From Alteromonas sp. V450 (GTDB lineage: Bacteria > Pseudomonadota > Gammaproteobacteria > Enterobacterales > Alteromonadaceae): a DNA stretch of 64,000 nucleotides. Below, piece by piece: positions 1-64,000 of this stretch. The stretch is taken from contig NZ_MODU01000004.1 of assembly GCF_001885075.1 (NCBI RefSeq), positions 2,170,001-2,234,000 of the forward strand. Reading direction: 5' to 3'. The notes beneath the pieces were generated by a model. It was given only the letters and a program-made list of their open reading frames with translations, searched no databases and had not been told where the DNA came from. Position 1 is the first letter of the stretch; every line of letters begins with the position of its first letter. A program made the position numbers and the translations under genes.

Positions 1-2905
1 TGGTAAGGGAAGTAAGCAGCACCGGCCTAAAACGTCTTCCACCCGCTTCATAAACCGCTACGCCAAGATCTTCACCTTGTTTGCGCTTTTGGTTTATATA
101 GTCAACAAGTACTAACGAGTCATTCACTACAACACCAGATAACGCCAGCATTCCCATAAAGCTAAGTAGCGTTAAATCCATTCCCATTATCCAATGCCCC
201 AGCACCGCCCCCACTAGCCCGAAAGGTATTACAGACATTACAACAATGGGCTGCGTGTACGACTTAAACGGAATGGCCAATAAAATGTAGATCAGTATTG
301 CAAGGGCAATACCACCTACAACCAGACCTTGCGATGACTCCTCTTGGTCTCTGGCCTCACCCGCCATTTCAAACGTTACGCCTGGGTATTGTGCAAGCTG
401 AGAAGACAGCCAGTCGCTCAGTTCGCTTTGCACAATAGTAAGGTCACCATTTTGTTTATCAAAGTCAGCTGTTACTGAAAGCGTTCTCTGGCGATCGACA
501 CGAAGAATGCTGTTAGGACTGAAGCCTGGCGTTACGCTGGCCACCTGCCATAACGGTACCTCTTGATTCGGTCCAATGCGGATCATCATTTGTTCTAAGG
601 TTTCAATAGACTGCCTTGCTTCTAATGGGTAGCGTACCATCACGCGAACATCTTCTCGGCCCCGCTGAATGCGCTGGATCTCAAAGCCAAATACGGCTTG
701 GCGAACCTGTCTAGCCACCGTGTTGAGATCTAACCCTAGTAATCTGGCTTCTGGCTTCAGAGTTAACTGCAGCTCTTCTTTTCCGTCTGACAACGAATCT
801 TCTATGTCAAAAACGGCGGCATATTCCGCCATTTTAGTTTTAAGCTTTTCACCTAAATCATTGAGTGCTTGCGTGTCTCGCCCTTTAAGCTCTACATCTA
901 CGGGGGCACCGCCCCATCCGCCTATCTCAGCACGATAGTTTAATTGCTCTGCACCGGCTATTTGCCCCACCCGAGCTCGCCACTCGTTAACAATGTCACG
1001 TGTGGCTACGTCAATAGTTCGCTTTTCTGGGGGAACAAGGTCTATTTGTACCCTACCTGTTGTTGAATTGCGCCCGCCGCTTACCGAGTAAATATTTCTA
1101 ATTACCGACTCACCGGTTTCTTCATCAAGATATTTAGCCTTCAACATTTGCGCGTGTTCGGTCATTGATTTTACAATTTTATCCGTACTCTCAAACGCGG
1201 TTCCTGCTGGCATAACCAGTGTAGCGGTCGCCACTTCGCTTTGTACCCGCGGGAAAAAGATGAACTTAGTTTGACCACTCGCAATAGAGCCCAAAATAAC
1301 AATCAACATGGCAAGCATAAGCATCCACGTCGCGTAGCGCCATCTCATGGCTACAGCTAGGGCTGGTTGGTACACTCGCTCAATAAGTGTTTCAAGAGAC
1401 TTCGCTACCTTTCTTTGTATTTTTGATAAACGGGAGTCTTTTTTATCGGCGCGCGCTTTAACGTGCTTTAGGTGCGCAGGCAGAATGAATTTCGACTCAA
1501 TAAGCGAAAACAAAAGTACCGGAATAATGACGAATGGAATGGCGGAATACCAACTTCCTCTGCCCGTTTGAAACGCTAATGGTAAAAAGGCCGCGGCGGT
1601 GGTTAAAATGCCAAATGTTACCGGTACTGCAACCTCTTGCGTTCCTTTTATGGCCGCGTCGAGTGGGCTTTCTCCACGCTCTAGATGTGCGTAAACATTC
1701 TCACCGGTTACTATTGCGTCGTCTACCACAATGCCCAGAACCAGGATGAAGGCAAATAGGCTCATTAAGTTTAAAGTAACGTCAAACACCGGCATGAGTA
1801 AAAAGGCACCCATAAAGCTCATAGGGATCCCTAAGCAAACCCAGAACGCTACCGATGGTCTTAAGAACAAGGCCAGAAGGGTAATTACCAACAATGCTCC
1901 CTGCCAAGCGCTGGTCGACAGCGTTGCCAAACGAGCCTTTATCGGCTCGCTTCTATCTCGCCAGAAATCAAGGCTTAAGCCTTGTGGCATTTGTGTTTGC
2001 TTGTAAGCAACATAGTCTTTAACAGCCTGCGTCACTTCAATAATGCTTTCATCGCCACTTCTAAATACTTCTACTTCCACGGCCGGCATACCGTTAAAGC
2101 GCGTTTTTAACGGCGTTTCTTCAAATGCGTCCGAAATATTGGCAATATCGCCAAGTTTTATCATGGTACCGTCTTGCGCAGTCAGCACAGGGATATCAGC
2201 ATACTCGCTAGCGTTGTATGCTTGCCCTCTGCTGCGAATAAAAATATCCCCACCTTCTGTTTTTAAGTTACCTGCAGATACATCCGTCGCATTTTCTCTG
2301 ATAACCATTGCCACTTGTTCTAGGGTGAGATCATATTTTCGAAGCGTTTTTTCAGGTATCTCAATTGATATTTCAAACGGTAGCGTACCGCTTATCTCCA
2401 CTTGTGATATATCAGGCAGCACGGCTAGTTCATCACGAATGTTATCGGCAAATCTTCGCAGCGTAACGGCGTCATACTCACCATACACAACTACGCCAAT
2501 GGCATCTCTTCGCCATTGTGGTACCTGAATAAGTAAATTTTCAGCACCTATTGGGAAATTGTTGATGGCGTCTACTTTAATCTTAACGTCATCGAGCATT
2601 TCTCTTACATCGTAGCCTTCTTCTACCTCAATAGTGACCGATGCACCGCCTTCACTGCTTGATGAGTTTATTTCACGAATACCCTCAAGATCTTGTATCG
2701 CCTCTTCAATGCGAATTGTTATTCCTTCTTCAACCTCTTCGGGCGACGCGCCGGGCAATGTCATGCTTACACTTACGCTGCGTTGCTCGAATTCAGGAAA
2801 AAGGTCGACTGGAATATGATTAGACGCAACATAAATACCCGACAGTAAAATCACCACCAGCAAAATATTCGCGGCAACATCGTTTTTAGCAAACCAAGCG
2901 ATCAT
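1..2905 (-). CDS. RND efflux transporter permease subunit (C-terminus beyond the left edge)
   Basis: Inner-membrane proton-driven pump of the AcrB/HAE type, read on the minus strand from an ATG at 2905. About 968 residues are visible and the end lies outside the window. It starts with one membrane helix (IAWFAKNDVAANILLVVI), has a large periplasmic part, then the TM4 motif GIVVDDAIV near residue 392 whose paired Asp are the proton-relay residues of the family. The stop of the upstream adaptor gene overlaps its start (ATGA, 2902-2905), so the two are translationally coupled. No outer-membrane TolC gene is next to it. The substrate cannot be told from sequence. It is distinct from the second pump at 24.2 kb. 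Confidence 0.93.
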   Translation of the reverse strand, partial: MIAWFAKNDVAANILLVVILLSGIYVASNHIPVDLFPEFEQRSVSVSMTLPGASPEEVEEGITIRIEEAIQDLEGIREINSSSSEGGASVTIEVEEGYDVREMLDDVKIKVDAINNFPIGAENLLIQVPQWRRDAIGVVVYGEYDAVTLRRFADNIRDELAVLPDISQVEISGTLPFEISIEIPEKTLRKYDLTLEQVAMVIRENATDVSAGNLKTEGGDIFIRSRGQAYNASEYADIPVLTAQDGTMIKLGDIANISDAFEETPLKTRFNGMPAVEVEVFRSGDESIIEVTQAVKDYVAYKQTQMPQGLSLDFWRDRSEPIKARLATLSTSAWQGALLVITLLALFLRPSVAFWVCLGIPMSFMGAFLLMPVFDVTLNLMSLFAFILVLGIVVDDAIVTGENVYAHLERGESPLDAAIKGTQEVAVPVTFGILTTAAAFLPLAFQTGRGSWYSAIPFVIIPVLLFSLIESKFILPAHLKHVKARADKKDSRLSKIQRKVAKSLETLIERVYQPALAVAMRWRYATWMLMLAMLIVILGSIASGQTKFIFFPRVQSEVATATLVMPAGTAFESTDKIVKSMTEHAQMLKAKYLDEETGESVIRNIYSVSGGRNSTTGRVQIDLVPPEKRTIDVATRDIVNEWRARVGQIAGAEQLNYRAEIGGWGGAPVDVELKGRDTQALNDLGEKLKTKMAEYAAVFDIEDSLSDGKEELQLTLKPEARLLGLDLNTVARQVRQAVFGFEIQRIQRGREDVRVMVRYPLEARQSIETLEQMMIRIGPNQEVPLWQVASVTPGFSPNSILRVDRQRTLSVTADFDKQNGDLTIVQSELSDWLSSQLAQYPGVTFEMAGEARDQEESSQGLVVGGIALAILIYILLAIPFKSYTQPIVVMSVIPFGLVGAVLGHWIMGMDLTLLSFMGMLALSGVVVNDSLVLVDYINQKRKQGEDLGVAVYEAGGRRFRPVLLTSLT

Positions 2906-4209
2906 TTCGTTGCCTCCGTGTTCACTGCATTCGCTTTCTCACGAGATTTGACAGTATCAGAAGCCACCGACGCTCCCCCTAAACTATCGGCAAGGGTCTT
3001 CACCTTTGTACCGTCAGGTATATTAGCGGTTGGTGTTAGAATGACTTTGTCACCTTGGTTAATACCGTAGCCTAACGCTTTGTCGTCACTTGGCTGCGCA
3101 GCGCTTACGACAACACTTTTCGTATCTGTCCAAAGCGGCGTTACTGCGCGTTTTCTCAATACGCCGTTATCCACAACGCTCACTTTATTGTTTTGCGACA
3201 CGGCCTGACGCGGAACAATAAAAACATCACGTAATAGCTGGCCCTGAATTTTGGCGTTTAAAAATTGCCCTACTCGCAATGCTGGTCGCTGTGCGCTTGT
3301 TTTAAAGGGCTCAGTTACCTGCGCTACCAGGAAAAGCGTACGTGTTGTTGGGTCAAACGCGCCTTCACTACGAACAATCTCGCCTTCCCAGGTATAGGAA
3401 GTGGCGCCTAAATCGCCAGTAAGATAAACGGATGACCGCGCTTCTTGCGCATTATCATTAAGAAAATTCAAATACTGCAGTTCTGAAGTCTTTACCGGTA
3501 ATCTCACCTCAATTACGTCTGTACTGTAAATTGATGCAATGGTTTGATTAGGTGATACAACCTGACCAATATCTACAGATTGACTTAACACCATTCCATC
3601 AAAGGGTGCGCGTATGGTAGTGCGTTCAAGGTTAAGTTGTGCACCTCTCAGTCTTGCTTTCGCAGCATTAAGTGCCGCTTGTGCAGCAGCAACTTGTGGT
3701 TTGCGCAGCGCCAATAGCTTTGCGGCTTCACCTTTGGGCTGTTTGTTCCACTGCTGGGCAGAAAAATCTGCTTCCGCAAGTTCTTGCAGGTAAACCAGTT
3801 CGGCTTGTGCCACGTCAGATTTTGCAATTTCTACGTTAATTTCAAAGTCACGAGGATCCAGCTGTACCAGCACATCCCCCTTGTTAAAGGTGCTACCTGC
3901 GCGAATATTAGGAGACACCGAAACAACGCGAGCCGATACATCAGCAACCAGCTCAGTTTGCGTCAGCGGTTGTGCTGTTCCGTATGAATCAATCCAAACC
4001 TGATAATTGTCCACCTGTAAGTCCATAACATCTACCGCTACGGAAGGCGCTTGTTGTTGACCGCCCCACCTTTTCGCCTCGGGTTTGTTTGAAAACATAG
4101 CAACAACAATGAATATAGCGATTACAAAGATAACCACTGATACTACAATGTGGGTTAGCCACGGTACTTTTTTGCTTAATGGTGAGTACTCTTTATTATT
4201 ATTTACCAC
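2902..4209 (-). CDS. RND efflux periplasmic adaptor (membrane fusion protein)
   Basis: AcrA/MdtA-family adaptor linking the RND permease to an outer-membrane channel. It has one N-terminal membrane anchor (about residues 20-42 in IVVSVVIFVIAIFIVVAM), then the lipoyl/beta-barrel halves around a coiled-coil hairpin rich in Ala and Leu. I chose the GTG at 4209 because a GGAG lies 6 bases before it. The longest frame starts at a TTG at 4221 with no good ribosome binding site, so that start is less likely. It is followed with a 4-base overlap by the permease and is divergent from a LysR gene 236 bases away, which probably controls it. The C-terminal tail is Thr/Lys/Ala-rich and probably disordered. 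Confidence 0.9.
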   Translation of the reverse strand: MVNNNKEYSPLSKKVPWLTHIVVSVVIFVIAIFIVVAMFSNKPEAKRWGGQQQAPSVAVDVMDLQVDNYQVWIDSYGTAQPLTQTELVADVSARVVSVSPNIRAGSTFNKGDVLVQLDPRDFEINVEIAKSDVAQAELVYLQELAEADFSAQQWNKQPKGEAAKLLALRKPQVAAAQAALNAAKARLRGAQLNLERTTIRAPFDGMVLSQSVDIGQVVSPNQTIASIYSTDVIEVRLPVKTSELQYLNFLNDNAQEARSSVYLTGDLGATSYTWEGEIVRSEGAFDPTTRTLFLVAQVTEPFKTSAQRPALRVGQFLNAKIQGQLLRDVFIVPRQAVSQNNKVSVVDNGVLRKRAVTPLWTDTKSVVVSAAQPSDDKALGYGINQGDKVILTPTANIPDGTKVKTLADSLGGASVASDTVKSREKANAVNTEATK

Positions 4210-4445
4210 AGATTTCTCCAATACGCTTTGCGTGTGTTTTCACGCATTATATTTCGCTTTTCGGAAACTACGAGAAAATACGCTGAAAAGATTAATCGTG
4301 AATGAAAGTACTTTTTTGCCAATGTAAGGCTTTATCTACTCTCTGATAGCGTACCTTTCGCGTAATTGAAGTGTGTTTTACTTTTACAGCAGTACATTTA
4401 TAAATATAATCAAAGCAAGCCTATTCATTAGCATGACTAATAAAC

Positions 4446-5300
4446 ATGAAGCAGCTATCACTAGACACATTGCGTACCTTTGTTAGCGTTATCGAGCTTG
4501 GCGGATATGCCAAAGCGGGGGATTTTTTGGGGCGTTCTCAACCGGCCATTAGCCTACAAATTAAAAAGCTAGAAACTCAGCTTGATAAAAAGCTTTTTAC
4601 CAAAGTTGGCCAGCGTCATGTACCTAGTGCAGATGGAAATTGGCTTTACCCTAAAGCGAAAGAAATACTCGAGCTCAATGACAACATTTTTCGCAGCTTA
4701 ACGCCGGCGCCTTTAAGTGGCCGTTTACGTTTAGGTATTCCAAATGAATTTGCGTCAACGCTGCTGCCGGGGCTTATTGGTGAATTTTCCAAACGTTACC
4801 CTGACGTATCATTAGAAGTCACATCTTCGCTTAGTCGCGACCTGCTTCACCCGAGTCAGCGAGACCATTTTGACTTAATTCTGGCCCTGGTTAACCCTAC
4901 AGAACAAACAGAGGGTGAAATCGTGCTTGAAGATGAGGTTGTGTGGGTAGGTGACAACGCCCACCCATTGGTAGGGCATAGTATTCCACTGGTTTTAGCG
5001 CCAGATGGCTGTATGTATCGAAGCCGGGTGATAGAGCAACTAAAACAGCAAACGTTCGCTTGGAAAATTAACTATACCAATGCTGATTTAGGCGGCCTAG
5101 TCGCAGCCATACAACAGGGGCTTGGCGTTACGGCCTTAGCAAAATCAAGCCTTCCAGCAAATTTAACTGTGTTAAATCACCCGCACCTGCCAACGCTTGG
5201 AAAAGTAAACATTTGTTTGTTTAATCAAGATACTCAACACCCACTGGTAAGTAAAACACTCGCCGAATTTTTTAAAACACGCTTAACGCAACAACATTAG
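4446..5300 (+). CDS. LysR-family transcriptional regulator, divergent from RND pump
   Basis: 284-residue LysR-type regulator. The N-terminal winged helix-turn-helix covers about residues 4-62 (YAKAGDFLGRSQPAISLQIKKLE is the recognition region). An LTTR substrate-binding domain follows from about residue 90 (GRLRLGIPNEFASTLLPGL). It is transcribed away from the adaptor/permease pair, and the 236-base divergent space is the expected place for its operator, so the pump genes are its likely target. The effector is unknown. It ends near a hairpin shared with the convergent DHH gene. Confidence 0.9.
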   Translation: MKQLSLDTLRTFVSVIELGGYAKAGDFLGRSQPAISLQIKKLETQLDKKLFTKVGQRHVPSADGNWLYPKAKEILELNDNIFRSLTPAPLSGRLRLGIPNEFASTLLPGLIGEFSKRYPDVSLEVTSSLSRDLLHPSQRDHFDLILALVNPTEQTEGEIVLEDEVVWVGDNAHPLVGHSIPLVLAPDGCMYRSRVIEQLKQQTFAWKINYTNADLGGLVAAIQQGLGVTALAKSSLPANLTVLNHPHLPTLGKVNICLFNQDTQHPLVSKTLAEFFKTRLTQQH

Positions 5301-5305
5301 CGCGT

Positions 5306-5337
5306 TAAAGCAGAGACTCGTTCCTTGCTCTGCTTTA
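5306..5337. terminator. Hairpin between convergent genes (likely bidirectional terminator)
   Basis: Perfect 10-bp inverted repeat TAAAGCAGAG / CTCTGCTTTA around a 12-base loop, lying between the ends of the LysR gene (plus) and the DHH gene (minus). The arms give short T tracts only, so it would be a modest terminator. Confidence 0.55.
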
Positions 5338-5357
5338 GGCGTATTTGCCAATGGCGC

Positions 5358-6290
5358 TTAGCCGTCAGCGTTAATTTTCTTTATCAGTTCGTTAAGAACG
5401 TCGTCAGACCTACTGGTTTCTACCTGACACGTTCCTGCGTTTAAATGGCCACCGCCACCATAGTTAAGACAAAGCTCACCGACATTGGTATTGGCACTGC
5501 GATTAACAATAGACTTACCTATAGCAAACACCACATTTTGCTTTTTTAAGCCCCACATTTTGTGAATTGAAATATTACACTCTGGATACATCGCATATAT
5601 AACAAATCTATTGGTGGCATATATCGTTTCCTGGTCGGTAAGATCTAATACCACCAAGTTGTTATGTACCGTTGCACATTTACTGATCTGTGCCTTCGCA
5701 AGCTCGTTGTGCTCGTGATATAAGTTCACGCGTTCAGCAACATCTTCCATCGCTAAAATTTCTTCTATGGAATGGTCTTTACACGCGTCAATTAACTTCA
5801 TCATTAACTGATAATTTGAAATGGTGAAGTCTCTAAATCTCCCCAACCCTGTCCGAGCGTCCATTATAAAATTCATTAAAACCCAGCCGCTAGGCTCAAG
5901 AATTTCTTCTTCTGTGAACTGCGCCGAGTCTCCTTTATCAACGGCATCCATCATGTCTGTCGAGATATTTGGGAACGACGCACGCCCACCATAGTGGTCA
6001 TAAACCACGCGCGCCGCAGAAGGCGCTTTAGGATCGATAATATGGTTCTCAATATCACCTGAGTTCCTTACGGTCTCACTCAGGTGGTGATCGAAGGCTA
6101 AGTGGCACCCCTGCACATACGGTAGATTTGTTGTGATATCGTTTGCAGTGATCGCTATTTTTCCATCTTGCATGTCTTTTGGATGCACAAACAAGATATC
6201 ATCAATAAGGTCTAACTCCTTCAGTAAAACCGCACACACTAAGCCGTCGAAGTCGCTTCGCGTTACTAATCTAAACTTTTTCTCAGACAT
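5358..6290 (-). CDS. DHH-family phosphoesterase (exopolyphosphatase-like)
   Basis: 310-residue DHH-superfamily protein. Visible motifs are RSDFDG at residues 11-16 (first metal Asp), FDHHLSE with the DHH triad at about 67-69, and a C-terminal DHHA1-type glycine-rich signature NYGGGGHLNAGTCQ near residue 275. Such proteins hydrolyse phosphodiester or phosphoanhydride bonds with Mn2+ and include nanoRNases, cyclic dinucleotide phosphodiesterases and polyphosphatases. No other domain (CBS, GGDEF, PAS) is present, so it is a stand-alone cytoplasmic enzyme. Which substrate it uses cannot be told. It is a single gene facing the LysR gene. Confidence 0.85.
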   Translation of the reverse strand: MSEKKFRLVTRSDFDGLVCAVLLKELDLIDDILFVHPKDMQDGKIAITANDITTNLPYVQGCHLAFDHHLSETVRNSGDIENHIIDPKAPSAARVVYDHYGGRASFPNISTDMMDAVDKGDSAQFTEEEILEPSGWVLMNFIMDARTGLGRFRDFTISNYQLMMKLIDACKDHSIEEILAMEDVAERVNLYHEHNELAKAQISKCATVHNNLVVLDLTDQETIYATNRFVIYAMYPECNISIHKMWGLKKQNVVFAIGKSIVNRSANTNVGELCLNYGGGGHLNAGTCQVETSRSDDVLNELIKKINADG

Positions 6291-6500
6291 ACCAATTCCA
6301 TAGTCAATAAAGCAATAATGATAAGTGTAGTAGCTAACTCAAAATTTGAGAGATGATGCTCACCATTTGAAATGTAGACGAAATATGCACTTGCGTTTCG
6401 GTTAACCATTACAAGAACGTAACGGTATGGGTTATAGATAATTGCTAGAATACTTAATCGATTAAGAAGGGTTCAAGTTCAGGTTTTTTTAGAGGGTGTC

Positions 6501-6632
6501 ATGTCGTTCCTAATCATTGTACTAACACTATTTGTTTGTATTGTTGGTTATGTATTTAAGCAAGAAATCCATAAAGTGGAAGCGCTTCAAAATGCTCGAC
6601 TCAAGAATAGCGAGTCTGCACATAGTGACTGA
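6501..6632 (+). CDS. Small single-pass membrane protein, 43 residues
   Basis: ATG at 6501 preceded by a GAGGG ribosome binding site 5-6 bases upstream, giving 43 residues. The first 18 residues are strongly hydrophobic (SFLIIVLTLFVCIVGYVF), followed by a charged amphipathic tail (KQEIHKVEALQNARLKNSE) ending HSD. The layout (hydrophobic helix inside or across the membrane, short cytoplasmic coiled-coil-like tail) is typical of bacterial microproteins. I do not recognise the family. It stands alone between the divergent DHH gene and the convergent DMT permease gene. Confidence 0.55.
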   Translation: MSFLIIVLTLFVCIVGYVFKQEIHKVEALQNARLKNSESAHSD

Positions 6633-6717
6633 GCGCTTGTCGCGTATGTTGGAAATGTTTACTTGTCACATCAACTAAACCTTGTGCCAATTTACATATT
6701 TTTAAGCTATGAATGCG

Positions 6718-7593
6718 CTATGCCCAAATCACCATTATTGCAGCAAGAGCGATGAGGGAAAGACCGAGAATATCATTGCGGGTCGTTTTATTTTTCAGCC
6801 AATAACGAGATAAAAGAATGGTTAACAGCAGCTCTACTTGGCCTAACGTTTTTACTAACGCAACGTTTTGCAAGGCCATGGCGGTGAACCAACACACCGA
6901 GCCTAAACAACTTATCAGGCTAATTACGAGTACTTGTTGTTTTACGCCCAGCAATTGATTAAACACATACGGTTTTTTTATTAATACGTAGCCGCACAGC
7001 GCAACAGTTTGAACACACAATACAAGAAACAATACCCATGCAGCCGCCAGTTCAGAATTAAGGCCAATTAAAAAACATGCCTGCCTAACCAACAGCGAAG
7101 ATAGCGCAAAGCACGCTCCACACCCTAGCCCAATTAGCATTGTGTTAAAACTTACGTCTTTCAGTCTACTACCACTGCTTATTAGAAAAACCGCAACTCC
7201 GCCAATGACAATGCCTGTCCACCCTATAGCTGTTAAATGGCTACCGAAAAAAACAACCCCTACAACAGCCGCCACCAAAGCTTCACTTTTTGCAAGCCCT
7301 GCCCCGGTCGCAAAGTTCTTCTGTTTAAACAAGATCACCATCAGTGAGGTGGCGGAAATTTGAAAAAGCGCTGCGAGTAATACAACAAAGACAAAGCGTG
7401 TAGAAAAGTCAGGCTCGACGCCGGGCGATTTAAGCGACAGCACGATTAAATAACAAAGCGCAATAGGAGGCGCCAGAACAAAACGTGACAAAGTAACGCC
7501 AGAGGTGCTCACCGACATACTTAGTCTGCTTTGAAGCGCATTTCGCACGGTTTGCAATACAACAGCGCTTAACGTCAGTATTATCCAATTCAT
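6718..7593 (-). CDS. DMT superfamily transporter (EamA-like), ten membrane helices
   Basis: 291-residue, very hydrophobic protein with about ten predicted helices in two five-helix repeats, as in EamA/RhaT-type drug/metabolite transporters. The second repeat ends in LGLSLIALAAIMVIWA. The family exports or imports small metabolites such as amino acids or nucleotide sugars; no substrate can be assigned here. The gene is a single unit between the small membrane protein and the ubiI gene, with about 110 bases to the latter, so it is probably transcribed on its own. ATG at 7593. Confidence 0.85.
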   Translation of the reverse strand: MNWIILTLSAVVLQTVRNALQSRLSMSVSTSGVTLSRFVLAPPIALCYLIVLSLKSPGVEPDFSTRFVFVVLLAALFQISATSLMVILFKQKNFATGAGLAKSEALVAAVVGVVFFGSHLTAIGWTGIVIGGVAVFLISSGSRLKDVSFNTMLIGLGCGACFALSSLLVRQACFLIGLNSELAAAWVLFLVLCVQTVALCGYVLIKKPYVFNQLLGVKQQVLVISLISCLGSVCWFTAMALQNVALVKTLGQVELLLTILLSRYWLKNKTTRNDILGLSLIALAAIMVIWA

Positions 7594-7702
7594 ATAGTAG
7601 CAGTGCCAAATGAACTCTTTGAAAGACCAGGATTAATGCATGTCGTTAATAGCCAAAAGCAGCCGTTGACACCACATTTCCTAAAACACACTAAAACCCG
7701 TG

Positions 7703-8875
7703 CTATAAGCCCATTGCATGGCTAACGAAGGCAGACTTCACCGCAGTAATTTTGTCGGTGGCTGATAAGCCTATTCCTCTGACTAACTTCTTGAACGGGT
7801 CATCACCATTAAACAAAAATTTAAAGCCGTCCATCGCTGCTATCATTTTTACAGCTTCAGTTTTGCGGCTTCGCTCGTAACTGCGAAGGTGTTTGTGAAG
7901 GCCTATGTCTTTGCCCGCGTCACTGAGGTTTCTTAGTGTTTCAGCCAATGACAACGCGTCTTGCATCCCCAAATTTGCGCCTTGGCCCGCAAGCGGATGA
8001 ATAGTGTGTGCTGCATCGCCTACAAGCGCCACGCCATCTTTCGCCCACTGCCTTGCATAACGCATGGTAAGTGGAAAAGCAGCCCGTTCGGTTTCAAGTG
8101 AGATCGTTCCAAGCACGCTATTGCTTGCCGCGGTAAGCGCGTTGCAAAAAGCGACATCGTCTAACGCCATAAGCGAGGCTGCCTGCGTTGGCGTTTGAGA
8201 CCAAACAATTGAACAAACATTCGGCTTTGCCATGGGGAGTAATGCAAGTGGACCTGTGGGTGTAAATGCCTGACGCGCTACGTTGTTGTGAGGCAAGCTT
8301 GTTCTTATATTTGCGACTATAGCCGTATGTTCGTAGTCTTTGAAGGTAATGGGAAGGCCGGCCTGCTTTCTTACAAACGAATGAGCGCCATCAGCTCCCA
8401 CTAACAATCTACAACTTAATACGTTGTCATTGTCTAACATCAGCATGGTTTGGCTAACGCCAGATAACACCCTATCAATTCCAGCAGTCACAACCTGAAC
8501 ATTAGGCTGTGCCTCAACCGCTTTGGCTAACGCATTTACAAGCGCTTGGTTCTCTACTATCACACCTAACGCATCACTGCCCATTTCATCGCACGAAAAA
8601 TGTATGTCACCAAAACTATCACGGTCCCACACATGCATAGCGGTATAAGGGTTTGCGCGGTCTTGCTGTAAATGAGGCCAGATATCATAGCGGTGTAACG
8701 CTTTAATATTTGCCTGATTAATTGCACTTACACGGGCCGTTGGCTTATCTGAAAGCGCTTGGTAGCAAGGCGTTTTATCGATAATCGCGAGATTTAAATC
8801 ACTGTTTTTAAGCGCAGCGGCCAAGGTTAACCCTACAATGCCACCACCCACGATCGCTATATCAACATGCTGCAT
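7703..8875 (-). CDS. ubiI: FAD-dependent ubiquinone biosynthesis hydroxylase (UbiI/VisC type)
   Basis: 390-residue flavoprotein monooxygenase of the UbiH/UbiF/UbiI family. It has an N-terminal dinucleotide-binding fold (DIAIVGGGIVGLTLA, residues 4-18), the DG motif region LLVGADGAHSFVRKQ, and the ribityl-binding motif ALVGDAAHTIHPLAGQGAN near residue 278. It hydroxylates the ring of a ubiquinone precursor. Position after ubiH in a ygfB-pepP-ubiH-ubiI order, as in E. coli, favours UbiI over UbiF. Its ATG lies inside the end of ubiH (14-base overlap), so expression is coupled. Exact ring position (C5) is by analogy. Confidence 0.85.
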   Translation of the reverse strand: MQHVDIAIVGGGIVGLTLAAALKNSDLNLAIIDKTPCYQALSDKPTARVSAINQANIKALHRYDIWPHLQQDRANPYTAMHVWDRDSFGDIHFSCDEMGSDALGVIVENQALVNALAKAVEAQPNVQVVTAGIDRVLSGVSQTMLMLDNDNVLSCRLLVGADGAHSFVRKQAGLPITFKDYEHTAIVANIRTSLPHNNVARQAFTPTGPLALLPMAKPNVCSIVWSQTPTQAASLMALDDVAFCNALTAASNSVLGTISLETERAAFPLTMRYARQWAKDGVALVGDAAHTIHPLAGQGANLGMQDALSLAETLRNLSDAGKDIGLHKHLRSYERSRKTEAVKMIAAMDGFKFLFNGDDPFKKLVRGIGLSATDKITAVKSAFVSHAMGL

Positions 8876-10232
8876 TATTATCTCTGTTTCTATCTGGTGT
8901 TATGCCATAACCTGTTGTGTGTTTAACAAAGGTTTTTTTCGCTTCAGGCATCATACTCAACGCAAGCAGCGATATGTTCCTTCCAATCACAGTAGGAAAA
9001 TAGTGGTTGGAGAATGTTCTTACTAACGTATCGGTAAGTGCAATTGTGTTGGCGCGATCTTTTTTGCGTTCGTGCGCATAGCGCTGTACAACATTAAACG
9101 CACCAGCGTCGAAAGCACTATTATGCTTTTTTTGTTCACGGCGTTGCTCGTTATCATTCGATTTTGCATGCTGTGCGCTCAACTCAAGTAACGCATTTTT
9201 TAACACAAGCAAAAGCGCGCTGATATCGCGCAGGCCTAAATTAAAGCCTTGCCCAGCAATAGGATGCAGCGATTGCGCTGCATTACCTATTACCACTGTA
9301 CGGTGCGTGGCTACCTGTTCAGCCTTGGTAAGCGCCAACGGGTAACTCGCTTTACTGCTTACCCTTTTTATTGTGCCTTGGCGGTAACCAAACGCTTGCT
9401 GTAGCGCGGTTATAAAGGCGTCATTGTTCATTGCCATCAGCGCATCAGCCGCTTGCGTCTCCACGGTCCACACCACTGAAAAACCATTTCCTTTTGCTTT
9501 AACGCCGTTAATTTCACTGTCAAACGGCAGAAAAGCAAGGGGCCCTGAATCAGTAAAACGTTCGTATGCTTTATTATCGTGAGGCATTTGCGTGTGGACG
9601 TTAAACACAATAGCGGTCTGATGGTAATCGGTAATTGTTTTTTTGATCCCCACACTCTCGGCCAATCGGGAGCGACCGCCGTCGGCAAGTACCAGAAGTT
9701 TAGTCGTTAACGCCTCGCCACTATCAAGTAAGATATCAACGTGATCAAGATGTTGCTTTACACTTACCACTTTAGCCGGGGCTAGGTGCTGATAAGCTGC
9801 GCTTGCATGTGCTGCAAGGCGGGTGAATGCACCCAAGCTCACCACTTGACCAAATGCGTCTACGTGATAATCATCGCTGTGAAGATTTAACAGCCCTACA
9901 TGCCCTTTGTCACTTACTTCGATATGCTTTATATCAGGAGGCAATTCGCCGTTATGTTGCTTAGCTAAGCTGTCGAGGCTTAGACCGACAGCAGCTAATT
10001 CATTGACCGTCCGCCTTGACAGCGCGATGACACGCGTATCGGTGAACGGGTTGAAGTCATTAAGGGTCCCCTGAGTTTCCAACGGGTCTGCTGCATCTAT
10101 TAATACAACACGTAACCCATCATGTTTGGCTTCAATATTGTTATAAGAAACACCTTCTGACAGTGCTTTGGCAAGCACAGTACCTACAATACCACCACCA
10201 ATAATAACTACATCAACCGCTGCCGAACCCAC
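8862..10232 (-). CDS. ubiH: 2-octaprenyl-6-methoxyphenyl hydroxylase UbiH
   Basis: 456-residue flavoprotein hydroxylase of ubiquinone synthesis, paralogous to the following gene. Motifs: DVVIIGGGIVGTVLAKAL at the N-terminus, VLADGGRSRLAESVG for the DG motif, and VVIGNAAQSLHPIAGQGFNLG for the FAD-binding GD motif, with Asn in place of the usual Asp. It is about 60 residues longer than E. coli UbiH; part of the surplus is a hydrophilic insert around residues 352-385 rich in Asn, Gln, Arg and Lys (SNDNEQRREQKKHN). It lies 49 bases after pepP and overlaps ubiI. Confidence 0.87.
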   Translation of the reverse strand: MGSAAVDVVIIGGGIVGTVLAKALSEGVSYNNIEAKHDGLRVVLIDAADPLETQGTLNDFNPFTDTRVIALSRRTVNELAAVGLSLDSLAKQHNGELPPDIKHIEVSDKGHVGLLNLHSDDYHVDAFGQVVSLGAFTRLAAHASAAYQHLAPAKVVSVKQHLDHVDILLDSGEALTTKLLVLADGGRSRLAESVGIKKTITDYHQTAIVFNVHTQMPHDNKAYERFTDSGPLAFLPFDSEINGVKAKGNGFSVVWTVETQAADALMAMNNDAFITALQQAFGYRQGTIKRVSSKASYPLALTKAEQVATHRTVVIGNAAQSLHPIAGQGFNLGLRDISALLLVLKNALLELSAQHAKSNDNEQRREQKKHNSAFDAGAFNVVQRYAHERKKDRANTIALTDTLVRTFSNHYFPTVIGRNISLLALSMMPEAKKTFVKHTTGYGITPDRNRDNNAAC

Positions 10233-10281
10233 TATATTTGCCTTCCTATCGCGTTAGCTTTTGCGCTTTTAATTGTTTTAT

Positions 10282-11595
10282 TTACCCTGTTGCCATGAGT
10301 GTTTCGATGTCGTCAATGTCTTTGGGTACGTCTGCGGTTAGAATATCAACACCTGATGCCGTAATCACCACATCATCTTCAATGCGCACACCAATCCCTT
10401 TGTATTGGGTAGGCACATCACTGTCTTGACTAATATAGATTCCAGGCTCAACCGTAATTACCATACCGGGTTTTAGCGGACGATCCTCGCCGTTCGTTTT
10501 ATAATTACCTACATCGTGCACATCAAGCCCTAAAAAATGCCCTAGCCCATGCATATAAAATTGCCGCCAGCTCTCATTTTCAATGTTTTCTGCCACACTA
10601 CCTTTCAAAATTTTGAGGTCAACTAAACCCTGCGTAATAATTTCAACGCTACGGCGCATGGCGTCAGACATAGTGACGCCAGGGGCTAGCATATCTAAAA
10701 CACTTTTTTGGGCCTGAAGAACAACACTGTAAATCTCACGTTGCGCATGGCTAAACTTGCCATTTGCAGGGAACGTACGGGTAATATCTGCAGCATAACC
10801 CTGATATTCAGCACCGGCATCAATTAAGATCAAATCACCATCATTTACCTTTGCGTTGTTTTGCGTGTAGTGCAAAATACATGCGTTTTCGCCGCTTCCC
10901 ACTATGGTGCTGTAAGCAGGAGAGCGGGCGCCTGCCATCGCAAACTCATGATGAATTTCTGCCTCTAACTGATATTCATAACAGCCTGGCGCCGCAAACT
11001 GCATCGCCCGTTTATGTGCACGCGCACTTATCTCACCGGCGGCTTTCATCATGGCGACTTCGCACGCAGACTTGAATAATCGCATTTCATGTAAAATTGG
11101 ACGTAAATCATGAACCGCAGTGGGTGCAAGTGACTCTTTCGGTGCGTCGCGTAATGTGTTTAAGGCTTCTGCAAATAACGTGTCGTTACCCGTATTGTGG
11201 CCTAACGCAAAATACACGTTAACGTGACCTTGAAGTGATGATAGCAGTGCTTCGTCAAGTTCGTGTAGCTCAAATGCCTCATCTAAACTAAACCGGGCCA
11301 GCGCCGCTTCTGCACCAAGGCGCTTGCCGTGCCAAATTTCTGCACTCTTGTCTTTTTCCTGCACCACCATAGCGCGATAGCGCTCGCCATAGCGCGGATG
11401 ATTAGACAATATTAGCCACGCGTTAGGCTCTTCAAAACCCGTCAGGTACCAAAAGTCGCTATCTTGTCTGAATGTGTATTCGGTATCTCGGCTTCGTGTG
11501 ACCATTCCTGCAGCGGGAATAATACACACACTATTAGGCTCGCACTGAGCAAGTAATCGGTCTTGCCTTGCGATAAACTCTTGCGCACTAATCAT
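10282..11595 (-). CDS. pepP: Xaa-Pro aminopeptidase P
   Basis: 437-residue dinuclear manganese metallopeptidase that removes an N-terminal residue preceding proline. It has the aminopeptidase P N-terminal domain (to about residue 170) and a pita-bread C-terminal domain. Metal ligands are visible in order: Asp in LILIDAGAEYQGYAADITRTFP split as IDAG and ADITR, His in GLGHFLGLDVHD, Glu in TVEPGIY and Glu in GVRIEDD. Length matches E. coli PepP (441). It sits between ygfB and ubiH, 45 bases after ygfB and 49 before ubiH, the same order as in E. coli. Confidence 0.95.
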   Translation of the reverse strand: MISAQEFIARQDRLLAQCEPNSVCIIPAAGMVTRSRDTEYTFRQDSDFWYLTGFEEPNAWLILSNHPRYGERYRAMVVQEKDKSAEIWHGKRLGAEAALARFSLDEAFELHELDEALLSSLQGHVNVYFALGHNTGNDTLFAEALNTLRDAPKESLAPTAVHDLRPILHEMRLFKSACEVAMMKAAGEISARAHKRAMQFAAPGCYEYQLEAEIHHEFAMAGARSPAYSTIVGSGENACILHYTQNNAKVNDGDLILIDAGAEYQGYAADITRTFPANGKFSHAQREIYSVVLQAQKSVLDMLAPGVTMSDAMRRSVEIITQGLVDLKILKGSVAENIENESWRQFYMHGLGHFLGLDVHDVGNYKTNGEDRPLKPGMVITVEPGIYISQDSDVPTQYKGIGVRIEDDVVITASGVDILTADVPKDIDDIETLMATG

Positions 11596-11640
11596 AGAAG
11601 AGAAAACCCTAAATCTTATTAAAACGAAAGACTATTGTTA

Positions 11641-12207
11641 TCAATGTACGGATGGACTGTCAGGTTGATCATCAAGAAGAGATTGACCGAGCTCACTAAA
11701 GCATAAAATGGCTGAAATTTTTACGTACTCCTCAACTTCAAACAATGCTTTTTCTGACTCTTCATCTGCATCCATTGGCTCTTCCATACGAGATATGTCG
11801 GAAAAATCCTCAAGCGCTTCTTTTACGTCGTCAGAACATTGCATAAGATCTTGCTGGTGAAGGCCGAAACCTAGCATGAAACCTTGCACCCAATTGATTA
11901 AAGCTGCACCACGGTCATTTATTGGCGCTTGATCGTCAGGAAGCATTAAGCTCAATGCGAATTCTGGCTCAAGAAGCTGCTGGCAGGTTTGGTTGAAAAG
12001 CGTGTTTAAAAGATGCTGTGCGGGGTCGCTGAAGCCATCTCCTTGATTAATTGTTTCACTTAACGCCTCAAGCCACTTGGGGTCGGTAAGTGACATACCA
12101 CCGCAAAGCATACCGCACATAATGCCATGAACTTCTGCAGCATCGACAATCACGCCTTGCTGAGACAATTTATTACTTACGCTGTCGTAATCGAGCTGTT
12201 TTTCCAC
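11641..12207 (-). CDS. ygfB: UPF0149 family protein YgfB
   Basis: 188-residue protein of the UPF0149/YgfB family: all-alpha, acidic, with the family features GIMCGMLCGG near residue 28 and NWVQGFMLGFGL near residue 105. It is the first gene of the minus-strand operon ygfB-pepP-ubiH-ubiI. Its biochemical role was long unknown; work in Pseudomonas links the homologue to regulation of ampDh3 and beta-lactam tolerance. Whether that holds here is unknown. In many relatives zapA is divergent from this gene; it is not seen here. Confidence 0.9.
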   Translation of the reverse strand: MEKQLDYDSVSNKLSQQGVIVDAAEVHGIMCGMLCGGMSLTDPKWLEALSETINQGDGFSDPAQHLLNTLFNQTCQQLLEPEFALSLMLPDDQAPINDRGAALINWVQGFMLGFGLHQQDLMQCSDDVKEALEDFSDISRMEEPMDADEESEKALFEVEEYVKISAILCFSELGQSLLDDQPDSPSVH

Positions 12208-12774
12208 AATTCGTTCTCTTTATATTTGTGAGTGAGATGTCATTGCTGTAAATCGCTATCGATTAATTACAGCCTTGCCATCTGTTAATGATGTTAATAC
12301 TAGCAAATATCAATATGTAACGCCTACCTTTGCAAACCCTATGCATTAACGCTGACATATGTGGTGATAGCATTTAGCGAGCCGATGTTGCTATGCCGTA
12401 TATTCGATGTGTAGAAGTCGTTAACAGCTGTTTATTCACTATTCAAAAAAACTGAAATTGGAAGACTTCCTGAAATTCGTTGCTCAATTGCTAGCAACAC
12501 AGATAGATTTAATCTAAGATCGCAATTGTTGGATAGGGAATTCCATTCGCAACAGTCATCAATAGTCGCGAGCTTGCGGCACAGCAAATTAGCTGTTTGG
12601 TTATTATTGAGCTTATTCCATATGCGTGTATAATTGCTGACCAACTGGTCAAGAAAGATATATTTTTCTACCGCTATTATAATTACCACGCAAAATAGTT
12701 ATAAAGCGCGTTAGGTGATCCTCTTCACTGGATCCCGCGTTTGTTATACCCTGTTGCGTTCATACAACAACAAT
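12208..12774. other. 567-base gap between ygfB and 6S RNA
   Basis: Low-GC stretch holding the ygfB promoter region and the 6S promoter. The best -10/-35 pair for 6S is TTGTTA (12741-12746), a 16-base spacer and TACAAC (12763-12768). I translated parts of the plus strand looking for zapA, which often sits here in gammaproteobacteria, and found no match to its family. The only longer frame is the weak 85-codon one on the minus strand listed separately. Confidence 0.4.
12432..12689 (-). CDS. Doubtful 85-residue ORF, unknown
   Basis: GTG-initiated frame of 85 codons between 6S RNA and ygfB. The translation begins with a hydrophobic stretch (VIIIAVEKYIFL) and has an ordinary-looking composition with four Cys (LLCRK, DDCCEW, NNCDL). 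There is no recognisable Shine-Dalgarno before the GTG and no ATG in the frame. I do not recognise a family. It may be a chance frame in an AT-rich spacer. Confidence 0.18.
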   Translation of the reverse strand: MVIIIAVEKYIFLDQLVSNYTRIWNKLNNNQTANLLCRKLATIDDCCEWNSLSNNCDLRLNLSVLLAIEQRISGSLPISVFLNSE

Positions 12775-12957
12775 GTTTCCTGGGATGTTTGCTAGTTCAT
12801 TCATGTCCCTGGCCGATGCTTTAAACCAAGGAAGTTGAAACAGCTGCTATTGTGCAAGCTCGACGCGTATCGAGAAGCCTACGGCAATTGTGATACTTCC
12901 GCCCTGAACTTTTCGGTTCACGGGCGAAACATGGACAGCGGCATTCTGGGAAGCGCC
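12775..12957 (+). ncRNA. ssrS: 6S RNA
   Basis: About 183 bases that fold like 6S RNA, the RNA that binds sigma70-RNA polymerase. The ends pair over 13 bp with several G-U pairs (GTTTCCTGGGATG with CATTCTGGGAAGC). The 3' strand of the central bubble carries GAGAAGCCT, a block also present in E. coli 6S, and an internal hairpin GCCCTGAAC/GTTCACGGGC lies towards the 3' end. Position also fits: next to ygfB and in the same neighbourhood as fau. The exact 5' and 3' ends are estimated from the closing helix. Confidence 0.88.
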
Positions 12958-12977
12958 CTCTTTCGACGGAAGAAGAA

Positions 12978-13874
12978 ATGGCAATAATAAATTTTGGCTC
13001 TATTAATATTGACCACGTTTATCAGGTTGGTCATTTTGTACAACCTGGCGAGACGCTGGCCTCTACCCATTATCAAACCTTGTTGGGTGGTAAGGGTGCA
13101 AACCAGTCTATTGCTTTAGCGCAGGCAGGTGCAGACGTACGTCATGTGGGCAGCATCCACGAAAACGACGCTTCATTCAAACAAGCCCTTATCAAGAAAG
13201 GTGTTGATTGCCGTGGCGTAAAATGCTCAGAAGTTCCTTCAGGCCATGCAATTATCCAAGTTACGCCAAGCGGTGAGAACGCCATTGTATTATTTGGTGG
13301 TGCAAATCAGACCATCACTGCGAAAACCGTAACGCAGGCACTAGACGACACGCGCCCTTCAGACTGGGTACTCACCCAAAATGAAACAAGCAGTATCGAA
13401 GACGTGCTTCGCCAAGCGAAAGAGAAGCAGCTTAAAGTAGCTTTTAACCCCGCGCCCATGAGCGACTCAGTTAAACAACTTCCACTGGACTGCGTGGATT
13501 TATTGATTGTGAACGAAACAGAGGCCGCAGCGATCACGGGTGAAGAAGAACTTGAAGATATTGTGACAGTGTTCAAAGAGCAGTGGTCACATAGCGAAGT
13601 TATTATTACACTAGGTAAAGCGGGTGTAATGATGTTGCGCAAAAATGAAGTTATTGAAGTAAACGCATTCTCTGTAGAGGCGGTAGATACTACCGCAGCC
13701 GGTGACACCTTTATCGGTTATTTCCTGTCTGCATATAGCAACCACACCGACGCGAAACAAGCATTGCGTCGCGGGTGCGCAGCTTCAGCTATTGCGGTAA
13801 CTCGCGAAGGCGCAGCACAGAGTATTCCAACACAAAAAGAAGTGGATCGTTTCTTAGCGAAACACGCCAACTAG
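12978..13874 (+). CDS. rbsK: Ribokinase-like PfkB family sugar kinase
   Basis: 298-residue PfkB-family kinase. Both signatures are present: GGKGANQSIALAQAGADV near residue 36 and DTTAAGDTFIGYF near residue 235, whose GD supplies the catalytic Asp. The N-terminal INFGSINIDHVYQVGHFVQPG fits the substrate-binding lid. Family members phosphorylate ribose at O5 with ATP; adjacency to a nucleoside hydrolase 22 bases downstream makes ribose the most likely substrate, giving ribose-5-phosphate for RpiA, also in this window. The gene starts only about 20 bases after the 6S RNA, so it may share that promoter by read-through. Confidence 0.82.
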   Translation: MAIINFGSINIDHVYQVGHFVQPGETLASTHYQTLLGGKGANQSIALAQAGADVRHVGSIHENDASFKQALIKKGVDCRGVKCSEVPSGHAIIQVTPSGENAIVLFGGANQTITAKTVTQALDDTRPSDWVLTQNETSSIEDVLRQAKEKQLKVAFNPAPMSDSVKQLPLDCVDLLIVNETEAAAITGEEELEDIVTVFKEQWSHSEVIITLGKAGVMMLRKNEVIEVNAFSVEAVDTTAAGDTFIGYFLSAYSNHTDAKQALRRGCAASAIAVTREGAAQSIPTQKEVDRFLAKHAN

Positions 13875-13896
13875 CAAGACGCACTGAGAAAATTTG

Positions 13897-14838
13897 ATGG
13901 CACATAAGATCATTTTAGATACGGATCCGGGGATTGATGATGCAATGGCGATTTTTTTCGCTTTTCAGTCTCCAGACATTGAAGTACTTGGTTTAACGAC
14001 TGTTTACGGAAACGTACCGGTAACAATGGCCGCGCAAAATGCCCTTACACTTTGCGAGATTGCAGGGAAAGATATTCCTGTAACCAAAGGTGTTGGCATG
14101 CCGTGGGTTGGCCCAGAATCTACGTACGCACACTTTGTACACGGTGAGCATGGCTTTGGTCATATCAAACCTGAAGCACCGAAAACCGAACTTGACCCTC
14201 GTAGCTCTGCACAGTTTATCGTTGATATGGCGCGTAAGTATCCAGGCGAAATCACTATTGTGGCTATTGGCCCTCTAGGTAACCTGGCACTTGCACTTCG
14301 TCTTGAGCCAGAGCTGCCGAAGCTAGTCAAAGGTGTTAGCATTATGGGTGGTGCAGCGTTTGTACCCGGTAACGTTACCCCTGTTGCTGAAGCAAATATT
14401 TGGAACGATGCGCACGCAGCAGAAATCGTTTTTGCAGCTGATTGGGATCTCACCATGTTCGGCTTGGACGTAACAAACTTCACGCCATTCTCTCCTGCAT
14501 TTGTTGAAAAGCTAGAAGAGAAAAACAATACGCTTGGCGGATTTGTAAAAGAGAGCGCCCAGTTCTACATGGATTTCTACTCGCAAAACCGTGAAGATCG
14601 CGTGTGCTTTTTCCACGATGCGTTCCCTATCGCTCACCTTCGTCACCCCGAGCTATTTGAGCTTACTGAAGGTCATGTGCGCGTTGGAACAGGTGCACTA
14701 GATAGAGGGCAAACGGTTGTTGCACCAAAAGGCACAACACCGAGTCCGCTATGGAACGAAGCTAACACCATCAAGGTTGCGACAAAAGTTGACCATGCAA
14801 AACTAGAACAACTTTTTATTGATACTTATGCTATCTAA
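13897..14838 (+). CDS. Inosine-uridine preferring nucleoside hydrolase family protein
   Basis: 313-residue nucleoside hydrolase (IunH/Rih family) that would split ribonucleosides into base and ribose. The Ca2+-binding Asp cluster DTDPGIDDAMAI stands at residues 8-19, and the conserved IMGGAAFVPGNVTPVAEANIW is split around residue 150 (IMGGA, NVTPVAEAN). I start at the ATG at 13897; a TTG directly before it is also possible. It forms a two-gene unit with the ribokinase and ends at a strong terminator. Purine versus pyrimidine preference cannot be read off. Confidence 0.88.
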   Translation: MAHKIILDTDPGIDDAMAIFFAFQSPDIEVLGLTTVYGNVPVTMAAQNALTLCEIAGKDIPVTKGVGMPWVGPESTYAHFVHGEHGFGHIKPEAPKTELDPRSSAQFIVDMARKYPGEITIVAIGPLGNLALALRLEPELPKLVKGVSIMGGAAFVPGNVTPVAEANIWNDAHAAEIVFAADWDLTMFGLDVTNFTPFSPAFVEKLEEKNNTLGGFVKESAQFYMDFYSQNREDRVCFFHDAFPIAHLRHPELFELTEGHVRVGTGALDRGQTVVAPKGTTPSPLWNEANTIKVATKVDHAKLEQLFIDTYAI

Positions 14839-14857
14839 CCTGTTGTGGTAATGTTGA

Positions 14858-14888
14858 GGGGTTGTAGTTCTACTACAGCCCCTTTTTT
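14858..14888 (+). terminator. Rho-independent terminator after nucleoside hydrolase
   Basis: Stem GGGGTTGTAG / CTACAGCCCC (one G-U pair) around a short loop, followed by six T. It ends the ribokinase-nucleoside hydrolase unit and separates it from the histidine kinase gene. Confidence 0.85.
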
Positions 14889-14911
14889 ATTTAAACGAAA
14901 TTTTTATATAG

Positions 14912-16534
14912 ATGAAATCAGCGCAAATTCCACATAATGAAGACGAAAGGCTGGCAGAGCTACTGAGCTACGATGTGCTAGACACAGAAGCAGAACAACT
15001 GTTTGACGACCTTACCGCCCTTGCTTCACAAATATGTGATACACCAATTGCTCTGATAAGCCTAATTGATCCTGACCGCCAATGGTTCAAATCTAGGGTG
15101 GGTTTAGATGCCCAAGAAACACCACGGGAAATTGCGTTTTGCACACATGCAATCCTCCAAGAAGAAGTGTTCGAAGTTCCCAATGCTACCAAAGATCCGC
15201 GCTTTCACGACAACCCCTTGGTCACGGGCTCTCCCGACATTCGATTTTACGCAGGTGCGCCACTTATAACACCGTCGGGTCACGCAATAGGGACACTTTG
15301 CGCCATTGACAATAAACCTCGTACGCTTTCACAAGAGCAACGGGCATCACTACAAACACTGAGTAAATCAGTTGTCGCCCATTTAGAATTACGAAGAAAG
15401 AATCGCGAACTAGAGCGCACAAGTCAGTTTAAGTCAGATTTCCTGTCTTATATTAGTCATGAGATAAGGACACCACTTAACGCTATTAACACCTTTAGTC
15501 ATTTATTAGAAGCTGAGGCCAAAAAGCTCTCTTTGCCGCATGCTTTCACTACCCCGCTGTCTCACGTCAGTAAAAGTGGTGAACGTCTGCTTGAAATCGT
15601 TAATTCCGTGTTGGACATAAGGCAAATTGAAGCCGGAAAAATGCGTGTAATGGCAAGACCGGTAAATAGCTACGACTTTTTCACTCATTTGTTTTCTTTA
15701 ACAAAAATAAGAGCTCAAGACGCCAACATTTGTTTTACATCGCTTATTGACGATAGCGTACCACCCACTCTTTTTTTTGACGATACGAAATTTGGGCAAG
15801 TAGCGCTAAACATACTCTCTAACGCTATTAAGTTTACGAACAAAGGAAAAGCCGTTAAAGCGCAGGTAAAATTTAGAAAAGGGCGTATTGTTTTTTCAGT
15901 TGTAGATGAAGGAATAGGCATCAGCGATGTTGATCTTAAGCGTCTTTTTACCCCTTTTGAAAGAATGGACAACGCGCAACAAATAGAAGGTACAGGGTTA
16001 GGCCTCAATATTTCACAGCGACTGCTTAAACTTATGGATGGAACAATTAAAGTAAGCAGTAAACTAAACACAGGTACGCGTATTAGTGTGACATTACCTG
16101 CTGATGAATTAAACGATGAACAGTTTGTCGAAAGTCAGTCACGCAGCTTTATCGCTCAAGTAAAAGTAAAACCAAATGTGAATGTGCTGGCGGTTGAAGA
16201 CCACTATATAAATCAGGTTGTCATACAAACACTATTCGAAAAACTAGGGCTTCCGCTTGCTGTGGTAGGTAGTGGTGAGGAAGGCGTTGAATACGTAAAA
16301 TCTAATCCTGTAGATTTAGTACTCATGGACTTAAATTTGCCGGGTATTCAGGGCGATGAAGCAACAGAACAGATAAAGCAATTACACCCTGAGCTTCCTG
16401 TTGTTGCACTTACTGCTGACGTTATCACACATAAGCGAAAGCTATTAGATAAAGGGATGGATGACGTGCTTACCAAACCAATTGATAGTCAACAGCTTGT
16501 TAGCGTTTTAAATTCGCTATTAGGTGACGCTTAA
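14912..16534 (+). CDS. Hybrid sensor histidine kinase (GAF-HisKA-HATPase-REC)
   Basis: 540-residue cytoplasmic hybrid kinase. A GAF domain covers about residues 20-160 (AFCTHAIL, RFYAGAPLITPSGHAIGTLC). The HisKA phospho-acceptor is in YISHEIRTPLNAI near residue 180. HATPase follows with N box ILSNAIKF, G1 DEGIGIS and G2 GTGLGLNIS. A receiver domain from about residue 420 carries the phospho-acceptor Asp in LVLMDLNLPG. No membrane segment is seen, so it would sense an internal signal or a partner. No cognate regulator gene is adjacent; phosphotransfer must go through its own REC and an unlinked Hpt. It has no clear ribosome binding site. Confidence 0.92.
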   Translation: MKSAQIPHNEDERLAELLSYDVLDTEAEQLFDDLTALASQICDTPIALISLIDPDRQWFKSRVGLDAQETPREIAFCTHAILQEEVFEVPNATKDPRFHDNPLVTGSPDIRFYAGAPLITPSGHAIGTLCAIDNKPRTLSQEQRASLQTLSKSVVAHLELRRKNRELERTSQFKSDFLSYISHEIRTPLNAINTFSHLLEAEAKKLSLPHAFTTPLSHVSKSGERLLEIVNSVLDIRQIEAGKMRVMARPVNSYDFFTHLFSLTKIRAQDANICFTSLIDDSVPPTLFFDDTKFGQVALNILSNAIKFTNKGKAVKAQVKFRKGRIVFSVVDEGIGISDVDLKRLFTPFERMDNAQQIEGTGLGLNISQRLLKLMDGTIKVSSKLNTGTRISVTLPADELNDEQFVESQSRSFIAQVKVKPNVNVLAVEDHYINQVVIQTLFEKLGLPLAVVGSGEEGVEYVKSNPVDLVLMDLNLPGIQGDEATEQIKQLHPELPVVALTADVITHKRKLLDKGMDDVLTKPIDSQQLVSVLNSLLGDA

Positions 16535-16560
16535 AACTCAGCCTATGTAGGACAGCAATC

Positions 16561-17205
16561 GTGGATAAACAGTTAAACGGCCATAAGGCTATCACACAAG
16601 CCACGCTCACCTCTCGCGCTGCGCTTCGCAAGTCACTGAGACAAGCACGTAAGCGTTTATCCCCGGCATGTCAAACCACTGCAAGTAAAGCGATAACACA
16701 CCATCTCTCCACCTATTTTTCTAACGCTTTTAACACGCCTACACTTAACGTTGCCGCTTACTTGGCAAACGACGGTGAGGTGGATGTTTTGCATTTTATA
16801 CAACATAGTCACAAATTCTGTGACATTGAATTTGCACTTCCCGTGTTACATCCTATTTGCAAAGGCCACCTGTTGTTTTTACATTTCACGAAAAGTACGC
16901 CACTAGTAACCAATCAATATGGTATCAAAGAGCCGGAACTCGCCTGTCATAATGTAATACCCGTACGGCAGCTAGATGCGTTGCTTATGCCGTTAGTTGG
17001 CTTCGACAAATCAGGAAACAGACTGGGCATGGGTGGTGGTTATTACGATCGCACTTTGGCGTTTACAAAAGGTCAAACAGTTAAACCTAAACTCATTGGT
17101 ATTGCCCATGATATCCAACAGGTCTCTAGCCTGCCTATCGCCCCATGGGACGTTCCCTTAGACGCAATCGTCACACCTACCGGGATATTATATCAATCCG
17201 CATAG
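16561..17205 (+). CDS. fau: 5-formyltetrahydrofolate cyclo-ligase
   Basis: 214-residue 5-FCL/MTHFS family enzyme (YgfA/Fau): ATP-dependent conversion of 5-formyl-THF to 5,10-methenyl-THF. The N-terminal R-K-x-R-x-x-R-K pattern (RAALRKSLRQARKRL) binds phosphate of ATP, and the C-terminal MPLVGFDKSGNRLGMGGGYYDR region is split over the folate/Mg site (RLGMGGGYYDR). It starts at GTG 16561 and has about 20 extra N-terminal residues relative to E. coli. In E. coli fau lies directly after 6S RNA; here three genes separate them. Confidence 0.92.
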   Translation: MDKQLNGHKAITQATLTSRAALRKSLRQARKRLSPACQTTASKAITHHLSTYFSNAFNTPTLNVAAYLANDGEVDVLHFIQHSHKFCDIEFALPVLHPICKGHLLFLHFTKSTPLVTNQYGIKEPELACHNVIPVRQLDALLMPLVGFDKSGNRLGMGGGYYDRTLAFTKGQTVKPKLIGIAHDIQQVSSLPIAPWDVPLDAIVTPTGILYQSA

Positions 17206-17294
17206 TATCGAATTTTTAGTTGGTAGAATTAGCGATAACTTCGTCATATTACTCAATACTCGCAGTAAAAAACAAAATAATATTACTTAAGGCA

Positions 17295-17316
17295 TTGAAA
17301 TTTAAATAAATTTCAA
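17295..17316. repeat. Palindrome upstream of the 17465 membrane protein gene
   Basis: Perfect 10-bp arms TTGAAATTTA / TAAATTTCAA with a 2-base spacer, in the gap between fau and the membrane protein gene (149 bases before its start). It could be a repressor operator; no regulator can be named. Confidence 0.35.
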
Positions 17317-17464
17317 TTGGCGTTAATATTGCTCTTACCTTTCAAAAACACCACGAGCGCGACGTAGTAGCAGGTGGCGTAGAGCATTGCTCGCTGAGCC
17401 AATAATTATCTACGCAAACTGATATGAAACACGTTTAGCTCCACTTTAAGAAAAGGACAAAGGT

Positions 17465-18463
17465 ATGTACTCCGATGAAGATTTAACGCTTGCCGTTGAG
17501 CATAATGTTATTACCAATGCTGACGCAGAAAATTTTCGACATTTTATATACGAAACACGAAATAGCGTTGCTGTTGATGAAGAAAACTTCCGTTTAATCA
17601 GCGGTTTTAACGATATTTTTGTTGTTATTGCGAGCACTCTGTTACTAAGCTCACTTGCGTGGTTCAGTTTTCACCTTTACGCGCCACTAGCAGGCATAAG
17701 TGTCGCTGTCGCATCATGGGTGTTGTCTGAATATTTCGTAAACAAACGTCGAATGGCACTACCTGCTATTACACTTTTGTTGTCTTTCCTGGCTGGTTTA
17801 TTCGCCATACCAATTCTATTTCAGGCAGAGCCTAAATCTCTTGCGTTACTGGCATGCGGCTTATTAACCTCTGTTGGTGCGCTAGCGCATTGGGCAAGGT
17901 TTCACGTACCGATTACTGTTGCAGCCGGCGCTGCCACACTAGCGGCATCACTGCTTGCGGCTGTTGCCTACTTTGTTCCAATGTCGGTCGCGTACATAAA
18001 CCAACTTATTTTACTATTAGGGCTTAGCATTTTTGGCCTGGCTATGTTCTGGGATAGCAGAGACACCGCAAGACAAACACGCGCTACCGACGTCGCTTTT
18101 TGGCTGCACCTAATATCCGCACCTATGATTGTGCATCCAATTTTTCACAGTTTAGGCGTGCTCGACGGTAATGGTGGTGTATTTATTACGTTTGCTGTAT
18201 TGACACTTTATTTACTCCTCGCCTGCATTTCTATCGCTGTAGACCGCCGCGCTATTATGGTTTCTGCACTCGTTTATGTTATTTACACATTTTCGTCACT
18301 CATCGAAAATGTGGGCATGGTAACGTCAAGCCTTGCTGTTACTGGAATTTGTATAGGCTCAACGCTCTTGTTACTTAGCGCGTTTTGGCATTCTTGTCGT
18401 CGCGCTGTACTTAAACTGGTACCACACTCTATACAAAATAAGCTGCCACAAGCCAATGTGTAG
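17465..18463 (+). CDS. Multi-pass membrane protein of unknown function
   Basis: 332 residues. A hydrophilic N-terminal segment of about 55 residues ([15 protein letters not shown] start) is followed by roughly nine or ten membrane helices packed closely to about residue 310, and a short basic tail. The layout, a soluble N-terminal piece before tightly packed helices, resembles DUF2157-type membrane proteins, but I cannot confirm the family. Start at ATG 17465 after an AAAGG. It stands alone between fau and rpiA, with no evident partner, and is probably transcribed from its own promoter in the 259-base gap upstream. Confidence 0.75.
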
Positions 18464-18588
18464 GGCTATACCAGCCTCGGCTTTTTACGGTTTGTATATT
18501 TTTACTGTATAGAGAATATGCACACCTTTCGGTAGGCGCTTTAATGCAATTAAGTTACACTTTGCCTAACGTTATTCGGAGTGTGACC

Positions 18589-19245
18589 ATGGATCAAAAT
18601 GCAAAAAAACAGGCGGTTGCCAAAGCTGCCATTTCTTATGTTGAAAACGACAGTATTGTTGGGGTTGGTACTGGCTCAACAGTAAATTTCTTCATTGAAG
18701 AATTGGGTAAAATTAAGCATAAGATTGAGGGTGCTGTGTCAAGCTCTGAAGCCTCTACCGAACGGTTAAAGGCATTGGGAATTGAAGTTTTTGAGCTCAA
18801 CGAAGTCAGCAACCTCTCAGTCTATATTGATGGTGCAGATGAAGTAACAGAGCACAAGCATATGATCAAGGGCGGCGGTGCAGCACTTACTCGTGAGAAA
18901 ATTGTCGCAGGCGCTGCAAGTACCTTCGTATGTATTGTGGATGAGAGCAAACGCGTGCCTGTATTGGGCAATTTTCCGCTTCCTGTGGAAGTTATTCCAA
19001 TGGCGCGCTCTTTTGTCGCGAGGGAACTGGTAAAACTAGGTGGCGATCCTGAATATCGTCAAGGTGTTGTGACGGATAACGGCAATGTCATTATTGATGT
19101 ACACAACCTTGAAATTATAAACCCTCGCGAACTGGAACAAACTATCAACAATATACCAGGCGTTGTGACCAACGGCATTTTTGCACTTCGCGGCGCCGAT
19201 ATTGTGCTTAGTGCAACCGACAACGGCGTTGAAACTTTCAAGTAG
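18589..19245 (+). CDS. rpiA: Ribose-5-phosphate isomerase A
   Basis: 218-residue RpiA, interconverting ribose-5-phosphate and ribulose-5-phosphate in the pentose phosphate pathway. Family blocks are clear: [44 protein letters not shown] and [13 protein letters not shown]. The start is ATG 18589 because CGGAG lies 7-10 bases before it and the protein then aligns with E. coli RpiA from its first residues; a longer frame from 18544 adds 15 residues with no family match. It precedes serA, as neighbours in E. coli. Confidence 0.96.
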
Positions 19246-19274
19246 CCGTACGATAAAACATCATAGTGACACAT

Positions 19275-19311
19275 GCAGAAAATACTTCTTTCAACTTAGC
19301 GTATTTTCTGC
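19275..19311 (+). terminator. Hairpin after rpiA
   Basis: Perfect 11-bp stem GCAGAAAATAC / GTATTTTCTGC with a 15-base loop, 30 bases after the rpiA stop. No T run follows, so it may slow 3' degradation or act as a weak terminator. Confidence 0.5.
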
Positions 19312-19322
19312 TAATTTCCGTT

Positions 19323-19352
19323 TAGACGTCTAGATGGCTTTAATTTCTAGAC
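19323..19352. promoter_or_regulatory. Cluster of TAGAC/GTCTA half-sites upstream of serA
   Basis: TAGACGTCTA is a 10-base palindrome, and its right half also starts a second inverted pair GTCTAGA / TCTAGAC with 11 bases between. This gives three half-sites about 150 bases upstream of serA, a plausible operator. No regulator is known to me for this motif. Confidence 0.35.
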
Positions 19353-19503
19353 ATTATTTCGCGTTAAATGCGTCAATAATTAATGTGTAGGGCCACTCGA
19401 ACACAGTTTTTATAATTAACGGTAATGAGCTTACGTAGAAGAACGCTATGGTTAGATACCTCTTCTAGTACATTACATCACATCAGCGAGAGATAACGAG
19501 TTC

Positions 19504-20733
19504 ATGAGCAAAGTTTCATTAGAGAAGGATAAAATCCGGATATTGTTGTTAGAAGGTGTTCACCAAAGCGCTTTGGAAACCCTTAAAAACAATGGGTATA
19601 GCAACATAGAGTTTCTTAAAACATCCCTTCCAGAAGATGAGCTAATTGAAAAAATTAAAGATGCTCATTTTGTCGGGATCCGCTCGCGCACGCAAATTAC
19701 AGAGAAGGTTGTTGACGCTGCCCAAAAACTTGTCGCCATCGGCTGTTTTTGTATTGGTACGAATCAGGTCGACCTTGAAGCTACTCAGCGACGCGGTATT
19801 CCCGTATTCAACGCTCCATTTTCTAACACCCGCTCCGTAGCCGAATTAGTACTAGGTCAAATCATTCTGCTGCTGCGCCAAGTGCCGTCAAAAAATGCCA
19901 AAGCACACCGTGGGGAATGGGAAAAAACAGCGGTAGGTTCATATGAGGCGCGTGGGAAAACCCTCGGTATTATCGGTTACGGTCATATCGGAACGCAGCT
20001 GAGTATTCTTGCTGAACACCTAGGTATGCGCGTTCAGTTCTTTGATATAGAAGATAAGCTTGTATTGGGGAACTCGGCGCAGGTCAAATCATTAGAGAAG
20101 CTGCTTAATACTTCTGATGTGGTATCACTACACGTGCCTGAAACGCCGCAAACACAGGATATGATTGGCGAAAAAGAGCTGTCACAAATGAAAAAAGGCA
20201 GCATACTTATCAACGCGTCTCGCGGTACCGTGGTCGACATTGAAGCGCTTGCCAACGCATTGGAAAGCGGCCACCTTAACGGCGCAGCAATTGATGTGTT
20301 CCCTGTAGAGCCCAAGTCAAACACGGAAGAGTTTGAATCACCACTTCGCGCGTTTGACAACGTTATTCTTACGCCACACGTAGGCGGTAGCACACAAGAA
20401 GCGCAAGAAAACATTGGTATTGAAGTTGCGGGTAAACTAGCGAAGTACAGTGACAATGGTTCAACGCTGTCAGCCGTGAATTTCCCAGAAGTATCGCTTC
20501 CTGAACACACCGGCCGCTCGCGTTTACTACATGTGCATAAGAACCAGCCAGGCATACTTACTCAAATTAACCAAGCGTTTGCAGAAAAAGGCATTAACAT
20601 TGAAGCTCAGTACCTACAGACAAATTCGGAAATTGGTTACGTGGTCGTGGATGTGAAAGAAGACCGTGGCTATGAAGCATTGGCAGAGCTTCAACAGATT
20701 GACGGTACGATCAAAACTCGTATTCTTCACTAA
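19504..20733 (+). CDS. serA: D-3-phosphoglycerate dehydrogenase
   Basis: 409-residue SerA, first step of serine synthesis (3-phosphoglycerate to 3-phosphohydroxypyruvate with NAD+). The Rossmann motif GIIGYGHIGTQLSILA is near residue 158, the substrate Arg lies in INASRGTVVD, and the catalytic His in TPHVGGSTQEA. A C-terminal ACT domain (LLHVHKNQPGILTQIN onward) is the site of serine feedback inhibition in this family. Length equals E. coli SerA (410). It is a single unit ending at a strong terminator. Confidence 0.97.
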   Translation: MSKVSLEKDKIRILLLEGVHQSALETLKNNGYSNIEFLKTSLPEDELIEKIKDAHFVGIRSRTQITEKVVDAAQKLVAIGCFCIGTNQVDLEATQRRGIPVFNAPFSNTRSVAELVLGQIILLLRQVPSKNAKAHRGEWEKTAVGSYEARGKTLGIIGYGHIGTQLSILAEHLGMRVQFFDIEDKLVLGNSAQVKSLEKLLNTSDVVSLHVPETPQTQDMIGEKELSQMKKGSILINASRGTVVDIEALANALESGHLNGAAIDVFPVEPKSNTEEFESPLRAFDNVILTPHVGGSTQEAQENIGIEVAGKLAKYSDNGSTLSAVNFPEVSLPEHTGRSRLLHVHKNQPGILTQINQAFAEKGINIEAQYLQTNSEIGYVVVDVKEDRGYEALAELQQIDGTIKTRILH

Positions 20734-20754
20734 AATCGGCTTTAAACAAGCAAA

Positions 20755-20785
20755 AAAAACGCTGCAAAATACGCAGCGTTTTTTG
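20755..20785. terminator. Bidirectional rho-independent terminator serA / DUF481
   Basis: Stem AAAAACGCTGC / GCAGCGTTTTT with A tract on the left and T tract on the right, so it works for serA on the plus strand and for the DUF481 gene ending at 20864 on the minus strand. Confidence 0.88.
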
Positions 20786-20863
20786 TATGTGTACCTCTGT
20801 TTTCACGGCATGCCATTCCAGCTATTAGGCTACCTTGTCGCTGGCCCAGGCATTCAGAAAAAC

Positions 20864-21622
20864 TTAGAAGAAGTTGTAAACTAAGCTAACCGCAGTTTCG
20901 GTATCAAGTTTCTCTACGTTTTCGTCAACGTTGGTGTTGTGGTCCAACTTAAAAGAAAGACGCATAGAAAGGTTTCCGCTAATCGTAGCTGTAAGCGCCG
21001 ACTCAGCGCGCGACTTGGTGTTGTCAGCACCCACTTCCGTACTCACCGTTTGAGTAAATTTAGCTGTGTCTGAGATTTTCCACGAATATGCGCTTGATGC
21101 ACGAAGTATTACACTATCTAAATCTTCACCTTCTTGCGTTTCAATAAATGAATAACCAGGACCAACTGAATACTCTAACGTGTGGCGTTTATTTTGTATT
21201 ACCTTTTGGTTCCAACCAGCAGCAATGGTAGCTTGGTAGTTAAAGTTGCTGAATCGATCATCTTCGTATGACGCGAAGCCGAACAGTCGGTTGTTTGGGT
21301 TTTCTAGCTTATAGTTACCCTGCGCTGACCCGAAGAACTTCTGCGCTGAAGTAAATTCAAAATCTTCTTGCTCGCCTGCTTCATTTTCACGTTGAACTGT
21401 CTCTTGCTTGTAAAGACCTTTTAAAACATAGTCATTACTCCAGTTCTCTAATTCCTGGTGCGCTTGAATGCCTGCACTAATAGACGTTGTTTCAGTGTTA
21501 CCAGACGTTGAGATAAATCCTAACTCACCTTCCATAGTAAAAGGTTTTACGTCTTCATCTTGTGCAAAGGCAGCGGGAGAGAGAGATAATGCTACTAGAG
21601 ACGCGAGCAGTTGCTTTTTCAT
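20864..21622 (-). CDS. DUF481 family (YdiY-like) outer-membrane beta-barrel protein
   Basis: 252 residues with a cleavable signal peptide (KKQLLASLVALSLSPAAFA, cleavage after AFA at about residue 20). The rest alternates hydrophobic and polar residues as in beta strands, and ends in aromatic F (SLVYNFF), the usual C-terminal signal for barrel assembly. Features such as ELGFISTSGNTETTS and GYSFIETQEGED match the DUF481/YdiY family of unknown function. It is a paralogue of the next minus-strand gene. Each is probably transcribed singly, as 278 bases separate them. Confidence 0.85.
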   Translation of the reverse strand: MKKQLLASLVALSLSPAAFAQDEDVKPFTMEGELGFISTSGNTETTSISAGIQAHQELENWSNDYVLKGLYKQETVQRENEAGEQEDFEFTSAQKFFGSAQGNYKLENPNNRLFGFASYEDDRFSNFNYQATIAAGWNQKVIQNKRHTLEYSVGPGYSFIETQEGEDLDSVILRASSAYSWKISDTAKFTQTVSTEVGADNTKSRAESALTATISGNLSMRLSFKLDHNTNVDENVEKLDTETAVSLVYNFF

Positions 21623-21900
21623 TAAACAATCCTATTAGTTGTCTTTCCATTTGTTATGCAGAAACCCATAAGAACGACAGGGGCGCACAACGCGAATACT
21701 GTAAAATTTGGCTTGCACCGAACTGCTCAGTTCTTGAGCGCCGGCAGTGATGTTGCGCAGTGTACCGATTTCACTCAGTCAGTCAATGAAACCAAGGTGT
21801 AATCAGCACTTTTTCGAGACAATTTACACTAATTGCCTAGTGGTGACATGATATGGGCCATGGGATAAAGCGCTTTGAACCTTTATGAACGCATTCATTT

Positions 21901-22704
21901 TTAAAAAAACTGATAAACCAACGCTACTGAAGTCTCTGTACTCAAAGAATCTACATCTTCTGGTGTATCTGACTCATAATTTAAAATAAACGACAGCTTC
22001 ATTGCTAGTGAACCAAATACATTCGCCGACAACGAGGTTTCTGAACGTGACTTGGTGTTTTCCTCTCCAGCTTCTGTACTGAGAAATTGGCGTAATTTAG
22101 CCCCTGAACTCCAATGGTATTTATATTCTGCAGATGCACGAACGATAATACCGTCGTTAACAAGATTATCGTTGTTTTCCTCTGCTTCAATAAAGCTATA
22201 TCCTGGTCCAATACTATATCGAAACTCACTGTCTTCATTGCGCCAAAGGCGTTGTGACCATCCCGCAGCTAACGACGCTCGGTGGTCGTAGCCATTAAAC
22301 TGATCGTCTTCATAGTCACCGTACATAAACAAACGACGCCCTGGACTTAGCAACTTGTAATCAAACTGAGCACTACCGAAAAAGCGCTGCGCACTAACTT
22401 CTCGTTGCGACGTGGGGCTACCGCTTTCTTTATACAAAAGCTCAGCGAAATAAATACTACTCCAATTCTCTGTTTCATAGTCAGAGTTAACAGCCGCCTT
22501 TACACTCGCTGCTGAGGTGTTTCCGGTGTTAATAAGTACACCTAACTCACCATCGAGTCGAAACCGAGGGATCTCGTCGTCGGTGTCAGGTGTAAAATCA
22601 GCGTGGTATAACGTTCTGATGAGATCTTTTGCTTGCAAGGGGGCACATACACCAGCGCAAAGTGTACATATTGCAACTACAGAAAGGAGGAGCTTGTTAA
22701 ACAT
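21901..22704 (-). CDS. DUF481 family paralogue, outer-membrane beta-barrel
   Basis: 267 residues, clearly homologous to the DUF481 protein encoded just downstream: shared blocks include GELGVLINTGNTS, SAQRFFGSAQFDYKL, GPGYSFIEAEEN, EENTKSRSETSLSA and the terminal ALVYQFF. A signal peptide occupies about residues 1-26 (LLLSVVAICTLCAGVCAPLQA). The duplicate has an extra 15-20 residues after the signal. Function unknown; the family is thought to form small outer-membrane barrels. ATG at 22704. Confidence 0.83.
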   Translation of the reverse strand: MFNKLLLSVVAICTLCAGVCAPLQAKDLIRTLYHADFTPDTDDEIPRFRLDGELGVLINTGNTSAASVKAAVNSDYETENWSSIYFAELLYKESGSPTSQREVSAQRFFGSAQFDYKLLSPGRRLFMYGDYEDDQFNGYDHRASLAAGWSQRLWRNEDSEFRYSIGPGYSFIEAEENNDNLVNDGIIVRASAEYKYHWSSGAKLRQFLSTEAGEENTKSRSETSLSANVFGSLAMKLSFILNYESDTPEDVDSLSTETSVALVYQFF

Positions 22705-22792
22705 AATCTTATTTTTCGTTTAGCTTATTATTTTCAGATTACGTCTTAGTTCGACGTTTGCTTGCGACTACTCCCAATGGGAGCGTGATTTC

Positions 22793-22809
22793 AGGTAAGA
22801 GTCTTACCT
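22793..22809. promoter_or_regulatory. 17-base palindrome upstream of DUF481 paralogue
   Basis: AGGTAAGA G TCTTACCT: 8-bp perfect arms with a one-base centre, about 90 bases upstream of the DUF481 start and just past the HDOD gene end. A one-base spacer suits a dimeric repressor better than an RNA hairpin. A second small repeat CTCCC AAT GGGAG lies nearby (about 22770-22782). Confidence 0.35.
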
Positions 22810-22834
22810 TATTTTATGGATGATATGCACGCAC

Positions 22835-23659
22835 CTAGTGAATCAATGAAACAATTTTTGCCGTTTCTTGTTCAGCATAATCAATAGCATTACCAATCAT
22901 TTCCATATCTAAATCAACTATATTGGCTATATTTGGCGAGAAAAGTTCAATATCGGCATAACGTTCGTCGTCTACTTGGCTCAACGTAATACGATGAGCT
23001 AATGCCAACAGCGCTATGTCAATGTCTAAGTGTTGTTTATCGACATCATTCATATGACTGACAGGATAAAACAGCACTAAAGGTAACAACCATCGCTCCA
23101 AGATGATACCGCTGCATTGCGCAAACGTAAAACCAAAATAGGCGTGTTGGTTCATGCATGGAAGTTCAGTATTTTCAATAGACGTATATGCTTGATAGCG
23201 TTTAGGGTCCCGTTTTGCCACTACCAACTCGCTGAGGTTGTGCAAAATACCCATTACAAAAAAGCGTTCTGCCCCTCTAATATTCAGACGCATGGCTAGA
23301 CTTTTTGCAACCATCCCGCAAAAAACGGAGCCGTACCAATGTTTGTCTAAATCGATGTGCTGATTGTCAAAACATTTAAAGGCACTGTTTGCTGTTTCGG
23401 CTATAACCAAGTTGTATAGCGCTTCACCACCAATCACATTTACTGCTTTTGCCACAGATTCTATTTGTGACGGAAACCGAAAAAGAGAACTGTTTGCCAA
23501 TCTTAAGACTTTGGCCGTTAGCGAGGGGTCGATGCTAATTAAACTTCCTATATCTTCAGCGCTAGAGCGAGGATCATCCAACGTTTCGCGAATACGCACG
23601 CAGACTTCAGGCATGGTAAATGATTTTGTGGCGAACGCTACGTATTTATCTAACGACAT
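22835..23659 (-). CDS. HDOD domain signal-transduction protein
   Basis: 274-residue HDOD protein. Typical family blocks are visible: IRETLDDPRSSAEDIGSLI split near residue 22, ISIDPSLTAKVLRLANSSLF, the NVIGGEALYNLVI segment, and FFVMGILHNLSELVVA where the degenerate HD motif would be (HN rather than HD). HDOD proteins are non-catalytic relatives of HD phosphohydrolases, often tied to chemotaxis, c-di-GMP or competence control. No other domain is attached. It lies 40 bases after the DUF1289 gene, probably co-transcribed with it. Confidence 0.85.
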   Translation of the reverse strand: MSLDKYVAFATKSFTMPEVCVRIRETLDDPRSSAEDIGSLISIDPSLTAKVLRLANSSLFRFPSQIESVAKAVNVIGGEALYNLVIAETANSAFKCFDNQHIDLDKHWYGSVFCGMVAKSLAMRLNIRGAERFFVMGILHNLSELVVAKRDPKRYQAYTSIENTELPCMNQHAYFGFTFAQCSGIILERWLLPLVLFYPVSHMNDVDKQHLDIDIALLALAHRITLSQVDDERYADIELFSPNIANIVDLDMEMIGNAIDYAEQETAKIVSLIH

Positions 23660-23699
23660 CTTATACTCTCATCACTGGCTGTTATGCTAACAGTTCGTT

Positions 23700-23978
23700 T
23701 CATTCACCTTCAAAGAAATCAAATTGCTGACTATCTTGCTTCGGTTGTTGCATGTTCTCTCTTCTCTGCCTTGCTAAAAATGCGCGTTTTCTCTTTACAC
23801 AGACATTGATTATTTGTCGTTTAGTGGCATCGTCCACCTTGAGCCAATACAAACGCTCGTCACGGCTTCTAAAGCACCCCTTACAAAATCCTTTCGGCCC
23901 AGACTCACATACCCCAATACATGGGCTTGGAATTTCGAAAAATTCTAACTGCATCGACGGTGAGCTTTGTTCTGCCAT
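23700..23978 (-). CDS. DUF1289 family Cys-rich small protein
   Basis: 92 residues with the DUF1289 signature: four cysteines at 20, 24, 32 and 35 in PCIGVCESGPKGFCKGCFRS, followed by the family's R-x-x-x-W block (RDERLYWLK). The Cys pattern suggests zinc or iron-sulfur binding. The C-terminal half is basic (KRKRAFLARQRRE) and ends QQFDFFEGE. Role unknown. It is the first gene of a two-gene unit with the HDOD protein. Confidence 0.85.
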   Translation of the reverse strand: MAEQSSPSMQLEFFEIPSPCIGVCESGPKGFCKGCFRSRDERLYWLKVDDATKRQIINVCVKRKRAFLARQRRENMQQPKQDSQQFDFFEGE

Positions 23979-24094
23979 GCTTCTGGCCTAAATAAAGGTT
24001 TAAGGCTTACTTCATTATAAAGTTAAACGTAACTTGCTGATTTTAACCACTAGACATTAGCAGCAAATTATACATTTATGCGCGAGGTATACCA

Positions 24095-24193
24095 ATGTTA
24101 TGCCACTTCATTGCAATCTGCACCCTAGCATTTTTATTTAATACCGGTTTTGATAGGACAGGTTACTGGCATAAAAAAAGGCCACTCAAATGA
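24095..24193 (+). CDS. Possible 32-residue small protein reading into a terminator
   Basis: ATG at 24095 preceded by GAGG 7 bases upstream; 32 codons ending at a TGA inside the stem of the RND terminator hairpin. The peptide has a hydrophobic N-terminal half (CHFIAICTLAFLFN) and a basic end (HKKRPLK), like a short membrane peptide. No family known; could be chance. Confidence 0.22.
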   Translation: MLCHFIAICTLAFLFNTGFDRTGYWHKKRPLK

Positions 24194-24202
24194 GTGGCCT
24201 AA
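24173..24202 (-). terminator. Rho-independent terminator for acrAB-type operon
   Basis: On the minus strand, stem AGGCCACTCA / TGAGTGGCCT with a short loop followed by a run of seven T, about 40 bases after the RND permease stop. Confidence 0.87.
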
Positions 24203-24242
24203 AGAGCCCCTTAAGAGGGCAACGCTTGGGTAGACGGGAGAG

Positions 24243-27200
24243 TTAACCTTTACGCTGTATGAGGTAGTAAAATACTGGGGTTAAGATAAGGCCAAATACG
24301 GTAACACCAATCATGCCTGAGAATACTGCCACCCCCATGGCTTGACGCATTTCAGAGCCAGCACCGGTTGACACCGCCATTGGCAGCACACCCATGATGA
24401 AAGCAATGGATGTCATGAGTATGGGGCGAAGACGTAAGCGGCTTGCTTCTTTTATGGCTGAAAGCGCGTCCATTCCTTTGTCTTGAAGTTCTTTCGCAAA
24501 CTCAACAATAAGAATGGCATTTTTGGTAGCAAGGCCAACCAAGACAATCAAGCCTATTTGGGTGAAAATATTGTTGTCGCCGCCGTAAACTTGCACACCA
24601 ATAAGCGCGCTCAGCAAAGTCATGGGAACAATCAATATGATTGCCAGTGGCAAACGCAGGCTTTCGTATTGCGCAGCCAGCACTAAGAACACTAAAAGCA
24701 CAACTAATGGGAATACAAACGCTGATGCATTGCCCGCTAATATTTGCTGATAAGTAATCTCAGTCCACTCGTAAGTCATGCCAAGGGGTAAGGTTTCAGC
24801 CAATATTTCTTCAATAGCCGCCTTCGCTTGGTCAGACGAATAGCCTGGCGCTGCTGCACCGTTTATTTCAGCGGTGACGTATCCGTTATAGTGCATAACA
24901 CGGTCTGGGCCTGCACTGTGCTCAATGTTCAAGAATGAGCCAAGCGGGATCATCTCACCTTGTGCATTACGCACTTTAAACTGCGTAATGTTCTCAATAT
25001 CCTGACGGTATTGGGCATCAGCTTGTACATTTACTTGGTAAGTTCTACCGAACAAGTTGAAGTCGTTCACGTATAACGAACCTAAGTAGCCCTGCATGGT
25101 GGTAAACAAGGTATCGATGTTTACACCTTGGCTTACCGCTTTTTCACGGTCTACATCTACATCTAGCTGAGGTACAGCAACAGTGAAGCTAGTGAACGCA
25201 TCGGTAAGCGCTGGGTGTGCCCACGCTTTGCCAATCACTTCTTGCGTTACACGCTCAAGTTCTTCAAAGCCTAGGTTTCCTCTGTCTTCAACCTGCAAAC
25301 GGAAACCACCAATCGTGCCTAACCCCATTACTGGTGGCGGCGGGAATATCGCCACAAAGGCACCTTTTATAGACCCAAAGTTTTGGTTAAGCTGGGCAGC
25401 AATAGCACCACCCGATAGGTCAGGCGTCGTTCTTTTATCAAAGTCAGTCAGGGTTGCAAACAGCACGCCTGAGCTTGGGCTATTAGTGAACCCGTTAATG
25501 TTCAAGCCAGGGAATGCAATTGCATCTTCAACACCAGGGTGTTCCATCGCGATACGAGACATTTCACGGATCACTTCTTCAGTTCTGTCTAAGCTTGCTG
25601 CATTAGGCAATTGAGCAAAGGCGACCAAATACTGCTTATCCTGCGGCGGAACATAGCCCGTTGGTGTATTGGCAAACTGGAAGTAAGTGAGCCCTAGCAA
25701 ACCTGCGTAAAGCACCATAATGATACTGCTCTTACGGATAAGTCCACCCACAGCACCAGTGTAGCGCTTTGAGTTACGGTCAAAGAAACGGTTAAACGGT
25801 GCAAACACAAAACGGCCAAACACTTTATCCATCAATCGGGTTAGCCAGTCATTCGCTTTACCGTGAGGTTTCAACAGTAATGCAGATAATGCAGGGCTTA
25901 GCGTTAACGAGTTAATTGCAGAAATTACTGTAGAAATAGTGATAGTAAGTGCAAACTGCTTATAGAACTGCCCGGTAAGGCCGCTCATGAAAGCGGTAGG
26001 TACAAATACCGCAGCGAGCACCAGTGTTGTGGCAATAATAGGACCGGTTACTTCTTTCATTGCTTGTACGGTGGCATCAAAAGGTGCCTTGCCTTCAGAA
26101 ATATTACGCTCTACGTTTTCGACAACAACGATAGCGTCGTCCACAACAATACCGATTGCTAATACAAGCCCAAACAGGGACAGTGCATTCAGCGAGAAGC
26201 CCATCAGCTGCATAAAAGCGAACGTTCCCACAAGTGAAATAGGTACCGCAACGAGTGGAATAATAGACGCACGCCATGTTTGTAAAAACAGTACAACAAC
26301 CAGTACAACTAACAATACCGCTTCAAGAAGTGTACTAATTACCGCTTCAATCGAACCGCGAACAAATACAGTTGGGTCGTAGGCTATTTCGTATTCAAGG
26401 CCTTCAGGGAACGCCTTTGACAGTTCCGACATACGAGCGCGAACGTCGTCTGAAATTTGAATTGCGTTAGAGCCTGGAGCTTGGAAAACCGGCACCGCTG
26501 CCGCAGGGTTATTGTTAATAAGTGAACGCAATGCATAAAACTCTGAACCTAGTTCGATACGCGCAACATCTTTAAGACGGGTTATTTCGCCATTCTCACC
26601 CGACTTAACGATAATATTCTCAAATTCGGCTTCATCTTTTAAACGGCCGCGTACGTTAATAAGCAACTGAAATTCGCTGGTACCCGTAGGCTGTGCGCCT
26701 AGGCTACCTGCCGCCGCTTGCTGGTTTTGGTCGGCGATAGCTGCTGCCACATCGCCAGGGTTTAACTGGAGCGCAGCCAGTTTGTTAGGGTCTAACCACA
26801 CGCGCATGCTGAACTCACCAGCACCGAACAGGCGCACTTGCCCAACACCATTAATTCGCGCTAGTTCATCTTTAACAAACTGATCAGCATAGTTTGAAAG
26901 ATAAAGCATGTCATAACGCTTATCAGGCGACGTTAAATGCACCACCATGGTTAAGTCTGGTGACGATTTTTCGGTTACCACACCTAGGCGCTGCACTTCT
27001 TGAGGTAAACGCGGTGTCGCGCGGTTTACACGGTTTTGTACCAGCGTTGTAGCTTCATCTGGATCAGTGCCAATGGCAAACGTGATTGTTAACGTCATAC
27101 GGCCATCACTGGTAGCCTGTGACGACATATATAACATGTTTTCAACACCGTTAATTTCTTGCTCTAGCGGTGTTGCAACGGTTTCGGCAATCACTTCTGG

Positions 27201-27365
27201 GTTTGCACCGGGATAATTCGCAGTTACCACAACGGTAGGCGGCACGACTTCTGGATATTCAGTGATAGGGAGTTGCCAAACAGCAATTGCACCACCGATA
27301 AAAATAAGTAGAGAAAGCACGCCCGCAAAAATCGGGCGGCTAATGAAAAACTGCGAGATATTCAT
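24243..27365 (-). CDS. Multidrug efflux RND permease, AcrB/MexB type
   Basis: 1040-residue HAE1-type RND pump, full length for the family. The N-terminal signature FFISRPIFAGVLSLLIFIGG is typical of AcrB (first helix). Porter-domain blocks YPGANPEVIAETVATPLE and GVGQVRLFGAGEFSMRVWLD are present, with TM4 GIVVDDAIVVVENVER near residue 405 bearing the proton-relay Asp pair. It is preceded by its adaptor with a one-base TAATG overlap. No TolC gene follows, so an unlinked outer-membrane channel is needed. The divergent LysR at 29027 is the probable regulator. Substrates cannot be told. Confidence 0.96.
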   Translation of the reverse strand: MNISQFFISRPIFAGVLSLLIFIGGAIAVWQLPITEYPEVVPPTVVVTANYPGANPEVIAETVATPLEQEINGVENMLYMSSQATSDGRMTLTITFAIGTDPDEATTLVQNRVNRATPRLPQEVQRLGVVTEKSSPDLTMVVHLTSPDKRYDMLYLSNYADQFVKDELARINGVGQVRLFGAGEFSMRVWLDPNKLAALQLNPGDVAAAIADQNQQAAAGSLGAQPTGTSEFQLLINVRGRLKDEAEFENIIVKSGENGEITRLKDVARIELGSEFYALRSLINNNPAAAVPVFQAPGSNAIQISDDVRARMSELSKAFPEGLEYEIAYDPTVFVRGSIEAVISTLLEAVLLVVLVVVLFLQTWRASIIPLVAVPISLVGTFAFMQLMGFSLNALSLFGLVLAIGIVVDDAIVVVENVERNISEGKAPFDATVQAMKEVTGPIIATTLVLAAVFVPTAFMSGLTGQFYKQFALTITISTVISAINSLTLSPALSALLLKPHGKANDWLTRLMDKVFGRFVFAPFNRFFDRNSKRYTGAVGGLIRKSSIIMVLYAGLLGLTYFQFANTPTGYVPPQDKQYLVAFAQLPNAASLDRTEEVIREMSRIAMEHPGVEDAIAFPGLNINGFTNSPSSGVLFATLTDFDKRTTPDLSGGAIAAQLNQNFGSIKGAFVAIFPPPPVMGLGTIGGFRLQVEDRGNLGFEELERVTQEVIGKAWAHPALTDAFTSFTVAVPQLDVDVDREKAVSQGVNIDTLFTTMQGYLGSLYVNDFNLFGRTYQVNVQADAQYRQDIENITQFKVRNAQGEMIPLGSFLNIEHSAGPDRVMHYNGYVTAEINGAAAPGYSSDQAKAAIEEILAETLPLGMTYEWTEITYQQILAGNASAFVFPLVVLLVFLVLAAQYESLRLPLAIILIVPMTLLSALIGVQVYGGDNNIFTQIGLIVLVGLATKNAILIVEFAKELQDKGMDALSAIKEASRLRLRPILMTSIAFIMGVLPMAVSTGAGSEMRQAMGVAVFSGMIGVTVFGLILTPVFYYLIQRKG

Positions 27366-28642
27366 TACTTAAGACCTGCTCTTGCTGTACCTGAGGTAAA
27401 TGAACCACCAGATAAAACGTCTTCAACCTGCGCCATGTTTTGGGTTAGTTGTGTTGCGTTATCAACGCGTGACTGCCAGCTAGATAAGTTAGCCAGTGCA
27501 TCTTCATCACCCATAGACACTTCGTTTGCGGCAACTTGGGCACCAGGGCGAACGCGCTGTAAGCCATCAACCACAATGGTGTCGTTTACATTCAAGCCGC
27601 TTGTGATAATGCGCATGCTGCCCACTTTGTCACCTAGCTTAACCGCGCGGTATTCCACTTTACTTTCGTCGTTTACAACCAGTACAAACTTGTTATTGAG
27701 ATCTGTGCCGATAGCTTTTTCTTTAATAAGAATGCCCTGTTCATCGGTATCACCTGCTAACTTTAGGTGTGCAAATAAGCCAGGAATCAAACGCCCTTCT
27801 TCGTTATTAAACACAGCGCGAACGCGAAGTGTGCCGGTGCTACCGTTAACCTGGTTGTCAATAAAGTCGATTTGGCCCCAGTGGTTGTAATCAGACTCAT
27901 TGGCGAGGCGCATAGCCACTGGCTGTTCATTGACTGCGGTAGACGCGTTGTTATCGCTACCTACGTAGTTCAGATACGTCTGCTCATCAATATCGAAATA
28001 CGCATACAATCGGTCGGTGGAAACGATGCGGGTGAGTTCAGTTTGTCCTGCGGTCACAAAGTTACCCTCTGTGATGTTGGCACGCGATACTCGTCCAGAA
28101 ATAGGCGCTTCAACACGAGCAAAACCGCGATTTAAGCGCGCGACTTCCAAAGCAGCCTGAGTTTGATTCAGACTTGCTAATGCCTGATTTTTTTCCGCTA
28201 GACGGGCATCAAGTACTTCCTCAGATACTGCTTGAGTTTTACGCAATTTAAATGCGCGATTGTAGTTTTGTTCGGCCAGTTGAACTCGGCTTTTTGCTTC
28301 TTCAAGCTGAGCGGTAAGGCGGTCAACTTCCGCTTTAAACGTGCGGTTATCAATCAGAAACAACGTTTGCCCTTGCTCAACATATTCGCCCTCGTCAAAC
28401 GCTACAAAGTCGATATAGCCCGATACGCGGGGGCGAAGCGCAACAATGTGTGGCGACTCTAAGCGACCGGTGAAGTTATCCCATTCGGTTAACCGTTGTG
28501 ATACTACCGTTGCAACATCCACAGGAACGCCTGCATTTGCGTTAGCGCTCATTGATTGACTTGGATCCTGCTCGTCACCACCGCATGCAGCGACTAGCGC
28601 AGTTAGGCTTACAATTGCCAATAAACGGGAAAAAGTTTTCAT
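27365..28642 (-). CDS. RND efflux periplasmic adaptor lipoprotein, AcrA type
   Basis: 425-residue adaptor. The N-terminus is a lipoprotein signal with lipobox LVAAC and acylated Cys at residue 20. It continues with the beta-barrel/lipoyl start (GYIDFVAFDEGEYVEQGQTLF), a coiled-coil hairpin (about residues 105-170, rich in Glu, Gln, Ala, Leu) and the lipoyl return RVEAPISGRVSRANITEGN. It partners the AcrB-type permease, whose ATG overlaps its TAA. Expression begins in the 384-base divergent region shared with the LysR gene. Confidence 0.95.
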   Translation of the reverse strand: MKTFSRLLAIVSLTALVAACGGDEQDPSQSMSANANAGVPVDVATVVSQRLTEWDNFTGRLESPHIVALRPRVSGYIDFVAFDEGEYVEQGQTLFLIDNRTFKAEVDRLTAQLEEAKSRVQLAEQNYNRAFKLRKTQAVSEEVLDARLAEKNQALASLNQTQAALEVARLNRGFARVEAPISGRVSRANITEGNFVTAGQTELTRIVSTDRLYAYFDIDEQTYLNYVGSDNNASTAVNEQPVAMRLANESDYNHWGQIDFIDNQVNGSTGTLRVRAVFNNEEGRLIPGLFAHLKLAGDTDEQGILIKEKAIGTDLNNKFVLVVNDESKVEYRAVKLGDKVGSMRIITSGLNVNDTIVVDGLQRVRPGAQVAANEVSMGDEDALANLSSWQSRVDNATQLTQNMAQVEDVLSGGSFTSGTARAGLK

Positions 28643-29026
28643 TGCAAGATTCTCTTAAAAATTAAACTAAAGTTTGATGCCGCGCATTATGCACACCCTC
28701 AAACAATAAAAATAATTATCTTTTTATATGCAACACATCACATGATGTTATATATTGAGAATAGCTCCCGAAGGAAAGGGCTTTTTTTTAAATTAAGAAG
28801 CGTTTTGCTACAGAGCAAACCAAAAAATCTATAGGAAAAGCCGAAACTTAAGTAAATAGTGGGCTGCGGCGTTGAAATGTATCAGTGTCGCTCGTCTCAT
28901 TCATATGGAAAGTAAATACTTTTCGCTATAACCTATAACTAAACTATGTCAGTTGAATTACATACAAAATTACTATTGATTGATAAATCAGTAGATGAAC
29001 GTACCTAATAGACAGTAGAGAAAACA
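28643..29026. promoter_or_regulatory. Divergent promoter region between RND operon and LysR gene
   Basis: 384 AT-rich bases holding both promoters. An inverted repeat ACATCA-CA-TGATGT at 28735-28748 lies about 90 bases upstream of the adaptor gene and could be an operator. Around 28764-28795, AGCTCCC...GGGCT followed by eight T looks like a weak terminator on the plus strand with no assigned transcript. No ORF with a ribosome binding site was seen. Confidence 0.4.
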
Positions 29027-30097
29027 ATGCGCCCACATGATTTAAATTTGTTGATGATTTTTGATGCCATCATGACCGAGGGTGCCATTACCCGCGCGGC
29101 TGATAGGTTATCAATGACGCAGCCGGCGGTGTCTAACGCACTATCTCGCATGCGAGTCGCTTGGAATGACGAGCTGTTTGTTAAGGACGGACGAGGTATT
29201 CAACCAACATCGTTTGCTAAAAACTTGTGGAGCCAAATTCAAGGGCCATTAGGTGAGCTTGAAGTTGCCGTTAACCCCACAGACTTCAACCCTGCGACGG
29301 CTAAGCGCACTTTTCGTATAGCCGCAACTGACAGTATTGTTTCCATGGTATGGGGGCCGCTTCGCAAAGTTATTGAAAATGAAGCGCCAGGTATTAATAT
29401 CCATGCCATTCCTAATTACGACATGGAAACCGATAAAATACTCAAAGATGCCGAAGCCGAATTGACATTTTCTAAATACCAGGAGCCTGGTTCGGTTATT
29501 CGCGCTGAGCATGTTCTCGACCCTAGTTGGGTGGTAGTAATGCGCCCCGATCATCCGCTTGCAAAATCACAACTAACGTTAGAAGACTTTGTCGCGGCTG
29601 ACCATCTTCTGGTTTCCGTTACCGGCGATGTGACTGGCCCTACAGATCAGGTGCTAGCGAATTTAGGCCTTAAGCGCCGCGTGGCGATGTCAGTAAATCA
29701 ATTTTATAACGCCACCCCGCTATTAAAAGAGAGTAATCTGATTTGTGTTGCCCCTTCTTTGGTAATGGAAAAAGAAATATTTTCCGGCGAACTAGCGGTA
29801 TTTGAGACACCAGTGGAGATTATAAGCTCGCCACTGTCGGTTATGTGGCATAAACGGCAAGACCAAGATGCTGGATTGCAGTGGCTTAGAGGGTTGGTTG
29901 TTAAATTTATTCGCGAGCGTGTACAGCGCCACGAAATGCTGCTTTCTCAATGCTGCAGGAAAGCATACTGTGCAGAGACCGTTAAACGTTTTATGGATCA
30001 GCGTAATATGGATTGTGAAGCGTTCACGCCCGCGCACTTACAAACACCAAGTAACGATGAAGAAACAAAAGTCATAGCTGGCAAACAAACCGCTTAA
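29027..30097 (+). CDS. LysR-family regulator (NodD/LeuO-like HTH) with long C-terminal tail
   Basis: 356-residue LTTR. The HTH (about residues 6-65) has the NodD/LeuO-type sequence RAADRLSMTQPAVSNALSRMR; the effector domain runs from about residue 92 (TFRIAATDSIVSMVWG). It is some 40-50 residues longer than usual: after the normal end near residue 300 comes a tail with Cys residues (SQCCRKAYCAETVKRF) and a polar end. Divergent from the AcrAB-type operon and presumably its regulator. The extra tail could sense metal or redox state, which is only a guess. Confidence 0.88.
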   Translation: MRPHDLNLLMIFDAIMTEGAITRAADRLSMTQPAVSNALSRMRVAWNDELFVKDGRGIQPTSFAKNLWSQIQGPLGELEVAVNPTDFNPATAKRTFRIAATDSIVSMVWGPLRKVIENEAPGINIHAIPNYDMETDKILKDAEAELTFSKYQEPGSVIRAEHVLDPSWVVVMRPDHPLAKSQLTLEDFVAADHLLVSVTGDVTGPTDQVLANLGLKRRVAMSVNQFYNATPLLKESNLICVAPSLVMEKEIFSGELAVFETPVEIISSPLSVMWHKRQDQDAGLQWLRGLVVKFIRERVQRHEMLLSQCCRKAYCAETVKRFMDQRNMDCEAFTPAHLQTPSNDEETKVIAGKQTA

Positions 30098-30104
30098 GTC
30101 GTTA

Positions 30105-30542
30105 TTACTCTTTATCTAGAGAGCAACCAAGTGCCGCTAGCCATGCAAGCGCATCATTTTCAGAATCGCTAAAATAGCATTCTAGCTTGGCGGCCGCATA
30201 TACGCGTTCAAACTGACTTTTAACTAGAGCAGGTATATCCGCTTTTTTGGTAACAAAAGCACAAGCTTGCATACCGTATTGCTTTCTAAGACGCACAGAT
30301 TCAATTAGCGCTTGTTCCGCATCTGGCGTTAAAATTCCGACGCCCTGCACAAAAATTAAAAAGCCCCAGGGTTGTCCGCCTAAGGGCAAAGCGAGTTTTT
30401 TGATATCTTCGTGATAGTGTTGAAAAAGCGCTTTTGTTACGACTCCCTTTCCATCTAGGCGAATAATGTTTCCTTGAAGTTCAACACGGTATTCCCCAAA
30501 CTTCGTCTGTACTTTTAATGGGTCTTTAATCTTTGTTGGCAT
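30105..30542 (-). CDS. Unknown 145-residue cytoplasmic protein, possibly STAS-like
   Basis: No signal peptide or membrane helix. The sequence begins PTKIKDPLKVQTKFGEYRVEL, has an alternating strand-helix pattern (IIRLDGKGVVTKALFQHYHEDI, then WGFLIFVQGVGILTPDAEQALIE split) and ends ENDALAWLAALGCSLDKE. The order of strands and helices, and blocks such as GFLIFV and QACAFVT, recall SpoIIAA-like/STAS proteins. I do not recognise it with certainty. It is convergent with the LysR gene (7 bases apart) and lies downstream of the pyruvate dehydrogenase operon past a terminator, so it is a separate unit. Confidence 0.7.
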   Translation of the reverse strand: MPTKIKDPLKVQTKFGEYRVELQGNIIRLDGKGVVTKALFQHYHEDIKKLALPLGGQPWGFLIFVQGVGILTPDAEQALIESVRLRKQYGMQACAFVTKKADIPALVKSQFERVYAAAKLECYFSDSENDALAWLAALGCSLDKE

Positions 30543-30633
30543 CTATCACCACTTAATATTTCCTTTGCCTAACATGCTTGTTCACAATGGTATGAGGTTT
30601 GAAATACATTTGCTTGAAATAAAAGTGTAGTAC

Positions 30634-30663
30634 AAAAAAACCCGCTTAAAAGCGGGTTTTTAA
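30634..30663. terminator. Rho-independent terminator after lpdA
   Basis: Stem AAAACCCGCTT / AAGCGGGTTTT with A and T tracts on both sides; closes the pdhR-aceEF-lpdA operon on the minus strand and could also work on the plus strand. Confidence 0.9.
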
Positions 30664-30685
30664 AGTAGTCTTAAAAGAAGCTAAT

Positions 30686-32107
30686 TTACTTCTTTTTCTT
30701 CGCTTTTGGGTTTGGCAGGTCAGTAATGCTTCCTTCGAAGATTTCAGACGCAAGGCCAATTGATTCGTTAAGCGTTGGGTGAGCATGGATAGTTAATGCT
30801 ACGTCTTCAGCGTCAGCACCCATCTCAATAGCTAGGCCAATTTCGCCAAGCATTTCGCCTGCGTTTGTACCAACCATTGCACCACCGATAACACGGCCCG
30901 TGTCTTTATCGAAGATCATCTTGGTCATACCGTTAGTAGCATCAGATGCAATTGCACGGCCTGAAGCTGCCCACGGGAAGGTTGCAGTTTCGTAGCTTAC
31001 GCCCTGCTCTTTCGCTTCTTTTTCAGTTAGACCAACCCAAGCAACTTCTGGCTCAGTGTACGCTACTGAAGGAATAGCACGTGGGTCGAAGTAGTGCTTC
31101 TGTCCAGCAATAACTTCTGCTGCAACGTGACCTTCGTGAACCGCTTTGTGCGCAAGCATTGGCTGACCTACAAGGTCGCCGATTGCGAAGATGTGGTCAA
31201 CGTTAGTACGCATTTGCTTATCAACATTGATGAAGCCACGCTCGTCAACGTTTACGCCTGCAGCTTCAGCGCCTACTAGCTTGCCATTTGGCTTACGACC
31301 AACAGCAACAAGTACTTTGTCGTAGCGCACTGGCTCAGCAGGTGCGTTCTTACCTTCAAATGTTACGTACAAGCCATCGTCTTTTGCTTCAACCGCAGTC
31401 ACTTTGGTTTCAAGCATAATGTTAAACTTGTCTTTGTAGTCCTTCATGAATACTTTCATGATGTCTTTGTCAGCTGCTGGAATTAGCTGGTCTAAGAATT
31501 CAACTACATCGATTTTTGAGCCAAGTGCTTCGTACACAGTACCCATTTCTAGACCGATGATACCACCGCCTAGTACTAGCATTTTTTCTGGAATGTCTTT
31601 CATTTCCAAAGCGCCAGTTGAGTCGATTACACGATCATCTTCTGGGATGAACGGTAGACTTACTGGCTCAGAACCCGCAGCGATAATCGCTTTTTCAAAA
31701 GTAATAGTAGTAACGTCGTCACCATTTTTTACTTCTAGGGTGTTTGCGCCTGTAAATTTGCCGAAGCCTTGTACATGCTTGGTTTTACGCATTTTAGACA
31801 TACCGCTAAGACCGTTTGTTAACTGCTTAACAACGCCGTCTTTGTATTCGCGGATTTTGTCTAAATCGATGGTAGGCTCGCCAAACGATACACCGTGGCT
31901 AGCAAGGTGTTTCGCTTCTTTCATTACTTTTGCAACGTGAAGAAGGGCTTTTGAAGGGATACAGCCAACGTTTAGACAAACACCACCAAGCGTGTCGCGT
32001 GAGTCTACGATAACTGTTTCAATACCTAAGTCAGCCGCACGGAATGCTGCTGAATAACCGCCAGGGCCGCCGCCCAGTACCACCAATTGCGTTTTAATTT
32101 CGCTCAT
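30686..32107 (-). CDS. lpdA: Dihydrolipoyl dehydrogenase (E3)
   Basis: 473-residue E3 flavoprotein re-oxidising dihydrolipoamide for pyruvate and 2-oxoglutarate dehydrogenases. FAD motif VVLGGGPGGYSAAFRAADLG at residues 9-28 (GGGPGGYS), redox disulfide Cys44/Cys49 in GGVCLNVGCIPSK, NAD-binding GGGIIGLEMG, and the C-terminal catalytic His in HAHPTLNES. I use the ATG at 32107 preceded by GAGG; a TTG four codons upstream is not supported. It follows aceF by 132 bases that contain a strong hairpin. Confidence 0.97.
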   Translation of the reverse strand: MSEIKTQLVVLGGGPGGYSAAFRAADLGIETVIVDSRDTLGGVCLNVGCIPSKALLHVAKVMKEAKHLASHGVSFGEPTIDLDKIREYKDGVVKQLTNGLSGMSKMRKTKHVQGFGKFTGANTLEVKNGDDVTTITFEKAIIAAGSEPVSLPFIPEDDRVIDSTGALEMKDIPEKMLVLGGGIIGLEMGTVYEALGSKIDVVEFLDQLIPAADKDIMKVFMKDYKDKFNIMLETKVTAVEAKDDGLYVTFEGKNAPAEPVRYDKVLVAVGRKPNGKLVGAEAAGVNVDERGFINVDKQMRTNVDHIFAIGDLVGQPMLAHKAVHEGHVAAEVIAGQKHYFDPRAIPSVAYTEPEVAWVGLTEKEAKEQGVSYETATFPWAASGRAIASDATNGMTKMIFDKDTGRVIGGAMVGTNAGEMLGEIGLAIEMGADAEDVALTIHAHPTLNESIGLASEIFEGSITDLPNPKAKKKK

Positions 32108-32137
32108 TGTGAACCTCAATCCTGTTCTTGTAGGGTC

Positions 32138-32163
32138 ATGCTATTACTTTTGTGTAATAGCAT
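32138..32163 (-). other. Intercistronic hairpin between aceF and lpdA
   Basis: Perfect 10-bp stem ATGCTATTAC / GTAATAGCAT with a 6-base loop, about 30 bases upstream of the lpdA start and not followed by T on the minus strand. It may be an RNA processing or stability element setting the lpdA to aceF ratio, or mark a separate lpdA promoter. Confidence 0.45.
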
Positions 32164-32239
32164 AACCTAAATGCCACCAAATGGGCTTATAAAATCGTCG
32201 AAAATGTTACTGATATTGTAAACTTTTTCGAGCTTTTAT

Positions 32240-34273
32240 TTAAAGTATGATTCTGCGTAAGTCAGTTAGGTTTGCAGCAACCTCAGTAGAGAATCTTGCC
32301 CCTACCGCACCATCGATTACTCGGTGGTCGTACGACAAGCTTAGCGGCACCATTAAGCGCGGCTCAAACTCTTTACCATTCCACTTAGGCTTCATCTCAG
32401 ACTTAGACACACCTAATATGGCGACTTCTGGTGCATTTACAATAGGCGTAAACGCCGTGCCACCAATACCACCTAAACTAGAGATGGTGAACGTTCCACC
32501 CTGCATGTCAGCCGCTTTAAGCTTGCCTTCACGTGCCTTTTGAGAAGTTTCAATAAGCTCACGAGACAACTGCTCAATACCTTTCTTATTCACGTCACGA
32601 ATAACAGGTACAACAAGGCCTCCCGGTGTTTCAACCGCAATACCAATGTTGATAAATTTCTTAATGATTAAGCTTTCACCATCGTCAGACAGTGATGAGT
32701 TAAATACTTCGTATTTTTCAAGGGCTTTCGCTACCGCTTTCATGACGAATACGAGTGGCGTGATCTTAAGACCAGACTTAATTTTCGCGTGGTAAGCGTT
32801 TTGCTCTTTACGGAATTCTTCAACCTCAGTGATATCTGCTTCGTCGAACTGCGTAACGTGAGGAATAGTTGCCCAGTTACGGTGTAGGAACGGACCGGAA
32901 ATCTTCTGAATACGAGATAACGGCTGCTCTTCAATTTCACCAAACTTGCTGTGATCAACAGGCTTAACCGGCACGATTTGCAGTACGTTGTCGCCCACAG
33001 GTGCGCTGCCAGAAGCGGCTGCTGTGCGAGGTTTCGCAAGCTCAGCTTTCACGTAAGCTTGAACGTCTTCTTTCAAGATACGGTTTTTAGGGCCAGAGCC
33101 GCTAACTTGAGTCAGGTCTACACCGAACTCGCGAGCAATACGGCGAACCGAAGGTGAAGCATGTGCTTTACCTGTATTCTTAGCTTCTGGCGCTGGCGGC
33201 ACAGGAGAACGGCCTTGAGAGGCTTCTTGCTGTGACGCTTGTTTAGGTGCTTCTTGCTTAGGCGCTTCAGCAGGCTTTTCTGCTTTAGTTGCAGATGGTG
33301 CCTGTTCAGATGAGCCACCGCTAGTTTCTAGCTTAACAACTAATGTGCCTTGCTTAACTTTATCGCCTGTTTTGATAAAGACTTCTTTAATGGTACCTGC
33401 GTGCGTTGAAGGTACATCCATGGTGGCTTTATCAGTTTCTAGCGTAATTAGGCCGTCTTCTTTTTCAACGGTATCGCCTACCGATACAAGCACGTCGATA
33501 ACGTCAACTTCACCGTCTTCACCAATGTCAGGCACGGCTACTTCAATGGTTTCGCTACTTGCAGACGCCGCTGGCGCTGATTCTTGCTTTTCACTCTCTT
33601 GTGCAGCCGGAGCAGATGCTTCTGAAGACTCACTTGACGCCGATTCACTTGAAGATGAGCCTGAGCCCGCTACTTCAAGCTTAATAACAACTGTGCCTTC
33701 TTTCACTTTATCGCCAGTACTGATGAATACTTCCTTCACCGTACCTGCGTGCGTTGAAGGAACGTCCATGGTTGCTTTATCGGTCTCAAGAGTAATTAGC
33801 CCATCTTCTTTTTCAATGGTGTCGCCCACTGAAACCAACACATCAATTACGTCAACTTCGTCGTCAGAACCGATATCCGGTACTGCAACTTCAATCACTT
33901 CGCTGCCGCCAGACGTAGCAGGTGCTGCCTCTGACTTGCTTTCTGCTTTTGGTGCTTCTTCTTGCTTAGGTACATCTTTAGAAGATTCATCTGAAGCGTT
34001 TTCTTCAGACGCGCCTTCACCGGCACTGTCACCACCTGCAACTTTCATTTCACCAATCACATCGCCTTCTTTGATTTTATCGCCTACTGATACAGACAGG
34101 CTTACAATCTCACCTTCAAACGGTGCTGGGATGTCCATTGACGCCTTGTCACTTTCTACAGTAACAACGCCTTCATCCGCCTCAATGTTGTCGCCTACGG
34201 CAACACATAGCTCGATAACTTCAACTTCGTCACCGCCTACATCGGGTACGATAATCTTTTGAATATCTGACAT
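32240..34273 (-). CDS. aceF: Pyruvate dehydrogenase E2, dihydrolipoamide acetyltransferase, three lipoyl domains
   Basis: 677 residues. Three lipoyl domains lie at about residues 4-80, 127-204 and 245-320, with lipoyl-Lys in ESDKASM and twice in ETDKATM; they are joined by Ala/Pro/Glu/Ser-rich linkers. Then the E1/E3-binding domain (ASPSVRRIAREFGVDL) and a catalytic acyltransferase domain whose active His and Asp are in YDHRVIDGA. Domains 2 and 3 are nearly identical, evidence of internal duplication. Start ATG 34273 is 21 bases after aceE. Confidence 0.97.
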   Translation of the reverse strand: MSDIQKIIVPDVGGDEVEVIELCVAVGDNIEADEGVVTVESDKASMDIPAPFEGEIVSLSVSVGDKIKEGDVIGEMKVAGGDSAGEGASEENASDESSKDVPKQEEAPKAESKSEAAPATSGGSEVIEVAVPDIGSDDEVDVIDVLVSVGDTIEKEDGLITLETDKATMDVPSTHAGTVKEVFISTGDKVKEGTVVIKLEVAGSGSSSSESASSESSEASAPAAQESEKQESAPAASASSETIEVAVPDIGEDGEVDVIDVLVSVGDTVEKEDGLITLETDKATMDVPSTHAGTIKEVFIKTGDKVKQGTLVVKLETSGGSSEQAPSATKAEKPAEAPKQEAPKQASQQEASQGRSPVPPAPEAKNTGKAHASPSVRRIAREFGVDLTQVSGSGPKNRILKEDVQAYVKAELAKPRTAAASGSAPVGDNVLQIVPVKPVDHSKFGEIEEQPLSRIQKISGPFLHRNWATIPHVTQFDEADITEVEEFRKEQNAYHAKIKSGLKITPLVFVMKAVAKALEKYEVFNSSLSDDGESLIIKKFINIGIAVETPGGLVVPVIRDVNKKGIEQLSRELIETSQKAREGKLKAADMQGGTFTISSLGGIGGTAFTPIVNAPEVAILGVSKSEMKPKWNGKEFEPRLMVPLSLSYDHRVIDGAVGARFSTEVAANLTDLRRIIL

Positions 34274-34294
34274 ATGTAAAATACCTTATTTGGC

Positions 34295-36970
34295 TTACGC
34301 GTAAAGTGGGTTAAGTTTTTCAGCGTTAATTTCAAAACGCTTAATGGCTTCTGCTACCACTTTCTTCTCAACGTCGCCGCGCTGAGCTAGTTCGTAAAGT
34401 GATGCCACTACGATATATGACGCATTAACTTCAAAGTGAGTACGCAAGTTTTCGCGGCTATCGCTTCGACCAAAACCGTCTGTACCTAGGCAACGGTACT
34501 CTGTATCAATAAACGCGCGAACTTGGTCTGAGTAGTTCTTCACATAGTCGGTGGCTGAAATCGCAGGACCTGCGTCTTTCGTAATTACCTGACCAATGTA
34601 AGGTACTTTTTGCTCAGCTTCTGGATTTAACATGTTCCAGCGTGCTACGTCTTGACCTTCACGAGCAAGCTCGTTGAACGAGGTCACTGAGTAAACGTCA
34701 GAAGATACGTTGTAGTCTTCGCATAGTATCTGGGCCGCCTTACGTACTTCGTTCAAGATAGTACCTGAGCCCATTAGCTGTACGTTAAGCTTAGACTTGT
34801 CGTTTTCAACACGCTCAAGCTTGTAGATACCTTTAATGATCTGCTCAGCAACATCATCACCTTCTGGCATTGCAGGGTGCTGATAGTTCTCATTCATCAA
34901 TGTTAGGTAATAGAAGATATTTTCATTGTTACCGTACATGCGACGCAGACCGTCTTGAACGATGACTGCTACTTCGTAACCATACGTTGGGTCGTAAGTA
35001 ATACAGTTAGGAATAAGGTTCGCCTGAACGTGTGAATGACCGTCTTGGTGCTGTAGACCTTCACCGTTAAGCGTAGTTCTACCTGCTGTTGCGCCTAATA
35101 GGAATCCACGCGCTTGGCTATCACCCGCCGCCCATGCAAGGTCACCAACTCGTTGGAAACCAAACATTGAGTAGTAGATGTAGAACGGAATAGTGGTAGC
35201 GTTACACGTTGAATAAGACGTGCCTGACGCTACCCACGATGCCATTGCACCTAGCTCGTTAATACCTTCTTGCAACACCTGACCTTTCTTATCTTCGCGA
35301 TAGTAAGCGACTTGGTCGGCATCTTGCGGTACGTATTTCTGGCCTTCGTTGGCGTAAATACCTACCTGACGGAACAAGCCTTCCATACCGAATGTACGGG
35401 CCTCATCAGGAATAATTGGCACAATACGCTTACCAATTTTCTTATCTTTCAATAGCGCGTTAAGTACGCGTACAAACGTCATGGTTGACGATACTTGACG
35501 ATCACCTGAACCTTTTAAGATAGCGTCGAATGCGCTTAGCTCAGGAATTTCAAGCTGCTCTTCAGCCTGTTCACGGCGAGAAGGCAAGTAACCGCCTAGT
35601 GCTTCACGACGTGCACGAAGGTACTTCATTTCTTCGCTGTCTTCGTCGAACTTGAAGTAAGGCAGGTCAGCAATTTTCTCGTCTGCTACAGGAATATTGA
35701 AACGGTCACGGAACGCTTTGATTGAATCAACGTCCATCTTCTTAACGTTGTGCGCTACGTTTTGCGCTTCACCTGATGCACCAAGACCGAAACCTTTAAC
35801 CGTTTTAGCAAGGATTACCGTTGGGCGACCTTTTGTATCAATAGCTTTTTGGTAAGCCGCGAATACTTTCACTGGGTCGTGACCACCACGGTTCAAACGC
35901 CAAATATCATCATCAGACATGTTAGCTACAAGTGCCGCTGTTTCAGGGTACTTGTTGAAGAAGTTCTCACGAGTGTACTTGCCGCCTTTGGCTTTACAGT
36001 TCTGGTATTCACCGTCTACCGTTTCACCCATAAGCTGAATTAGCTTGCCAGATTTATCACGAGCCAGTAGCTCATCCCAGTAGCTACCCCAAATAACTTT
36101 CACTACTTCCCAGCCAGCGCCGCGGAACGTACCTTCAAGTTCTTGGATAATTTTGCCGTTACCACGTACCGGGCCGTCTAGGCGCTGAAGGTTACAGTTG
36201 ATAACAAACGTTAAGTTGTCTAGGCCTTCGCGAGACGCAAGACCAATTGCACCCAAGCTCTCTGGCTCATCACACTCACCATCACCCATGTAGCAATATA
36301 CGCGCTGACCTGAACAGTCTTTAATACCACGGTTAGTTAGGTACTTTAGGAAGCGTGCTGTATAGATAGCTTGAAGTGGGCCTAGACCCATCGATACCGT
36401 TGGGAACTGCCAGTAGTCTTTCATCAAGTGAGGGTGTGGGTAAGACGACAAACCGTCGCCAGCACACTCTTGGCGGAAATTGTTTAACTGCTCTTCAGTT
36501 AAGTTGCCTTCCATATATGAACGCGCATAAATACCTGGAGAAATATGGCCCTGAGCGAAAATAAAGTCGCCGCCTTGATTCTCATTAGGCGCTTTGAAGA
36601 AGTGGTTAAAGCCCACATCGTAAAGCATAGCCGATGATGCGAAGCTACCAATGTGGCCACCAAGCTCTAGGTCTTTTTTAGATGCACGCAATACAATCAT
36701 CAATGCGTTCCAACGAATCGCCGCACGAATGCGCGCTTCGATGGTCAAGTCACCAGGCATTTTTGGCTCTTGCGCTGCTGGGATAGTATTGATGTAGGCG
36801 GTGGTTGCGTCATACGGTAAATGCGCGCCGCTGCGACGTGCTTTATCAATGAGTTTTTCGAGTAAATAGTGGGCGCGTTCTACGCCTTCCTCTTCTAAAA
36901 CCGACTCAAGCGCATCAATCCACTCTTTAGTTTCTTGAGGATCTACATCTTGGTGCATCATATCAGACAT
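34295..36970 (-). CDS. aceE: Pyruvate dehydrogenase E1 component (homodimeric)
   Basis: 891-residue thiamine-diphosphate enzyme decarboxylating pyruvate and acetylating lipoyl-E2; length matches E. coli AceE (887). The TPP/Mg motif starts at GDGECDEPES near residue 233 and closes at NCNLQRLDG; the N-terminal VDPQETKEWIDALESVL and GGHIGSFASSAMLYDVGFNH blocks are family-typical. Second gene of the operon pdhR-aceE-aceF-lpdA, with 211 bases after pdhR, where an additional promoter is possible. Confidence 0.98.
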   Translation of the reverse strand: MSDMMHQDVDPQETKEWIDALESVLEEEGVERAHYLLEKLIDKARRSGAHLPYDATTAYINTIPAAQEPKMPGDLTIEARIRAAIRWNALMIVLRASKKDLELGGHIGSFASSAMLYDVGFNHFFKAPNENQGGDFIFAQGHISPGIYARSYMEGNLTEEQLNNFRQECAGDGLSSYPHPHLMKDYWQFPTVSMGLGPLQAIYTARFLKYLTNRGIKDCSGQRVYCYMGDGECDEPESLGAIGLASREGLDNLTFVINCNLQRLDGPVRGNGKIIQELEGTFRGAGWEVVKVIWGSYWDELLARDKSGKLIQLMGETVDGEYQNCKAKGGKYTRENFFNKYPETAALVANMSDDDIWRLNRGGHDPVKVFAAYQKAIDTKGRPTVILAKTVKGFGLGASGEAQNVAHNVKKMDVDSIKAFRDRFNIPVADEKIADLPYFKFDEDSEEMKYLRARREALGGYLPSRREQAEEQLEIPELSAFDAILKGSGDRQVSSTMTFVRVLNALLKDKKIGKRIVPIIPDEARTFGMEGLFRQVGIYANEGQKYVPQDADQVAYYREDKKGQVLQEGINELGAMASWVASGTSYSTCNATTIPFYIYYSMFGFQRVGDLAWAAGDSQARGFLLGATAGRTTLNGEGLQHQDGHSHVQANLIPNCITYDPTYGYEVAVIVQDGLRRMYGNNENIFYYLTLMNENYQHPAMPEGDDVAEQIIKGIYKLERVENDKSKLNVQLMGSGTILNEVRKAAQILCEDYNVSSDVYSVTSFNELAREGQDVARWNMLNPEAEQKVPYIGQVITKDAGPAISATDYVKNYSDQVRAFIDTEYRCLGTDGFGRSDSRENLRTHFEVNASYIVVASLYELAQRGDVEKKVVAEAIKRFEINAEKLNPLYA

Positions 36971-37181
36971 GGTGCCATCCTATTTTTTGCTTATATAGAA
37001 AATCCTCCCTTAGCACTGCCTTTTTCTTTCAGGCGCTAAAAGAAGGAAAACTAAATTACGTTGTACTCACAGTGACCCAATCTGGCTCACCTGCTTTTGC
37101 AGTGGCACAGGAAAAACCTGACCAGCCTCTGCGAATGAATAGCTATCTCGCCCTTTTACTAAATAATCCAAGGCGAAAAAA

Positions 37182-37928
37182 CTAAATCTCTAATCGCCGC
37201 AATGCGCGCTGTACACGGGTATCGCGTTGATTAATGGTTAATAGCGTTTTTTCAATAAACGCCAAATGCGTGTTACATGCCTGGCGTGCAGCTTCGGGGT
37301 CGCGAGAAGCAATAGCGTCTACAATTTCACGACGCTGCTTAGCAATGTCTTCTACTGCTTCTGGATGCGCTGCCAACATGTCAAAGTTTCGTTCGATATT
37401 GTCCACCAGCATGCTTTGCATGGTGCTCATCACGTGTAGCAGCACCATATTGTGTGATGCTCTTGCCATAATGATATAAAACTGCCCTAGCGCTTCAGCT
37501 TGGGCGCGTTTACTTTCATGCGCTTCGGGAGTAGGAACATCACTTAATGCTTGCTTTAACGCTTCGTAGTCTTCTGGCTGACCGCGAAGTGCCGCGTAAT
37601 ACGCTGCCATTCCCTCAAGAGCATGACGAAACTCAAGCAAATCGAATTGGGTTTCAGGGCGCTGGCTGACTAAATCCATAAGCGGATCTTTCATAGCAGA
37701 GTTAAGATTGCGATTAACAAATGTCCCCCCACCTTGTTTCCGCTCAACCAGCCCGCGTGCCTGCAGATTACCAATGGCTTCCCTAAGTGAAGGACGTGAC
37801 ACATCGAACTCAAGCGCAAGTTCTCTTTCTGGCGGTAACTTTTGGCCAGCCAATAGCGTACCGTCGAGTATCATCGACTCGAGTTGCTCGGTAATCACAT
37901 CAGAGAGTTTTTTTCGCTGCTGACGCAT
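37182..37928 (-). CDS. pdhR: Pyruvate dehydrogenase complex repressor (GntR/FadR family)
   Basis: 248-residue GntR-family regulator. The winged HTH is at about residues 10-70 (KLPPERELALEFDVSRPSLREAI, then GGGTFV at the wing), and an all-alpha FCD effector domain follows, with the metal/ligand His in the last part (ARQACNTHLAFIE). E. coli PdhR is released by pyruvate and controls its own operon. Position first in pdhR-aceE-aceF-lpdA and an upstream PdhR-type box support the same role. Confidence 0.94.
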   Translation of the reverse strand: MRQQRKKLSDVITEQLESMILDGTLLAGQKLPPERELALEFDVSRPSLREAIGNLQARGLVERKQGGGTFVNRNLNSAMKDPLMDLVSQRPETQFDLLEFRHALEGMAAYYAALRGQPEDYEALKQALSDVPTPEAHESKRAQAEALGQFYIIMARASHNMVLLHVMSTMQSMLVDNIERNFDMLAAHPEAVEDIAKQRREIVDAIASRDPEAARQACNTHLAFIEKTLLTINQRDTRVQRALRRLEI

Positions 37929-38293
37929 GCGCTAAACGTATCCTATTATTTGTACCATGCTCTATAACAATAACGACGTTATAACAGCTGTGAATGTAAA
38001 AAATAATCAAGGGAAATTTAAACACAAACACAATTGGTAATACCATTTTACCTATCTAGTTTAAGGCAGATCGATTTCGAGGTAAATACTCCCAAGCATA
38101 GCAAAGCCTATGCAATTTGCTGGGTGTTAAGCTTTATTGTTGAATTTGTTAAGAAAAACCATCCGCCATCAACTGGTCTGATGAGGGAGGATAGATTTGT
38201 AAATACGGGGGAAGCGTCTGATCTACATACAATTAATAAATAGACCAAACGCCTTTCTATGTCAGGTAGCATAGTAAATGTTAAAAATAATGG
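37929..38293. promoter_or_regulatory. 365-base gap between ampE end and pdhR start (pdh operon promoter region)
   Basis: Holds the PdhR box described separately and presumably the pdh promoter. E. coli has aroP between ampE and pdhR; no gene is seen here. No clear ampE terminator; only a weak 5-bp repeat CTATG/CATAG around 38256-38273. Confidence 0.45.
38032..38048. promoter_or_regulatory. PdhR operator
   Basis: AATTGGT AAT ACCATTT matches the known PdhR consensus AATTGGTnnnACCAATT with one mismatch. It lies 104 bases upstream of the pdhR start, the expected place for autorepression of the pdh operon by PdhR. Confidence 0.75.
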
Positions 38294-39196
38294 TTATGCC
38301 AGCGTGCCAACCAACGTAAGTGCTGACGTTATGACGAGAAGAAAAATAACATTGCGTTTCGCTAACTTTACGAGCACCTTCGGCTCTACTGCTGCATTTT
38401 CAGCCTGCAACGTTTGTTCTTCAGGAGTTAGCGCCTCGGCTTTAGATGAAATATGGGTAAGTACATCGTAAGCGGGCACATCGAAGCGAAGCGCATATTT
38501 TAACCATTCAGGTAACGCCCGTGAAAAATGTCCCATCATCAGCATGCCAAAAGCGGTTATGCGCACAGGAATGTAATCCAGAGCAAACATCAGTCCTCCG
38601 GCAGCCCCTTTTAAAGGATGATTAGCGCTACATAGCGCCTCGGTAGTACTTCGACTGAAGCTGTAAAACAATGCACCCGGTGCGCCAAATGCAATAAACC
38701 ACAGCATGACAGCAGCATAGTGCTGATAGTTAAGCCAAGTAAGATGCTGGCCAAAACTTTTACCTTCAGAACCCGCACTGCCATCGCTTTCTGTTTGACT
38801 TGCACAATGACCCAGCTGATCGGTATACATACTACAAGCTTGAAGGTCACCTCGGTCGGCGGCATTTAAAAAACTTTTGTAGATATTTCTTAATACCGGA
38901 CAGCCAATGCAAATGAAAAGCACTAGACTTTGCTCTATAAAGGTAAGGAATGTGCCTAGCACCCAGTATTCAATGGCTCCCAGCAGCGCAGCAGGCAGTA
39001 AAAGGTAGAAATAAAATGCGATGGATGAGGCTTTTTCACTGTCTTTCCCATCTTCATTTCCCTCTTGAAACTTAAATAACCCGTTCTTTTGAAGAAAAGC
39101 GCGGTACTGAGCGGCATACTTTTCAACATGCCAATTAGGTGTTTTTATTATCAACCGCTCAAGGCTGAGAACTAATAGCAAGCTCATTAACATCAT
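38294..39196 (-). CDS. ampE: AmpE-like membrane protein
   Basis: About 300 residues with four or more membrane helices, homologous to E. coli AmpE: the N-terminus LLLVLSLERLIIKTPNWHVEKY matches the AmpE start (helix then E-R-L). I start at the ATG at 39196 (another at 39193); the longest frame begins at 39277 inside ampD and adds residues with no family match. AmpE is a cytoplasmic-membrane protein encoded with AmpD and linked to beta-lactamase induction; its mechanism is unsettled. The C-terminus ends in a helix (KRNVIFLLVITSALTLVGTLA split). Confidence 0.82.
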   Translation of the reverse strand: MMLMSLLLVLSLERLIIKTPNWHVEKYAAQYRAFLQKNGLFKFQEGNEDGKDSEKASSIAFYFYLLLPAALLGAIEYWVLGTFLTFIEQSLVLFICIGCPVLRNIYKSFLNAADRGDLQACSMYTDQLGHCASQTESDGSAGSEGKSFGQHLTWLNYQHYAAVMLWFIAFGAPGALFYSFSRSTTEALCSANHPLKGAAGGLMFALDYIPVRITAFGMLMMGHFSRALPEWLKYALRFDVPAYDVLTHISSKAEALTPEEQTLQAENAAVEPKVLVKLAKRNVIFLLVITSALTLVGTLA

Positions 39197-39243
39197 AGAT
39201 ATTGTGTTTCCCTTTTCCAGCGACCTAGATTGACCAGAAAACT

Positions 39244-39777
39244 TCAATCCAGCATGCGCGTTCTGTATCTCGCCCAATCAAAAGCTGCACCAGGATCAGT
39301 TTTTCGCCCCGGTGCTATATCATTATGACCTACGATACGCCCTAAAGTGATCCGAGGATAGTATCTCATAATAAATTCAGTGAGTTCGCCAAGGGCTTTG
39401 TACTGTGCATCGGTGTAAGGCAAGGTGTCAGTACCTTCAAGTTCAATGCCGATAGCATAGTCGTTACAGCGGCTGCGTCCTTGAAATGAAGACAGGCCCG
39501 CGTGCCATGCCCGCTGCTCAAAAGGTACAAATTGTTCTATTTCGCCTGTTCGATAAATTACACAATGAGCAGAGACCCGTAACCCAGCAATTTCCCTATA
39601 AAAAGGATGTTCATTAGGATTGAGGGTGCCGGTAAACAATTGGCGTATGCCAGGCGTACCAAACTGTGAAGGAGGAAGTGAAATATTGTGTATCACTAAC
39701 AGGCTAATGTCTGTGCTGTCAGGACGAGCATCAAAATGCGGACTTGCTGTGTACTTTGCTTCGCTGTAAAGCACCAT
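39244..39777 (-). CDS. ampD: 1,6-anhydro-N-acetylmuramyl-L-alanine amidase AmpD
   Basis: 177-residue cytoplasmic zinc amidase that cleaves the peptide from anhydromuropeptides during wall recycling, so affecting AmpR-driven beta-lactamase expression. Zinc ligands of the family are visible: His30 in LLVIHNISLPP, His in IVGHNDIAPGRKTDPG and Asp in the same block; also FVPFEQRAWHAGLSSFQGR and NDYAIGIELEG split. Length matches E. coli AmpD (183). ATG at 39777. Upstream of ampE on the same strand, as in E. coli, 47 bases apart. Confidence 0.95.
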   Translation of the reverse strand: MVLYSEAKYTASPHFDARPDSTDISLLVIHNISLPPSQFGTPGIRQLFTGTLNPNEHPFYREIAGLRVSAHCVIYRTGEIEQFVPFEQRAWHAGLSSFQGRSRCNDYAIGIELEGTDTLPYTDAQYKALGELTEFIMRYYPRITLGRIVGHNDIAPGRKTDPGAAFDWARYRTRMLD

Positions 39778-39866
39778 AGTATTTGCTTCGGTAATTGATT
39801 TTCTGCGTTATAGCCTACATTGTATACGGGTATAAGTGTATAGGGCTATTGGTTGTGATCTATTAC

Positions 39867-39899
39867 TTGATTGAGCACTTTAGCCCCGTGCTCAATCAA
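39867..39899. promoter_or_regulatory. Large perfect hairpin in the ampD / protease divergent region
   Basis: Perfect 12-bp arms TTGATTGAGCAC / GTGCTCAATCAA with a 9-base loop, between divergent ampD and the retropepsin gene. A terminator is not needed between divergent starts, so an operator or an RNA element in the protease leader is more likely. Confidence 0.4.
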
Positions 39900-39971
39900 T
39901 TATTGAAAGATTACACTGGGTAATAAGCCACACAAAAATTAGTGCACCACTATCATAAGAAAGGTAAAAGC

Positions 39972-40490
39972 ATGAATGAACAACAAGACCCGACAGCGTC
40001 AACGGGCAAGTGGATGGTTGCCCTTGCCTGGATTTGCGGTTTTGGTCTTCTGGTTTTTGTTTTCTCAGATCTTCTAGAAAAACAAATTAATCCTAACAGC
40101 GAGCCCACATCAGAGCGTATCGGTTCACAAACCGAAGTTCGACTTAAGCAAAATCGTCAAGGGCATTATGTGACCACAGGGTATATCAACGGTGAGGAAG
40201 TTGTGTTTCTCGTTGATACGGGGGCCACTGATGTAGCAGTCCCCGCACACTTAGCGAATAGACTTAAACTAAAAGCCGGACGTGAGGGTTTAGCCAGCAC
40301 TGCCAATGGCGTGGTGAGGGTTGCCGAGTCAACAATTGATACCTTGCGCATTGGTGAAATAGTAGTGCGTAATGTAGACGCAAACTTGAACCCCGGTATG
40401 CAAGATGACCATATACTGCTTGGAATGAGTGTTCTTCGCCAATTAGAGTTTACTCAGCGCGGAGATTGGTTAATATTGCGTACCCTCTAG
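39972..40490 (+). CDS. Membrane-anchored retropepsin-like aspartic protease
   Basis: 172 residues. One N-terminal membrane helix (about residues 16-34, WMVALAWICGFGLLVFVF), then a single retropepsin-like domain with active-site VFLVDTGATDVAVP and the second half-motif DHILLGMSVLRQLEF. Such clan AA proteins act as homodimers; bacterial ones of this group (TIGR02281-like) are mostly uncharacterised and would work in the periplasm. I use ATG 39972 with AAAGG 7 bases upstream; a GTG at 39942 is less likely. Followed by nadC after 26 bases, so probably co-transcribed. Confidence 0.87.
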   Translation: MNEQQDPTASTGKWMVALAWICGFGLLVFVFSDLLEKQINPNSEPTSERIGSQTEVRLKQNRQGHYVTTGYINGEEVVFLVDTGATDVAVPAHLANRLKLKAGREGLASTANGVVRVAESTIDTLRIGEIVVRNVDANLNPGMQDDHILLGMSVLRQLEFTQRGDWLILRTL

Positions 40491-40516
40491 ATACATAAAA
40501 AGTACAGAAAACAGCG

Positions 40517-41377
40517 ATGAAGACAACATCACCAGACATGCAAGCGATCCGAGAGCAAGTATCAAACGCGCTTGTAGAAGATCTTGGCGGCGAATTAAAT
40601 GCTGCAAACGATATTACCGCAAACCTGATAGATGAGAGCGTTACTGCAAAAGCGACTATTATTACTCGCGAGCCTTGCGTTGTTTGCGGAATTGCATGGG
40701 CGACTCAAGCGTTTGCGCTTATTGACGAGTCGGTATTGCTAACCTGGCACGTAAAAGACGGCGAAAAGGTTGAAGCGGATACCGTGTTGGTAAGTTTAGA
40801 AGGTTCTGCTCGCGCTATTTTAACAGCCGAACGAACGGCGCTTAATTTTTTGCAAACCCTTTCTGCAACCGCAACCGTAACGGCTTCCTACGCCAAATAT
40901 TTAGCTGGCACTTCTACAAAAATTCTAGACACCCGCAAAACCCTGCCTGGTATGCGCTATGCGCAGAAATACGCGGTGCGTTGTGGTGGCGGACAAAATC
41001 ACCGCGTTGGATTGTTTGATGCATTCTTAATTAAAGAAAACCACATCTTTTCTTGTGGAAATATTGGAAAAGCGATTGGCAGAGCAAAAGCAATGATGCC
41101 GGGCAAGCCCGTTGAGGTTGAAGTTGAAAACCTTGACGAGTTGAAACAAGCGCTAAGTGCCAGCGCCGATATTGTCATGCTGGATAATTTTACTAACGAA
41201 CAGATCCAACAGGCAGTAGCGATGAATAAGGGGCAGTGTAAACTAGAAGTATCAGGAAATATTACCGATGAAAGGCTAGCGAGTTTAAGTCAACTTGGTG
41301 TAGATTACATTTCATCAGGCGCGCTTACCAAGCACATACAGGCCGTTGATTTATCCTTGCGAATATCACTTCAGTAG
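40517..41377 (+). CDS. nadC: Quinolinate phosphoribosyltransferase (nicotinate-nucleotide pyrophosphorylase)
   Basis: 286-residue NadC: quinolinate plus PRPP gives nicotinate mononucleotide in NAD synthesis. Family blocks: AERTALNFLQTLSATAT, KILDTRKTLPGMRYAQKYAV (split), CGGGQNHRVGLFDAFLIKENH (split), VEVEVENLDE and the C-terminal LEVSGNI and DYISSGALTKH, which bind PRPP phosphate. Its place next to ampD and pilin genes matches E. coli (ampD-nadC-ppdD). Confidence 0.96.
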   Translation: MKTTSPDMQAIREQVSNALVEDLGGELNAANDITANLIDESVTAKATIITREPCVVCGIAWATQAFALIDESVLLTWHVKDGEKVEADTVLVSLEGSARAILTAERTALNFLQTLSATATVTASYAKYLAGTSTKILDTRKTLPGMRYAQKYAVRCGGGQNHRVGLFDAFLIKENHIFSCGNIGKAIGRAKAMMPGKPVEVEVENLDELKQALSASADIVMLDNFTNEQIQQAVAMNKGQCKLEVSGNITDERLASLSQLGVDYISSGALTKHIQAVDLSLRISLQ

Positions 41378-41724
41378 CGGTCGCCTTAACATTGTTGGCG
41401 GTTAATTCGATGATGGAAGGTAAACACAGCAACCTTGCTTATTTGTACCTTCCTTTCGATAATTTTCCTGTGTATGATAGCGAATACGTTTATAAGTATT
41501 TAACTTTTATACCAAAGTTCAAGCAGCAAGTACTCCTCAGGCCTTTAGGAACGTGGCATACTTGTTAAGTCAAACGTAGGTATACATCTAGATACTTGTC
41601 AGCGACAGAGAAAATTCTATACTAATTCTCGAGTACCAGGGGCGTTTTAAGGACGACTCGGGTATAAACGTAAATTTGAATTTGTTTTTAACTTAACGTG
41701 ATATACACGTCCCGGAGCAAAACC
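41378..41724 (+). promoter_or_regulatory. 347-base gap upstream of pilA
   Basis: Contains a possible nadC terminator, GGAAGGTA (41415-41422) pairing with TACCTTCC (41446-41453) and followed by TTT, and the pilA leader. A repeat ACGTG-ATATA-CACGT sits just before the pilA ribosome binding site (about 41695-41709). I looked for a sigma54 promoter, common for pilA, and found only wrong-spaced candidates. No ORF seen. Confidence 0.4.
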
Positions 41725-42144
41725 ATGATGAACATGAAAAATAAAAACCAAAAGGGCTTCACCCTTATCGAACTAATGATTGTTATTGCAATCATCGGTA
41801 TTCTTGCTGCAATCGCATTGCCTGCTTACCAGACTTACACTAAGAAATCTAAGTTTACCGAAGTTGTTATGGCGACAACGGCTTTCAAAACCGCATTTGA
41901 AGTAGCAGCGCAAACTGGTGATGTTACAGCCTTATCAGGTGCAAACGCTGGTACTAACGGACTTCCAGCTGCGATATCTACGGTATCAGGCGTGGTTCAA
42001 AGTGTAACAATTGCAAACGGTGTAATTACAGCTACGGGCACGTCAGACGTTGACGGCGCGACATACACGCTAACACCAAGTGGTGTAACGCCTCCAATCA
42101 CATGGTCAAAAGGCGGTACATGTACAACCACTGGCTTGTGCTGA
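41725..42144 (+). CDS. pilA: Type IV major pilin (type IVa)
   Basis: 139-residue prepilin. A short basic leader ends at Gly11, then the mature N-terminus [20 protein letters not shown] with Glu5, the PilD cleavage/methylation site. The body is Thr/Ala/Gly-rich and the two Cys near the C-terminus (CTTTGLC) form a very small disulfide loop. Start ATG 41725 is preceded by CGGAG; a frame from 41698 adds nine residues without support. Ends just before a strong terminator, so it can be expressed far above pilC and pilD. Confidence 0.95.
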
Positions 42145-42160
42145 AAGAATTAATATGATT

Positions 42161-42188
42161 AGGAGGTGCATTATGCACCTCCTTTTTT
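42161..42188 (+). terminator. Rho-independent terminator after pilA
   Basis: Perfect 10-bp stem AGGAGGTGCA / TGCACCTCCT with a 3-base loop and a run of six T, 17 bases after the pilA stop. It would partly insulate pilC. Confidence 0.93.
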
Positions 42189-42206
42189 AGTTTAAGGAGC
42201 AACACC

Positions 42207-43415
42207 GTGAAAGCTGCAGCAGTTTTTGAATGGCAGGGAAAAGACAGCCGAGGATCAAGTCGAAAAGGCGAGATTTCTGCGCAGAACCTTTCTGAAGCAA
42301 GGACAATGCTTCGCAAACAAGGTATTTCAGTTAAAAAGGTTAAGAAACAGCAGAAGTCGATACTTAGCCGAGGTCAAAAAATTGTACCTGCCGATATATC
42401 GGTAGTCTCTCGTCAAATTGCCACCATGCTTGCCGCAGGCGTAACGTTAATACAATCGTTAGAGATGATTGGGCAAGGCCATTCAAAAGCGCCTATGCGT
42501 AACTTGCTAATGGAAATAACCAACGAAGTAAAGTCCGGCAACCCCTTATCTTCTGCACTACGTAAACATCCGCAACATTTTGACAGCTTATACTGCGACC
42601 TTGTTTATACAGGCGAGCAATCTGGTGCTTTAGAAGTTATTTATGAGCGAATAGCTACATATAAAGAAAAAGCCGAAGCACTAAAATCTAAAATTAAAAA
42701 AGCGATGTTTTACCCCATTGCTGTTCTTGTGGTTGCGTTTATCGTTACTACCATTCTGTTAGTTTTCGTTGTACCGCAATTTGAAGAAATTTTTTCTGGA
42801 TTTGGTGCTGAATTACCTGCATTCACGCAGTTTGTACTCGGCATATCGCGCTTCGTGCAAGACTATGGTGTTTTTATCGCGCTGGGAATGGGCATAGCGG
42901 GCTTTTTATTTGCTCGAACATATAAAAGAAGCTTGGCGCTTCGGGACAAATGCGACAAACTTTCGTTAAAAATCCCGGTAATTGGCGACATTCTTAAGAA
43001 AGCGAGTATTGCCCGATTCACACGTACTTTATCTACGACCTTTGCTGCAGGCGTTCCGCTTATAGGGGCGCTAGATTCAGCAGCGGGGGCCTCTGGTAAT
43101 GCCGTATACCGTGACGCTATTTTATTTGTAAAGAAAGAAGTAGCTGGCGGCATACCTATGCACGTTGCCATGCGTGCAACTAACGTTTTCCCAGACATGG
43201 TTACCCAAATGATATCAATCGGTGAAGAATCTGGCTCTGTTGACGAGATGCTAAGCAAAGTTGCTGCCATTTACGAGGCCGAAGTAGATGATATGGTAGA
43301 TGGCCTTACCAGCCTTCTTGAGCCCATGATAATGGTGGTTTTGGGGGTGGTAGTTGGCGGCCTCATTATTGCCATGTATTTACCCATATTCCAGATGGGT
43401 AATGTGGTGGGGTAA
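42207..43415 (+). CDS. pilC: Type IV pilus inner-membrane platform protein PilC
   Basis: 402-residue PilC/GspF-family platform protein. Two F-domains repeat (first TGEQSGALEVIYERIATYKEKAEALK split; second SIGEESGSVDEMLSKVAAIYE), with helices around residues 170, 220 and 375. Starts at GTG 42207 with AAGGAG 7 bases upstream. In most relatives pilB lies between pilA and pilC; here only 62 bases separate them. PilC recruits the assembly ATPase, which must be encoded elsewhere. Confidence 0.95.
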   Translation: MKAAAVFEWQGKDSRGSSRKGEISAQNLSEARTMLRKQGISVKKVKKQQKSILSRGQKIVPADISVVSRQIATMLAAGVTLIQSLEMIGQGHSKAPMRNLLMEITNEVKSGNPLSSALRKHPQHFDSLYCDLVYTGEQSGALEVIYERIATYKEKAEALKSKIKKAMFYPIAVLVVAFIVTTILLVFVVPQFEEIFSGFGAELPAFTQFVLGISRFVQDYGVFIALGMGIAGFLFARTYKRSLALRDKCDKLSLKIPVIGDILKKASIARFTRTLSTTFAAGVPLIGALDSAAGASGNAVYRDAILFVKKEVAGGIPMHVAMRATNVFPDMVTQMISIGEESGSVDEMLSKVAAIYEAEVDDMVDGLTSLLEPMIMVVLGVVVGGLIIAMYLPIFQMGNVVG

Positions 43416-43457
43416 ACCTCACTTCACCCTTCTGCGATTTACCTAAACGCTTTTCAA

Positions 43458-43500
43458 GCAACGCAATCGGCCTTAACTAACAATAAGCTTTTTGCGTTGC
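43458..43500 (+). other. Hairpin between pilC and pilD
   Basis: GCAACGCAA / TTGCGTTGC, a perfect 9-bp stem with a 25-base spacer, in the 112-base gap between pilC and pilD. No T run after it. Confidence 0.35.
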
Positions 43501-43527
43501 CTGAAAGGTCGCTAACAAGAAGTTCTT

Positions 43528-44457
43528 TTGTTTATGGACGCTTTAATTACGCTTTGTCACACACACCCTGCACTGTTTTATTGTTTAGTATTTACCGTTA
43601 GCTTAATGGTTGGCAGCTTTTTAAACGTGGTGATTTACCGCTTACCCATTATGATGGAGCGAAGTTGGCAGCAGGAATATCAATCTTATTTTGAAGTGGA
43701 AAATACTGACGCTGCATCAAATACAGCAAATTCTATTAACGGCGCCGCTTCGTCATCATCTCATGAGCATGCAACGTTTAATTTAATAAAGCCAGACAGC
43801 ACCTGTCCCTCTTGCGGCCACAAAATTAGGGCATGGGAAAATATTCCTGTAGTCAGCTATATGCTGTTAAAAGGCAAATGTGCTGGTTGCAAAGCGCCAA
43901 TTTCTATTCGATACCCTATGGTAGAACTATTCACCGCTTTAGTGTGCACTTTTACCGCGTTTCAGTTTGGCCCTACGCCGCAGGCACTCTGGGCGATACT
44001 GTTCACTTTTATTCTGGTAGCGCTATTATTCATTGATTTAGACAAAATGCTTTTACCAGACCAATTAACACTGCCTTTAATGTGGGTGGGCTTGTTACTT
44101 AGCACGCAGTCAGTATTCGTCAATACCACAGACGCAATACTAGGCGCAGCGTTTGGCTATTTAAGTTTGTGGTCAGTTTATTGGTTATTTAAGCTGGCGA
44201 CAGGAAAGGAAGGTATGGGTTATGGAGACTTTAAACTGCTTGCTGCACTTGGCGCGTTTACGGGTTGGCAAGGCCTACCTGTTATTATTTTGCTCTCATC
44301 TTTCGTTGGTGCCGTTGCAGGTATTGCCATTATGTTTTTGCAAAACAAAGGTAAATCGCTAGCCATTCCCTTTGGACCTTATTTAGCGGTTGCCGGCTGG
44401 CTGACTTTGCTTTTTAAAGATCAAATTATTTCTACCTATCTAGATGCGGTGCTGTAG
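43528..44457 (+). CDS. pilD: Prepilin peptidase / N-methyltransferase PilD
   Basis: 309-residue bifunctional membrane enzyme that cleaves and N-methylates prepilins. N-terminal SFLNVVIYRLP, zinc tetrad CPSC and CAGC, then about seven helices with the two catalytic Asp in FIDLDKMLLPDQL and in GMGYGDFKLLAALG. Compared with the usual sequence between the first helix and the CxxC, it has an extra 20 or so Ser/Asn/Ala residues (SNTANSINGAASSSSHEH). Substrates would include PilA here and type II secretion pseudopilins elsewhere. Next gene coaE, as in many gammaproteobacteria. Confidence 0.96.
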   Translation: MFMDALITLCHTHPALFYCLVFTVSLMVGSFLNVVIYRLPIMMERSWQQEYQSYFEVENTDAASNTANSINGAASSSSHEHATFNLIKPDSTCPSCGHKIRAWENIPVVSYMLLKGKCAGCKAPISIRYPMVELFTALVCTFTAFQFGPTPQALWAILFTFILVALLFIDLDKMLLPDQLTLPLMWVGLLLSTQSVFVNTTDAILGAAFGYLSLWSVYWLFKLATGKEGMGYGDFKLLAALGAFTGWQGLPVIILLSSFVGAVAGIAIMFLQNKGKSLAIPFGPYLAVAGWLTLLFKDQIISTYLDAVL

Positions 44458-44497
44458 TATTGCTTCAATTGAAATACATAGCGAGGAGTAACGCTTT

Positions 44498-45127
44498 TTG
44501 CAAAACGTAGACGCTTCCCCTAAAAAACGTTTCGTCGTTGGCTTAACTGGGGGCATAGGAAGCGGCAAGTCTGCCGCGACGTGCGAGTTCGAAAGGCTCG
44601 GTATCGATATTGTTGATGCCGATGTCGTTGCTCGCGACGTTGTAGATGTAGGCACACAAGGGCTATCAGAAATTGAAATGTATTTTGGTAAGGGCATTTT
44701 GTTAGATGACGGCACGCTTAACAGGGCCGCACTACGCGACCGAGTATTTTCAAACAGCGACGCAAAAGAATGGCTGAATAACCTGTTGCATCCGCTGATA
44801 AGAGCGCGCATGCAGCACTTGATTGAACTGTCGACGAGTCAATATTGTATTTTGTCTGTGCCTTTGTTGGTTGAGAATAAGTTAACGACACTTTGCGATA
44901 AGGTGGTAGTGGTTGACTGTCCAACCTCCACACAGCTAGAGCGAGCAATGCTTCGCGACGGAAGTAGTGAGAAAACAATTAAGAGCATTATGGCGTCGCA
45001 AGCGAGCAGAGAAACACGTTTAAACGCAGCCGACTATGTCTTGCACAATAACACGACACTCTCGGCGCTCGCTGACCAAGTAAATACGCTTCATGCCACA
45101 TTGCTAACCCTAAGTGCTAATGATTGA
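44498..45127 (+). CDS. coaE: Dephospho-CoA kinase
   Basis: 209-residue CoaE, last step of CoA synthesis (ATP phosphorylation of the 3'-OH of dephospho-CoA). The P-loop GLTGGIGSGKSA is at residues 15-26, followed by DADVVARDVVDVG and, later, PLLVENKL for the CoA-binding lid. Starts with TTG at 44498, supported by GAGGAG 8 bases upstream; no other start lies before the P-loop. It sits between pilD and zapD, as in E. coli near yacFG. Confidence 0.95.
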   Translation: MQNVDASPKKRFVVGLTGGIGSGKSAATCEFERLGIDIVDADVVARDVVDVGTQGLSEIEMYFGKGILLDDGTLNRAALRDRVFSNSDAKEWLNNLLHPLIRARMQHLIELSTSQYCILSVPLLVENKLTTLCDKVVVVDCPTSTQLERAMLRDGSSEKTIKSIMASQASRETRLNAADYVLHNNTTLSALADQVNTLHATLLTLSAND

Positions 45128-45303
45128 GCTATTCTTCATTACTGTAAAACGCCGTACATGAATGGATGATGGGATCCCAACCCAATTTACACCTTTTTAT
45201 GCAAAAAACGTCCATTTGTCTTAATTGATGCAACTGTGCGCTTGGCTTATAGGCATTCATGCATTAGGCTTGTCAGATAAGTCTATGTGTTTAAAGGATA
45301 TCC

Positions 45304-46056
45304 ATGAGCAACGCTGTTTTCGAATTTCCCTTAAAGGAAAAAGTGCGCAACTACCTGCGTGTAGAGCAGCTACTTGGACAGCTTAAAATCACGGCAAAAT
45401 CAGAACACACTCATCTACAGCTTGTGTTTTTCGAGCAGCTTTTCGAACTTTTAGATTTGATAGAGCGGCTAGATCTTCGCGCTGATCTAACGAAAGATTT
45501 AGAGGCGCATGAAAAGAACCTCGTGTATTGGTCTAAACACCCTCAAATAGATGGTACTGCGTTAGAGCAAGCCCTTAAAACTGTTTTAACCCTTAAACAG
45601 AAATTAAAAACCGACAGAAAAATGGGAAGCGCTCTTAAGGAAGATAAATTACTTAGCGCAATACGCCAGCGCTTTGCTATCCCAGGCGGGGCTTGTAGTT
45701 TTGATTTACCCAATCTGCATTTTTGGCTGCAACAACCATTAACAACACGATTAGAAGAAATAAACGCTTGGTTAGACACCCTTTCCCTATTAGATGATGC
45801 AATTACTGTCATCTTATCGTTCATTCGCGAAAGAGGGCAATTTAGACCGGTAGAGGCCGAAAATGGTTTTTATCAGGGTGTTGCTGAAGATAGAAACGAG
45901 CTTATTCGTGTTAAATGTAGAGTAGACGAGGGCTACTACCCGACGTTAAGTGGCAACAAATATCGCTATGCACTGCGTTTTATGACATTTGCTCCTGAGG
46001 CGGGTCAGCCTCCTGGGGTAGACAGACATATTCAATTTCAACTTGCAGCCTGCTAA
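45304..46056 (+). CDS. zapD: Cell division protein ZapD
   Basis: 250-residue ZapD (YacF), which cross-links FtsZ filaments at the Z-ring; E. coli ZapD has 247. Family blocks: FEFPLKEKVRNYLRVEQLL at the N-terminus, LPNLHFWLQQP and YALRFMTF near the end. Basic and helical N-terminal half, beta C-terminal half. Next to yacG and after coaE in the same order as E. coli. Own promoter probably in the 176 bases upstream. Confidence 0.95.
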   Translation: MSNAVFEFPLKEKVRNYLRVEQLLGQLKITAKSEHTHLQLVFFEQLFELLDLIERLDLRADLTKDLEAHEKNLVYWSKHPQIDGTALEQALKTVLTLKQKLKTDRKMGSALKEDKLLSAIRQRFAIPGGACSFDLPNLHFWLQQPLTTRLEEINAWLDTLSLLDDAITVILSFIRERGQFRPVEAENGFYQGVAEDRNELIRVKCRVDEGYYPTLSGNKYRYALRFMTFAPEAGQPPGVDRHIQFQLAAC

Positions 46057-46091
46057 AATTACTCTCCTGTATCCAGCGAGTGGAGAAATGA

Positions 46092-46319
46092 ATGAAAGTA
46101 CAATGCCCAATATGCGCCAAACAAGTGATATGGTCACCTGAAAGCGCATACCGCCCATTTTGTAGTAAAAAGTGCCAGCTTATCGATTTAGGAGAATGGG
46201 CTGCAGAAGACCGAAAAATTGCGGGAAAACCCGCTGAAGACACCACACCAAAACACATTGATATTGAAGAAATAGAGGCAATGATAGCGCAGCAAGAAGA
46301 CGACTTTTTCAAGCACTAA
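46092..46319 (+). CDS. yacG: DNA gyrase inhibitor YacG (zinc protein)
   Basis: 75 residues. Four Cys at 5, 8, 24 and 28 ([16 protein letters not shown]) form the YacG zinc finger, followed by DLGEWAAED and an acidic C-terminus. YacG binds gyrase GyrB in E. coli and inhibits supercoiling. It follows zapD by 35 bases and closes this conserved block; secA/mutT-type neighbours are not seen beyond it. Confidence 0.94.
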
Positions 46320-46743
46320 GCGTGTGTCACTTTACTTTAAAAAATCCATCGAAATAAAAAATATAACGCCCCTTTTGTTAATACCGTTGCACTAAAAAAA
46401 CGTCACCTACTTATAATTTCCACAATAGTGGCTACGTTAAGTGACCCCCTCTAGCAAGCTATCAAATTCATTAGGGCCCATATTTTCTTAGCCCTTGAAG
46501 TGCGATTTGCCATACGAAATACGCCTTTTTGCTCGCAAAAATGAGGAGTATTCGATGGAAAGTTTATTGCTTTTACCGCTTCCCTAACACTCATTAAACC
46601 AACCCGCATAGGTATTTGCTCACTGAGTCTGTAATGATCTATGCGGATTAGTATTATGCAGTTCTCTTGATTGAAATTACTTGACCATAAAGTTGGCTTT
46701 GCGTTTATAGTGTTCGCAACACATTTTATTAACAGGTGATATT
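46320..46743. other. 424-base gap between yacG and the Old Yellow Enzyme gene
   Basis: AT-rich. A palindrome TTTTTGC-TC-GCAAAAA lies at 46526-46541. Just after it GAGGAG precedes an ATG at 46555 that opens a 10-codon frame (MESLLLLPLP, stop at 46585-46587), a possible leader peptide with four Leu in a row. Nothing else recognisable. Confidence 0.3.
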
Positions 46744-47985
46744 GTGACTACGAGCGTATTTACGCCATTTACATTACCCAATGGCAATGTAATAAAAAAT
46801 AGATTGGTAAAAGCGGCCATGGAGGAAAATATGGCTATTGCCAATCAGCTGCCTGGTGATGGCCTTTTCAATTTGTACAGCACATGGGCAAATGGAGGTG
46901 TAGGGCTTATTATTACAGGGAACGTAATGGTAGATCATCTCGCAATGACCGGTCCGGGCGGACTAGCACTTGAATACGATACACCCATAGCGCCATTTAA
47001 AACACTCGCAGAAAAGGGCAAGACGAATAACACTCGACTTTGGATGCAAATAAACCACCCAGGTCGTCAAGTCTTTAAGAAAATGGGAGGAAAAGTACTT
47101 TCGCCTTCAAATATTGCCTTGGATATGGGCAAACACTCTTCTTTGTTTACGCAACCCAAAGCAATGCAACAGCATGAGATTGATGATGTTATAGCGCGGT
47201 TTGTGATTACCGCCACAAAGGCACAAGAAGCCGGTTTTCACGGCGTTCAAGTGCATGCTGCGCATGGCTATTTGTTAGCACAGTTTTTATCGCCTCTTAC
47301 GAATAAACGAACTGATGAATGGGGAGGCGCAATTGAAAATAGAGCGCGATTGCTAGTAGAAATAGTGAAGCAGATACGTCTTGCCTGTGGTGCCCATTTT
47401 GATATCTCCGTTAAGCTCAACTCTGCAGACTTTCAGCGCGGAGGATTTGACGTTGACGATGCACTCTTGGTGGTCAAAATGCTAGAGCGTTTGCACGTGG
47501 ACTTAGTCGAATTATCAGGGGGAAGTTACGAGGCGCCTGCGATGCAAGGTAGAACTGCCGACGACAGAACACTTGCTAGAGAAGCCTATTTTTTGACGTT
47601 CGCTACGCAAATTGCCAATGAAACCGCCGTGCCAATTATGACAACCGGCGGAATACGTCGGCTCGCTATTGCGGAAAATGTACTTCAAAACAACATTCAA
47701 ATGGTGGGGGTTGCCTCTGCTCTGGCACTTACGCCTAATTTACCTAACCTTTGGAGCACGTCGCCTTTGTTTGAAGGCGTGACGCCAGTTGTTAACTGGA
47801 AGGATAAAACGCTAGCGGGGCTTGCCACAATGGCACAAGTAAAGCGACAGCTGCACAGGTTGGGCAAAAATAAAAAGACGAAGGTTGACGCTAACCCCGT
47901 TATATCTCTCATTCTAGATCAGTTAAGAGCAGCAAAGTTAACGAAACGCTACCGTCGTCAATATACCAACGACCTAAACCTCTAG
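46744..47985 (+). CDS. NADH:flavin oxidoreductase, Old Yellow Enzyme family
   Basis: 413-residue FMN-dependent OYE-like protein. Blocks: NRLVKAAMEENMA, the active-site region VQVHAAHGYLLAQFLSPLTN with RTDEWGG, ISVKLNSADFQRGGF and the FMN phosphate site MTTGGIRR. No C-terminal NAD-binding domain, so it is the short class. Start is GTG 46744 with AGGTG 5 bases upstream. It would reduce activated C=C bonds (enones); substrate unknown. The C-terminus is basic (AKLTKRYRRQYTND), unlike the core. Confidence 0.9.
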   Translation: MTTSVFTPFTLPNGNVIKNRLVKAAMEENMAIANQLPGDGLFNLYSTWANGGVGLIITGNVMVDHLAMTGPGGLALEYDTPIAPFKTLAEKGKTNNTRLWMQINHPGRQVFKKMGGKVLSPSNIALDMGKHSSLFTQPKAMQQHEIDDVIARFVITATKAQEAGFHGVQVHAAHGYLLAQFLSPLTNKRTDEWGGAIENRARLLVEIVKQIRLACGAHFDISVKLNSADFQRGGFDVDDALLVVKMLERLHVDLVELSGGSYEAPAMQGRTADDRTLAREAYFLTFATQIANETAVPIMTTGGIRRLAIAENVLQNNIQMVGVASALALTPNLPNLWSTSPLFEGVTPVVNWKDKTLAGLATMAQVKRQLHRLGKNKKTKVDANPVISLILDQLRAAKLTKRYRRQYTNDLNL

Positions 47986-48129
47986 AGCAATAAATATTAC
48001 TCAATAGTTATTTTCGCATTGTGCTGACTCATGTAGTATCTGTTTTCTTCACAGTCTAGTGCTAGTTTTTACTGACTTGAAGAAAACGGCGCGAAGCCAG
48101 TGCAATAACGTAATTTACAAGGAATACTT

Positions 48130-49002
48130 ATGTTTAATTCAATTGCTCTTGTTGGGGGCACTCATGGCAACGAGACCAGCGGTATTCAGCTGATTAACAA
48201 TTGGAAAAAACAAGGTATTCCTCAGCGATTCAATGCGCTTAATGTTGCACTAACTATTGCCAATGAGGCTGCTCTTGAGGCCAACGTCCGCTTTATTGAT
48301 GAAGATTTAAATCGTCAGTTTACTATGGATGCGTTGAATACCCCCCGGGCATCTAAAGAAGCGCTACTGGCGCAATCCATTAATAACAAATTTGGCCCTA
48401 AGGGCAACGCAAAAACTGATTTTGTTATTGATATCCATAACACAACAAGTGAGATGGGCGCTACGCTAATTATTCTCGAAGCAGATGAGTTTCACATACA
48501 GTTGGCACGTTTCGTAAAACAGCAAATGCCTGAAGCCAACATTTTAGTAGAAGACGAAAAGCCCTATCTAGAGCATGGTTACTTGTGTACTACCGGAAAA
48601 AAAGGCGTAATGATTGAAGTGGGCGGTCAGCCCCAAGGCGTGTTAAGAGAAGATGTATACCTACTAACGCAAACGATGGCGGAAGCCATTTTAGATTTCT
48701 GTATTGCATATAATAATCAGCAAATAGAAACAGATGCCCTGCCCGCATGTGAAGCGTTTCGCCTTGGTAAAAATATCGGCTTTCCTTTAGATGAAAAGGG
48801 TAAGCGTATCGCTATGGTCCATCATGCATTGCAAGACAATGACTTTAAGCCATTGCTGCCTGGCTCTCCCATGTTTAGAACTTTCGACGGGAAAGATATT
48901 CTTTGGCAGGGTGAGAAAGAAACGTATCCTCACTTCATTAATGAAGCAGCCTATTTCAAACTAGACGTAGCATTTGCCACGTCTGAACGCATCATGCTTT
49001 AA
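48130..49002 (+). CDS. Aspartoacylase-like zinc carboxypeptidase
   Basis: 290-residue protein of the AspA/AstE (M14) family. Zinc ligands His and Glu lie in LVGGTHGNETSG at residues 7-18, with the third His in VIDIHNTTSEMGATL near residue 106; substrate Arg-Asn in EDLNRQF near residue 60. Likely deacylates an N-acyl aspartate or similar N-acyl amino acid in the cytoplasm. ATG 48130 follows AAGGA. It is a single unit; the 144 bases upstream separate it from the OYE gene. Confidence 0.87.
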   Translation: MFNSIALVGGTHGNETSGIQLINNWKKQGIPQRFNALNVALTIANEAALEANVRFIDEDLNRQFTMDALNTPRASKEALLAQSINNKFGPKGNAKTDFVIDIHNTTSEMGATLIILEADEFHIQLARFVKQQMPEANILVEDEKPYLEHGYLCTTGKKGVMIEVGGQPQGVLREDVYLLTQTMAEAILDFCIAYNNQQIETDALPACEAFRLGKNIGFPLDEKGKRIAMVHHALQDNDFKPLLPGSPMFRTFDGKDILWQGEKETYPHFINEAAYFKLDVAFATSERIML

Positions 49003-49230
49003 GCCTATAACCAGGGTACGCTCATTAGTGGACTGCGCGTTCAAATCTCAAACTAGCAACGTCAGTTTTTCTAGCGACAATAGAAAAATCAGTGATTCAA
49101 GCGACTTAGAATAACAAATCGATAATAGTGGATACGTTGCACATAAGATGAAGCGATATTATTCTCTTCAAACACGAAATGAACATATCTAATAAATCGT
49201 GTTCGCGAGTTTTTATACTAGGATGTAGCT

Positions 49231-49256
49231 GTTAATTCTTTAATAAGAGAATTAAC
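49231..49256. promoter_or_regulatory. Inverted repeat upstream of the glycosyltransferase gene
   Basis: GTTAATTCT / AGAATTAAC, perfect 9-bp arms with 8 bases between, ending 23 bases before the glycosyltransferase start. It may be an operator over the promoter or a leader hairpin. The remaining bases since 49003 hold no ORF. Confidence 0.35.
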
Positions 49257-49279
49257 ACATTACAAGAAAGGTGACACCT

Positions 49280-50431
49280 TTGGAATTAAGTTTTGTTATT
49301 CCATGTTTAAATGAAGAAAAAACGCTGGCCACGTGCATTAGGAAAGCTAAAAAATTTATCGAGCGTGAAGGGATAATCGCTGAAATAATCATTGCTGATA
49401 ATGGTTCAACAGACGCTTCAAAAGAAATTGCGCTTGCAGAGGGGGCCAAAGTTGTAGACGTTAACCGAAAAGGCTATGGCGCAGCAATCTCTGGCGGTAT
49501 TAAAGCCGCTCAGGGAAAATATGTAATCATGGGCGATGCTGATGATAGTTATGATTTTGAAAATTTAGATGCATTTTTAAAAGAGCTTCGATCCGGCGCC
49601 GAATTAGTTATGGGAAATAGGTTCGCGGGAGGAATAGGACGCAAAGCAATGCCGTTCTTGCATCGCTATCTAGGCAACCCAGTACTGAGTTTTCTTGGTA
49701 GATTGTTTTTTTCGTCTTCAATTAGAGATTTTCACTGTGGCCTAAGAGGGTTTAACCGTAATTCAATCATCAAACTCAATTTGACGTGTCCGGGCATGGA
49801 GTTTGCGAGTGAAATGGTAGTAAAAGCATCTTTACAAGGGCTAAAAATAAACGAAGTCCCGACAACACTTAAGAAGGATGGAAGGGACAGACCTCCCCAT
49901 TTGAATACATGGAGAGACGGTTGGCGCCATCTAAAGTTTTTATTGATTTATAGCCCCAAATGGCTGTTTTTTTATCCCGGCGTTTTGTTATTACTCATCG
50001 GCATTGCTGGCATTAGTACACTCTCGTTAGGGGGAATTTCGATAGGTAATTTGAATTTAGACTACCATACCATGCTTTATTCTTCGGCATTCGCAGTAAG
50101 CGGTGTCCAGATGATCTCGTTTGCTTTTATTAGTAAAACGATGGGAAAAGTGATGAATCTATGGAAGTCGAGTGACGCGATGTTGAAAGCAGTAGACATT
50201 TTTATTCGAGAAAAAGCGCTTTTCTTTTTTTTCGCCTTGCTGCTGTCAGGCATATGCTTAGGTATTACGACTATAGGCAAATGGAGCGACATAGACTATG
50301 GCCCGATTACCGACTTTAGTATCTTACGTTTATCTATAATATCGATAACCCTCATTATTGTCGCAGGTCAAGGAGTTCTTTCTTGGTTTTTTCTAAATTC
50401 TCTTCTTATGTTTCATGAGAAAGAAAAGTGA
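49280..50431 (+). CDS. Family 2 glycosyltransferase with C-terminal membrane helices (polyprenyl-phosphate sugar synthase type)
   Basis: 383 residues. The N-terminal GT-A domain shows SFVIPCLNEEKTL, the donor-binding IIADNGSTD, GYGAAISGGI and metal-binding MGDADDSYDFENL, then RDFHCGLRGFNR typical of dolichol/undecaprenyl-phosphate sugar synthases. Four membrane helices follow from about residue 230 (LFFYPGVLLLLIGIAGI onward). It would transfer a sugar from a nucleotide to a lipid carrier. I prefer TTG 49280 with AAAGGTG 6 bases upstream; GTG 49271 is possible. Convergent with the methyltransferase (6 bases apart). Confidence 0.9.
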   Translation: MELSFVIPCLNEEKTLATCIRKAKKFIEREGIIAEIIIADNGSTDASKEIALAEGAKVVDVNRKGYGAAISGGIKAAQGKYVIMGDADDSYDFENLDAFLKELRSGAELVMGNRFAGGIGRKAMPFLHRYLGNPVLSFLGRLFFSSSIRDFHCGLRGFNRNSIIKLNLTCPGMEFASEMVVKASLQGLKINEVPTTLKKDGRDRPPHLNTWRDGWRHLKFLLIYSPKWLFFYPGVLLLLIGIAGISTLSLGGISIGNLNLDYHTMLYSSAFAVSGVQMISFAFISKTMGKVMNLWKSSDAMLKAVDIFIREKALFFFFALLLSGICLGITTIGKWSDIDYGPITDFSILRLSIISITLIIVAGQGVLSWFFLNSLLMFHEKEK

Positions 50432-50437
50432 ACCACA

Positions 50438-51136
50438 TCAATCAGATGAATTGAACTTAGGGGCGTAGGCAATGATGTTGCTGGGCCAACCGCAAAGGGA
50501 AAGAGTAAGCACATTAGGTTCTGATTGAGTCGATTTCTGCATTATCCGCTTTACGTCCTTAGGAGCAAGTAGGTTGAGGTTTTCTTCTTTAGAAAAGAAA
50601 GAATAGGAAGTCCGACTCAAAATAGAACGGAAAACTGGCTTTGGTAGCCAATGCAAGACGGGCAATACGGTATGAAACTCTATTGGAAACCACCGATTTG
50701 GAGTAGTGATAAATACCCCCTTTCTGGCAACTCTATATAATTCTTCAATAAACCTGTGCTGGTTGTCTTCACTACCTACATGTTCAAGTACTGCTGAAGA
50801 ATGAACGTAATCAAATGAATTGTCTTCAAAGGGTAAGTCGAGACCATTTGCTTGAATAAACTTCATACCTTCATACACAGTTTCTAAAAACGAGGCATCA
50901 TCAAGCCCCACGGCAGTAATCTTACTTTTGTGCGGATACCAGGCTTCCAGATAATTTGATGCCTCATAGGTTTGATCGCCAGTAACCCCTACGTCAAGAA
51001 TAGACTCAGTACGTGAAACACATGTCAATTCTATGAACAAGTCATACATTTTTCTTCGCTGGTACGCTGCTACTCTTACAGGTAAGCTTTTTGGTGCTGC
51101 AACATTGTATTGTTCATTTACTTTTTTTGGAGACAC
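50438..51136 (-). CDS. Class I SAM-dependent methyltransferase
   Basis: 232 residues. Motif I region ESILDVGVTGDQTYE (an atypical Gly pattern), motif II-like ITAVGLDDASF, and DNSFDYVHSSAVLEHVGSE, the usual post-II/acceptor block of methyltransferase type 11. A short hydrophobic patch near residue 155 (FHTVLPVLHWLPK) is common in glycan-linked versions. Start at GTG 51136 after GGTGGAG, which is very close to the start; uncertain. Surrounded by glycosyltransferase-type genes, it may methylate a sugar or a polyprenyl-linked glycan. Confidence 0.82.
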   Translation of the reverse strand: MSPKKVNEQYNVAAPKSLPVRVAAYQRRKMYDLFIELTCVSRTESILDVGVTGDQTYEASNYLEAWYPHKSKITAVGLDDASFLETVYEGMKFIQANGLDLPFEDNSFDYVHSSAVLEHVGSEDNQHRFIEELYRVARKGVFITTPNRWFPIEFHTVLPVLHWLPKPVFRSILSRTSYSFFSKEENLNLLAPKDVKRIMQKSTQSEPNVLTLSLCGWPSNIIAYAPKFNSSD

Positions 51137-51316
51137 TCCACCAACCTTCTTTAAAAAATATTGTGAGGCCGCAAACTATATCAAAGATGTTGGTTTATTC
51201 TAGCGCTTAAAATTAGGGCATCCTATAAGTAAGATTAAGTGATTGAATTCTATTCCTTGATGGCGAACTTAAGTCGGTTTAGTATCCGAGTACTTCAGTT
51301 TATTCATATCGAATGA

Positions 51317-51733
51317 TTGTTTATTGTGAATTCCGACTCTTTTTTATCAAAATTTTCTAGGTTTTGCGTTAGCGGAACTGCCATGGCGATGGCCTGTGCC
51401 ATTTTAGTAGGTATAGCCTCTCAGAGTATTAGCAATAACGTCGTATTTTTTTTTGTTTGTATTCTAATGCACTTCTTTTTAAGTGTTATTAACTACCTTT
51501 TACAATCCTGTTGGGTATTTAGGGGCCAGGGAAGCTTTCTTATTTATATTCTTTACAGCATTATCTGTGCTGGAGTCTTCGGCTTGGTGAATACATTGGT
51601 TCTATATTTTTTTAATAGTAGAAACCTAACCGTCGTGACTTTTGCTTATATCCTCTCAGTGGGTGTAGTCGTGCCTTTATCGTATTTTTTAAATAGTCGC
51701 CTTTTCAAAAATAAAATTGAGGCCAAATCGTAG
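51317..51733 (+). CDS. GtrA-family membrane protein (putative lipid-linked sugar flippase)
   Basis: 138 residues with four membrane helices packed closely: LSKFSRFCVSGTAMAMACAIL, NVVFFFVCILMHFFLSVINYLL (split), LIYILYSIICAGVFGLVNTLVL and the last at FAYILSVGVVVPLSYFLNSRLF. The RFCVSGT start and LNSRLFK end fit the GtrA family, which flips undecaprenyl-phosphate sugars. Starts at a TTG (or GTG 51326); no clear ribosome binding site. It is 18 bases before the next gene. Confidence 0.8.
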   Translation: MFIVNSDSFLSKFSRFCVSGTAMAMACAILVGIASQSISNNVVFFFVCILMHFFLSVINYLLQSCWVFRGQGSFLIYILYSIICAGVFGLVNTLVLYFFNSRNLTVVTFAYILSVGVVVPLSYFLNSRLFKNKIEAKS

Positions 51734-51751
51734 TTTTTAAAAGGATGTAGT

Positions 51752-53662
51752 ATGTTTTTTTACGGAAAAAACAAAACGAAATTTTTTTTGGCAATTTTGC
51801 CAATCATATGTTGCGTGATATGGCAATTTATTGCTGGAAAGGATCTAAATTGGGATGCTAATAATTATCACCTTTATGCAGGGTTTTCAGCAATAAATGA
51901 TCGTTTCTCACAAGATTTTTTTGCTGCTGGCCCACAAAGCTACCTAAACCCTTATGCGTATACTCTTTTCTATCTTCTCGTTACTTACTCTTCAAATGCA
52001 TTGTTGGTGGGCTTGTTACTTGCAATCAGCCAAAGTGCTGTAATCTATTTAACATGGGGAATTGCAAAGTCTGTGCTGAAGCAGACCGCTCCTTCAACGA
52101 GTTTTTTAATTCTCACTACAATACTGAGCGTGTCAACTACCGTAGTCTGGCACCAAATAGGTTCATCTTTTATTGATATCTATGTAACAATATTTGTGTT
52201 GGCGGGTGTTTATTCTCTTTTAAAGTATGATGTTTCTCCTACTGCTACACGTGCGTTTCTATCGGCTTTCGTTTTAGGCTTTGCTGTAGGAATTAAACTT
52301 ACATCAGGGATGTTCGCATTGGCCGGCGCCTGTTGCGCCCTCTACTTGATGTGTATTAAACACAAAAAGTATAAACACTTTATATGGTTTTCTGTTGCTG
52401 GTGTTGTTGGTGCACTTCTTGTAGAAGGTTGGTGGGCTTACAGGGTATTTCAAGAAACCGGAAACCCGTTTTTTCCTTTTTTTAATAGTGTATTCTGCTC
52501 ACCGTATACTATTTGTGAGTCAATTAAACACCACAGGTTTATTCCATCCTCTTTGTCAGAAGCCCTGGTTTTGCCCTTTGAAATGCTTCTTCCTTCGCCA
52601 TGGCTTTACATTGAACTATTATCACCTGACGCTCGATTCGCCTTTTTGTTTATCGCTATTCCAATATTTGTATATTTGCAAAGACGTAGCAAGGACGTTG
52701 CGACCCCATTTAAAGTAGTAATTGGTTTCTGGTTAATTTGTTACTTTATATGGCTGTACGCAACTGCAAACGGTCGCTATGGTATGCCACTGTTTATTTT
52801 GGTAGGAATAATCATAGGCTATATCATCGCTAAATCATTAAACGCAAAACGCGCTCAGATATATATGCTCTTATTAGTCACATTTCAGGCGTTTCTTTTG
52901 GTATTTGGCGGAGGTTTGAGGTGGAATTCACAAGAATGGACTTCTCCTTATTTTGAATATCAACTGCCTGAAAAATTAACGAATTCTCCGGCTTTATATA
53001 TATCCGCAACACGGCAGTCTAATAGTTTCTTGATCCCACAATATCACCCTGATTCATCGTTTATAAACGTGTCAGGTCAGATGCCCTTAGATGGAAAAAG
53101 TGCGTTGGGTAAAATTGAACAACTATCAAAACTTCATAACGGTAGAGTTCGTTTCTTTGCCGAAGTAGAAGTTCTGGAAGGCAAGCAAATAGCCGATGTA
53201 AATTGGCCCCAAAATTTTAATAGTAAGATTGAGCGGTTTGGTTGGAAAATTGTTAAGGACCAATGTGAATACGTTGAAAACAACGTTAACAAAGGGACAA
53301 TTGGGCTACGCTATATTGCGGACTGCCCTATTGAAGAAGACGCAGCGTTAGCAACTCGCTTTCAACGTTCTGTCGTAGAGATTGATACAATATTTAGTAA
53401 TATAGAAAAGCATTGCCCACAACTATTCAGTCCTTCAACAGGGGTAACAGAAAAATTCGGCGGCGCTTGGTCACGCGAATATATTGGTACCGATACGTCC
53501 ATTTTTATTACAGATATCAGTGTCATTAAAGTAACCAGTAATGAAGTGGAGGCTACGGTATTAGGCACTAGAGAAGAATGGTCGAAAAACCCTGCTTCTG
53601 CGGCTAAAGGCTGTTTCACAAACGGTCAGAAACGGTCAAAGTCGATGACATTTGACCTATAA
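51752..53662 (+). CDS. Polytopic membrane glycosyltransferase (GT-C-like)
   Basis: 636 residues with a SD AAAGGATG. About ten to eleven membrane helices fill residues 10-390, then a periplasmic C-terminal domain of about 240 residues. The first extracytoplasmic loop carries DLNWDANNYHLYAGF, with the acidic residue expected in a GT-C enzyme. It would use the lipid-linked sugar made by the GT2 and flipped by GtrA. The late part has Cys (DQCEYVE, IADCPIEED, KHCPQLF, KGCFTNG) that could form disulfides. Low GC compared with the flanks. Family assignment is by architecture only. Confidence 0.75.
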   Translation: MFFYGKNKTKFFLAILPIICCVIWQFIAGKDLNWDANNYHLYAGFSAINDRFSQDFFAAGPQSYLNPYAYTLFYLLVTYSSNALLVGLLLAISQSAVIYLTWGIAKSVLKQTAPSTSFLILTTILSVSTTVVWHQIGSSFIDIYVTIFVLAGVYSLLKYDVSPTATRAFLSAFVLGFAVGIKLTSGMFALAGACCALYLMCIKHKKYKHFIWFSVAGVVGALLVEGWWAYRVFQETGNPFFPFFNSVFCSPYTICESIKHHRFIPSSLSEALVLPFEMLLPSPWLYIELLSPDARFAFLFIAIPIFVYLQRRSKDVATPFKVVIGFWLICYFIWLYATANGRYGMPLFILVGIIIGYIIAKSLNAKRAQIYMLLLVTFQAFLLVFGGGLRWNSQEWTSPYFEYQLPEKLTNSPALYISATRQSNSFLIPQYHPDSSFINVSGQMPLDGKSALGKIEQLSKLHNGRVRFFAEVEVLEGKQIADVNWPQNFNSKIERFGWKIVKDQCEYVENNVNKGTIGLRYIADCPIEEDAALATRFQRSVVEIDTIFSNIEKHCPQLFSPSTGVTEKFGGAWSREYIGTDTSIFITDISVIKVTSNEVEATVLGTREEWSKNPASAAKGCFTNGQKRSKSMTFDL

Positions 53663-53820
53663 AAAGCATTCCCCATGGTAAAAAAAGGTTAAAAAAAGAG
53701 ATGTGGCAATGTAATCATTCTCAAAAGAAAAACATGGAAAGTATGCAAACGTGTTTGCTACTACAAATAGTGGTTACTCTCAAAAATGTTTAGCGCACCT
53801 CCTTGCTAACCTTGAACACA

Positions 53821-53847
53821 ATGCCAGTGAGTTTTCATCACTGGCAT
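53821..53847. terminator. Hairpin terminator between glycan genes and chemosensory operon
   Basis: ATGCCAGTGA / TCACTGGCAT, perfect 10-bp stem, 7-base loop, followed on the plus strand by TTTATTTG. It lies between convergent genes and could close both. Confidence 0.75.
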
Positions 53848-53873
53848 TTATTTGCCCCCGCTAGATATCTACA

Positions 53874-55163
53874 TTAAAAGAGTTCTATCTTAGGCTCTCG
53901 TGCCTCTTCAAACTCACTTTTTTCTTCAGGTGATGATTCATTGATATCAAAATGGATTTTACGCTGATCTTCCATTACATATTTTTCAAACATTTCTTTG
54001 GTGCTTAAGTTAAACGACTCATCAAAATGCTCGCGGTTATTGATGTAAGACGAAAACTGTCCGAACAAACTAACGATCGCGTCTTGCTCTAGTTTCACAT
54101 GCTCAGTACGCTGGCGAATAATGTCTTGGAACTGAATTTTCGCGATGGCACCGCTTACTTTTACCGCAACGTCGGTGGCGCTTTGCGAGAAGCACGCCAG
54201 CATTTTGGGATTGAGTTCTTCAAGCACGCGATAGTGTGTCGTTATGTTTTCTAACGACTCAGAAAAACCCGTCAACAATTCACATGTGTCATTTGCGCGC
54301 GTAGAGCTCAGCATTTTCTCACCTTGCAAATGCGCAGCGTCGAGCGCTGATTTTATGCCCGACTCTATTTTTTCGGCCGCTTCTGAAGACTGTGATGATA
54401 GGATACGAACCTGTTCGGCCACTACCGCAAACCCTCGGCCATATTCGCCTGCGCGGGCAGCTTCAATTGCTGCATTAAGCGCTAATAAATTAGTTTGTGA
54501 AGCAATATTTTTTACAAGCTCTGTCAGTTCTTTCAGGTTTTCAACTTCACGCATGACCCCTTGAATTGCCTCAGTGTCTGCAATTTGCTGCTCTCTTTGC
54601 GTACTGATCATCGCTTTTATACTGGATAAGCGCTCAGCTGCTTTAGTGAACTCGTCAGCACTTTTTTCCTTACAACTAAGAGCATTTTTCTGTCCTAATT
54701 CAACGTTGTCTATACTGTCTTGTATGCTGCTTTCAATTTCGTACAGTGCCTTCATCAGCTCCATAGAAGCATCTTCAGTTATTGCACTTATGCCATCCAT
54801 CTGCCCTTTTAATATGGCGACATAATCATTAACTTGAGAGTGAGTTTCACTTAATTGTGTTGAGGTTTCCCGCAAATAACTTTCTTGCTCGTGTAGTTTG
54901 GCTGCATAAATGCGATTTTGTCTACTTGCATACCAAGGCATAAAGCAAAACATGCTAACAATAGTGATTATCACTCCCGCATGCACGCCTATTACCGACG
55001 AGGACGTTGTCAACGACCCTCCAATTCCAAGTGATGCCACAATAACTAATCCGCCCCACAGTAAAAGCGAATCCTGCATACTACCTGTCTTGTCCTTAAG
55101 CACTTTTAATTTCTCAGCGAGCACTGTCTCGTAATACTGCTTTGCTTTTTCAAGTACTTTCAT
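53874..55163 (-). CDS. Methyl-accepting chemotaxis-type receptor without periplasmic domain
   Basis: 429 residues, last gene of the operon. Two membrane helices close together (about residues 32-50 and 60-80) leave almost no periplasmic loop, so sensing must be cytoplasmic, in the membrane or through partners. The signalling tip [16 protein letters not shown] and [12 protein letters not shown] is canonical for CheA/CheW docking. After the bundle comes [15 protein letters not shown], recalling the Q-D-x-x-x-Q region of CheZ-type helices, and an acidic tail ([17 protein letters not shown]). Whether it is methylated is not certain, as only some sites look right. Confidence 0.9.
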
Positions 55164-55172
55164 GTTTTTACC

Positions 55173-55541
55173 TTATGCAGTTGGTACCAACTGCTTTACT
55201 ACACCTAATAATTGCTCTGGTTCGACGGGTTTGACGAGCCAGCCTGTAGCACCAGCAGATTTGGCCTCCTCACGACGGCTTTGCTGAGACTCAGTGGTTA
55301 ACATCAACATGGGGGTAAATCTAAATTTAGACTGCTGTTTTAATGTTTTTATTAGCTCTATACCATTCATACCTGGCATATTTAAGTCAGTAATAATCAA
55401 CTTGGGCGATATGGATTCAAGCGCAACCATAGCTGCTTCTGCACTTTCTGACTTTGTTACCGTATAGCCTGCCCGCTTTAATAGCATTTCCATGCTCATC
55501 AACATCGTTGCTGAATCATCTACTAAGTGTATTGCGCTCAT
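55173..55541 (-). CDS. CheY-like single-domain response regulator
   Basis: 122 residues, a lone receiver: acidic pair Asp8/Asp9, phospho-acceptor Asp52 in TDLNMPG, Thr in MLTTES near residue 82 and Lys104 in LVKPVEP. No output domain, so it would act by protein contact. Lies between the ParA gene (4-base ATGA-type overlap) and the terminal receptor gene (9 bases). Confidence 0.93.
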   Translation of the reverse strand: MSAIHLVDDSATMLMSMEMLLKRAGYTVTKSESAEAAMVALESISPKLIITDLNMPGMNGIELIKTLKQQSKFRFTPMLMLTTESQQSRREEAKSAGATGWLVKPVEPEQLLGVVKQLVPTA

Positions 55542-56293
55542 TGCATTACCTCTTGTTTATAGCCGATTAACTGTTTACACAACTCAGTATAGTCTCGAGC
55601 TCCTCGACTGTGAGGCGCATAGGCAGTTACCGGCTTATTTTCTGCGAATGCCTCGGCTAAAGTTATGTTTTTATGTATTGGACTAAGCACTTTGTTTCGA
55701 CCATAGCGGCCGTACCAGTTACTCAATTCTTGGCGATGTAACTTTAAGTTTTGCTCTACCATTACCGGTAAAATGGTTAGGTTTGTCGCTCTAAACTTGC
55801 GCTCTGCCATGGCCTTCCGACACGCATTTAACAGCTTTTGAACACCGTCGCTTGCAAGTGGCATGGGCGTAGCAGGTATAATGATATCTGTGGCGGCGGA
55901 CAGTGCTGCCATTAGCTGTGAGCTTAACGTTGGCGGCGTGTCGATAATAACGATATCGAAATGCGTTGATACTTCGTCGCTATCACACCAAAGGCGAATA
56001 GCGTCTAACGCAATGTCGTCGTTAGTGTTTGCGCGTGTAGTGTCAACACTAGTGGCATAAATTTTTTCACTACATTTAACGATTGAGGTGAAAAAGTCTT
56101 TGAGTGGCATGGTCTTTATGGTGCTTTGTGGCTCAGTTCCAAGCGCCGTCAAGCCTTGCATAACGTGGCCTTGATTATCCAAATCAAGTACTAAAACACG
56201 GTTGCCATGTTGTGCAAAGCCAAAAGCGAGATTGACCACTGTGGTAGTCTTTGCTGTCCCGCCTTTGCGATTTGCAACCGTGATCACTCTCAT
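55538..56293 (-). CDS. ParA/Soj-family ATPase
   Basis: 251-residue ParA-type P-loop ATPase. Deviant Walker A NRKGGTAKTTT with signature Lys at residue 10, Walker A' region LVLDLDNQGHVMQGL, Walker B IVIIDTPPTL. No partner ParB gene and no N-terminal HTH, so this is not a plasmid partition gene; ParA homologues of this size inside chemotaxis clusters position receptor arrays (PpfA in Rhodobacter, ParC in Vibrio). Overlaps both neighbours, the 85-residue gene upstream and CheY downstream. Confidence 0.92.
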   Translation of the reverse strand: MRVITVANRKGGTAKTTTVVNLAFGFAQHGNRVLVLDLDNQGHVMQGLTALGTEPQSTIKTMPLKDFFTSIVKCSEKIYATSVDTTRANTNDDIALDAIRLWCDSDEVSTHFDIVIIDTPPTLSSQLMAALSAATDIIIPATPMPLASDGVQKLLNACRKAMAERKFRATNLTILPVMVEQNLKLHRQELSNWYGRYGRNKVLSPIHKNITLAEAFAENKPVTAYAPHSRGARDYTELCKQLIGYKQEVMQ

Positions 56294-56547
56294 TCACACC
56301 ACACTTTATTGTTGTCTGATTGAAGCATCTCTACTATCCAATATAGTTCTGATGATTCAGGCTGTACACTAACCTTTGGTCGTAAGCACAAAAGCACTTG
56401 GAAAACCGCGGTATGTGCGGTTTTTAACGTTTTTAGATTAAGCTGCCGTGAGGCGTCCTCTGTCAGCCAACTAAACAAGGTTTCAGCCTCTTCAATTTCA
56501 CAATGTCCGGCAAGCACTGCTACTTTTTTCTTGAACGTTACAGGCAT
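56290..56547 (-). CDS. Small unknown protein between cheA and parA (STAS-like guess)
   Basis: 85 residues, ATG at 56547 inside the end of cheA (10-base overlap), and its stop overlaps the parA start. Distinctive blocks are AGHCEIEEAETLFSWL and LKTAHTAVFQVLLCLRP. No membrane segment. The strand-helix order suggests a very short STAS-like fold, but I do not recognise the family. Tight coupling to cheA and parA makes it a probable component of this system. Confidence 0.8.
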   Translation of the reverse strand: MPVTFKKKVAVLAGHCEIEEAETLFSWLTEDASRQLNLKTLKTAHTAVFQVLLCLRPKVSVQPESSELYWIVEMLQSDNNKVWCE

Positions 56548-59081
56548 GTGGATATGACCTCCTGCACATTGATAATGAGTAATACCCTTCCATCTCCAAG
56601 TAATGCTGTACCTGAGAAGTGGGAATAGCCAGCAAGGACGCCTTCAAGGGGTTTTTGAATAACGTCAATACCTTCATGAAACTTATCAATAATAAGCCCA
56701 AACTCGCCCTGCGGCGTTGACACAACTAATACCGAGTGTTCCTCTTTACTGTCGTCAGGTTCGAACCCCAGCGCATCTCGCAAATTACAAAGCGGTATTA
56801 ACTTATCCCGTATCACCAACACGTTTTCATTGCGTATTCGCTGAATGTCCTGCGTAGGAACTTTCACGGTTTCTACTACCGCGTCCATACTTACGCCAAA
56901 CATCTGATCGTTTACTTCAAACATCATGACGCGATTTACTGACATTGTCTGAGGAAGAAGCAGCTTGAACGTAGAGCCCACGCCAACCTCACTCTGCATT
57001 TCTATAGTACCGCCTGCCTGACTTACCATGGTTTTTACTGCATCCATGCCCACTCCACGACCGGACAAATCCGACACTTGTTCACTGGTGGAAAACCCTG
57101 CGGCGAAAATCAGCTGAAGTGCCTCATTATCGTCTATGCTCTCAAGCTGAGACTCTGTTATTACGCCTTTCTGAAAAGCGAGAAGCTTAATTTTATGGGG
57201 GTCAATGCCCTTGCCATCGTCACGTATTTCGATAATGACGCTGTCATCAAGGGGGGTAGCAATCAAGTCAATACGCCCAGTTTCAGGCTTGCCCGCCTCT
57301 ATTCTGTCTTCGGGCGATTCGATACCATGGTCAATACTATTGCGCAGTAAATGGATGAGGGGCTCTGATAACGATTCAATTAAGTTTTTATCAAACTCGG
57401 TGTCTTCACCTTGCATACACAGTTCAATTTTCTTATCGAGCTTTCTCGATAAATCTCTAACCAACCTTGGATAACGCTGAAAAACATGTGAAACCGGCAC
57501 CATTCGTATCTGCAGTACCGCGCTTTGTAATGACTCGGTTAAACGGTTAACAATTGAAAAGTGCGCTTTTATCTGCTTGCTTAGTTTCTTGCTTCCACCT
57601 TCTTCTTCAGCTTGCTTAGCCAAGTAAGGAAGTGAGTTTTTTGCAACCGTTAGTTCGCCAACTATGTCCATTAAATAATCAATTTTAGTTTGGTCAACCT
57701 TCAGCATTTTGACCGCTTGTCGCTCAGCTTTAGCCGGTTGAGATGCATCGTCTTCTGCTGTTTGCGTCTCTGATTCGTTTGTTGCGTTGGTGGTTTCAAC
57801 AACATCCCGTATTTCAGGTATGTCATTTTGCACGTCTTCTAACGCCGCGTTAATTGCACTTATTAGTTCTGCTTCATTGCTGAATGTTTGCTTTAATACA
57901 TTGCCAACAAGCATGGATATTGAGGGAAACATAAACTCTGCGTTATAGCCCTCAGAGCTTATCAGTGCTAATTGTTGCGTTAATAACTCTTTTTCATGTG
58001 GTAACAAACCTTCTTTACTCAGTTCCGCGGCTAAACTGTCTGATTCACCCGCAAGGTCGTCTGACTCGTCAGCTGTTATAACTTCATCCAGAAAAGTAAG
58101 ATCGTTATCAGATGATAAAAATGACAACACCGCTCTTATTGGCATAGCGTGTGTTTGCGACGCCAGCAAAAGCCCAGCGGTCGACTGCAACATATTGTTA
58201 TCACCAGCCTCACGAGCGGTTTTTAAAGCGTCATTTAACGCTTCATCATTCAGCTGCGCTACGCTGTCGAGGATCTTGTCTTTACATCGATATTTAAGTG
58301 CCTGCTGAGTAAGCTTATGTAGTTTATACTGGCCTTCATAATAGGCCATATGTGTCACGACAGCGTCTTCGCTTGCTTCGCCAAGGGCAGTTATTTTTAA
58401 GACGCATTGATAAACATCTGCATCAGCGGCCATCGCGGGCGCGTTGATTTCAAAAGCGCGTAAACCCGGCAGCGCCAGTGCGACATTCACTGGGTCCTCA
58501 CCGCGAAAAAAGCAACCTTCATCAGGAGTATATTCAATTACATACAGATCCGATGACGCGCTTTTAGACAATAACGCAATATCCGCATTGTCATCGAACG
58601 CATCAAGCGCAGTAGCTACTGAATCAACGATTTCGTTGGTGCTGCTATCAGCCTGAGCGGCAGGTGTTTGTTCAGTGGTATTGGCACCAGCTTGAGACGG
58701 GTCAATGAAGGCTCGAAGCTGCGCACTTAAATCGGTAGAGATGGGTTGCCATTCAGCGAGACTTTGAGTTCCGTTTTCCAGCTCATCAAACCACATAGAT
58801 ATCTGATCTAATGCTTCAAGAAGCAGGTCACCAATCTCGTCGTTGTAATCAACCTCTTTCGCTCGCACGCTGTCTAATAAATCTTCCGCAGCATGAGCCA
58901 AACGCGTCAATGGTTTTATATCGAATAAGTCTGACGAACCTTTGATCGTGTGTAAATCTCTGAAGATTTTGTCCACTTTGTCCGACGATGGGCCTGAAGC
59001 TTGAATCTCAATAAGCTCTTGACTTGCAGACTCTAGGTTCTCGCGAGACTCACCGATAAAGACGTCGAGTAGTTCACTCAT
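56538..59081 (-). CDS. cheA: Chemotaxis-type histidine kinase CheA
   Basis: 847 residues. Hpt domain at the N-terminus with phospho-His44 in DLHTIKGSSDLF. A long middle part (about 140-460) includes a ferredoxin-like block (IEYTPDEGCFFRGEDPVNVAL) where P2 would be and a second poorly defined helical stretch. Dimerisation P3 starts at VDQTKIDYLMDIVGELTVAK, then the kinase with N box HLLRNSIDHG, G1 RDDGKGID and G2 GRGVGMDAVK, and a CheW-like C-terminal domain. It has a single Hpt and no receiver. Its start overlaps the end of cheY. Confidence 0.96.
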   Translation of the reverse strand: MSELLDVFIGESRENLESASQELIEIQASGPSSDKVDKIFRDLHTIKGSSDLFDIKPLTRLAHAAEDLLDSVRAKEVDYNDEIGDLLLEALDQISMWFDELENGTQSLAEWQPISTDLSAQLRAFIDPSQAGANTTEQTPAAQADSSTNEIVDSVATALDAFDDNADIALLSKSASSDLYVIEYTPDEGCFFRGEDPVNVALALPGLRAFEINAPAMAADADVYQCVLKITALGEASEDAVVTHMAYYEGQYKLHKLTQQALKYRCKDKILDSVAQLNDEALNDALKTAREAGDNNMLQSTAGLLLASQTHAMPIRAVLSFLSSDNDLTFLDEVITADESDDLAGESDSLAAELSKEGLLPHEKELLTQQLALISSEGYNAEFMFPSISMLVGNVLKQTFSNEAELISAINAALEDVQNDIPEIRDVVETTNATNESETQTAEDDASQPAKAERQAVKMLKVDQTKIDYLMDIVGELTVAKNSLPYLAKQAEEEGGSKKLSKQIKAHFSIVNRLTESLQSAVLQIRMVPVSHVFQRYPRLVRDLSRKLDKKIELCMQGEDTEFDKNLIESLSEPLIHLLRNSIDHGIESPEDRIEAGKPETGRIDLIATPLDDSVIIEIRDDGKGIDPHKIKLLAFQKGVITESQLESIDDNEALQLIFAAGFSTSEQVSDLSGRGVGMDAVKTMVSQAGGTIEMQSEVGVGSTFKLLLPQTMSVNRVMMFEVNDQMFGVSMDAVVETVKVPTQDIQRIRNENVLVIRDKLIPLCNLRDALGFEPDDSKEEHSVLVVSTPQGEFGLIIDKFHEGIDVIQKPLEGVLAGYSHFSGTALLGDGRVLLIINVQEVISTCL

Positions 59082-59449
59082 TAGCTACCTCCCAAAACCG
59101 CACTGACCACAGACTTAAGTGCATCTGCGTCAACAGGCTTAGTCATGTAGAAGTTTGCACCACATTGATAGGCCCGCTGCGCGTCCTGGGTTGCAGACTC
59201 TGTGCTTATCATGATAATGGGAACAGCGCGCAGTAGCTCGTTTTGCCTGATTTCTTTACAGAGTCGGTAACCGTCCATTTTAGGCATATTTACATCGACC
59301 AAAAACAAATCGATAGGAGTGCCGATGGCTTTCTCCAGCGCTTCCACACCATTTTCAGCTTCTTCCACGACACGGTCGTCAGAAGATACCAACATTTTAT
59401 GAAACATTCTGACTGTAGACGCGTCGTCGACTATCATTACTGTTTTCAT
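59081..59449 (-). CDS. cheY: CheY-like single-domain response regulator
   Basis: 122 residues, lone receiver: Asp8/Asp9, phospho-Asp52 in LVDVNMPKMDG, Thr83 in MISTES, Lys104 in MTKPVDA. Start at ATG 59449; a longer frame from 59494 adds 15 residues lying in cheR. GGAGGGG inside the end of cheR acts as ribosome binding site, and only one base separates the cheR stop from this ATG. Overlaps cheA by one base (TAATG type). Confidence 0.94.
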   Translation of the reverse strand: MKTVMIVDDASTVRMFHKMLVSSDDRVVEEAENGVEALEKAIGTPIDLFLVDVNMPKMDGYRLCKEIRQNELLRAVPIIMISTESATQDAQRAYQCGANFYMTKPVDADALKSVVSAVLGGS

Positions 59450-59450
59450 G

Positions 59451-60305
59451 TTACGCCCCTCCTGCAAGTGGCTTTTGGTAGGCAATAACATCACCGAACT
59501 TACGCACTTTAAACATAGACGATATCCGGCTCATCGACTCACTATGCCCTAGAAAGATGTATCCACCTGGTTTCATCGCATCAAACAATACATGTGCTGC
59601 TTTTTTGCGCGACTCATCGTCAAAATAAATGAGCAAGTTTCGGCAGAATACCAAGTCAAAGTGTCGAAACCCCTTCATGTTTGCACCTGATAGAATGTTG
59701 GCTAGTGAAAATGAAACCGACTCTCGTATATCGTCACATAGCTGAAACTGACCGTTGGTCTCTATGAAATACTTTTTCACCAACGCGGTTGGAATGTTCT
59801 GCACCGAGCGCTTTGAATAAAGCCCTTTTTTAGCAGACGCTAGAACATTGCTGTCAATATCTGAAGACGCTATCTCTACATCTCGATGCGCTAGCCCTTT
59901 CCAGTTTTCGATAAGATGAATAGCAATCGAGTAAGGCTCCTCGCCCGTGCTTGAAGGCACAGACCAAATTCGTAGGTCCTCCCCCGGTGCACGATAGCTA
60001 TCGAGTTCATCCATGATATAACGTGTCATTGCGTCAAATTGGTATTCTTCGCGGAAGAAGTAGGTTTCATTCACTGTCATCGCGTTGACGAGGTTTTGGA
60101 ACTCTTCCCCCGACGCTTGGAACCGCATGTATGTGAAATAGCTTTTGAAGTTTGTGTGCCCCGTAGCCTTCATCCGCTCGTGTAATCGTTTATCAACGAA
60201 ATAACGCTTTGAGTCTTCAAAATGGATCCCCGTTTTTCGGTAGAACATCGACCGAAAGCGCTCGAAATCAGCCGCGGCGATTTTTTCCAACGTTGCTGTA
60301 GTCAT
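59451..60305 (-). CDS. cheR: Chemotaxis protein methyltransferase CheR
   Basis: 284-residue SAM-dependent glutamate methyltransferase of receptors. N-terminal helical domain (FERFRSMFYRKTGIHFEDSK), then VNETYFFREEYQF, the SAM-binding WSVPSSTGEEPYSIAI and DLVFCRNLLIYFDDESR. No TPR tail and no C-terminal pentapeptide-binding sign beyond the core. The start overlaps the end of the HEAT gene (TAATG). Confidence 0.96.
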   Translation of the reverse strand: MTTATLEKIAAADFERFRSMFYRKTGIHFEDSKRYFVDKRLHERMKATGHTNFKSYFTYMRFQASGEEFQNLVNAMTVNETYFFREEYQFDAMTRYIMDELDSYRAPGEDLRIWSVPSSTGEEPYSIAIHLIENWKGLAHRDVEIASSDIDSNVLASAKKGLYSKRSVQNIPTALVKKYFIETNGQFQLCDDIRESVSFSLANILSGANMKGFRHFDLVFCRNLLIYFDDESRKKAAHVLFDAMKPGGYIFLGHSESMSRISSMFKVRKFGDVIAYQKPLAGGA

Positions 60306-60940
60306 TATGCGCTCCCTAATTGATTTCGAATTAGGCTTATGACAAAGGCAATGTAGGCATGGTTGGGAAAGCGGCTCTCAACAGTTTGCAAAATGTCATA
60401 GGTAGAACTATCTGACACCTCTGCAAGCTTGTCTAAAGCTGTACCAACAACGTTCTCATTGTCATCATTGAGTGCAATGTGATGCAACCAATTCAACGCA
60501 TCGGGATGTGCCACTGCGCCAATAATGTCAACACAAAAAATACGCGTATCAGGGTCATCGTCTTGCATCAGTTTATGCACGTTGTGTGCGAACAAGTCAG
60601 GGTTTTGCTGCATAAGTTCTATTGCACCGTTACGCAACTGCACTTGTTCACTTTTCAACATGCCTATCAGTTGAGATGCATCGGCATCCGTCATATTGTG
60701 TTCAAGCGCACTAAATAATGCTTCGATAACTGTTGGGTCGTTTTCCGCTGGGAGTCGCTCTAAAAAAACCTTGTGCGCGTTCTCTTCACCACTTAAGTCA
60801 CGTACGGCCCAGCGTCTTACACTGCTGTCTGGGGAGGCTAGATCGGCTACTAACTGCTCTGGCGTTCGTTCAGCACTGCGCTTTTCTTCTTGTTGAATTA
60901 CTGTGTCGTCACTGGCATTTGATTTCTTTTTTAAACCCAT
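60305..60940 (-). CDS. HEAT-repeat protein within che operon
   Basis: 211 residues, cytoplasmic. After a basic start (GLKKKSNASDDTV) come helical pairs spaced about 30 residues, as HEAT repeats: SPDSSVRRWAVRDLSG, DPTVIEALFSALEHN, SEQVQLRNGAIELMQ, DPDTRIFCVDIIGAVA, NENVVGTALDKLAE. Such solenoids bind partners. Start is ATG 60940 with AGGAG 8 bases upstream; the frame opening at 60964 begins at a TTG inside cheB and is unlikely. Lies between cheB and cheR, both receptor-modifying enzymes, and may scaffold them. Confidence 0.88.
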   Translation of the reverse strand: MGLKKKSNASDDTVIQQEEKRSAERTPEQLVADLASPDSSVRRWAVRDLSGEENAHKVFLERLPAENDPTVIEALFSALEHNMTDADASQLIGMLKSEQVQLRNGAIELMQQNPDLFAHNVHKLMQDDDPDTRIFCVDIIGAVAHPDALNWLHHIALNDDNENVVGTALDKLAEVSDSSTYDILQTVESRFPNHAYIAFVISLIRNQLGSA

Positions 60941-60954
60941 AACACTTGCTCCTG

Positions 60955-61992
60955 TTATCGACAAAGTGCATTCAACTTTGACACTATTTTAGGACTGTCT
61001 AATACATGACTGGCGCAGCCGGCCTCAATTAGTTCTTTTGGCATACCAAATACAACAGATGTTGCTTCACTCTCAGCAATCGTTGTAGCACCTCCTTTGT
61101 ATGCTTTGCTCATTGCAGCTACGCCATCGCTGCCCATTCCAGTTAGCTGTACACACAGCATGGCGAGTGGTTCATAGCAATTCAGTGCACTATCTACCAT
61201 ACGATCGACACTGGGATGCCACAAAAAACTTGGGCTCGCTGGTACAGGTCGAACGTGAATATCAGCACCCGTTTTTGCAAAAGCTAAGTCAGCATCGCCC
61301 TTCGCCAAGTAGATTTTGCCCGCTTCAAGAACCATTCTTGAGTCAACTTCGACAACATTTAGTGGGCTTAATCCATCTAATCGCTTAGCCAATGCTTGGG
61401 TAAACGAAGCAGGCATATGCTGTGAAATAACGATGGGTGCTGGAAATGTGGGTGAAATATTGGTTACCAAGTGTTCAAGCTTCCGCGGTCCCCCGGTCGA
61501 AACCCCTATCATGACAATTTCAAAAGGCGTGCTTTTATTATTTCTCACCACACGCTGCTTCACGACGGGGGGCGGTTTGATAGTGGGCCGCTGTGCCCTT
61601 CCCGTCTTTGCTAACGCATTTATTTTGTTGATTAACGGCGTTTCTATATCAGAAATGTCTCGGCTTACAGTGCCCCCTGTTTTCAGTACAAAGTCGCTGG
61701 CGCCTAATGCTAATGCTTCAAGAGTAATAGCCGCACCTTTTTGCGTTAGCGAAGAAACCATAATAGTAGGACATGGATACAATTTTCTTAATAAAGCCAA
61801 ACAGGTCATACCGTCCATCACAGGCATGTTAATATCAAGCGTGATACAGTCGGGTTTAAATTCGACCGCTTTAGAAAGCGCTTCTTCACCGTTTCTTGCA
61901 ACCTGGACAGTGAACCCCTCTCTTTCAAACAATTGAGTAAAGAGTTTGCGCATTAGCGCAGAGTCATCCACTGCAAGCACTTTTACCGACAT
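60955..61992 (-). CDS. cheB: Protein-glutamate methylesterase CheB
   Basis: 345 residues: receiver domain (Asp9/Asp10, phospho-Asp53 in TLDINMPVMDG) joined to a methylesterase. The catalytic triad is visible as Ser in GVSTGGPRK, His in SQHMPASF and Asp in TGMGSDGVA. I start at ATG 61992 after GGGAG at 5 bases; ATG 62004 adds four residues. It follows the triple CheW gene by 41 bases. Removes methyl groups (or deamidates) from receptors. Confidence 0.95.
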   Translation of the reverse strand: MSVKVLAVDDSALMRKLFTQLFEREGFTVQVARNGEEALSKAVEFKPDCITLDINMPVMDGMTCLALLRKLYPCPTIMVSSLTQKGAAITLEALALGASDFVLKTGGTVSRDISDIETPLINKINALAKTGRAQRPTIKPPPVVKQRVVRNNKSTPFEIVMIGVSTGGPRKLEHLVTNISPTFPAPIVISQHMPASFTQALAKRLDGLSPLNVVEVDSRMVLEAGKIYLAKGDADLAFAKTGADIHVRPVPASPSFLWHPSVDRMVDSALNCYEPLAMLCVQLTGMGSDGVAAMSKAYKGGATTIAESEATSVVFGMPKELIEAGCASHVLDSPKIVSKLNALCR

Positions 61993-62033
61993 AGCATCTC
62001 CCATTAATCAACCAAGTAAGCTAGCCTACTTAA

Positions 62034-63581
62034 CTAGAACTGCGTTTGTGCTTGAGCCACCGCGTTGTCATTTAGCAAAACATTGGGCTCTATAATTTGA
62101 ATAATGCGCTTTTCGTCGTTTAATTTTATTAATCGACTTAAAAATTCAGACTGCATTTCTGACAACGAAGGCGCTGTTTCAATGGTTTGTTTAACCACAG
62201 TTTTTACTTCTGCAACGCCATCAACAATAAAGCCTGTGCGCTGCTTATCTTTCGTTAGCACAACAATTCGCTGTCGTTCAGATGATTCACTGCTTGGTAT
62301 GCCAAGGCGACATCTTAAGTCGATAACGGGCAGCACCGTGCCGCGCAGATTTACAATCCCTTTTAAATAATCAGGGGTACTTGGAATGCTCTCTAACTTT
62401 TCTGGTACACGGGTTATTTCTTGGGTGTCATCAATGCTTACCCCATATTCCTGACCATTAATCCAGAAAATGACGTACTGCTCGCAATCATCTTCGTTGA
62501 TGGCGGCATCGTTATTCTCGTTCATCTGCGACTCCTGCTTTATGTCTTCATCTATTGAACTCAATGCTGTCATGAGCGCTCGACTGTAGACATTAGTTAG
62601 ATTTATTATCGACACAAGACGCTTTCCACCGTCGCTTCTATATACCGCTTCGAGCAGCCCTGACTCCGCGCCGTCGTTGCAAACCGATGGCACAGCTTCA
62701 AGTTCACTTTCAGAGATTGAAACAACGTTACTCACTTTAGCGACCACAAATCCAACGCTGCCGAACTCGCTGTTTTGCGCTATGACAATACGAGAGGCTT
62801 CGTTAATATCGGTATGGACCATGCCAATGCAGTTTGCCAAATCGACAATGGGTATAATGCGGCCTCGTAAATTCACTAGTCCTAACACTGATGGTGCACT
62901 TTCTGGAAGCTGAGAAATTTCGCTGGGTACACGAACAATTTCTTCCACGTCCTGTAGGTGAAATGCGAACTCTTGATCTTCAAGAGAGAAGCAAACCAGT
63001 TGCTGTAGATTATGGTCATCTGATTCAGTAATCTCGTCGTCGCTGTCAATATGATGCATACCCGACAGCTGCATCGTATTACCATCCTGCTTTGTTACGG
63101 CTTGTGCTCTGGCTAAAGACGATACATCGAGTATTTGTTCTACGGGTTGGTCATCTTGCTTGATAATGCCCTGCATGTATTCATAGGCGATAGATTCGGT
63201 CATCGACTTTTTATCAATTACCGTTTCATTAGGCACTCCAAATACTTTCAGCACCCTGTCAACCATAAAGCCGACGCTACCGAGTTCCGATTCTACAACT
63301 ACCACGCGAGTCACATCGGTAATTCGTGAGCTGACACCCAGCAAAATCATGCTTAGATCATAGACAGGTAAAACATTGCCTCTTAAGTTGGCTAATCCAA
63401 TCATTTGAGCAGGTCCGAGTGGCACCGATACCACAGTAGGGACACGTATGATTTCGCCTACAGAATGCATCGGAAATGTGAATCGCTCCTCGTTTACAAG
63501 AAAGGAAACGAATTGCTGTTCACCGTCACCCGTGTCGTCCTGAAGATTTTCAGCACTTTCTATATTTGAAACATCAGTCAT
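62034..63581 (-). CDS. Triple-domain CheW-like coupling protein
   Basis: 515 residues holding three CheW domains. The first covers about residues 20-165 (FVSFLVNEERFTFPM, IGLANLRGNVLPVYDL), the second 190-335 (LVCFSLEDQEFAFHL, LGLVNLRGRIIPIVDL), the third 365-500 (YVIFWINGQEYGVSI, KGIVNLRGTVLPVIDL). Each keeps the NLRG turn that contacts receptor and kinase. Linkers are acidic (SDDEITESDD; NENNDAAINEDD). It could link several receptors or kinases at once, building an unusual array. Lies between the partial receptor and cheB. Confidence 0.94.
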   Translation of the reverse strand: MTDVSNIESAENLQDDTGDGEQQFVSFLVNEERFTFPMHSVGEIIRVPTVVSVPLGPAQMIGLANLRGNVLPVYDLSMILLGVSSRITDVTRVVVVESELGSVGFMVDRVLKVFGVPNETVIDKKSMTESIAYEYMQGIIKQDDQPVEQILDVSSLARAQAVTKQDGNTMQLSGMHHIDSDDEITESDDHNLQQLVCFSLEDQEFAFHLQDVEEIVRVPSEISQLPESAPSVLGLVNLRGRIIPIVDLANCIGMVHTDINEASRIVIAQNSEFGSVGFVVAKVSNVVSISESELEAVPSVCNDGAESGLLEAVYRSDGGKRLVSIINLTNVYSRALMTALSSIDEDIKQESQMNENNDAAINEDDCEQYVIFWINGQEYGVSIDDTQEITRVPEKLESIPSTPDYLKGIVNLRGTVLPVIDLRCRLGIPSSESSERQRIVVLTKDKQRTGFIVDGVAEVKTVVKQTIETAPSLSEMQSEFLSRLIKLNDEKRIIQIIEPNVLLNDNAVAQAQTQF

Positions 63582-63610
63582 AAGAAAGACTCCTCTGACA
63601 AGGTGGATAA

Positions 63611-64000
63611 TTAACCGTTTTGCATTTCGTCTGCCACTGATGCAATTTCTTCAATCGATTTTGCAAGGATCTCCATGCCTTTGCTCTGTTGCTCAGCAGC
63701 ATTAAGCGCTTGCTGGCAGTTGCTGCTTGCCTGCTCGTTGGCGGCTGCAATCTGCTCAAGGCCTTTCTGCGCTTGTGTAACACCTGCGGCAATTTCCTCA
63801 CCCCGGTCTTTCATGGCTTGGTTGTACTCCACCACCTCAGAGATATCGGCTGCTATCTTTTCAACGTCTTTGGTTGTTTGTACCGCCTTCATCACTTCTC
63901 GTGATGCGCTCTCGGCTACGTTGGTAAGGTCAGTTTTAACACTCACTGTTTGATCTTGAATGGCTTTGATGAGGTCTTTTATTTGTTCCACATTTTCAGC
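63611..64000 (-). CDS. Methyl-accepting chemotaxis-type receptor, C-terminal part (cut by right edge)
   Basis: 129 residues visible; the frame runs in from beyond 64000 with AENVEQIKDLIKAIQDQ. It is a long coiled-coil heptad pattern rich in Ala, Glu, Gln and Lys (SASREVMKAVQTTKDVEKIAADI split; QKGLEQIAAANEQASSNCQQ split) ending SIEEIASVADEMQNG. This is the receptor bundle downstream of the signalling tip. The GTG at 63989-63991 is not its start. First gene of the visible operon, 29 bases before the triple CheW gene. Confidence 0.85.
   Translation of the reverse strand, partial: AENVEQIKDLIKAIQDQTVSVKTDLTNVAESASREVMKAVQTTKDVEKIAADISEVVEYNQAMKDRGEEIAAGVTQAQKGLEQIAAANEQASSNCQQALNAAEQQSKGMEILAKSIEEIASVADEMQNG

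Follow-up and report, generated by a model that had tools for sequence, protein, structure and literature searches.

A class F9-type chemosensory operon of Alteromonas with genes for HEAT-repeat, ParA and predicted STAS-fold proteins

Introduction

Few chemosensory classes lack a known function, and class F9 is among them. Two of its proteins, DosM and CheW3, have unusual architectures that are unique to the class (PMC9321776). Cluster I of Vibrio cholerae, the best-studied F9 system, comprises the transmembrane receptor VC1394, the kinase CheA (VC1397), CheW3 (VC1402) and DosM (VC1403) (PMC7534058), and a further list of its genes includes cheB1, cheR1, cheY2 and cheY1 (PMC11940527). The V. 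cholerae F9 system builds a free-floating, double-layered receptor sheet in the cytoplasm; these arrays are seen in starvation or at low oxygen, and deletion of the F9 kinase has no detectable phenotype under standard conditions. We take che2 of Azospirillum brasilense to be the F9 operon of that organism. The che2 operon is dispensable for chemotaxis (PMC8561660). Precedents for accessory proteins come from other systems: PpfA positions the cytoplasmic array of Rhodobacter (PMC3964821), the STAS-only protein CheS of Sinorhizobium meliloti complexes with CheA (PMC12654446), and the HEAT protein OE2401F of Halobacterium is needed for flagellar switching (PMC2666748), although we claim no homology for the last of these.

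Here we analyse an operon at the end of a 64,000-nucleotide stretch of DNA (the window), which corresponds to positions 2170001-2234000 of contig C4 in a genome of 4.39 Mb. The nearest named relatives in a scan with the triple CheW are Alteromonas species. With this operon, class F9 can be studied in a marine genus outside the usual models, whose species naturally differ in having or lacking the system at one chromosomal site.

Results

Eleven open reading frames, all on the minus strand, span position 53874 to the end of the window; most overlap and the others are separated by gaps of 9-29 bp. ORF calls and Pfam matches thus bear out the earlier note on this DNA, which had described eleven closely packed minus-strand genes, and its reading of them as an alternative chemosensory operon, compact and with additional array-organising genes, is supported. 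The features, in the order of transcription, are as follows.

63611..64000 in the window, full gene to 65518 in extended coordinates (L011:9811-11718), minus strand: dosM, 635 aa, two MCPsignal matches in one frame at G000:C4, no TM segment
62034..63581, minus strand: cheW3, 515 aa, three concatenated CheW domains (Pfam)
60955..62004, minus strand: cheB, REC and methylesterase domains (Pfam), catalytic motifs intact
60305..60940, minus strand: HEAT-repeat protein of an F9-associated family, HEAT_2 (Pfam), disordered N-terminus starting MGLKKK
59451..60305, minus strand: cheR methyltransferase (Pfam)
59081..59449, minus strand: cheY1, lone receiver (Response_reg) upstream of cheA
56538..59081, minus strand: F9 cheA, with Hpt, H-kinase_dim, HATPase_c and CheW domains, catalytic boxes intact
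56290..56547, minus strand: predicted STAS-fold protein, CheS-like, 85 aa (AlphaFold, Foldseek; weak STAS_2 in relatives)
55538..56293, minus strand: ParA-type ATPase of an F9-specific clade, ParA/AAA_31 (Pfam), deviant Walker A NRKGGTAKTT
55173..55541, minus strand: cheY2, lone receiver domain, Response_reg (Pfam)
53874..55163, minus strand: receptor, 429 aa, MCPsignal, two TM segments, no periplasmic domain

The most likely start codons of the HEAT and CheY1 genes are the ATG at 60940 and an ATG near 59449, respectively.

Three hallmarks of class F9 are present: a soluble DosM with two tandem signalling domains, a single protein with three Pfam CheW stretches, and the system's own full set of CheA, CheY, CheB and CheR. 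In addition, the CheA resembles those of other DosM/CheW3 operons, a comparison of similarity only. Arithmetic on the published numbering and gene lists, rather than sequence comparison, gives the order of V. cholerae cluster I as VC1403 (DosM), VC1402 (CheW3), cheB1, an unlisted gene, cheR1, cheY2, VC1397 (CheA), an unlisted gene, cheY1 and VC1394. By this count, the positions of HEAT and STAS would each be taken by a single unlisted gene and a ParA gene would not fit in, so that the V. cholerae order equals that of the Alteromonas operon minus ParA. The earlier note had implied that the system is novel and had named beforehand a match in gene order with a well-characterised class as one finding that would speak against this; the order is that of class F9, and the claim of novelty falls.

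The signalling tips of DosM lie at about residues 172 and 472, and no other protein of this genome shows two full MCP signalling matches; a single split match occurs in one further gene. Wherever it was scored in an intact copy, across alpha-, beta- and gammaproteobacteria, the distance between the tips is 300 residues; L094, L101, L102 and L103, in which only one tip matches the pattern, are outside the scored set, and the interrupted copy L051 differs. Such constancy is in keeping with DosM being a rod of constant length that joins two baseplates, a structural prediction that can be checked by tomography.

In the 429-aa receptor, two hydrophobic segments at about residues 32-80 are joined by only a short loop, so that, as the earlier note held, the one receptor complete in the window has no periplasmic domain; in position and topology the protein is like VC1394. 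This arrangement raises the possibility that the operon is composite, with the membrane receptor standing outside the F9 array and signalling to the F6 flagellar array. The same has been proposed for VC1394 (PMC7534058), and a membrane anchor would be odd in a purely cytoplasmic array. Against this, most of the complete F9 loci, even widely separated ones, keep the receptor gene next to cheY2, and we consider a composite operon possible but somewhat doubtful.

When the sequence was extended past position 64000, the truncated receptor gene (dosM) proved to end 1.5 kb beyond the window and to be followed by mutT, secA, an M23-type peptidase gene, lpxC and ftsZ, names given by eye from the sequences; no flagellar operon is present there. 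On the opposite flank, likewise named by eye, sugar-transfer and membrane genes precede an astE-type gene, an old-yellow-enzyme-type reductase gene, zapD, coaE and pilD-pilC-pilA. The interval between astE and the operon (49271-53662) holds glycosyltransferase, methyltransferase, GtrA-like and large membrane-protein genes, and it looks like an insertion unshared by the other Alteromonas F9 loci with flanks, in which astE follows the receptor gene almost directly. The gene mutT adjoins all Alteromonas and Marisediminitalea F9 loci examined with flanks, and in two Alteromonas genomes that lack the system, mutT and astE are adjacent, about 110-200 bp apart, with no che genes between them. Judged from these flanks, the F9 operon is an optional insert at the mutT-astE junction.

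The absence of CheZ, CheD and flagellar genes, as claimed in the earlier note, holds for the operon but not for the genome. Elsewhere, judging by eye from gene sequences and their order, an F6 cluster that includes a cheZ-like gene lies next to flagellar genes, and there are two tandem, very similar F7-type clusters with cheD-like genes (L014:5035-19077 and L015:102-7008; 3640-3662 kb of C4), which have the order MCP-CheY-CheA-CheW-MCP-CheR-CheD-CheB and are apparently a duplication. All CheW domains of the genome (13/13) fall to F6, F7, F9 or CheV, and no CheW domain or kinase of the ChpA type, which would mark the Tfp (Pil-Chp) class, is found in it. With F6 and F7 systems present and ChpA absent, a primary role of the operon in swimming or twitching is unlikely. 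The idea that the operon is a novel alternative system controlling type IV pilus surface motility had its footing in pilA, pilC and pilD, which lie about 10 kb off. The gene order, however, matches F9 and not the Tfp class, no ChpA-type CheW domain is encoded in the genome, and other Alteromonas genomes have mutT and astE side by side without the operon, so that the proximity of the pil genes is incidental. We therefore regard this idea as very improbable, and the candidacy of surface motility raised earlier is not supported.

The triple-CheW alignment scan yielded 24 named loci, of which a few are fragmentary or partial and some have ParA located elsewhere. Complete loci share the order DosM-CheW3-CheB-HEAT-CheR-CheY1-CheA-STAS-(ParA)-CheY2-receptor. 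A search for the eleven-gene order, as the earlier note had proposed, found it in other Alteromonas, Marisediminitalea, Glaciecola and a Methylobacterium plasmid; because gene order is kept across many genomes, a chance grouping is excluded. Annotated plasmids of Methylobacterium, Methylosinus, Azospirillum, Eleftheria and Sphaerotilus carry the same core. No Vibrio locus is among the matches of the scan, and no STAS match was found at the F9 locus of Rheinheimera. Full-length triple CheW proteins occur in 5/150 genomes of the family sample (the source genome counted) and in 4/395 genomes of the order, and 8/399 genomes of the phylum have a triple CheW at a looser cut; a DosM search of 296 order-level genomes gave two positives. 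This distribution agrees with the sporadic presence of F9 described in PMC9321776. Within the genus, DosM is found in 15/60 genomes, and a facultative operon of this kind might be a decayed, non-functional relic. All eleven frames are open, however, inspection of the sequences finds the catalytic motifs of CheA, CheB and CheR intact, and the proteins are conserved across genera, which leaves a relic a most remote prospect.

Reduced loci were also seen. Plasmids of Agrobacterium vitis (L102:2737-12893) and Novosphingobium resinovorum (L103:2776-13229) carry shortened F9-like operons with a DosM-like receptor, triple CheW, CheB, CheR, CheA, STAS and a single CheY followed by a CheX phosphatase, but with neither HEAT nor CheY1. 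DosM and CheW3 occur together at L058:7934-11446 and L057:1598-5110; L057 is cut by the contig end, and L058, without the remaining F9 set, resembles the "partial F9" sets of PMC9321776.

The 85-aa ORF alone has no Pfam match. Its AlphaFold model (pLDDT 91) gives best Foldseek matches that are mostly STAS domains (SpoIIAA, RsbV and MlaB) with modest TM-scores of about 0.5. Pfam STAS_2 is weakly matched by 3/15 members of the family (best 0.005) and by the Novosphingobium homologue (0.0002); the STAS alignment has no match among PDB sequences. On the strength of the model we assign the protein a STAS fold. Residues M1, H45 and Q50 are invariant among 15 aligned homologues, and almost all complete F9 operons inspected have the gene after cheA, whose end it overlaps here. 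Three features of CheS are thus seen, namely the STAS fold, the single domain and the location near cheA, and a QVLMA-like stretch is common to the family and S. meliloti CheS. Profile similarity to CheS is weak by hhalign (P 0.0024, probability 12%, 47 columns), and the S. meliloti cheS gene lies two genes before cheA. By analogy, we infer a CheS-like role. The fold alone would also suit an anti-sigma-factor antagonist, in which case the true output of the system would be gene expression by partner switching; SpoIIAA and RsbV are the closest solved structures, and a Shewanella Che system has been connected with RpoS regulation (PMC9855816). By eye, however, the position equivalent to the Asp-Ser phosphorylation motif of SpoIIAA has another sequence in the family, an invariant His45 followed by T, A or S, and the place of the gene directly after cheA has its precedent in CheS. 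Partner switching is accordingly an unlikely explanation.

The HEAT protein is modelled as a 12-helix solenoid with the first 20 residues disordered, and its alignment has strongly conserved positions. A plasmid search with this protein matched 16/72,556 records, all from Azospirillum, Sphaerotilus, Eleftheria, Methylobacterium and Methylosinus, and the five positive records inspected all proved to be F9 operons (5/5). On this evidence from sequence searches, the HEAT protein belongs to an F9-associated family. No paper in the literature searched names both DosM and HEAT repeats.

The DosM (start 65518, extended coordinates) and HEAT (start 60940) proteins, which are unrelated, share an N-terminal M(A/G)(L/F)xK peptide. 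Among 326 ORFs of at least 200 aa with an ATG start in F9 loci, 23 begin in this way and 23/23 encode DosM or HEAT, although these stem from related loci and are not 23 independent events; deviating members include DosM with MSLVRK and HEAT with MPLIPQ. A ParA-activating tail was rejected as the role of the DosM peptide, which is kept in ParA-less operons. Binding of the DosM peptide to the HEAT groove was likewise rejected, since the peptide is kept in the HEAT-less A. vitis and Novosphingobium operons and HEAT's own copy is disordered in the model. The readings left are a third partner shared by both proteins or an influence on the start of translation.

The deviant Walker A motif with its signature lysine, NRKGG-x-[AG]-K-[TS], is present in 12/12 aligned F9 ParAs, and a PDB sequence search with the ParA returned Soj-type proteins. 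In a tree with a small outgroup of five other ParAs, the 13 from F9 loci group together as a single clade (100/100). Several F9 operons are without ParA, which is thus not essential, and its presence on the CheW3 tree needs about six changes. The simplest reading of these trees is that ParA would date from early in the history of F9, with several later losses or relocations. In L042, L043 and L046, a stop codon removes the last seven ParA residues relative to the window copy.

Discussion

The genes, their order, their motifs and their conservation, all observed, together with an array predicted by analogy to V. cholerae, make it highly probable that the operon encodes a complete F9-class system with a DosM-built cytoplasmic array. 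In such an array, DosM rods would span two opposed CheA/CheW3 baseplates to give a flat receptor sandwich, CheR and CheB would adapt the receptors, and CheA would phosphorylate CheB and the two CheYs, as in V. cholerae. Like rhizobial CheS, the STAS protein may act at CheA and steer phosphate between the CheYs, a proposal that we hold at close to, but just under, an even chance; one CheY would then probably be a dephosphorylation route because the operon is without CheZ. A strict sink role that depends on two CheYs is less convincing in view of F9-like operons that keep the STAS gene alongside a single CheY and a CheX phosphatase. For ParA, a role like that of PpfA in Rhodobacter is probable, namely to position the cytoplasmic array or to segregate it. 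We suggest, tentatively and with some reservation, that F9 arrays have an undescribed conserved module, consisting of the HEAT solenoid, the CheS-like STAS protein and an ancestrally dedicated ParA, together with a docking peptide through which DosM and HEAT would bind one common array partner, HEAT being delivered to the scaffold or competing with it. The shared peptide is a structural prediction that pull-downs can check.

The output of the system is most likely conditional, on starvation or low oxygen, and accessory to F6. Whether it acts on a target other than motility seems to us evenly balanced; modulation of flagellar behaviour is a real possibility that we rate below that, and twitching is highly unlikely.

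It is well supported that the Alteromonas operon is a new member of a known but poorly understood class, and it is the accessory module rather than the system that deserves specialist attention. The operon points to three directly testable accessory parts, namely STAS at CheA, HEAT, and ParA for the cytoplasmic array.

Compared through published papers, V. cholerae cluster I has DosM, the triple CheW, CheB, CheR, two CheYs, CheA and a terminal transmembrane receptor in common with the Alteromonas operon, which differs in having ParA. The TlpT/PpfA cluster of Rhodobacter sphaeroides is alike in its cytoplasmic array and in a ParA ATPase encoded next to chemosensory genes, but its array is curved and its receptors are others, so that the likeness is one of working and not a claim of the same family. 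CheS of S. meliloti is similarly small and STAS-only, its gene lies near cheA and its system has two CheYs, whereas the exact gene position differs and the profile similarity of CheS to the F9 protein is weak. The Azospirillum plasmid operon, probably Che2 of A. brasilense, shares DosM-CheW3-CheB-HEAT-CheR-CheY-CheA-STAS; it is without ParA and has extra CheC phosphatases and a PAS-domain protein. Finally, plasmid NZ_CP089297.1 of Methylobacterium currus has the identical eleven-gene order, including STAS, ParA, CheY2 and the receptor, although this operon is plasmid-borne and the proteins compared have 33-50% identity to those of Alteromonas.

Follow-up and report, generated by a model that had tools for sequence, protein, structure and literature searches.

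The question raised by the gene at 62034..63581 (−) of the window, that is, the whole stretch of 64,000 nucleotides of Alteromonas sp. V450 DNA that was analyzed, is what a chain with three CheW domains is for, and it leads to the further question of how a three-domain scaffold fits into a six-membered ring. The gene starts with ATG and encodes 515 amino acids, which the initial annotation had read as three CheW domains, each with an NLRG turn, joined by acidic linkers. PF01584 CheW is the sole family found in the protein by a Pfam scan, in three stretches (whole-protein E value, 1.5e-88), namely D1 (residues 23-159, 63105..63515 (−), 97.1 bits), D2 (residues 194-332, 62586..63002 (−), 98.2 bits) and D3 (residues 368-505, 62067..62480 (−), 119.6 bits). 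Taken singly, each of them scores above the curated cut-off (23.5 bits), so a chance match is not at issue. The NLRG turn is present in all three domains of this protein, the scan gives no Hpt, dimerization or ATPase domain, and no transmembrane-like segment appears in the hydropathy profile. In NCBIfam no model dedicated to such a protein came up; the single-CheW model was the sole match, at 142.9 bits against its cut-off of 260. That most CheW proteins are single-domain, as the annotation had assumed, holds in the organism's own genome, where 13 CheW domains lie in 11 reading frames and ten of these frames carry one domain, more than one being found only in the frame described here.

The neighboring genes indicate the kind of system to which this protein belongs. 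Directly upstream lies a DosM-like receptor of 635 amino acids with two signaling domains (two PF00015 stretches), whose 3' end (63611..64000 (−)) is in the window and whose whole gene (L044:12611-14518 (−)) starts beyond it; its best 19-residue hydropathy is 1.16 and none exceeds 1.6, which is too low for a membrane helix. On the 3' side, the genes recognized by Pfam follow on the same strand in the order of a CheB methylesterase with a receiver (60955..62004 (−)), a HEAT-repeat protein that is a conserved member of the cassette (60305..60964 (−)), a CheR methyltransferase (59451..60305 (−)), a CheY-type receiver (59081..59494 (−)), a CheA kinase with Hpt, H-kinase_dim, HATPase and CheW/P5 domains (56538..59081 (−)), a ParA-like ATPase (55538..56293 (−)), a second CheY-type receiver (55173..55541 (−)) and a single-tip methyl-accepting chemotaxis protein (MCP) with hydrophobic N-terminal segments by hydropathy, a membrane MCP (53874..55163 (−)). 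A three-CheW adaptor, a cytoplasmic receptor with two signaling domains, and CheA, CheB, CheR and CheY in one cluster match the features of the F9 class of chemosensory systems. DosM, with two signaling domains, and CheW3, with three concatenated CheW domains, have been described as a pair unique to this class, full clusters of which were reported from 64 of 2781 species and partial ones from eight (PMC9321776). In Vibrio cholerae cluster I/F9 they correspond to VC1403 (DosM) and VC1402, a "concatenated triple CheW", and the F9 array is described as cytoplasmic and double-layered, with DosM spanning both layers, CheW3 located in both baseplates and CheA not essential for array formation (PMC7534058). 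VC1402 resembles the Alteromonas protein in its three concatenated CheW domains and in having DosM and CheA in its gene set (PMC7534058, PMC9321776), although it comes from a different organism and the likeness is one of architecture and gene content drawn from the published description. The gene at 62034..63581 thus almost certainly encodes the CheW3 of an Alteromonas chemosensory system of class F9, the scaffold of its baseplate, the class being assigned here by gene content and architecture and not by the published F9 CheA profile.

The architecture of CheW3, the F9 class and its genomic setting are already published, and a triple CheW (3XCheW) is listed among previously identified architectures (PMC10653840). 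An unusual crosslinker peculiar to Alteromonas sp. V450 was considered and rejected in view of the DosM neighbor and the F9 literature. The suggestion in the initial annotation that tandem CheW domains shape array geometry finds a counterpart in the placing of V. cholerae CheW3 in the two baseplates of a double-layered array (PMC7534058), but the view of the protein as unusual or unexplained is not supported, since publications already use the names 3XCheW and CheW3. The other suggestions of the annotation, that the tandem domains crosslink receptor trimers in a new way or bind different receptors, are conceivable. What is added here is a complete and clean F9 cassette placed in a marine Alteromonas, with all three CheW domains constrained yet distinct, together with the conservation of each domain, its grouping by position, the linker lengths, a near-constant HEAT-repeat gene and the insertion site in Alteromonas.

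CheW3 was found in 15 of 59 genomes of the genus Alteromonas and in 4 of 394 genomes at the order level. Among 229 genomes drawn from the whole class, six (its own included) matched over most of its length; in one of these, locus L019, the match begins at query residue 56 and the first domain is degraded. Named genomes were scanned with an alignment of nine sequences (A1), and the counts that follow refer to the best 80 of at least 541 confirmed candidates, a set biased to close relatives and to full-length CheW3. Three CheW domains are in one open reading frame in 79 of these 80 loci, which is the domain count in homologues that had been proposed as a check; the 80th, L085, from a Myxococcales metagenome assembly, also has three domains, and its frame is broken by an in-frame TAG (L085:5754-5756) inside D2 at a place where homologues carry an aromatic residue, which is either a sequencing error or the mark of a decayed gene. 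A two-tip receptor occurs in 75 of the 80 loci, the available sequence ending upstream in the other five, and it is immediately adjacent in 70 of the 72 with enough upstream DNA, the two exceptions (L085 and L092) both having split open reading frames. CheB comes next after CheW3 in 78 of 79 loci. The closest named relative among the matches listed is Alteromonas marina, with 97% identity over the best segment. In a Burkholderiales genome (L121), two DosM-CheW3-CheB sets lie next to each other in divergent orientation.

In the same best 80 of at least 541 candidates, the HEAT-repeat gene is present in 73 of the 74 cassettes with enough sequence, and ParA in 24 of the 57 long cassettes. The F9 cluster of V. 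cholerae presumably also includes HEAT-repeat and ParA-like genes. Because the HEAT-repeat gene is nearly constant in F9 cassettes, the data suggest that its product is an overlooked F9 component; a literature search for it as a part of F9 gave nothing among the matches listed, the one paper there being about archaeal chemotaxis proteins.

The three domains were compared in an alignment (A2) of 60 out of 89 homologues, the 89 being the window protein, eight more and the best 80 of at least 541 candidates, and L019, with its degraded first domain, being excluded. Residues were mapped on the numbering of Escherichia coli CheW, in which E38, G57 and R62 are the receptor/kinase hallmark residues. 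Residues E38, I39, G57, R62 and G99 are each found in 60 of 60 homologues in D1, D2 and D3 alike, R62 corresponding to R67 (D1), R239 (D2) and R413 (D3) in the Alteromonas protein. The receptor groove of Thermotoga maritima CheW has been described with L14, V27, I30 and V33 (PMC5706961), whose equivalents by alignment are V25/M38/V41/I44 in D1, V196/L209/V212/I215 in D2 and V370/I383/T386/I389 in D3. These are hydrophobic in all three domains with the sole exception of T386, where 53 of 60 homologues have valine, and the groove positions are hydrophobic in nearly all of the 60 homologues. Of the interface-2 residues described for E. coli CheW, R117 and F122 (PMC5181776), the first has mostly acidic equivalents in each domain of the 60 homologues and the second mostly aliphatic ones. 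Sequence and structure prediction show that the residues defining the fold and the interfaces of CheW are preserved in the CheW3 domains, which by homology would bind receptor tips and P5.

The domains are not, however, conserved to the same extent. D3 is the best conserved, with 25 invariant positions out of 138 in the 60 homologues against 17 of 137 in D1 and 13 of 139 in D2. D1 and D3 keep NLRG across the homologues, while in D2 only the arginine is constant (60/60), asparagine being found in 9 of 60 and glycine in 17 of 60; therefore the NLRG turn annotated in every domain is true of the Alteromonas protein and fails for D2 of most homologues, and D2 may differ from an ordinary adaptor between receptor and kinase. 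The higher conservation and top Pfam score of D3, with the loss of N and G in D2, could be taken to mean that CheW3 acts as a plain CheW in which D3, the domain most like canonical CheW, alone is functional, with D1 and D2 left as relics or serving as spacers. This is very improbable, because the five residues named above are constant in every domain, the groove stays hydrophobic in nearly all homologues, D1 and D2 possess invariant positions of their own, and relics are not expected to stay fixed across Pseudomonadota, Actinomycetota, Acidobacteriota and Thermodesulfobacteriota, the taxa to which CheW3 belongs in the tree described below. The initial annotation had reserved the reading as a plain CheW for the case that two domains lack the receptor/kinase interfaces, and the hallmark residues were instead found in each domain. 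For the same reason, the candidate explanation of two decayed domains was rejected.

D1, D2 and D3 share 26-33% identity with one another, and each is 26-29% identical to E. coli CheW. A tree of 91 rows was built from 20 of the 60 homologues for each domain, 18 of 34 single-CheW segments (one of these "single" rows being D1 of the split L085 frame) and 13 of 67 P5 segments. It groups the domains by their position in the chain, five changes being required for the five labels (minimum, 4; mean after shuffling, 54.9), with one change for D3 (support 95) and two each for D1 and D2, in a tree of few columns, several long branches, those of Alteromonas CheW3 among them, and weak deeper forks. This grouping makes it probable that the triple array was assembled once and its domains then kept distinct; together with the hallmark residues kept in each domain, it indicates three working but probably non-interchangeable units. 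Each unit might be specialized for a partner of its own, such as a particular receptor, the P5 of CheA or the HEAT-repeat protein, instead of holding equivalent ring positions, a possible but rather doubtful explanation. It would account for the grouping by position, the low mutual identity and the distinct turn of D2; however, the three domains share the residues of the receptor groove and the arginine, and long divergence in fixed positions could yield the same groups without different partners.

The linkers between the domains are acidic, as had been annotated. Linker 1 (residues 163-190, 63012..63095 (−)) contains 29% D + E versus 4% K + R and linker 2 (residues 338-364, 62490..62570 (−)) 30% versus 4%, and D + E exceeds K + R in 53 of 60 homologues for linker 1 and in 60 of 60 for linker 2. 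Their lengths in the 60 homologues are 22-31 and 20-38 residues, respectively, with a median of 26 for both. AlphaFold2 with the 60-sequence alignment gave three confidently folded units and low-confidence linkers (mean pLDDT, 80.4; pTM, 0.56), the pLDDT being below 50 at residues 164-189 in linker 1 and at residues 351-360 in linker 2, where a helix extends to residue 354. The solved structures closest to the model are CheW chains, and CheA chains rank below them. The linkers are thus predicted to be probably flexible, and at 20-38 residues their reach alone does not forbid contacts between rings. Linked domains crosslinking different rings or the two layers, in place of completing one ring, nevertheless appear unlikely: the two-tipped DosM has already been described as joining the two layers (PMC7534058), and no measured feature favors inter-ring contacts.

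By analogy with V. cholerae, D1, D2 and D3 would take up CheW sites in the baseplate that CheA-P5 and CheW form in a cytoplasmic array of two layers, and their covalent linkage would raise the local concentration and set the order of the scaffold units, so that CheW3 most likely supplies the CheW positions of F9 baseplates three at a time and in a fixed order. With less certainty, one CheW3 chain may fill the three CheW positions of a mixed ring of three P5 and three CheW or, alternatively, two chains may form a CheW-only ring of six. We tentatively propose, at somewhat less than an even chance, that CheW3 acts as a one-chain ring closer, in which D1 to D3, in fixed order, sit at all three CheW sites of one P5/CheW ring or make up one half of a CheW-only ring. 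In favor of this, three divides both types of ring, the domains are conserved yet distinct, and the two linkers have equal median lengths. If it is true, F9 baseplates would have non-equivalent, ordered scaffold positions and would depart from the three-fold symmetry that CheW rings are assumed to have.

Other known proteins resemble CheW3 in part. The single-domain CheW of E. coli and T. maritima shares the fold and the hallmark residues of each CheW3 domain and has one domain per chain, versus three in CheW3. CheA of class F5 and of some F1 systems has two or three CheW domains, that is, more than one per chain as in CheW3 (PMC10542144), but these are kinases, while CheW3 is without Hpt, dimerization and ATPase domains. 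CheV and ParP likewise use a CheW-type domain as an array adaptor (PMC7534058, PMC5706961); they pair it with a receiver or a ParC-binding part, whereas all three domains of CheW3 are CheW.

Within the genus Alteromonas, the cassette has a single site, next to mutT (window 48130 to L044:15273), the distance from CheW3 to mutT being about 2.3-2.4 kb in 14 of 15 genomes and about 4.1 kb in one (G621). In the 19 F9-less loci examined, from among 44 F9-less genomes, a homologue of the open reading frame at 48130-49002 follows mutT instead in every case. This pattern suggests either a single gain followed by losses or repeated exchange at one site. At the G621 locus (L151), a transposase-like open reading frame, recognized by eye, lies between mutT and DosM and may explain the longer distance. 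Furthermore, genes that by eye are glycosyltransferase-like, methyltransferase-like and of membrane proteins occur at 49271-53662 of the window, separating the cassette from the conserved gene that lies at 48130, and they fall inside the stretch that is absent from the F9-less relatives.
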